IMG/VR virus record: IMGVR_UViG_3300017772_000151
Coordinates: 1 to 22,308 of that record
Direction: 5' to 3' (one strand)
Origin: a virus
DNA: 22,308 nucleotides
A program made the position numbers and the translations under genes. A model generated the notes under the pieces. It made no database searches, was not told the DNA's origin, and worked only from the letters and a program-made list of their open reading frames with translations. Numbering within the stretch: the first letter of the stretch is position 1; every line of letters begins with the position of its first letter. Below, in pieces: positions 1-22,308 of this stretch.

Positions 1-2
1 GA

Positions 3-3000
3 CCGAAAGCCACACCAGACATTCCTGAGGAGCTACAGACTCCTTATGGATGGGTGTCTGAGCAAAAAGAAGAGTTCTCCGCTAGCAACCTGCAAGTTGC
101 ATTACGTCAAGGCTATAACAAAACTGTAGGTCAGTTAAAAGAACTCGAAAAAAGGGGCGTTATAAAAGAAAATAAAGTCGGTCGTTGGGAGCTTATCAAT
201 CCAGAAGAGCCTGCACGTCGTTCAATGGAGACGCTTACGCAACCAGACCAGACTACTGTACAGATAGCTAAAGGTACAAGGGACTCAGGTCCAGCCCATA
301 GGTGGGACGCAGAACTATCCCCTGCCGATCAATCTGTTCCTGAACAACTGTTACAGTTATCTATAGCGGCTAGGTCCGAAGAAGCTATGGACCCAAACAA
401 TACAGATGTCGTCATAGAGCCAATAGATCAAGATGACGTAGACAGAATCTTCGACCGTAACGCTGCGATGAAGATTCCTCGACCAGACAAGCCTACCGGC
501 AGAAGTATGCCAACGTTAGAAGAGGCATATGGTGATGATTCTGGCAGAGTAATAGACAGTGTTGCTGGCGTTGTTTCGGACCTGTCTGCCAGTGGAGTCC
601 CTGCCTCGTTTCTGGACGCTGTATCTGGGGTGTATGTCCACAAGCAAGCAGATTACGACGCTGTTGGAATAACAGGACAGAGCAGTAGAGGCATATCGAT
701 AAACGATGAGCTGATCTCTGGGTCACTGACTGATCAGGACAAACTGAGCGAGCTTGCTTGGACCATGACTCACGAGGTCTACCATGCCGCTGACTTCTCT
801 ATGAGCTTGAGCGAGAAGGACTCCAGGCTGGGGATTACAATCGACGAGTCTGCAAAAGATCCTACTGCCGGTATGGGCAGTGTCATGCGTGAGCTATACG
901 ACAACTGGAATAATGGTACGGAGCTTGGCAAAAGATTTGACTACCCTTTCAATGAGCTGGCTGATGACATCTCTGATGCAGGCAAGAGCAACGAAGGTTT
1001 AAATGTAAACTACAGGCAAGAAGTCTTTGCTCAGTTGGGTGCGCTGTTCCACTCCAACCCTAAACAGCTACAAGAGTTGGCTCCGCAGGCGTATAATTAC
1101 ATTAAGGGCATTAGAGACAGCAACCTAAAAACTGCACCAGTGCAGGAGATCACAGATGAACAAAGTCCAAATCAAGAGAGTCCCGACACCTCCCAACCTG
1201 AAGGCATATCAGGAGAAATTCGGGCACCGCCACAGTCCGGAAGCAGCCAGAGCTTACAGCCGGACCCAGTTGGACGAGATGGCGAAGAAGGCACTGGAAG
1301 CGAACGAGCCGATAGCCCAGTGGAGGGACAGGTCCAAGATGAAGTTGGACAACGTGAACGACCAGCAGTACAAGAATCTGACTTAACGCCAGAGCAGACC
1401 AACCTAGAACAGCCAGACGATCAGACTGATATATACGACTTATCAGACGATGATTTTGATGAGCTTGATAGCCTTAACTTTATTAAGAAGGGTGCAGAGT
1501 ACCTTCTTGAAGAGTCTAAAGGCGAACTACCTGAGAAGAAATCTCTTCCAGTCAAATCTATTACGGCAAAGACAAACGCCACCGAACACATTGGCAGAGT
1601 CGATGCGATAGTAGCCAAACACCCTGATGCTCTGTCTAGTCCAGAAGCATGGCGATCCTTCGAGCGCGACTTGACCGGATCGAACACGACCCTCGCGCCT
1701 CCATACGGTCTAATAAAGCTATTCAACGACATGGACGGGTGGACAGAAAGGCACTCTAAGTTGACTCCGGAACAATTGGAGGCGGCTAATAGAGGTTTGG
1801 CAACAGCGCAAAGAATGGGCGATCTATATGAGTCCGGTGCTGCTGATGCAGAAGCCACGGGCAAGCTATTGCTCTGGGGTCTGATGTCTAGAATGCTAAC
1901 CGCCAGCGCTCAAGAAGCTGGGTTTGTTGACCTGCTAACCAATAGCGAAGCTGTTACAGACTTAATACAAAAGGCGCTTACGGGGTCTTTTTCAGATAAG
2001 ACTGCTACCCGCATGGTTGAGGTTCCCAAGACCAAGCAAAAGCCAAAGCACATGGTGGAAAGAACCTTCAATGAAGACGTTGCCATTTGGCGCGACGCTG
2101 TTCAGAAGTCTATTCCAGAGGGATCGTTTGGTAGAAGCGGCACATCAAACGCTAACGACTTCGGCACATTAATGCTGAAGATGTCAGAGCTAGATGGCGA
2201 TGGAGTTTCAAAGCTTCAGCGATTGCACGACATTATGGCTGACCGATCAATCCCTACATTTGAAGTCAGGCGGCAGTTTCAAGCGCTGGTTCAGGGTTCC
2301 GGAGTCGACAACAAGGTTTTCTCTTTTGTGCAGTTGATGATTGGACGTGATGACGTAGTCATTCTTGATCGTATCCAGCTAAATTCTATGTGGGATACAG
2401 AGCGTTACGGCAAGAACATTTACTCAGACATTGCCAACGAGTTCAGCGCCTTGCATGGCGCAGCTCGATACGAGGTAATGGAGAATGCGCTCAAGACAAA
2501 AATCAAAGAACTGTATACCCGTCTTGGTCGTCCGAATGATGCGTCAGTAGGCAGGTATCACTGGGAAAGCTGGGTTCGAGACTCAGGTCAGGTTGTCGCT
2601 CACCCTACTATGAAGGGTCTAGAGAGAGACATCAAAGGAGAGAAATCTCCGTATGCTTTCATGGGCGCTCCAGAAGGCAAGATGAATACCTATGCCTATG
2701 GCGCAATATATGCGCGAGATGACAAGGCAAAACCATACTACGTTTACCCAGACTCAAAAGGCGTAATGCATAAGTTTCGCTTAGATAAGTGGAACACTTT
2801 TAAAAGTGAGATCAAGAATCCAAAAAATGGTATAGTTGACGAAGGATTCTCCGTTAGAGAATTTAACAAAGGAACACCTTGGTATGAATCAGAACAAGTC
2901 AACAGACAAAAGCTCGACGAACTCGTCCGGTCTTACGCAGAAAGAGAGGCGACTCCGAACGAATACGGTTCTGAAGGAACTGTTGCAAGTAGTTCCCCCA

Positions 3001-6000
3001 ATGGCTCCAGACGAGATCAACGAAAGCGAGTCTACAAAGAGCTTCGTAGTGCCCGACCATCTGATAGCGGGAGTGGAACGAATGAAGGAAGTATACCCAG
3101 AAGCTTCCGACGAAGAACTGGCAGAAATTCTCAAGTACTCGTAGGAGGACAGAAAGTATCCGGCTCCAAGCGAGAGCTTGAGACCAACGCCAAATCCGCT
3201 CTAGCCTCTGTTGATGCCTTCAACGGCACGGTAATAGAGCTTGCTCCAAACAAGACCAATGCCAAACTATTCGCCAGCAAGATTCAAGCTGGAAAGGATG
3301 CGAACAAGTTCGGCGCTGCCGTATACGTTTATCCTGAGTCTGAATATCAAAAGATGAAGATGTTCATGACCGAAGACGGGTCCGCCGGTATTGCTATCGA
3401 AAACGGCGACACAATAGTTTCTGTGTATAGCGATGGCACGAACAAGGACGTAACGTTCACTCTGGGATCTTTGGCGATTGAAGAAGGTGCTATTTATGCT
3501 GACGCTTTTGATACCCAGCTTCCTCATATCTACAAAGATATCGGACTCAAAGTTATATCTAGGCTCAAGTGGGATGATGCAGAAGCGCCTTTTGATTGGA
3601 ACAAGCAAACCTTTGAAAGGTATAACAAAGGCGAACCTGACGTTGTGTTCATGGCTTTTGACCCCGAGTACTTCGGTCCTTACACCACAGACACTGGTTA
3701 CTATGTAGACACATACGCAGAAGGTATGCGGTCTATCAGGGAAACCCGCCGTCCGGAACAAGAAAGAATATCTCCAAAGCTAAAGCAAGCGGTTCAGGAC
3801 AGGATCGATAGAAAAATAACTGCTGCGGAACTGAACGACACATTTAGAAAAGAAGGTCGTTACGTTAAGCCCATGCATCCAGACATGGTCGCCCCCTTAA
3901 AGCCAGACGGTCACTACATCAATGCGCTTGCCATAACGGATTCAGGGTTAGTAGATAAGAAGACTGGCGAGAAGAAACCAAGAAAAGAAACCTACTGGAT
4001 GGCTGACGTTTTGGTTGATGGTCAGAGAGTTGGCGCTCGACTAGACATTCCGTCTTACAAAGACCCCGACGTAGATGAGCGGGCGGATATCGTTACTGTA
4101 CATTCTGCAAGACCTAGAAAAGACGGTGAGCCATTCAGGGGTACGGCTGGTACGCGCCTTGGTTATTACCCAACAATTCGCCTAAAAAATATCTCGTTTG
4201 CATCGCCACAAAACGCCGCAACTAAGATTGCACGGGGCGGAGCTAAAACCACGATTGCGACTATCGAGGGTGATTACGTTGCGGCAGACCATGAGCAGAA
4301 CAGACTAGATTTTATAGCTGCCATGGATGATCCGGCTTGGACTCAGGTCTCGATGAATCCTGAGCGTCACACGTTCTTCTACGATCTAGAAACACAAACC
4401 CCTGTGATCGGCGGCAGCATGGGTATTCAAGTAGGTAATCTGGTGTTAGTTAAAGATGCCGTCCCTGACGATGTAGAAAACTATTCCTACATCAAGAAGA
4501 AGCAGATCAACAAGGAAACAAACACGCTTGATGATGGAAGCCCTTCGACAAACCAGTTCAGTTACAACGATGAAATAGACGGTCAGTCAGACCTTGCCAG
4601 AAGACTTAAAGGGTCAAAAATCTACAGGTCGTTGGCTGATCGTTACGCACCATTAGAAGACTTCGAAAATCAAGCAGCAGACTTCTTGGGGGTCGGAAGG
4701 CTACCTGCGAGCATGTCACCAAGAGATAAAGAAAACTTGTCTCACGGCAAAGTCCAGAATGACCTTGATGCATTCCACGAAAATTATGTGGACCCGCTTG
4801 GCGATTTAATTGCAGAGCTAAAGGTAGACCCTGATGCTGTTGGCACATATCTAATCGCTAAACATGCGGCAGAGCGCAACGACTCAATAGCCGCAAAGGT
4901 CAAAGCGCAAAGAAAGACAAACATAGACAGAACCGAAAGAGAGATAGAACGACTACTATCAGACACTGGCGTTGATCACTCCGTATCTTTAGCGACTCAA
5001 AAGGAAAAGCTAAATAACTACAAAACAATGCCGTTGGCGTTTCAAGATACAGGCTCCGGCATGACCTACGATCAAGCGGCAAGCGTCCTCAATCTTGCCG
5101 AAAGGGAAGGCACAAAGGCAGGCATGGAGCGTATCGCGAACAAGGTCTACGAAATGCTTCAGCACCAGCGAGACATCATGGTCGAGTCCGGTTTGATGGA
5201 CGAGGACACAGTGTCGGACTGGGAAGCAAATTACCAGTTCTATGTCCCTCTTAAAGGTTTTGCCGCAGAAGAAAATGATGATGATTATTCTCGATCAACT
5301 AGTCGCCATCACTCTAAAGCTAGCGGTTTTTCCGTTGTAGGTAGCGAAAGCATGAGAGCGAAAGGCAGAAAAACGTTGCCTGTCAATCCTTTGTTCACAG
5401 CTATCGAAGACGTTCAGATGAAAATTATTCGGGCGCAAAAAAATAAAACCGCCCAAGTTTTACTAGAACTTCTTGGCGAGCTGGGTAACAGCGACTCATA
5501 TACGATATATAACAACAAGTTCAGACCGCCCAAGCGTAGTGACGAGCTGACCATGCAAGACATGGATGAGATGAAGAATGCGACAAGGGTTAATAAAGAC
5601 CCTAAGTATGTTCAGGTTAAGAAAGGTGGGCAGACTTTCTTTATTGAATTTAAGAGCGACACCCTGAACCATGCGCTACAAGACATGAGCGTCCCCATGT
5701 TAGATCAAGCTAACAACAGCATGCAAAAGTTTTTGACTCTAGCGAACAGATTCCAGACGTTTAGGCGCAACATGTTGATTAACTACAACCCTTCATGGGG
5801 ATTAGTCAACCCTGCGCGAGATGTTCAGACTGGAATCATGTATGCGCTCGCATCGAAGGACAAGCTGGGCAGCAGAGTTCAAGGTGAGAATCTAGTAGGC
5901 AAGATGGCAGCTAGTTATCTGCCTTCGATGAGATCAATGTATCGCGTGATGAGGGGCAAGCCTGTAAGAGAAGGCACGTTGGACCAGTACGCAGTAGAGT

Positions 6001-7433
6001 TTATGGAAGACGGTGCGTCTACGGGAATTATGCTGGTACGCGACCAAGACGAGCAGTTAAGAATACTAAAGAACAAGCTAAAGAAAGGTTACACCAGGGA
6101 AGCTTTGAGAGCTATTGCCACTTGGGTGGAAGACTTCAACACGACGATGGAAAACGCCATACGGTTGGCTGCTTACACCGAAGCTAGAAAGGCTGGCACC
6201 GAAAGAGATACGGCAGCTTCACTGGCGAAAGACCTAACCGTCAACTTCAATCGCAAGGGCGAAGATACAGCGGTCATCAATGCGGGTTACTTGTTCTTTA
6301 ACGCGCAGATTCAAGGCGTTGTTAATCAGGCTCAAGCTTTGAGTAGTGATACAGGCAAGATCACAACCGCACAGAAAGTGACTGCGGGTCTTGTTGCCTT
6401 AGGTGGAACATTAGCTGTCATCAATATCCTTACATCAGAGGATGACGATGATGGAGAGAAGAAGTACGCAGACCTGCCAGAGCATGCAAAGAATCGTTCG
6501 CTGTTGTTTATGTATAACAGTGACGAAGGGTTCGCGCTGCCAGCCTCATATGGTTACAACTTCTTTACCAACATCGGCAGGCTGGGTGCTGAACTGGCTT
6601 TTGAGATCAACACCGCAGAGGAGTCTGCGTTGTACCTGTGGGAAAACTTTCTGCTTAACTTCGTTCCGGTTACTCCAGCTAGCGGTGATAGCTGGGAAGA
6701 AAATATGCGAGGTTTTTATCCCGACCTGCTTGAATTGCATGTCGATATGCTAGCTAACAAGAACTTTTTTGGTAGTCAGATTTACATCGAGCAAAACCCG
6801 TACACGGTTGAGCGATCTAACGCCTACAACTCTAGAAGGTCTACTCCCAAGGCGTTTACTGAATTTACCGAATTTCTCAACGATGCTACGGGCGGGGATA
6901 AGTATCGAGACGGTTTTGTGTCGCTCAATCCCGACAAGATCAAGTACACCTATGAGTACTTCTTGGGCGGTGTGGGCAGATTCGTGAGCCAGTCTTCTGA
7001 CGTAGCGGCAAGAATGATGTCGGACGAAGATTTCAGAAAACAAGACCTGCCTGTTGTCGGCACCTTCTTTGAAAGTCCGTCTGAATACAAAGACAGGTTC
7101 GAGTACTACGCCAACTGGGAGGAGAGCAGAAAGATCATCACGAGATTGAAAGAAGCGTCAAGTGTAGAAGAGTTAGAAGCCCTGCGAACTAAGTATGAAT
7201 CTTTTATTCCTGTCATCGAAAACCTTCAAGGCGGGCGCAGAAACAACAGCTTGTACGCAATGGCAAACAGAGATCTAAAAAACATCTCCAAAACTCGAAG
7301 AATTGTAGAGAAGCAAAACATCCCTGATGAGCGACGCAAGGAGCTGCTCAAGGAGTTGCTGGATAACGAGAACGCGATCTTTGATATCTACAACAAAGCG
7401 TACAGGAAAGCAGAGAAAGGCATTAAGAATTAA
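3..7433 (+). CDS. Giant phage polyvalent protein (LPD38-type), 5' partial
   Basis: At least 2476 residues are visible. The frame is open to the left edge (codons from 3 read PKATPDIPEELQ), so the GTG at 54 is probably not the start. The first visible segment (about nt 69-197, LQVALRQGYN...ELEKRGVI) resembles the FtsK gamma winged helix. A metallopeptidase-like HEVYHAAD motif lies at 771-794. Low-complexity linkers follow near 1140-1440 and 2900-3170. Segments seen repeatedly in phage polyvalent proteins lie near 2320-2640 (LGRPNDAS...GRYHWESWV), 3300-3700 (DAFDTQLPHIY...PDVVFMAFDP) and 4320-4470 (NPERHTFFYD). The C-terminal part (about 5760-6620: NPARDVQTG, LAKDLTVNFNRKGE, LFFNAQIQG, GYNFFTNIGR) matches the large polyvalent protein-associated domain LPD38. 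Known: such proteins are multi-enzyme phage proteins thought to be packaged and delivered with the DNA. Inference: a late virion or ejected protein. Individual enzyme activities are uncertain. Confidence 0.88.
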   Translation, partial: PKATPDIPEELQTPYGWVSEQKEEFSASNLQVALRQGYNKTVGQLKELEKRGVIKENKVGRWELINPEEPARRSMETLTQPDQTTVQIAKGTRDSGPAHRWDAELSPADQSVPEQLLQLSIAARSEEAMDPNNTDVVIEPIDQDDVDRIFDRNAAMKIPRPDKPTGRSMPTLEEAYGDDSGRVIDSVAGVVSDLSASGVPASFLDAVSGVYVHKQADYDAVGITGQSSRGISINDELISGSLTDQDKLSELAWTMTHEVYHAADFSMSLSEKDSRLGITIDESAKDPTAGMGSVMRELYDNWNNGTELGKRFDYPFNELADDISDAGKSNEGLNVNYRQEVFAQLGALFHSNPKQLQELAPQAYNYIKGIRDSNLKTAPVQEITDEQSPNQESPDTSQPEGISGEIRAPPQSGSSQSLQPDPVGRDGEEGTGSERADSPVEGQVQDEVGQRERPAVQESDLTPEQTNLEQPDDQTDIYDLSDDDFDELDSLNFIKKGAEYLLEESKGELPEKKSLPVKSITAKTNATEHIGRVDAIVAKHPDALSSPEAWRSFERDLTGSNTTLAPPYGLIKLFNDMDGWTERHSKLTPEQLEAANRGLATAQRMGDLYESGAADAEATGKLLLWGLMSRMLTASAQEAGFVDLLTNSEAVTDLIQKALTGSFSDKTATRMVEVPKTKQKPKHMVERTFNEDVAIWRDAVQKSIPEGSFGRSGTSNANDFGTLMLKMSELDGDGVSKLQRLHDIMADRSIPTFEVRRQFQALVQGSGVDNKVFSFVQLMIGRDDVVILDRIQLNSMWDTERYGKNIYSDIANEFSALHGAARYEVMENALKTKIKELYTRLGRPNDASVGRYHWESWVRDSGQVVAHPTMKGLERDIKGEKSPYAFMGAPEGKMNTYAYGAIYARDDKAKPYYVYPDSKGVMHKFRLDKWNTFKSEIKNPKNGIVDEGFSVREFNKGTPWYESEQVNRQKLDELVRSYAEREATPNEYGSEGTVASSSPNGSRRDQRKRVYKELRSARPSDSGSGTNEGSIPRSFRRRTGRNSQVLVGGQKVSGSKRELETNAKSALASVDAFNGTVIELAPNKTNAKLFASKIQAGKDANKFGAAVYVYPESEYQKMKMFMTEDGSAGIAIENGDTIVSVYSDGTNKDVTFTLGSLAIEEGAIYADAFDTQLPHIYKDIGLKVISRLKWDDAEAPFDWNKQTFERYNKGEPDVVFMAFDPEYFGPYTTDTGYYVDTYAEGMRSIRETRRPEQERISPKLKQAVQDRIDRKITAAELNDTFRKEGRYVKPMHPDMVAPLKPDGHYINALAITDSGLVDKKTGEKKPRKETYWMADVLVDGQRVGARLDIPSYKDPDVDERADIVTVHSARPRKDGEPFRGTAGTRLGYYPTIRLKNISFASPQNAATKIARGGAKTTIATIEGDYVAADHEQNRLDFIAAMDDPAWTQVSMNPERHTFFYDLETQTPVIGGSMGIQVGNLVLVKDAVPDDVENYSYIKKKQINKETNTLDDGSPSTNQFSYNDEIDGQSDLARRLKGSKIYRSLADRYAPLEDFENQAADFLGVGRLPASMSPRDKENLSHGKVQNDLDAFHENYVDPLGDLIAELKVDPDAVGTYLIAKHAAERNDSIAAKVKAQRKTNIDRTEREIERLLSDTGVDHSVSLATQKEKLNNYKTMPLAFQDTGSGMTYDQAASVLNLAEREGTKAGMERIANKVYEMLQHQRDIMVESGLMDEDTVSDWEANYQFYVPLKGFAAEENDDDYSRSTSRHHSKASGFSVVGSESMRAKGRKTLPVNPLFTAIEDVQMKIIRAQKNKTAQVLLELLGELGNSDSYTIYNNKFRPPKRSDELTMQDMDEMKNATRVNKDPKYVQVKKGGQTFFIEFKSDTLNHALQDMSVPMLDQANNSMQKFLTLANRFQTFRRNMLINYNPSWGLVNPARDVQTGIMYALASKDKLGSRVQGENLVGKMAASYLPSMRSMYRVMRGKPVREGTLDQYAVEFMEDGASTGIMLVRDQDEQLRILKNKLKKGYTREALRAIATWVEDFNTTMENAIRLAAYTEARKAGTERDTAASLAKDLTVNFNRKGEDTAVINAGYLFFNAQIQGVVNQAQALSSDTGKITTAQKVTAGLVALGGTLAVINILTSEDDDDGEKKYADLPEHAKNRSLLFMYNSDEGFALPASYGYNFFTNIGRLGAELAFEINTAEESALYLWENFLLNFVPVTPASGDSWEENMRGFYPDLLELHVDMLANKNFFGSQIYIEQNPYTVERSNAYNSRRSTPKAFTEFTEFLNDATGGDKYRDGFVSLNPDKIKYTYEYFLGGVGRFVSQSSDVAARMMSDEDFRKQDLPVVGTFFESPSEYKDRFEYYANWEESRKIITRLKEASSVEELEALRTKYESFIPVIENLQGGRRNNSLYAMANRDLKNISKTRRIVEKQNIPDERRKELLKELLDNENAIFDIYNKAYRKAEKGIKN
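1156..1386 (+). CDS. Possible overprinted small gene inside the giant gene (linker 1)
   Basis: A 76-residue frame lies entirely inside the giant gene, shifted by one base relative to it. It starts with ATG 7 nt after a clean AGGAG at 1144-1148. The product reads like a normal soluble helical protein (LKAYQEKFGH, ARAYSRTQLDEMAKKALEAN, IAQWRDRSKM). The giant protein's own frame over the same bases is a P/S/Q/E/G-rich disordered linker. No family recognised. Alternatives: a relic of an older coding frame left by compensating frameshifts, or chance. The SD and the composition contrast favour dual coding or a relic over pure chance. Confidence 0.35.
   Translation: MNKVQIKRVPTPPNLKAYQEKFGHRHSPEAARAYSRTQLDEMAKKALEANEPIAQWRDRSKMKLDNVNDQQYKNLT
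2884..3144 (+). CDS. Possible overprinted small gene inside the giant gene (linker 2)
   Basis: An 86-residue frame is nested in the giant gene in the same alternative frame as the one at 1156. The ATG at 2884 is preceded by AAAGGAA (2868-2874), a well-spaced SD. A TTG at 2836 would extend it but has no SD. The product has an S/T/K-rich start, then a charged helical half (TVLKELLQVVPP, LIAGVERMKEVYPEASDEEL, AEILKYS), whose last part looks like a small UBA/CUE-type helical unit. The giant frame here is S/R/G-rich and low in complexity. No family is recognised and function is unknown. A frameshift relic is the main alternative. Confidence 0.35.
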   Translation: MNQNKSTDKSSTNSSGLTQKERRLRTNTVLKELLQVVPPMAPDEINESESTKSFVVPDHLIAGVERMKEVYPEASDEELAEILKYS

Positions 7434-7448
7434 CCAGAGGTAAGTAGC

Positions 7449-7748
7449 ATGAATGACAAAGGAATAGTAATCCCGACATGGGCAATCCCGCTGGTTGTTT
7501 CTCTATTTGTGGGAGCCATCAGTTATGGCGCTGCAACAGCAAATGCCGAATCCACGACTCAGGAAGTAAAGCGCATTGAGAACATCGTCACGGAGACTGC
7601 TAGAAAGGCGCAAGAAAATGGACAGGCACAGGCTGTCACATCAACAAAGGTTGACGCAATCGTTGAATCTCTGGCTCGACAAGAGAAGATTCAAGAGAAA
7701 ACCAACGAGCAAATTCAAGCGTTAGTTCAGGCGCTACTCGCCAAATGA
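7449..7748 (+). CDS. Small membrane protein with coiled coil
   Basis: This 99-residue protein has one N-terminal transmembrane helix (about residues 8-30, IPTWAIPLVVSLFVGAISYG) followed by a long charged and Gln-rich helix (35-96) that looks like a coiled coil. The ATG is preceded by AGAGG about 9 nt upstream, 15 nt after the giant gene. Its layout (one helix, then a coiled coil) fits phage late-region membrane proteins such as spanin-like or holin-accessory proteins, but no lysis motif is visible. No family assigned with confidence. It overlaps the next gene by ATGA, so translation is probably coupled. Confidence 0.75.
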   Translation: MNDKGIVIPTWAIPLVVSLFVGAISYGAATANAESTTQEVKRIENIVTETARKAQENGQAQAVTSTKVDAIVESLARQEKIQEKTNEQIQALVQALLAK

Positions 7749-7936
7749 CGATGGCATTCGCTTTACTGTTCTTTATCAATGGTGACATTGATGAGAGCAA
7801 GACCCTGTACTTCTATCAAAAGCAGAAGTGTCGCTATACCTGTCAAGAACTGTCGAAAGATCAGAGCTACTACGACTCGATTAATTGCACTTGCCGCCTG
7901 CGGTGGGTGGATAACACACAGGTGGTGATCAGGTAA
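7745..7936 (+). CDS. Small cysteine-containing protein
   Basis: This 63-residue product starts in the ATGA overlap with the upstream membrane-protein gene. It has a short hydrophobic start (MTMAFALLFFINGD), then a polar region with four cysteines (QKCRYTCQE ... NCTCRLRW). The hydrophobic stretch is too short for a sure transmembrane helix. The cysteines could form disulfides if the product is exported, or bind metal. The downstream gene begins 1 nt after its stop. Not recognised; probably expressed with the late cluster. Confidence 0.6.
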   Translation: MTMAFALLFFINGDIDESKTLYFYQKQKCRYTCQELSKDQSYYDSINCTCRLRWVDNTQVVIR

Positions 7937-7937
7937 A

Positions 7938-8393
7938 ATGATTGCAGAAATAGCTACGGTCATCAGCGTTGTCAAAGGATTGAATGACGCTATCAGCACG
8001 ATGAAAGAGTCTGGCGGTCATGCTAGTGATCTGGCTGGCGTGATGGGTCGCTACGCAAAAGCTAACGAAGCGGTGCAAGATGTTGAGTCGAAGCATGTCG
8101 GTAAGTTGAGTGTGCAAGACTCGATGCAGCTGACCCTAGCCAAACGACGTTTGACACATTTTCAGCAAGCCTTAAAAGATCAGATGTTGATGGCTGGCTT
8201 GGGTGCAGACTACAAAGAGATTATGAACAGAGTCGAAGAGTCGCGACTAGAACATGAAAAACAAATCATTCGCAAGAAGAAAGCGCGGCGAGAGAACATC
8301 GCATTCCTAAAAACGATGGGCGTAGCAATGACTGCCGCCGTGATTAGTTTCGGACTGATACTAGGAACACTGATGCTCATATTCAAAAAGTAA
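7938..8393 (+). CDS. Tail-anchored helical membrane protein
   Basis: This 151-residue protein is mostly helical. Residues 1-20 are mildly hydrophobic (IAEIATVISVVKGL). A charged central region (50-120) ends in a very basic stretch (IIRKKKARR), followed by a C-terminal transmembrane helix (about 126-148, VAMTAAVISFGLILGTLMLIF) and a KK end. The basic stretch next to the helix predicts the N-terminal bulk in the cytoplasm. It is last in the plus-strand late cluster and has no visible terminator. Its place after the virion gene suggests a virion-assembly or lysis-accessory role, which is inference only. Confidence 0.72.
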   Translation: MIAEIATVISVVKGLNDAISTMKESGGHASDLAGVMGRYAKANEAVQDVESKHVGKLSVQDSMQLTLAKRRLTHFQQALKDQMLMAGLGADYKEIMNRVEESRLEHEKQIIRKKKARRENIAFLKTMGVAMTAAVISFGLILGTLMLIFKK

Positions 8394-8643
8394 TCATGAG
8401 CAAGGGTAGGCAAGATGTAATCTCTCAACTGGAACTTTGCTGTCGGTCCCGTTTTGTAAGTCATTGATTTAAAACGATTCAACTAAGTTAATCAGGGTCA
8501 TATAAAATCTGTGAAGACTTCGATCGTTACCAAGAAAACTCCCGTTTTATCTTTTAATATCAATGGCTTACGTTTTTAGCCAAAGATTACATTCTAACCT
8601 TATTTGATTACACTGTATGCCCTTACAGTATAGGGGAAAGAAA
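8394..8643. other. Convergent non-coding gap, candidate attP region
   Basis: This 250-bp, AT-rich stretch lies between the ends of the plus-strand late cluster and the minus-strand integrase gene. It has no convincing gene, no clear U-tract terminator and no recognisable tRNA 3' end. It holds a LexA-like box (8611-8630), a 5-bp hairpin TGGCT-N9-AGCCA (8564-8582), and TGCTGTCGGTC (8438-8448), which recurs inverted on the other side of the integrase gene (9640-9650). Being next to the integrase with phage genes on both sides, it is the natural place for an uncut attP, but no core can be named from this sequence alone. Confidence 0.4.
8611..8630. promoter_or_regulatory. LexA-like (SOS) box
   Basis: The site ACTGTA-TGCCCT-TACAGT (8612-8629) is a perfect 6-bp inverted repeat that fits the gammaproteobacterial LexA pattern CTGT-N8-ACAG, with matching flanking bases. 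A weak sigma70-like pair on the plus strand (TTGATT 8604-8609, CAGTAT 8626-8631) would be covered by it. That promoter would read antisense into the integrase gene, which makes the placement odd. Alternative: an integrase or other protein site in attP. Confidence 0.5.
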
Positions 8644-9612
8644 CTATCTCTGATCCATTCCCTTGCGTGTAATCATTCCCTCCAACGCGCTCGCAGCTTT
8701 AGCTTTATGTTGGTGATTAAGATGCGTGTATCGCAACATTGACTTTGGCGAAGTCCATCCACCCAAGTCCATTAAGGTGCGCTCACCTGTTCCCGACATA
8801 ATGTGCCAGCTCGCAAACGTGTGTCGCAGTGTATGGAACACTACACCTTTCGGCAGTCCCGCATTCTTCACCGCAGCTCGCCACGTAGAATTGCACAGTG
8901 CAGTTTTACTAAACGGCTTGCCATTGCTCCTCACACTTCGATGCTCCTGAACAAAAACATACTCAATCCCCTTTGGATTATCCTTGGTGAGATACGGATA
9001 CCTCTCCTCCAAATAATCCTTACGATCCCATCGACGGCGCAAAATTCTTTGTGCGTCTTTGTTCATGGGGAACGAAGTTGTGATTCCGTTCTTCGCATCC
9101 TTCGCCGCCAAATGCATCACCGTGAAGTCTGGCGATATGGCTGACCACTTGAGTAGCCTGACCGTCTTGTTGCGTTGTCCGCAACACAAAGCGAACTCAA
9201 CCATGTCAGCTCGCAGTTCATCCAGCCATCGCATCAACTCACGACATTGAATCGGCGTTAAATACATTTCCCGCTGCTCTTCTTTCAAGTTCTCAAACTT
9301 AGGCACTCGATCAATGACTTCCAGCTCATCTCTCGCATAAACTAAAACAGCGCGAGCGTAGGTTCTGTAATTATTGATGAAGCCGTTTGTCACTGGTTCG
9401 CCGGTCCAACGATTGGTTCGTCGGGACAGCTCGCCAAACAACTTGGTCAAAAGATATTTTTTCTCAAACTCCTTGATCGACAGGTCACCCCATCTTTCAA
9501 TTAACTCTTTCACTATGTCGATAGTGTACTTTTGCTTTCTCTTACCGGTACGCTTTGTTGGCGCAGCAAGATATTCTTCAGCCACTTCTCGATAGGTCAC
9601 GAAATTATCCAT
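8644..9612 (-). CDS. int: Tyrosine-recombinase phage integrase
   Basis: This 322-residue integrase catalyses site-specific insertion and excision between attP and the host attB. An N-terminal core-binding region (about 1-115) precedes the catalytic domain. Visible catalytic residues are R147 (GQRNKTVRLLKW), a lysine in AAKDAKN (K171 or K174), H260-x-x-R263 (FHTLRHTFASW), W286 in LGGW at the usual His/Trp position, and the nucleophile Y295 (RYTHL). An ATG at 9624 would add four residues, but its codon overlaps the GGAG (9619-9622) that sits 6 nt before the ATG at 9612, so the latter is chosen. It lies downstream of a terminator and probably has its own promoter (9677-9704). Confidence 0.95.
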   Translation of the reverse strand: MDNFVTYREVAEEYLAAPTKRTGKRKQKYTIDIVKELIERWGDLSIKEFEKKYLLTKLFGELSRRTNRWTGEPVTNGFINNYRTYARAVLVYARDELEVIDRVPKFENLKEEQREMYLTPIQCRELMRWLDELRADMVEFALCCGQRNKTVRLLKWSAISPDFTVMHLAAKDAKNGITTSFPMNKDAQRILRRRWDRKDYLEERYPYLTKDNPKGIEYVFVQEHRSVRSNGKPFSKTALCNSTWRAAVKNAGLPKGVVFHTLRHTFASWHIMSGTGERTLMDLGGWTSPKSMLRYTHLNHQHKAKAASALEGMITRKGMDQR

Positions 9613-9637
9613 AAGTTTCTCCATTAATTAAGATGAA

Positions 9638-9683
9638 GAGACCGACAGCAGTGTTAGATTAACACCAGTCGTCTCTAATCTAA
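9638..9683. repeat. Nested palindromes over the integrase promoter
   Basis: Two alternative inverted repeats share this segment. One is TTAGATTA (9654-9661) and TAATCTAA (9676-9683), 8 bp perfect with a 14-bp spacer. The other is an imperfect hairpin, GAGACCGAC (9638-9646) ... GTGTTA (9651-9656)-GAT-TAACAC (9660-9665) ... GTCGTCTC (9668-9675). The first overlaps the proposed -10 of the integrase promoter, so it may be an operator. The hairpin could instead form in the integrase leader RNA, or mark recombinase or excisionase binding. Confidence 0.5.
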
Positions 9684-9704
9684 AGCTCCGTCAGCGAGGG
9701 ACAA
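9677..9704 (-). promoter_or_regulatory. Candidate integrase promoter
   Basis: On the minus strand TTGTCC (9704-9699) is followed after 16 bp by TAGATT (9682-9677), each 4/6 to the sigma70 consensus. It lies just after the upstream operon's terminator, in the right place for a separate integrase transcript, and its -10 overlaps a perfect inverted repeat. Confidence 0.35.
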
Positions 9705-9721
9705 GTGGAGCAACGCTTGCC

Positions 9722-9746
9722 AAAAAGGACGCGAGGAGGTGCGCCC
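9722..9746 (-). terminator. Rho-independent terminator of the recombination operon
   Basis: On the minus strand GGGCGC (9746-9741), loop ACCUCCUC, GCGUCC (9732-9727) form a 6-bp GC-rich stem with one G-U pair, followed directly by UUUUU (9726-9722). It lies 17 nt after the stop of the last gene of the recombination operon, separating it from the integrase. Confidence 0.6.
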
Positions 9747-9763
9747 ACCCCTCTAGGAGGAAA

Positions 9764-9997
9764 CTAGTGAGTCTCTGTGGACTCTTCGTCCGCTGCGTAG
9801 GGGTCAGGCAGCAGCTTGACGGCTTCCTTCATATTCAGGTCCGCGCCCTTTTGGGCAGCGTTCAGCAGTGCTGCGAGCAAATCAATGCCAGCGTTGGTTT
9901 GCTGCGCGGTATTGAGCATCTGCTTGCAGGTATCGGAGATGTCATCGACCAAATAAGGCACGTTATCGATATTAATTACTTGTGGTTGTTCACTCAT
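9764..9997 (-). CDS. Small hypothetical protein (DUF6447-like start)
   Basis: This 77-residue acidic protein is the last gene of the recombination operon and overlaps the upstream gene by ATGA. The start (INIDNVPYLVDDISDTCKQ) resembles the short phage proteins of the DUF6447 type, which open with an I-x-I-D-G-x-x-Y segment. A helical middle (TNAGIDLLAALLNAAQKGADL) and an acidic tail follow. No catalytic or metal-binding motif is visible. The family call is tentative and function unknown. Confidence 0.7.
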   Translation of the reverse strand: MSEQPQVINIDNVPYLVDDISDTCKQMLNTAQQTNAGIDLLAALLNAAQKGADLNMKEAVKLLPDPYAADEESTETH

Positions 9998-10395
9998 TTT
10001 TTCTTCCTTGCGTCATCACGCACGATTTGATATTTGCGGGGTGCACCCACGATTAACGAAGCTTGCGGCAGCATGAAAGACTTCGCAGTCTCATCACCGG
10101 CTCGACCGCATTCGGGACATCGGAGTTTTGGTTTGGTGTAATGTGGCTGGATGCCAGTCATCTCGACAAACACATCATCTGTCAGCTTGAGACCTTCATC
10201 ACCCGCCTTGAGGATGTGTTCACGATGACCCTCGCGGCTTGTGTGAATGTTGAGGTGAGCCTCATGCCTTCCAGCCTGATCCACAACTCCTCGCACCCAC
10301 ACGCGATGATCGAACGTGGACTCCAGGTTTTGTGAATCTAAGTTTTCCCCGCCGTAAAAGACGGAGCCAGCAGGTCTGGTAATTCTTAGCGGCAT
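9994..10395 (-). CDS. Small protein with CsrA-like N-terminus and a CxxC motif
   Basis: This 133-residue protein starts LRITRPAGSVFYGG, similar in pattern to the first strand of CsrA/RsmA (LxLTRRxGExxxIG). About 45 residues later, AHLNIHTSREGHREHIL resembles the CsrA segment VRIGxxAPxExxVHREEI. A second part (95-133) carries CPECGRAGDETAKSF, half of a zinc ribbon, and a basic end. Known: CsrA dimers bind GGA in mRNA leaders. Inference: a diverged RNA-binding regulator or a fold of similar pattern. It overlaps the downstream gene by ATGA within the recombination operon. Confidence 0.68.
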   Translation of the reverse strand: MPLRITRPAGSVFYGGENLDSQNLESTFDHRVWVRGVVDQAGRHEAHLNIHTSREGHREHILKAGDEGLKLTDDVFVEMTGIQPHYTKPKLRCPECGRAGDETAKSFMLPQASLIVGAPRKYQIVRDDARKKK

Positions 10396-10405
10396 GTTTT
10401 AAATC

Positions 10406-10822
10406 CTAAAACGGAATTTCATCATCATCGAGGAAGTCATCGTCAGACGATGGCGCTGACTTAGGTTTACTGCCAGACACTTTGCCGCCTGACTCTGTGA
10501 ATTGTTTAAGATCCATCATGCCGTTACCTATCCAAGCATCTCTCACTTGCAGTACGGCACCGTTATCCGTTTTGACCACCTTTCCTTTCCAGTTCATGCG
10601 CGTCAAATCGTTGCCTGATTGGTTCAAACCTTCTTGCAACCAGTCAATAAAGTTCTGCCCGATCTGGAGAAATCCATCGTAATCATGCGCCTTATCGTCT
10701 GTCGCCCACGCTTGACCTTTGTCTTCCCGCAACACTTTCAAGCGGTCTAACTCTTTTTGCTTTTTCTCTGGACTCAGTTTGTACAGCCGACCATTTCCGG
10801 CATGAACTTCAAAATTACTCAT
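10406..10822 (-). CDS. Phage protein with SSB-type C-terminal tip
   Basis: This 138-residue protein ends in a serine/acidic linker and DDDFLDDDEIPF, very like the C-terminal tip of bacterial SSB (DDDIPF) that recruits repair and replication proteins. The N-terminal 100 residues (DRLKVLREDKGQAWATDDKAHDYDGFLQIGQ, WKGKVVKTDNGAVLQVRDAW) do not look like the standard SSB OB fold, although the last part is strand-rich. The ATG at 10822 is chosen because GGAG lies 7 nt upstream; it overlaps the exonuclease stop as TGATG. Placed beside exonuclease and annealing protein, a single-strand binding role is likely but inferred. Confidence 0.75.
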   Translation of the reverse strand: MSNFEVHAGNGRLYKLSPEKKQKELDRLKVLREDKGQAWATDDKAHDYDGFLQIGQNFIDWLQEGLNQSGNDLTRMNWKGKVVKTDNGAVLQVRDAWIGNGMMDLKQFTESGGKVSGSKPKSAPSSDDDFLDDDEIPF

Positions 10823-11850
10823 CACACATCTCCGTGTTGTATTTGGACCTGCATTGCGCCCGTGGTTCGTCGGAATGAATCGATAGACTCATCCTTATTT
10901 AGCACCTCATCTTCGCCGCCAAGAAACTCAAATGCTTTTCGGTAGTCGATTGCTGGGTTCTTCATGATCACCTTCACGGTGGTTCTGCCATTACTGACAG
11001 AGCCTTCATACCGCGTGGCAATATCTTTTTTCAGCGACTCACTGGTCTTACCCAGCACGTCGAGAGCTTCTAAATCGTCACCGATTCTAGACTTGATGTC
11101 TGCGATTCTGTCTTGCATCGCAGTCAAGCGATTGAGTTCCTCGTCATGCTTGATGACCTCCGGCTCGTCGCTTTGTATAGGCTTGAGATGAACAGCACGG
11201 GTGACCTCGTCTCTGTGCTGCTCCTGAATCCAGTTGTACCAGCAGTGATACAGATCGAGCCTGCTTATGGTTCCCTTCGCTGGCTGCGGTAAATACTTGC
11301 GACTCAGCGGCTCAGTCAGGAAATCTTGCTTCCGTTCGACCCGCTCTAATGTGTATTGTGGTTCTGCCGTTTCATTTTTTGCGAGATAGCAAATAAAATC
11401 GCACCACTCAGCATCCAGCACTTCCATTTGCATATAGACTTGCATGAGATACATGCTACGCTTTGGCTCAAAAATAGAATAAGGAGTCTTGGTGTATTGC
11501 GGGAACGGGCACTTGATCTCGATACATCCGTCTATACCAACGAGACCGTCAGGACTAGCCGCGAGAAACTCATGATCACGATGAACAACCAAGCCTGTTT
11601 CTTCAACGGTGTAGCCTTGCAGCTCCTCCAAAAAGATACGAGCAGAATCTTCCATCATCTGACCGTGACCGACCGCAGGGACCATTTTGAATTCACTCTC
11701 AGCGCCAGCAATCGCTCTGACTTCTTGGCGAACCAAGCCATCAGGTTTCATGTACGGATGCTTGCCTTCGTATGCAGCGCAAACCGAAGCTTTAATCTTG
11801 CCGGCTCTTGCCGCATGCCACTCAGGTGACCCTTGGATTGCTAAACTCAT
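10822..11850 (-). CDS. YqaJ/lambda-type recombination exonuclease
   Basis: This 342-residue nuclease of the PD-(D/E)XK superfamily would resect double-stranded ends to give the 3' single strand used by the annealing protein encoded just upstream. Motifs seen: the N-terminal IQGSPEWHAARAGKIKAS typical of YqaJ nucleases, E67 in GHGQMMEDSA, D101 in AASPDG, E111-x-K113 in CIEIKCPF, and the QVYMQMEV helix after it. The C-terminal third (about 230-342) is charged, helical and less conserved. It overlaps the annealing-protein gene upstream by 4 nt, a common phage exonuclease-annealase pair. Confidence 0.93.
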   Translation of the reverse strand: MSLAIQGSPEWHAARAGKIKASVCAAYEGKHPYMKPDGLVRQEVRAIAGAESEFKMVPAVGHGQMMEDSARIFLEELQGYTVEETGLVVHRDHEFLAASPDGLVGIDGCIEIKCPFPQYTKTPYSIFEPKRSMYLMQVYMQMEVLDAEWCDFICYLAKNETAEPQYTLERVERKQDFLTEPLSRKYLPQPAKGTISRLDLYHCWYNWIQEQHRDEVTRAVHLKPIQSDEPEVIKHDEELNRLTAMQDRIADIKSRIGDDLEALDVLGKTSESLKKDIATRYEGSVSNGRTTVKVIMKNPAIDYRKAFEFLGGEDEVLNKDESIDSFRRTTGAMQVQIQHGDV

Positions 11851-12506
11851 TTCTCAGTCCTCCAGCCACGCTTGTTGCAAAGCAACTTCCAATTTTCCCC
11901 ATCGTCCTCTAGACCTCGCTTTGCGAGTTCGATCTTAACTTTGTCGTATTTCTTTCGTGCAGCACTAAGAGTTTTCGCGTCGCTAACTTCGCACGTTCGC
12001 CAAACCCATAAGATTTTTTCATCTTCTGCTGCTTTTGTTTCTGAAGATTTACTTTGTTCAGTATTAGAAACATCTTCAGAGTCGTTAGCGGCAGGTTGCT
12101 CTGCGACCTCAGGCTTCAACCACATCGTGTAGCCCAAACCAAATTCGCCCATCGCTTTGACGCGGCACCGCTGTTTAGCAGTGTTAATATCTGTTGCTGA
12201 GGGGGACTGAATTGCTTTGCCTGCGCGATGAACCGGCAGGTAGGTGATGTTTGTGTGTTCGCCAATGGTCATCCGACAGCGAACTTCTGCGCTGCCATCG
12301 TCAAAGTAATGACACTCTCGACCACTGTGATCTTCGGTAAACTCCCAACGATACTCTGGGAAAGCGCTCATCATTACTTCGTGCGCCTTCATCCACGGCA
12401 AGTATGTCAGCACTTGATCGCCGATAACTTCCGTTTCGGTGCAAAAGGGTTTTACGTTGATATTTGTAAGGGTTGCCCAAATGTGGGCACGGGTAGGCAT
12501 ATCCAT
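11847..12506 (-). CDS. Single-strand annealing protein (DUF1071/Sak-like)
   Basis: This 219-residue protein matches the DUF1071 pattern: TYLPWMKAHEVMMSAFPEYRWEF, a strand-rich middle (SAEVRCRMTIG ... YLPV), then DINTAKQRCRVKAMGEFGLGYTMW, the family's most typical segment (residues ~107-129). The C-terminal part (130-219) is an acidic S/E-rich linker followed by a basic helical end. Known: these proteins anneal complementary single strands with a partner exonuclease, independently of host RecA. GGAG lies 8 nt before the ATG. It is first in the minus-strand recombination operon. Confidence 0.85.
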   Translation of the reverse strand: MDMPTRAHIWATLTNINVKPFCTETEVIGDQVLTYLPWMKAHEVMMSAFPEYRWEFTEDHSGRECHYFDDGSAEVRCRMTIGEHTNITYLPVHRAGKAIQSPSATDINTAKQRCRVKAMGEFGLGYTMWLKPEVAEQPAANDSEDVSNTEQSKSSETKAAEDEKILWVWRTCEVSDAKTLSAARKKYDKVKIELAKRGLEDDGENWKLLCNKRGWRTEK

Positions 12507-12706
12507 GTGTACATCTCCATTAATTCAGAAGATATATTACACCATGATATTTTATAACACTACTTACATATTGCTTATTTGGACTTATATATTAATCTTT
12601 TTCCGCTACGAGGGTCACCTTTAAATCATCCTTCGCTATAAGATCTTTTTTCCAATCTTCGACTAGATGCTTGCCGAAAGCGCTTGTTAATTTAGGAGAT
12701 TTTAAA

Positions 12707-12820
12707 ATGAGACTCACTAATTGTCGGTCACTAATTCGAGGGTTGTGTCTGATCTTTGTCACTAGTGTCACTAAAACTAATCCTTATCTCGATTTAAATT
12801 ATAACTTATATAATAAATGA
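12707..12820 (+). CDS. Possible 37-residue small protein
   Basis: A short frame with a strong SD (AGGAG at 12694-12698, 8 nt before the ATG) encodes 37 residues. The start is basic (MRLTNCRSLIRG), the middle hydrophobic (LCLIFVTSV), the tail Asn/Tyr-rich. It runs opposite to its neighbours and contains the TCACTA repeats. Not recognised. It could be a small regulator, or the frame may only be a by-product of operator sequence; the SD is the main support. Confidence 0.35.
   Translation: MRLTNCRSLIRGLCLIFVTSVTKTNPYLDLNYNLYNK
12714..12773. repeat. Four TCACTA operator-like repeats
   Basis: TCACTA occurs at 12714, 12728, 12759 and 12768. The first two are 9-bp direct repeats TCACTAATT spaced 14 bp apart; the last two are 9 bp apart and include the palindrome CACTAGTG (12760-12767). 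They lie just downstream of the candidate minus-strand promoter. They may bind the nearby HTH repressor or act as leader RNA signals. Confidence 0.45.
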
Positions 12821-12825
12821 GTCAG
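12798..12825 (-). promoter_or_regulatory. Candidate promoter for the recombination operon
   Basis: On the minus strand CTGACT (12825-12820) is followed after 16 bp by a perfect TATAAT (12803-12798). The spacer is AT-rich. Transcription would start near 12791, about 285 nt before the annealing-protein ATG, and run straight through the TCACTA repeats. Confidence 0.5.
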
Positions 12826-12875
12826 CTTCAAGGTTAGTACGACTTTCGTTTGTGATATAAACCATCGTTTAGTGG

Positions 12876-13292
12876 TTACTTTGTGACCAACAAGTCAATG
12901 ATGTCGCCAATGCTTTCTCTTTTGTTTTCATCGAGATAGAAGCCGCAAAGCTTTGCGAACTGCTTTGGCGTAAAGGTGTAATCGCTTTTTTCTTCAAACG
13001 CTTTGACGTAAAGGATAGCGTCAGTCATTTCTTGTACAGTTTTTTCGCGTGAGGTTGGCACCTCTCTTGATTTAAGCGTTACCCACAAATAAATATCAAT
13101 ATTGTACAAGTCGCAAAGCTCAACAACTCGCGTCGCGTCGCTTGGCAAACTACCTTTTATCCATGCTTGAGCTGAAGCTGCGCTGCATCCAGTAGCTTTA
13201 ACAATAGCAGACGCTCGCCCCCATTCGGGAACCCCAGCGCTATCAAGCGCAGCTTTAAACACCTCTAATCGTTCTTTTCTTTGGTCAGCCAT
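12876..13292 (-). CDS. Small HTH repressor-like protein
   Basis: This 138-residue protein has an N-terminal helix-turn-helix (about 25-55: ASAIVKATGCSAASAQAWIKGSLPSD), fitting XRE/Cro-type DNA-binding domains, and a short C-terminal helical region (85-138). It lacks an S24 LexA/CI self-cleavage domain, so any induction must use another route. A longer frame from 13322 exists, but AGGAG stands 7 nt before the ATG at 13292, so that start is chosen. It is transcribed divergently from the replication genes, as phage lysogeny repressors are. Confidence 0.82.
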   Translation of the reverse strand: MADQRKERLEVFKAALDSAGVPEWGRASAIVKATGCSAASAQAWIKGSLPSDATRVVELCDLYNIDIYLWVTLKSREVPTSREKTVQEMTDAILYVKAFEEKSDYTFTPKQFAKLCGFYLDENKRESIGDIIDLLVTK

Positions 13293-13322
13293 GAAATTTC
13301 TCCTGGTACAAAGATCACACAA

Positions 13323-13350
13323 AGCCTAGCCAATGGCAAGATAATTTCAA
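13323..13350 (-). promoter_or_regulatory. Candidate repressor promoter
   Basis: On the minus strand TTGAAA (13350-13345, 5/6 to TTGACA) is followed after 16 bp by TAGGCT (13328-13323, weak). The -35 overlaps ATTTCAAC (13344-13351), which recurs at 13385-13392. This pair, 41 bp apart, could be operators in the divergent promoter region. Confidence 0.35.
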
Positions 13351-13405
13351 CAAATGTTTGCAGCTAAGAGACATTACGCCTATTATTTCAACCTTCTAAA
13401 GATTT

Positions 13406-13435
13406 TTTACACATAGTAATTCACAAATATTTATA
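13406..13435 (+). promoter_or_regulatory. Candidate replication-operon promoter
   Basis: TTTACA (13406-13411) is followed after 18 bp by TTTATA (13430-13435) in an AT-rich divergent region. The start point would fall near 13443, giving only about a 13-nt leader before the first ATG, which has no SD. Confidence 0.35.
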
Positions 13436-13455
13436 CATGGATTGTTTGGTTTTAT

Positions 13456-14193
13456 ATGATATTTAGACCGGCTAATTTAAAGACAGATAATTACACCAGA
13501 ATACCCAACCTCCTTCTTCGCGGCGGCACCAGCGCCAGCGACCTTCGATCAGACCAAATATCCCCCGAATCCTTAGGGGTTCTCGTCTATCTACTCAGCC
13601 ATCGTGACGATTGGCAAATTACCAACAACCAGTTATGCACGGTTTTTGGCGTGGGTAACGGAAAGATGACGCGCATCACCAAAGAGCTTGAGACTGCTGA
13701 GTACATCAAACGAACAATGATTCGTAACACCGCCGGTCACGTCGAAAGCTGGGACTGGCTGGTCACGGATGTGCGTGGTCACTTCCCACTAGATCAACGA
13801 TATCCAGATCAAGTTAAGCCAGATCAAGCTAATCCAGATCAGGATAACGATACCCAAAGAACAAATAGTTTAAAGAACAAACAAGGAAAAGAACAAATAA
13901 GTTGGCGCGACGATCTCCTTAACAATGTTCCAGAGGGCATTCCAGCTAAGGCATGGACCCTTTGGTGGGATTACAAATTGCAGGAACGTAAAGGCAGAAA
14001 GCCAAGCAAGAAAATGATCACCATGATTACGCAAGACTTCATGGTGTTTAAGAAAGACGACTTTGATTTGTTGGGGGTTGTGAGTTTTGCAATCAGCCGC
14101 GAGTGGAGGTCGATAGGCAAGCCCGATTGGGATGGTTTGAAATCTTATAAGGGTCACAAAAGAAAGTTGAATTTAATGGAGGCAGTAAGATGA
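13456..14193 (+). CDS. Phage replication initiator (lambda O-like, winged helix)
   Basis: This 245-residue protein has an N-terminal region typical of phage replication proteins: YTRIPNLLLRG, then a winged helix (about 35-95: SPESLGVLVYLLSHRDDWQITNNQLCTVF, GKMTRITKELETAEYI). A linker (112-130) with PDQ every five residues follows. The C-terminal domain (150-245, AWTLWWDYKLQERKGRKPSKKMI ... SREWRSIGKPDW) is common in phage initiators. The DNA encoding the PDQ linker is an array of 15-bp iterons, so the gene probably contains its own origin. No SD is seen before the ATG, so translation may start from a very short leader. It overlaps the primase-helicase gene by ATGA. Confidence 0.8.
   Translation: MIFRPANLKTDNYTRIPNLLLRGGTSASDLRSDQISPESLGVLVYLLSHRDDWQITNNQLCTVFGVGNGKMTRITKELETAEYIKRTMIRNTAGHVESWDWLVTDVRGHFPLDQRYPDQVKPDQANPDQDNDTQRTNSLKNKQGKEQISWRDDLLNNVPEGIPAKAWTLWWDYKLQERKGRKPSKKMITMITQDFMVFKKDDFDLLGVVSFAISREWRSIGKPDWDGLKSYKGHKRKLNLMEAVR
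13789..13905. other. Candidate phage replication origin: iterons plus AT-rich region
   Basis: Four 15-bp direct repeats lie head to tail at 13789-13803, 13804-13818, 13819-13833 and 13834-13848. The shared core AGATCA starts at 13791, 13806, 13821 and 13836; the last three copies are CCAGATCA. An A-rich stretch follows (about 13850-13905). Known: lambda ori has four iterons inside gene O next to an AT-rich unwinding element. The same plan here argues for an origin. Confidence 0.72.
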
Positions 14194-16025
14194 TGGACGT
14201 AAAGGAACTAGTTAGACATTTGGCACCAAACGCTACGGAAGTGTGTCGCGAGCTGTACACCGAAGGAAAATTCGAGTCAGGCAGATACACGATTGGCAAC
14301 ATTCAAGGCGACAAGGGCGACAGTATGAGTGTCACCCTGACCGGACAGTACGCAGGAAAGTTTATGGACTACGCACTTGGTGAGGGGGGTGATCTGCTCG
14401 ATCTCATCATGCACCGGAAGAACCTCACTCTGGTTGAGGCGATGGACTGGTCAAAAAAACGGTTCGGTATACGAGACAATACGCCTGCAAAAAAAGTTGT
14501 CGCGGCGGAAAAAAAGAATTACACCCTTCCCAAACCACCCCCTAAAAATGAGCATAAAAATCTGCATGAATACATGGAGAAGAGAGGGTTTAAGGATGTG
14601 GGGGAAGTTTGCTTTCGGTGGAAGATTTATGAGGCTGATGGTAAGCGTGGACAAGATGTCGTTTTTCCGTTTTTTGAGCCTAACGGTAGGCAGACATTCA
14701 TCAAGACCAAGCCGATTAACTATGACGGCAATCCATCTACGCAGAAAGACCTCAAGCCAATTTTGTTTGGATGGCAAGCTATGCCAGACGATGCACGAAA
14801 GGTCTGGATTGTAGAAGGCGAGTGGGACGCTTGCGCCGCTGGTGAACTAGGATTTCCAGCATTGTCCGTGCCAATGGGCGGGGGTCGAGGCGCAAAGCAG
14901 ACCAAGTGGATCGCTCATGAATTTGAAAACCTAGCTAGGTTTGAAGAGATATTAATCGCTACAGATATGGACGAACAGGGTGAGTTAGCTGCGGCAGAAA
15001 TTATGCAGCGCCTGGGAGATCGATGCTATCGAGTAAACCTGCCAACAAAAGATATCAACGAGCTACTCCAGAAAGAAGGTTATGAGAAAGCTAAATGGAT
15101 GCTGGAGAGCGCATATGAAAAGGCGCGATGGAAAGACCCTATAACTCTCAAATCCGTACTCGATTTTGAAAACGACATCGATGATTTTTTCGAGAACAAG
15201 ATGGACGACACTCAGGGCTTTGGCAGTGGCTGGCAGAAGCTCGACAAAGAAGACATAAAATTTCGGGAAAACGAGTTGTGGGGAGTGTGCGGCATCAACG
15301 GACACGGTAAGTCGATGTGGCTTAACCAGCTCGCGTTAAACGCTGTTGAACAAGAACAGCGAGTATTGATTGCAAGCATGGAGATGACACCCAAATCCAC
15401 GATGGGTCGAATGATGCGCCAAGCAGCAGGCGCAGGATCGCCACCTAAACCGTACAGGTCGAAGCTGCTTGAGTGGATGTCTCCAAACCTATGGTTGTTT
15501 GTGGACAAGCTTACGCCTAAGCCTGAGGACTTGATGGCTTGTTTTGAATACGCCTACCGCAGATACGGCATCAATGTCTTTGTGGTCGATTCCCTCACCA
15601 ATATGGTTAGGCAGGATGACTATGAAGGTCAACAAAGGTTCATCGAGAAGTTGGTGAACTTCAAGCTGTCATTCCCTGTGACGATCTTCATCGTGACGCA
15701 CGTCAGAAAGGGCGAATCAGAGTATGCAGCGCCTAACAAGTACGACGTTAAGGGTAGCGGCAGTATCACCGACCTCGCTGACGGATTCATCAGTGTTTGG
15801 AAGAACAAAAAGAAAACAGAGCAGATCGAGCAAGCCGAATTGTTAGGCGAAGAGCCTGATGAACAGTACGTCAGGCAATGGGATATGTATTTGGAGGTTC
15901 TAAAAAACCGTAACGGTATGTTCGAGGGAAAGGTTGGTTTCCAGTTTGACCCTGCCTGCTGCCAGTACTCTGAACACAAAAACGGTAAGGCGCGTTATTA
16001 CATCAATTATAGCAAAGAAGGTTAG
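14190..16025 (+). CDS. Primase-helicase (TOPRIM plus DnaB-like ATPase)
   Basis: This 611-residue bifunctional protein resembles T7 gp4. The N-terminal domain (1-100: GKFESGRYTIGNIQGDKGDSM, YALGEGGDLLDLIM) is a primase-type domain without the usual four-cysteine zinc finger. The TOPRIM region (about 204-290) has VWIVEGEWDA (E209) and IATDMDEQG (D259, D261). The RecA-like helicase domain has Walker A GINGHGKS (368-375), ASMEMT, Walker B NVFVVDSLTN and the downstream KGSGSI segment. It would prime and unwind at the replication fork. The first ATG overlaps the initiator's stop (ATGA); GGAGG lies upstream. Confidence 0.93.
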   Translation: MMDVKELVRHLAPNATEVCRELYTEGKFESGRYTIGNIQGDKGDSMSVTLTGQYAGKFMDYALGEGGDLLDLIMHRKNLTLVEAMDWSKKRFGIRDNTPAKKVVAAEKKNYTLPKPPPKNEHKNLHEYMEKRGFKDVGEVCFRWKIYEADGKRGQDVVFPFFEPNGRQTFIKTKPINYDGNPSTQKDLKPILFGWQAMPDDARKVWIVEGEWDACAAGELGFPALSVPMGGGRGAKQTKWIAHEFENLARFEEILIATDMDEQGELAAAEIMQRLGDRCYRVNLPTKDINELLQKEGYEKAKWMLESAYEKARWKDPITLKSVLDFENDIDDFFENKMDDTQGFGSGWQKLDKEDIKFRENELWGVCGINGHGKSMWLNQLALNAVEQEQRVLIASMEMTPKSTMGRMMRQAAGAGSPPKPYRSKLLEWMSPNLWLFVDKLTPKPEDLMACFEYAYRRYGINVFVVDSLTNMVRQDDYEGQQRFIEKLVNFKLSFPVTIFIVTHVRKGESEYAAPNKYDVKGSGSITDLADGFISVWKNKKKTEQIEQAELLGEEPDEQYVRQWDMYLEVLKNRNGMFEGKVGFQFDPACCQYSEHKNGKARYYINYSKEG

Positions 16026-16038
16026 AGGAGAAACGAGA

Positions 16039-16308
16039 ATGATTATTGAAAAAGGAATTGCAAAACCGGAGGAGAGGAAGTTGGAAACACCGCCAGAATA
16101 CCGCTGGGTTTTAGGTATGGGAGTTGGTGATTCAGTTCTTGTCAAAAATGAATACAAGGGTCCAGATAACCTTCCGCAGGTTCTGGCGGCTTTTCATTTT
16201 CACGACATCAAGTACACGTTGAGAAGAGAAAAGAAAAAGAAACTCGACTGGAAAACTAGAAAGACAGAACCAAGGACACGCGATTTCAGAATATGGAGAG
16301 ATGCGTAA
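16039..16308 (+). CDS. Small basic phage protein
   Basis: This 89-residue protein uses the ATG at 16039, with GAGGAG 8 nt upstream and 13 nt after the primase-helicase stop. A longer frame from 15934 would lie inside the helicase gene and is not preferred. It shows a pattern seen in many short phage proteins near replication genes: a start MIIEKGI, a central GMGVGDSVLV, then IKYTLRRE and a final FRIWRDA. Function is unknown. The next gene starts in its stop codon (TAATG). Confidence 0.72.
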   Translation: MIIEKGIAKPEERKLETPPEYRWVLGMGVGDSVLVKNEYKGPDNLPQVLAAFHFHDIKYTLRREKKKKLDWKTRKTEPRTRDFRIWRDA

Positions 16309-16649
16309 TGAGCTTAACTAATCAAGAAGACTTCGCGAAACAAATACGAGAGGCGGGTAAGGCTGTTGGCAAAGCTGAATACGAATTGTCCCGTGCTGAT
16401 GCTGACGAGAAACGAATTGTCGCTCAGACGATGGTCATGGCTGAAGCTAATGGCGCTAAGACTAACGCCGCTCAATTGAGAGCCTCTGACGAGGACGCAA
16501 ATGTTTATGAAGCACGTCTTGCAAGAGGTAAGGCGAAGGGGATGTTGGCTGCGGCTAAGTCAAACATGCTCGCGGCTGAGGTTGAGTTCAAAGTTTGGCA
16601 GTCAATGCTCGCCAGCGAACGTGCAGAGCGGCGGGTATACGGAACGTGA
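16308..16649 (+). CDS. Ala-rich helical phage protein
   Basis: This 113-residue protein starts at the ATG overlapping the previous stop (TAATG), with GGAG about 10 nt upstream. It is almost entirely helical and rich in Ala, Glu, Lys and Arg (AKQIREAGKAVGKAEYEL, ARGKAKGMLAAAKSNMLAAEVEF), ending SERAERRVYGT. This looks like a long helical hairpin or coiled coil. Similar short helical proteins sit beside primase genes in other phages, but no function is established here. Its stop overlaps the GTG of the next gene. Confidence 0.72.
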   Translation: MSLTNQEDFAKQIREAGKAVGKAEYELSRADADEKRIVAQTMVMAEANGAKTNAAQLRASDEDANVYEARLARGKAKGMLAAAKSNMLAAEVEFKVWQSMLASERAERRVYGT

Positions 16650-16957
16650 AAGGCAGGAACGCGAACGCGACGGACAAAAAATGGATGGATGACATCACTC
16701 AGCTTGGCTGCTGCGTCTGTCTACGAGAGTTCGCCGTGCATTCGCCTGCTGAGGTGCACCACATCGATGGCAAGACAAAAGAGGGGGCGCATCTCAACAG
16801 CATCGCCCTTTGCTACAAGCATCATCGCGGAGGTGAGGACAATCCAAGCTTCACCAGCCGCCATCCTTTTAAGAAACGGTTTGAATCTCGTTACGGGACT
16901 CAGCAGGAATTGTTGGAATGGACGCGCAATAAAATAGCGGAGCAAGAAGATGAATGA
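16646..16957 (+). CDS. Ref-like HNH nuclease
   Basis: This 103-residue protein fits the Ref (RecA-dependent nuclease) family of P1-like phages: a basic N-terminus (KGRNANATDKKWMDDI), Cys22, Cys23 and Cys25 (GCCVC), EVHHID (H38, H39), HLNSIALCYKHH (C56, H59, H60), then FESRYGTQQELLEWTR. Known: P1 Ref cuts DNA within RecA filaments. A frame open from 16595 lies inside the preceding gene. The GTG at 16646, overlapping the stop (GTGA), gives an N-terminus of the usual length and is chosen. It belongs with the recombination and repair genes that follow. Confidence 0.85.
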   Translation: MKGRNANATDKKWMDDITQLGCCVCLREFAVHSPAEVHHIDGKTKEGAHLNSIALCYKHHRGGEDNPSFTSRHPFKKRFESRYGTQQELLEWTRNKIAEQEDE

Positions 16958-17195
16958 AAAAAGTGATTTGAACTGGGCGGCAATCAACCAGCCCAAGCAT
17001 TATAAGAAGACGGAGGATGGCATCGAGTGCATTGATGCGATCAAAAGTAGTATGGGCAAAGAGCAGTGGCAGGGCTACCTGAAAGGCAATGTGCAGAAGT
17101 ACATGTGGCGCTATGAAGAACACGCCAATGGTCGAGTGCAAAGTCTGGAAAAAGCTGCCGTCTATCTGAAGTGGTTAATCGAGGCTGAGAAATGA
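16950..17195 (+). CDS. DUF3310 protein
   Basis: This 81-residue protein matches the widespread phage DUF3310 pattern: INQPKHYKK, GIECIDAIKSSMG, WQGYLKGNVQKYMWRYEEH, SLEKAAVYLKWLIE. Known: DUF3310 proteins are common in phage replication regions and sometimes annotated as nucleotide kinase-like; the biochemical role is unsettled. GGAG lies 7 nt before the ATG. It overlaps the Ref-like gene by 8 nt and the next gene by ATGA, so the group is translationally coupled. Confidence 0.88.
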   Translation: MNEKSDLNWAAINQPKHYKKTEDGIECIDAIKSSMGKEQWQGYLKGNVQKYMWRYEEHANGRVQSLEKAAVYLKWLIEAEK

Positions 17196-17596
17196 TCAAC
17201 GGGAGATCGAAAGGACACAATTTCGAAAACTCGCTCATCAAGAAATTTCAAGATGAATTTGGAGAATGCGCCAATCACTTGAAAAGAAATCTCGAACAAT
17301 ATCAGACAGCGGGTAAGGCTGACATCGAGTTTCACAACCTCATGATTGAGGCGAAGCGATACGCGAGCGGTCACTGGCACAAGCCAGAATGGTGGGAGCA
17401 GGCTAAGACATCCGCTGGTGATGACTACGTTCCTGTTCTGATCTACAAGTACGACCGCCAGCCGATCCGAATGGTGTTCCCTCTGTCGATCATGACCGAC
17501 TACTCAATGAAGCCGGACGAGACGATCACTGTCGATTGGGATACGGGCATTCTGCTGATGAGAGAGACGTTGGAGGTGCCTGATCAAACCGTCTGA
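17192..17596 (+). CDS. PD-(D/E)XK Holliday junction resolvase-like nuclease
   Basis: This 134-residue protein has the layout of small phage resolvases of the Hjc/VRR type: GRSKGHNFENSL (E12), GKADIEF (D44), and IEAKRYAS (E53-x-K55), followed by a helix with WWEQAKTSAG and a strand PVLIYKYDR. These supply the E-D-ExK metal site. It would cut branched DNA made by replication and recombination. GAGG lies 7 nt before the ATG, which overlaps the DUF3310 stop. A second nuclease of the same superfamily is encoded two genes later. Confidence 0.8.
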   Translation: MINGRSKGHNFENSLIKKFQDEFGECANHLKRNLEQYQTAGKADIEFHNLMIEAKRYASGHWHKPEWWEQAKTSAGDDYVPVLIYKYDRQPIRMVFPLSIMTDYSMKPDETITVDWDTGILLMRETLEVPDQTV

Positions 17597-17615
17597 GTTC
17601 AATTCAAAAATTAAA

Positions 17616-17891
17616 ATGGCGGCTAAAAGGACTTATTATCCCCTCTGTCTTGAATATCTCGACAAGCATCTGGACAAAGACTTCCACGATCTAGCCAGAG
17701 CGACGCTCCCGTACTATCTGCCAGCGAACATCTTGGACCTAACAACCAGGGAACAGAGAAGAAATGCAATAGAGAGTATCCCTGATGACGCAGTGCCATC
17801 TCATACAAAAGAACTCGTAAAGATAGGCGTTCAAATGCTTTGGAAGAAAGAGCGAGCCAAGAAGAATGGGATTCAACGAAGATTTAAGTAG
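17616..17891 (+). CDS. Small hypothetical protein
   Basis: This 91-residue, basic, mostly helical protein (YPLCLEYLDKHLDKDFHDLARATL, TREQRRNAIESIPDD, KELVKIGVQMLWKKERAKKNG) is not recognised. The ATG lies 19 nt after the resolvase-like gene and has no clear SD in an A/T-rich leader, unlike its neighbours. Its 3' end overlaps the next gene by 26 nt. It may act with the adjacent nucleases, but nothing in the sequence proves it. Confidence 0.65.
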   Translation: MAAKRTYYPLCLEYLDKHLDKDFHDLARATLPYYLPANILDLTTREQRRNAIESIPDDAVPSHTKELVKIGVQMLWKKERAKKNGIQRRFK

Positions 17892-18300
17892 GGGTGTAAC
17901 CGTTGAGGACGATCTCCTCAGACGATTGCGTCACGCCTTCCCCAGCGCCAGACGGGCAGAGGGTGTTCATCCTGAATTCGATATAGAGATTCCTGAACTG
18001 CAAAAGACTATTGAGGTTAAGCACGATCCGATGAGCCAGAAGACCGGCAATATTGTGATCGAGTACTACCACAACAAGCCATCGGCGTTCAGCGTGTCTG
18101 TGGCTGACTATTGGCTGATTGATACGGGTGATACTGAGTTATGGTTTAGCAGATGGGGGATTCTTGAGTGCATTCTGACAGAGGGGGTTGAGCCGGTTCG
18201 GATTCATGGACCCGCCGACCGGCACCCCAAGTGGGTCTTTCTCATTCCTCTCGTTCTCTTGCAGCGATACTCAAACGTAGCGCCACCAAAACCACTTTAG
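17866..18300 (+). CDS. PD-(D/E)XK-type nuclease
   Basis: This 144-residue protein carries E14 (TVEDDLL), D39 (PEFDIEI), E50-x-K52 (TIEVKHD) and a following TGNIVIEY, a common phage arrangement of the PD-(D/E)XK fold. It could be a resolvase or restriction-like endonuclease; the target is unknown. It starts inside the previous gene with a weak AAGAAG. Its last 59 nt overlap the 3' end of the convergent HTH gene, and its stop codon sits in a hairpin (18291-18322). It is last in the plus-strand early operon. Confidence 0.75.
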   Translation: MGFNEDLSRGVTVEDDLLRRLRHAFPSARRAEGVHPEFDIEIPELQKTIEVKHDPMSQKTGNIVIEYYHNKPSAFSVSVADYWLIDTGDTELWFSRWGILECILTEGVEPVRIHGPADRHPKWVFLIPLVLLQRYSNVAPPKPL

Positions 18301-18433
18301 GCACCTTGCTAAAGGTTGTGGTCCTGCCATAGTTTTTGACGGTTCCCAGCGGTATCTGTAGCATCTCGCTGACCTGAACTTGAGACAGATTATTCTCTCT
18401 CATCAACTGTCTCAGCTCTTCATTTGTGTCCAT
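18242..18433 (-). CDS. Small HTH protein
   Basis: This 63-residue protein has one helix-turn-helix (ELRQLMRENNLSQVQVSEML, IPLGTVKNYGR), typical of minimal XRE-like regulators. Two ATGs (18436 and 18433) are possible; the second is 7 nt from the GGAGG of an exceptional SD (18438-18448) and is chosen. Both overlap the stop of the zinc-ribbon gene. It is the last gene of the right-hand minus operon and overlaps the convergent nuclease gene by 59 nt, so it may feed back on early transcription. Confidence 0.8.
   Translation of the reverse strand: MDTNEELRQLMRENNLSQVQVSEMLQIPLGTVKNYGRTTTFSKVPKVVLVALRLSIAAREREE
18291..18322. terminator. Bidirectional hairpin at the convergent gene junction
   Basis: ACCACTTTAG (18291-18300) pairs with CTAAAG (18309-18314) plus TGGT (18319-18322), leaving GTTG bulged and an 8-nt loop. 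The plus-strand nuclease stop (TAG) lies in the stem; the minus-strand transcript has UUUU right after it. It lies inside the minus-strand HTH gene, so it would serve chiefly as a roadblock or 3' end for the plus operon. Confidence 0.3.
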
Positions 18434-18603
18434 CATGTCACCTCCTTATATTCGGTGAAGTCTTCTCCACCGCACTCAGGACAGAGATGGTACACGGTCT
18501 GTCTTTCAACTTGAAGCGATCCGTATGGCTCCCAGTCGATCACGACTACCTCGTTGAGTTCGCTGCCGAAGAACTCGCACTCGTCGCACTTGAACATGTT
18601 CAT
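18433..18603 (-). CDS. Small zinc-ribbon protein
   Basis: This 56-residue protein has two CxxC pairs, CDEC near residue 6 and CPEC near residue 41, with a strand-rich stretch between (VVVIDWEPYGSLQVERQTVYHL). This is a treble-clef or zinc-ribbon layout, as found in many small phage DNA- or protein-binding proteins. Its ATG shares one base with the stop of the upstream gene (TGATG), and its stop overlaps the start of the HTH gene. Function unknown. Base composition is like its neighbours. Confidence 0.75.
   Translation of the reverse strand: MNMFKCDECEFFGSELNEVVVIDWEPYGSLQVERQTVYHLCPECGGEDFTEYKEVT
18438..18448 (-). promoter_or_regulatory. Full-length Shine-Dalgarno (11/11)
   Basis: The minus strand reads TAAGGAGGTGA, complementary over 11 bases to the gammaproteobacterial 16S rRNA 3' tail. 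It precedes the two candidate ATGs of the HTH gene (18436, 18433). Most other genes here have only 4-6 SD bases. Confidence 0.7.
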
Positions 18604-18827
18604 CAGCAATCATCCTCGACTTCCCGATAGACAACTTCCCACGCCGCCACTATTTCGGATTTAGTGTAGTTGTCAATGTCGGACTTGAGGTCGAATCTAG
18701 CGTTCACCAGCGCGTCTAGAATGTCTGTCGCGGTAGCTAAATCCATTGGATAGTATTCTCCGTCAGCGGCTGTCGCGTGGATTCTGCTCTGATAGATGTC
18801 TCCACCTCTTTCAAATGTAAAACTCAT
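18603..18827 (-). CDS. Small hypothetical protein
   Basis: This 74-residue acidic protein uses the ATG at 18827 (GAGGAG 7 nt upstream) rather than one at 18851. It reads FTFERGGDIYQSRI, then helical segments (DLATATDILDALVNARFDL, TKSEIVAAWEVVYREVEDD). No motif recognised. It overlaps the upstream gene by ATGA and the downstream zinc-ribbon gene by one base, so the three are probably made together. Confidence 0.7.
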   Translation of the reverse strand: MSFTFERGGDIYQSRIHATAADGEYYPMDLATATDILDALVNARFDLKSDIDNYTKSEIVAAWEVVYREVEDDC

Positions 18828-19276
18828 CGTCTTGCTCCTCTTGGTCTGCAATGATCATAATCTTCAAGGGCAATCTCAATGTGTGGTGCCCCATCCTGAT
18901 ACTCCACAATTGTCAAATTGTGAACGTTTTTCTTCGCGCTGATCTCAAAGGCAAAATCAAGAGCGCATCCGAAATCTCTGTCGAATACTATTTCTGGCAT
19001 GTGATCTTCAGGACTCTTTCTTTCGCGTTCAGGCAGGGTGTACCACGCGATCTGAAAAGACTCTTCGTACCATGTCACCACCTCCGGAAAGCCAGACTCA
19101 GTCAGCTTCTGATCGATCTTAATGAAGCGCTCGCCGCAGTCCATGACCCGTCCCTCGATATCCAAATGTTCCATGACCTCTTCCACTGTATCAGGCAAAT
19201 GATCCGGCTGAAGTTTGTGAGCGATCATGAAACTTTCCGCTGCCTGTCGTAAATTTGTTCTGATGCTAATATTCAT
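18824..19276 (-). CDS. Hypothetical protein, paralogue of the 21857-22225 product
   Basis: This 150-residue protein shares its plan with the product at 21857-22225: a start helix with SFMIAHK (EFIAAHK in the other), PEVVTWYEESFQIAW (PYVVSWYEQGWQLAW) and a final NLTIVEYQDGAP (DLTVTEFEDGIA). Between these lies an extra acidic region (95-125). An AGGA lies 6 nt before the ATG. No known family is recognised. Two diverged copies in one operon suggest duplication and specialised roles. Confidence 0.78.
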   Translation of the reverse strand: MNISIRTNLRQAAESFMIAHKLQPDHLPDTVEEVMEHLDIEGRVMDCGERFIKIDQKLTESGFPEVVTWYEESFQIAWYTLPERERKSPEDHMPEIVFDRDFGCALDFAFEISAKKNVHNLTIVEYQDGAPHIEIALEDYDHCRPRGARR

Positions 19277-19334
19277 TCACATTCCTATTTTTATTGCTAA
19301 GTACATAAACAGGTTTTTTTTGAACCGATTATGT

Positions 19335-19715
19335 TTAGGCACCCTGAAGGCGCTGGTTGCTCGTCTTTTTCCATTTTTCAATTTGCTTGGTAACGTGCTT
19401 TGGCACCCTGTGACCGGAGCAATACTCTGCATCGATTGTTTGGTTTTCAAAATCAACGTATGCATAGCCCCAATACTGTAGTCCGTCCAGATCGTTTCCG
19501 ACGAGTCGCTTCGAAGCGACCTCGACACTGCCTTCAGGCAAGTAAAGCTGATCAAGGTTAAAGAATTCTCTCTCCCGTTTACTTTCAATCTCGTCAAGCC
19601 GCAAGCGTCTCCACTCCTCAGCTTCCGCAAAAGTGACGCGCCAATCAATATCATAAATGTCGCCATGCTCATCAGCTTGCTCAATTACCCACTCATAAAT
19701 AACTTCGTTTTTCAT
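19335..19715 (-). CDS. Hypothetical acidic protein
   Basis: This 126-residue protein starts at the ATG at 19715, with AAGGAA about 6 nt upstream; a longer frame from 19802 would run back into the preceding gene and its hairpin. It reads NEVIYEWVIEQADEHGDIYDIDW, a charged helix (FAEAEEWRRLRLDEIESKRERE), then GLQYWGYAYVDFENQTIDA, like other small phage proteins with a Y/W-rich strand pair. Function unknown. A 7-bp UUCG hairpin sits in its leader and a similar hairpin covers its last codons. Confidence 0.72.
   Translation of the reverse strand: MKNEVIYEWVIEQADEHGDIYDIDWRVTFAEAEEWRRLRLDEIESKREREFFNLDQLYLPEGSVEVASKRLVGNDLDGLQYWGYAYVDFENQTIDAEYCSGHRVPKHVTKQIEKWKKTSNQRLQGA
19339..19353 (-). ncRNA. 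Intercistronic RNA hairpin
   Basis: On the minus strand GCGCCU (19353-19348)-UCA-GGGUGC (19344-19339) forms a six-pair stem with two G-U pairs at the 3' end of a gene, 63 nt before the next start. It resembles the hairpin at 19738-19755 in sequence and setting. Confidence 0.4.
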
Positions 19716-19737
19716 AACTATTTCCTTTTTTGTTTGA

Positions 19738-19755
19738 AGCACCCCGAAGGGTGCT
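19738..19755 (-). ncRNA. UUCG-capped intercistronic RNA hairpin
   Basis: On the minus strand AGCACCC-UUCG-GGGUGCU is a perfect 7-bp stem with the very stable C(UUCG)G loop. It covers the upstream gene's stop (TAG, 19756-19754) and precedes the next SD. No U-tract follows, so it is more likely an mRNA processing or stabilising element than a terminator. Confidence 0.6.
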
Positions 19756-19951
19756 AGCTCCATTTTGCCGACAAGTAATAGACTGCTTTGAAGTATTCCC
19801 ACTTTGAGTAGTCACACATTGGCTCTTCTCCCTGTTTGACGCTTCGGTTCTTGTGATAGCATTCAGCCCCGCAATACTTGCGACTAGCGTGTCGCTCCCC
19901 AGACAAAGGTTTCCCGCAACTTTGTAATTTGCACGTTGGCGCATCACTCAT
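19754..19951 (-). CDS. Small zinc-finger-like protein
   Basis: This 65-residue protein has CKLQSCGKPL ... RKYCGAECYHKN, a C-x4-C ... C-x3-C pattern with His, typical of small treble-clef fingers of phages. The C-terminal part is aromatic (YSKWEYFKAVYYLSAKWS). It overlaps the upstream gene by ATGA. Function unknown; nucleic-acid or protein binding is plausible. Its stop lies in the stem of the UUCG hairpin. Confidence 0.72.
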   Translation of the reverse strand: MSDAPTCKLQSCGKPLSGERHASRKYCGAECYHKNRSVKQGEEPMCDYSKWEYFKAVYYLSAKWS

Positions 19952-20115
19952 TCACCACGCTCCGCAATTAGTTGATCCATCAACCTGCCCATTCGTAAAA
20001 GCTCCTGCCGTGCTTCTGACAGCGCTTTAGGAGTTGTTCCGTTTTCCAGAACAACACATAAAATCTGTGCTGTCTGTTCCCACGTCGGGGTCATGTCTAC
20101 CTTAAATTCGTTCAT
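19948..20115 (-). CDS. Small helical protein following ribozyme 3
   Basis: This 55-residue product (MNEFKVDMTPTWEQTAQILC, VVLENGTTPKALSEARQELL, then RMGRLMDQLIAERGE) is a helical, amphipathic small protein with no recognised family. AAAGGA lies 8 nt before the ATG. It is the first gene after the third hammerhead ribozyme (cleavage between 20145 and 20144), so cleavage would give its mRNA a 29-nt leader. It overlaps the next gene by ATGA. Confidence 0.75.
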   Translation of the reverse strand: MNEFKVDMTPTWEQTAQILCVVLENGTTPKALSEARQELLRMGRLMDQLIAERGE

Positions 20116-20133
20116 CTAAATCATCCTTTTATT

Positions 20134-20213
20134 TAGTTTTCCAAGACTCAACCTGTACGCTTTTCCGTACTGGTTAAGTTTCGACCAGTCACTATCTGGT
20201 CTCATCAGTTGGA
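20134..20213 (-). ncRNA. Hammerhead ribozyme 3 (type I)
   Basis: Core CUGAUGA (20208-20202) and GAAA (20182-20179). Stem I: UCCAA (20213-20209) with UUGGA (20144-20140). Stem II: GACCAG (20201-20196) with CUGGUC (20188-20183), loop AUAGUGA. Stem III: ACUUAACC (20179-20172) with GGUUGAGU (20153-20146), extended by GUACG/CGUAC. Cleavage triplet GUC (20147-20145). Loop II UAGU (20194-20191) can pair with ACUA (20137-20134). It starts directly after the SprT-like gene's stop. Confidence 0.93.
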
Positions 20214-20741
20214 TTAAGCCGCCTCCTGCTTCGCGTCATCGACAAACGGATTGATCAGTGCGACACGCAGGTCAGCGTAGATGGATTGAAATCCAGCGCC
20301 GTGCCCCTTCTTGTAGGTCTTGATCAGGTGCCGCGTGTGAGGTCCGTAGCGATACTGGATGTGGTGCGCTACCTCATGAGCGACCAGCGCTTTAAGCAGC
20401 AGCTCTCTGTCATCGGAATGCTCAATGTCGCCGATGAGTTTGCTTTTGGCGAACGCGGCATATTCCTTAAACTTTGAGCGTCCGTTGCGAAAGCAAGAAA
20501 GGTCAATCGTGATGCCATCCTTGCCGCCGTAGGAGTGCTGCCCTCTGCACTTGGTGGTGACTGCCAATCTCTTGACAGCGTCAGCGTACTTGACTGGCTG
20601 TCCGTTCTGGCTCATCAACTCGTATTGCTTCTTGCACATCTCTCGCAAGCATTGCCTTGCAAACTTCACGACCAGCTTGTGTTCGACGGGGGTCACGTTT
20701 GACCCGCGCTTGTTTATTTTTGTCACTTTTCTAAATCTCAT
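20214..20741 (-). CDS. SprT-like zinc metalloprotease
   Basis: This 175-residue protein has HEVAH (122-126) in KALVAHEVAHHIQYRYG, and H147 in KGHGAGFQSIYADLR, matching the HExxH...H site of SprT/Spartan-like proteases. Known: eukaryotic Spartan removes DNA-protein crosslinks; bacterial and phage SprT roles are less clear. The ATG at 20741 is chosen because GGAGG lies 6 nt upstream; a frame from 20879 would lie inside the previous gene. It overlaps that gene by 11 nt. Ribozyme 3 begins at the base after its stop, so its mRNA would end in the ribozyme's 5' fragment. Confidence 0.87.
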   Translation of the reverse strand: MRFRKVTKINKRGSNVTPVEHKLVVKFARQCLREMCKKQYELMSQNGQPVKYADAVKRLAVTTKCRGQHSYGGKDGITIDLSCFRNGRSKFKEYAAFAKSKLIGDIEHSDDRELLLKALVAHEVAHHIQYRYGPHTRHLIKTYKKGHGAGFQSIYADLRVALINPFVDDAKQEAA

Positions 20742-20940
20742 TCGATGCCTCCAATTCAAAAGCGCAGAATGCGTAGGCTGGAGTCTTAAACTCACCGTCA
20801 AACATTCCGACCTCGTCAAAACCGTACATAACCAAACCGTCCATAGGGTCGGTTCCCTTTTCGTAACAAATAAGATCATGATCGGTCGGAATCTTGCCCA
20901 CGAATTTATTGATGTCCTCGATCACTATTACGTTTTCCAT
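20731..20940 (-). CDS. Small acidic hypothetical protein
   Basis: This 69-residue protein uses the ATG at 20940 (AGGAG 7 nt upstream) instead of one at 20955. It reads ENVIVIEDINKFVGKIPTDHDL, ICYEKGTDPMDGLVMYGFDEV, FKTPAYAFCAFELEASNEI: a compact, probably strand-rich acidic protein. No family recognised. It is small and acidic, features shared by several phage inhibitors of host proteins, but this is only a suggestion. It overlaps the SprT-like gene. Confidence 0.72.
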   Translation of the reverse strand: MENVIVIEDINKFVGKIPTDHDLICYEKGTDPMDGLVMYGFDEVGMFDGEFKTPAYAFCAFELEASNEI

Positions 20941-20951
20941 TTGACTACTCC

Positions 20952-21146
20952 TCAAGCTTCAAACGGTGCGATGTACTCACCGACCGTTAGTTCAGATGTT
21001 TCGATGTGTGCGACCAGCACGTTCCAGTCTTCCATGTTCCAGCCAGCGCGACCGTTGGTGACGATGTCTAGCACCGCATCACATAGATCGTCAGGCTGCT
21101 GGAGAACGTACTTAACTTTGCGGTGGAGCATTTTGTTGATGTTCAT
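20952..21146 (-). CDS. Small hypothetical protein
   Basis: This 64-residue protein overlaps the upstream gene by ATGA. It has a basic start (NINKMLHRKVKYVLQQ), a helical middle (DDLCDAVLDIVTNGRAGWNMEDWNVLVAHIE) and an acidic end (TSELTVGEYIAPFEA). It is not recognised. The tight overlap suggests it is made together with the upstream product encoded just after ribozyme 1. Confidence 0.7.
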   Translation of the reverse strand: MNINKMLHRKVKYVLQQPDDLCDAVLDIVTNGRAGWNMEDWNVLVAHIETSELTVGEYIAPFEA

Positions 21147-21553
21147 GCCGCCACCTCCAAATCTGTTACATCGAGGTCATCGCTCGCCAAGCCCGAAAGT
21201 TCTGGTTGACGAGTAACGTTGACACAGAGCATTGATCGACCCGCACTATCAACTGTGAAGCTGAAAGCGATAGTGTCACCGATGCTGGCTTGCTCTCGCA
21301 GGACTGCGGCTGGGATGTTATAGCGTCGATCCTGTCGTCCGCCTTTACCGTTCACCCTGTAGAAGCGGATGACGCTTTTGGTGCCATCGTTGAACACCAA
21401 AGGCAGCTCTTGCTTCTCGCCGCTTGGCAGGGTGTCAAATTCAACTCCGAACAAACGTGCCAAAGATGCAAGCTCTTTGAAGCAGTCGGGATTGCCCTTT
21501 TCGATCATCGTTTTGGTCAGTCGTTTGCTGACCGCTGGGATTACTTTTTTCAT
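21143..21553 (-). CDS. Hypothetical protein following ribozyme 1
   Basis: This 136-residue protein starts with a basic helix (KKVIPAVSKRLTKTMIEKG). A strand-rich core follows (KQELPLVFNDGTKSVIRFYRVNGKGGRQDRRYNI, PAAVLREQASIGDTIAFSF, RSMLCVNVTRQ), whose RFYRVN...GDTIAFS pattern recalls B3/EcoRII-N-like DNA-binding folds (tentative), then an acidic tail. GGAGG lies 6 nt before the ATG, displayed in a small hairpin loop. Cleavage by ribozyme 1 would leave it a 30-nt leader. Confidence 0.75.
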   Translation of the reverse strand: MKKVIPAVSKRLTKTMIEKGNPDCFKELASLARLFGVEFDTLPSGEKQELPLVFNDGTKSVIRFYRVNGKGGRQDRRYNIPAAVLREQASIGDTIAFSFTVDSAGRSMLCVNVTRQPELSGLASDDLDVTDLEVAA

Positions 21554-21571
21554 TTGATGCCTCCTCCGGCA

Positions 21572-21638
21572 TTGGTTTTCTCAGAGAGCCGCGAGGCTCT
21601 TTCGACTGGGTAACCAACCCAGCGGCTCATCAGTGAGA
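21572..21638 (-). ncRNA. Hammerhead ribozyme 1 (type I)
   Basis: Core CUGAUGA (21633-21627) and GAAA (21603-21600). Stem I: UCUCA (21638-21634) with UGAGA (21583-21579). Stem II: G21626-C21604, two bulged C, G21623-U21605, CUGGG (21622-21618) with CCCAG (21610-21606), loop UUGGUUA. Stem III: AGAGCC (21600-21595) with GGCUCU (21590-21585), loop UCGC. Triplet CUC (21586-21584). Loop II UUGGUU (21617-21612) can pair with AACCAA (21577-21572). Stem I starts 1 nt after the upstream stop codon. Confidence 0.92.
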
Positions 21639-21639
21639 T

Positions 21640-21840
21640 TTAAAATTCGTAACCTTTTTCGACATAATTTCTTTCCTCAGGTGACAGCGGTAAAAGTTCT
21701 TCCCTTGCCGCGATTTCAAACCTTCTCAGCGCCTGCCTGATTCTGATTGCCTCGTGGGGGAAAGCTCTCTGATTGAAATTTTCATTTAAAAAGTCGGTCA
21801 TGTGTTGCTCGACTGTCTCGTAAGCATCGTTCAAGTTCAT
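21640..21840 (-). CDS. Small helical protein preceding ribozyme 1
   Basis: This 66-residue helical protein (NLNDAYETVEQHMTDFLNEN, EAIRIRQALRRFEIAARE, SPEERNYVEKGYEF) starts at the ATG at 21840, 8 nt after GAGGAGG; the ATGs at 21846 and 21891 fit the SD poorly. Not recognised. It lies 16 nt after the paralogue gene. Its stop lies next to ribozyme 1's stem I, so a terminating ribosome would cover part of the ribozyme. Confidence 0.7.
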   Translation of the reverse strand: MNLNDAYETVEQHMTDFLNENFNQRAFPHEAIRIRQALRRFEIAAREELLPLSPEERNYVEKGYEF

Positions 21841-21856
21841 TGCCATAGCCTCCTCG

Positions 21857-22225
21857 TTAGTTGCTATACGGTTGTGCAATCCCGTCTTCAAATTCGGTCA
21901 CGGTTAAGTCTGTAAAATCACCCATGTCGATAATCTCATCCAGCATTTCAAGCAGGTCTTCGCGCTTTGTGTAAAAGTGAGTTTCAGGACCATAGTGCTC
22001 CCATGCGAGCTGCCAGCCTTGTTCATACCAGCTAACGACGTAGGGATTGCCGGATTTGCTGTGATAGCCCCTGACTTCAATGTCACGCCGTCCGTCTGGC
22101 TCATAAGCTGCTTCTCTGGTCATGTATTGCTCGACATCAAAGTAACTTGTGTCGATCCGCTCAGGTTTGTGTGCCGCAATAAATTCCTTTATCGCGTAGT
22201 CTAAATTTTCTCTCGTAGTACTCAT
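21857..22225 (-). CDS. Hypothetical protein following ribozyme 2, paralogue of the 18824-19276 product
   Basis: This 122-residue acidic protein resembles the 18824-19276 product in three blocks (YAIKEFIAAHK, NPYVVSWYEQGWQLAW, FTDLTVTEFEDGIAQP) while the middle differs. It has no recognised family. AGGAGG lies 6 nt before the ATG. It is the first gene after ribozyme 2, whose cleavage between 22256 and 22255 would give it a 30-nt leader. Its copy at the far end of the operon has no ribozyme in front of it. Confidence 0.77.
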   Translation of the reverse strand: MSTTRENLDYAIKEFIAAHKPERIDTSYFDVEQYMTREAAYEPDGRRDIEVRGYHSKSGNPYVVSWYEQGWQLAWEHYGPETHFYTKREDLLEMLDEIIDMGDFTDLTVTEFEDGIAQPYSN

Positions 22226-22245
22226 TTAATGCCTCCTCAGGCTTA

Positions 22246-22308
22246 GGTTTTCTGTGACCCCGTTAAGGGGTTTCGACGGGTAACCAACCCGCAGCTCTTC
22301 AGACAGAA
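22246..22308 (-). ncRNA. Hammerhead ribozyme 2 (type I)
   Basis: Core CUGAAGA (22302-22296) and GAAA (22274-22271). Stem I: UUCUGU (22308-22303, at the window edge) with ACAGAA (22255-22250). Stem II: G22295-C22275, bulged C and U, G22292-U22276, CGGG (22291-22288) with CCCG (22280-22277), loop UUGGUUA. Stem III: ACCCC (22271-22267) with GGGGU (22261-22257). Triplet GUC (22258-22256). Loop II GGUU (22285-22282) can pair with AACC (22249-22246). Upstream gene lies outside the window. Confidence 0.93.

Follow-up and report, generated by a model that had tools for sequence, protein, structure and literature searches.

An intact type I hammerhead ribozyme occupies the gap between a SprT-like gene and a 55-aa gene of an uncultured phage (positions 20140-20213, minus strand, of the window, by which we mean the whole stretch of DNA analyzed, a 22.3-kb fragment of a virus record), and it probably cuts a polycistronic phage mRNA into units with uniform leaders. 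The hammerhead, here called copy 3, is real and not a product of chance. Its structure, conservation, covariation, placement and spacing were observed. Because its anatomy lies beyond chance, its pairings covary, its relatives match in the sense of the flanking genes, its spacing to neighboring codons recurs and a parallel exists in Pseudomonas phage PaP3, we infer cleavage in the cell and an effect on the mRNAs.

Genome context of copy 3

The window codes for an integrase, a RecE-like exonuclease, a Sak-like annealing protein and a primase/helicase, which suggests that its source is probably a temperate tailed phage. On the minus strand, the stretch between 22308 and about 18240 is a single run of small genes. 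The gene upstream of copy 3 (20214-20741, minus strand) encodes a 175-aa SprT-like protein with the motif HEVAHH (Pfam SprT-like, E = 0.005, which does not reach the cut-off; 52 relatives), and the downstream gene (19948-20115, minus strand) encodes a 55-aa protein of unassigned function that is similar to phrog_22670 and has homologues following a hammerhead in the related loci L089, L094 and L096. Further along the run, at a junction that has no hammerhead, a GCACCC-UUCG-GGGUGC hairpin (19739-19754, minus strand) extends from the stop codon of a 65-aa gene, upstream of the next gene.

BLASTN found no match to the copy 3 region in cultured phages, tblastn with the SprT-like protein returned no match, and the 122-aa protein encoded after copy 1 had no tblastn relative among the candidates scanned. 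When the primase was compared with genomes in search of a host, the sole match was 26 residues long, in Devosia, and a hammerhead scan of 398 genomes from the phylum of that match gave one weak match. A type I hammerhead-like match without the pseudoknot flank was seen in a bacterial genome (L130, 1501-1559, minus strand).

Anatomy of copy 3

Read from 20213 to 20140 on the minus strand, copy 3 is UCCAA-CUGAUGA-GACCAG-AUAGUGA-CUGGUC-GAA-ACUUAACC-A-GUACG-GAAAAG-CGUAC-A-GGUUGAGU-C-UUGGA. Stem I has 5 bp (20209-20213 with 20140-20144) and is followed by the core segment CUGAUGA at 20202-20208. Stem II has 6 bp (20196-20201 with 20183-20188), and the GAA at 20180-20182 belongs to the GAAA of the core. 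Stem III is a long two-part helix (20146-20179) closed by a GAAAAG loop and resembling that of L096 7147-7229; the first part has 8 bp including one U.G (20172-20179 with 20146-20153), the second has 5 bp (20166-20170 with 20155-20159), and an A.A mismatch separates the two. The GUC triplet ends at 20145. Copy 3 thus has the hammerhead core CUGANGA ... GAAA ... UH round a three-way junction, with the complete set of invariant core letters, and it is of type I, since stem I is open and stems II and III are closed by loops. Hammerheads cleave themselves 3′ of C17, leaving a 2′,3′-cyclic phosphate and a 5′-OH, and cleavage after C17 of the GUC is predicted at 20144/20145 on the minus strand, with the 5′-OH end at 20144.

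Descriptor and fold bore out the coordinates, the strand, the 6-bp stem II, the 8-plus-5-bp stem III and the intact core with its GUC as given in the original prediction. As also stated there, copy 3 starts at the base next to the SprT-like stop codon, which lies at 20214-20216 and abuts it.

Three hammerheads on one strand are beyond chance

A strict type I descriptor matched the window at exactly three places, all on the minus strand, and found nothing on either strand of 60 dinucleotide shuffles of the window; a reversed control of 1.16 Mb of related loci also gave no hammerhead match. The other two matches are copy 2 (21579-21638, minus strand) and, at the contig end, copy 1 (22250-22308, minus strand; core CUGAAGA), both also identified by loop-flank pairing and by covariance model. 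The minimum-free-energy fold of copy 3 is the hammerhead itself, with z = −5.0 and none of 200 shuffles as stable. A covariance model (R2) was built from 14 relatives with all window sequences left out, the kind of check called for at the outset. On the window it returned the three copies and nothing else, with E values of 2.5e-15, 3.3e-15 (copy 3) and 1.7e-14, and it thereby places copy 3 among the intercistronic type I hammerheads of this phage lineage. Descriptor, model and fold together uphold the claim that three intercistronic hammerheads on one strand exceed chance.

Routine annotation would miss copy 3, because the Rfam models score below their cut-offs. The Rfam scan of the whole window did not report it; on a 141-base stretch, RAGATH-1-hammerhead (RF03152) scored 26.4 bits against a gathering threshold of 56.3, with its 5′ hairpin weakly matched, and Hammerhead_1 (RF00163) scored 21.1 bits against 34. 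The one match that the whole-window scan did report was weak, to Rothia-sucC within the primase gene (14693-14749, plus strand), and we took it as chance.

A hairpin-rich intercistronic spacer, or a terminator that happens to resemble a hammerhead, would account for the two stable hairpins at copy 3. We regard this as extremely improbable: every invariant letter of the hammerhead core is there, the site has no terminator-like feature, and the idea is contradicted by the leave-out model (E of 3e-15) and by the covariation described below.

A pseudoknot and covariation in the lineage

Across copies, loop II can pair, in a single fixed register, with the bases that follow stem I on its 3′ side. 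In copy 3, UAGU (20191-20194) within the stem II loop AUAGUGA (20189-20195) is complementary to ACUA (20134-20137), all on the minus strand, and the near twin in L011 has UGGU/ACCA there. The corresponding pairs are GGUU/AACC in copy 1, UUGGUU/AACCAA in copy 2, AUGGUUA/UAACCAU in L004, UGGA/UCCA in L112 and UGAUU/AAUCA in PaP3. Over 24 sequences, four pseudoknot pairs are paired in 91% of cases, with GC/AU and UA/AU/GC swaps and exchanges on both sides, and the matched loop-flank pairs exceed all 2000 permutations. Complementarity and covariation of this predicted pseudoknot point to the tertiary contact between stem I and the stem II region that is expected of the class. Such pseudoknots occur among hammerheads of all three types, and the hammerheads that were assayed depended on them to cut fast (PMC3088659).

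Compensatory changes in the relatives extend to the three closing stems. Among the 24 relatives, 96% of cells are paired compared to 79% in shuffles, a difference that is partly conditional on the descriptor used to select the relatives and thus on stem pairing imposed in part by that selection. The pseudoknot provides independent support, since its pairing was not used in choosing the sequences.

Related hammerheads in other phages

Related loci were gathered through relatives of the SprT-like protein, of the 136-aa protein encoded after copy 2 and of the primase. A covariance model (R1) gave 66 matches in 99 such loci, all in the sense of the flanking genes, and one 53.7-kb record holds six hammerheads within about 4.4 kb. 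At least one copy was present in 12 of 20 larger related records and none in the other 8, so the lineage does not depend on the hammerhead. Viral contigs gave no match to a strict pattern for the stem II of copies 1 and 2, and Pseudomonas phage AF, which shares the primase, had no match in the 25-kb stretch searched.

The relatives also correct the view of copy 3 as an independent ribozyme with unrelated stems. A near twin in L011 and other loci has the same stems I and II except for one loop letter, between other genes on both sides, and the long stem III recurs at L096 7147-7229 together with the downstream gene; copy 3 is thus not independent. To call the stems of the three copies unrelated was an overstatement, as the copies agree in the length of stem I, the geometry of loop II, the presence of a pseudoknot and their spacing.

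Several relatives depart from the standard form. L102 (minus strand, about 7353-7405) and L103 (minus strand, about 13192-13247) carry type III hammerheads, in which stem I is closed and stem III is open. Each is immediately followed by a Shine-Dalgarno hairpin, which indicates that both permutations serve the same slot. In L103 10708-10773 and L096 7533-7600 (both minus strand) U3 and A8 replace C3 and G8 in the core, a change that covaries as a pair and is reported to be active (PMC3088659). Other core variants, namely U4 to C, C3 to U alone and an extra U after the core, occur in L103 8265-8333 (minus strand), L004 1374-1438 (plus strand), L112 10399-10464 (minus strand) and L113 13205-13270 (minus strand), and altered cores in some relatives may cut slowly or not at all. 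The L004 element sits right after a SprT-like stop codon, as copy 3 does, but precedes a different gene. On the minus strand of L089, L090 and L094, the stem III loop holds about 65-70 extra bases that are conserved between contigs.

The altered cores and the copy-free contigs, like the Rfam scores below gathering and the descriptor-imposed stem pairing, count against the message-processing reading. The first two would also fit a degenerate relic, or a passenger that drifts and is spread by recombination without present function. Such an origin is improbable for copy 3, whose core is intact and whose stems are all present; many phages show compensatory changes and a strict spacing, which are signs of selection.

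Placement between stop and start codons

The predicted cut lies 24-33 nt from the next start codon in 30 of 40 non-redundant copies. For copy 3 the leader remaining after predicted cleavage would be 29 nt (20116-20144, minus strand), with the Shine-Dalgarno sequence AAGGA at 20124-20128. In 22 of the 40 copies the upstream stop codon is found within −9 to +3 nt of the ribozyme, and four of these (L011, L064, L090 and L096) use the UGA within the core CUGA as that stop codon.

These features favor processing of the message. As the RNA is made in a long, one-direction operon, the three stems and the pseudoknot between loop II and the leader would form, and the RNA would cut itself at 20145/20144. 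The upstream mRNA, which ends with the SprT-like gene, would then terminate in a 2′,3′-cyclic phosphate behind two stable hairpins, while the downstream mRNA would begin with a 5′-OH 29 nt ahead of its start codon. Together, copies 1 to 3 would in this way yield separate messages of two, four and several genes, and the leader of each would be short, uniform and independent of upstream sequence.

The closeness of the stop codons, and in particular the four that coincide with the core UGA, would also suit a gating role, in which folding is held up while a terminating ribosome sits on stem I and the core, so that cutting reports translation of the upstream gene. We consider this unlikely, as short intercistronic gaps would yield the same spacing and several copies lie 31-36 nt away from the stop.

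Genes of the primase group have a small leader hairpin at the Shine-Dalgarno site in 22 of the 22 counted, compared to 41 of 188 other genes, and upstream of several of the remaining genes with such a hairpin lies a variant or type III hammerhead or a terminator-like hairpin. Copy 2 has the hairpin AUGCC-GGAGGA-GGCAU (21557-21572, minus strand) and copy 1 has GCCUGAGGAGGC (22231-22242, minus strand). The copy 3 leader forms no stable hairpin (−0.4 kcal/mol) and so does not show the RiboJ-like combination of hammerhead and leader hairpin. We discarded the idea that every unit includes a Shine-Dalgarno hairpin, since copy 3 and most of the 136-aa-protein group lack one.

Ribozymes as possible recombination joints

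A further explanation, compatible with message processing, is that the genes are insulated, exchangeable cassettes: the next gene would receive the same trimmed leader whatever lies upstream, the ribozyme copies would serve as recombination homology, and ribozyme and leader would be kept because they allow genes to be swapped. We hold this to be a real possibility, although short of probable. Copy 3 is itself a mosaic. The 95 nt upstream are 80% identical to L004 and the 5′ half of the ribozyme 85%, while the 3′ half is 88% like L096 compared to 44% like L004, and a homologue of the downstream 55-aa gene sits after the L096 ribozyme. The 5′ half is also 80% like L096, almost as close as to L004, and the exact crossover point is therefore not fixed. 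These comparisons give copy 3 the appearance of a recombination joint, with its 5′ half and upstream gene resembling L004 and its 3′ half and downstream gene resembling L096.

Similar joints appear elsewhere in the lineage. L100 (14648-15047, minus strand) differs from L098 (8852-8917, minus strand) by one extra 82-aa gene and one extra ribozyme, gained or lost in a segment that has a ribozyme repeat, about 85 nt long, at each border, and several pairs of loci are 80-98% identical up to a ribozyme and have no detectable similarity beyond it. Per kilobase, homology breakpoints number 6.4 at ribozymes, 4.0 at other gene starts and 1.35 elsewhere. However, phage mosaics break at gene borders regardless, breakpoints at ribozymes outnumber those at other gene starts only modestly (p = 0.008), in a count of events that are not independent, and copy 3 has no stable Shine-Dalgarno hairpin. 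The breakpoint and mosaic data are suggestive of ribozymes acting as recombination joints. Only tentatively do we propose that the hammerheads of this lineage are natural insulators as well as joints for the gain, loss and swap of cassettes, and that copy 3 is such a joint between two lineages. If so, the standard trimmed leader would make the gene after a ribozyme freely replaceable.

Comparison with known systems

Hammerheads were found in phages in 2011, and their role has been a standing question since. In the present lineage, where one record holds as many as six similar copies at strict spacing and sister phages differ by one gene and one ribozyme, that role becomes directly testable, including whether a ribozyme makes downstream expression independent of the upstream neighbor and so aids phage gene exchange. 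Among the open-licence papers searched, we found no proposal of phage hammerheads as natural insulators or exchange joints, which counts as weak evidence.

The cassette explanation would make these elements the natural counterpart of the engineered RiboJ insulator, in which a hammerhead trims the leader and a hairpin comes after it, close to the ribosome site on its upstream side. RiboJ differs in being engineered, derived from plant satellite RNA and used after promoters, and copy 3 differs from it in lacking a stable leader hairpin. The core and layout of RF03152 and RF00163 align with copy 3, which matches the 5′ hairpin of RAGATH-1 poorly. In PaP3 (NC_004466, 44027-44111) the same covariance model found a hammerhead with E = 3.5e-10 that, like copy 3, follows a stop codon, lies about 30 nt before the next start and has the pseudoknot; unlike in the window, one copy was found, with a longer stem III. 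A PaP3 hammerhead is among those listed as active in PMC3088659, and it may not be the exact element found here.

Perreault et al. (2011; PMC3088659) described clustered hammerheads flanking prophage genes, with pseudoknots and published cleavage, proposed that they process long phage transcripts, and showed that a triple array from A. tumefaciens cleaves in E. coli. The present copies resemble that set in lying severally between phage genes, in including type I and in having the pseudoknot between stem I and the stem II region; they differ in belonging to another, metagenome-sampled lineage, and what is described here in addition is how the copies are spaced from stop and start codons, the hairpin in the leader and the joints in the mosaics. 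Since transcript processing by phage hammerheads was proposed and cleavage shown in 2011, the copies in the window are a known kind of element, and the insulated, exchangeable cassette is the newer part.
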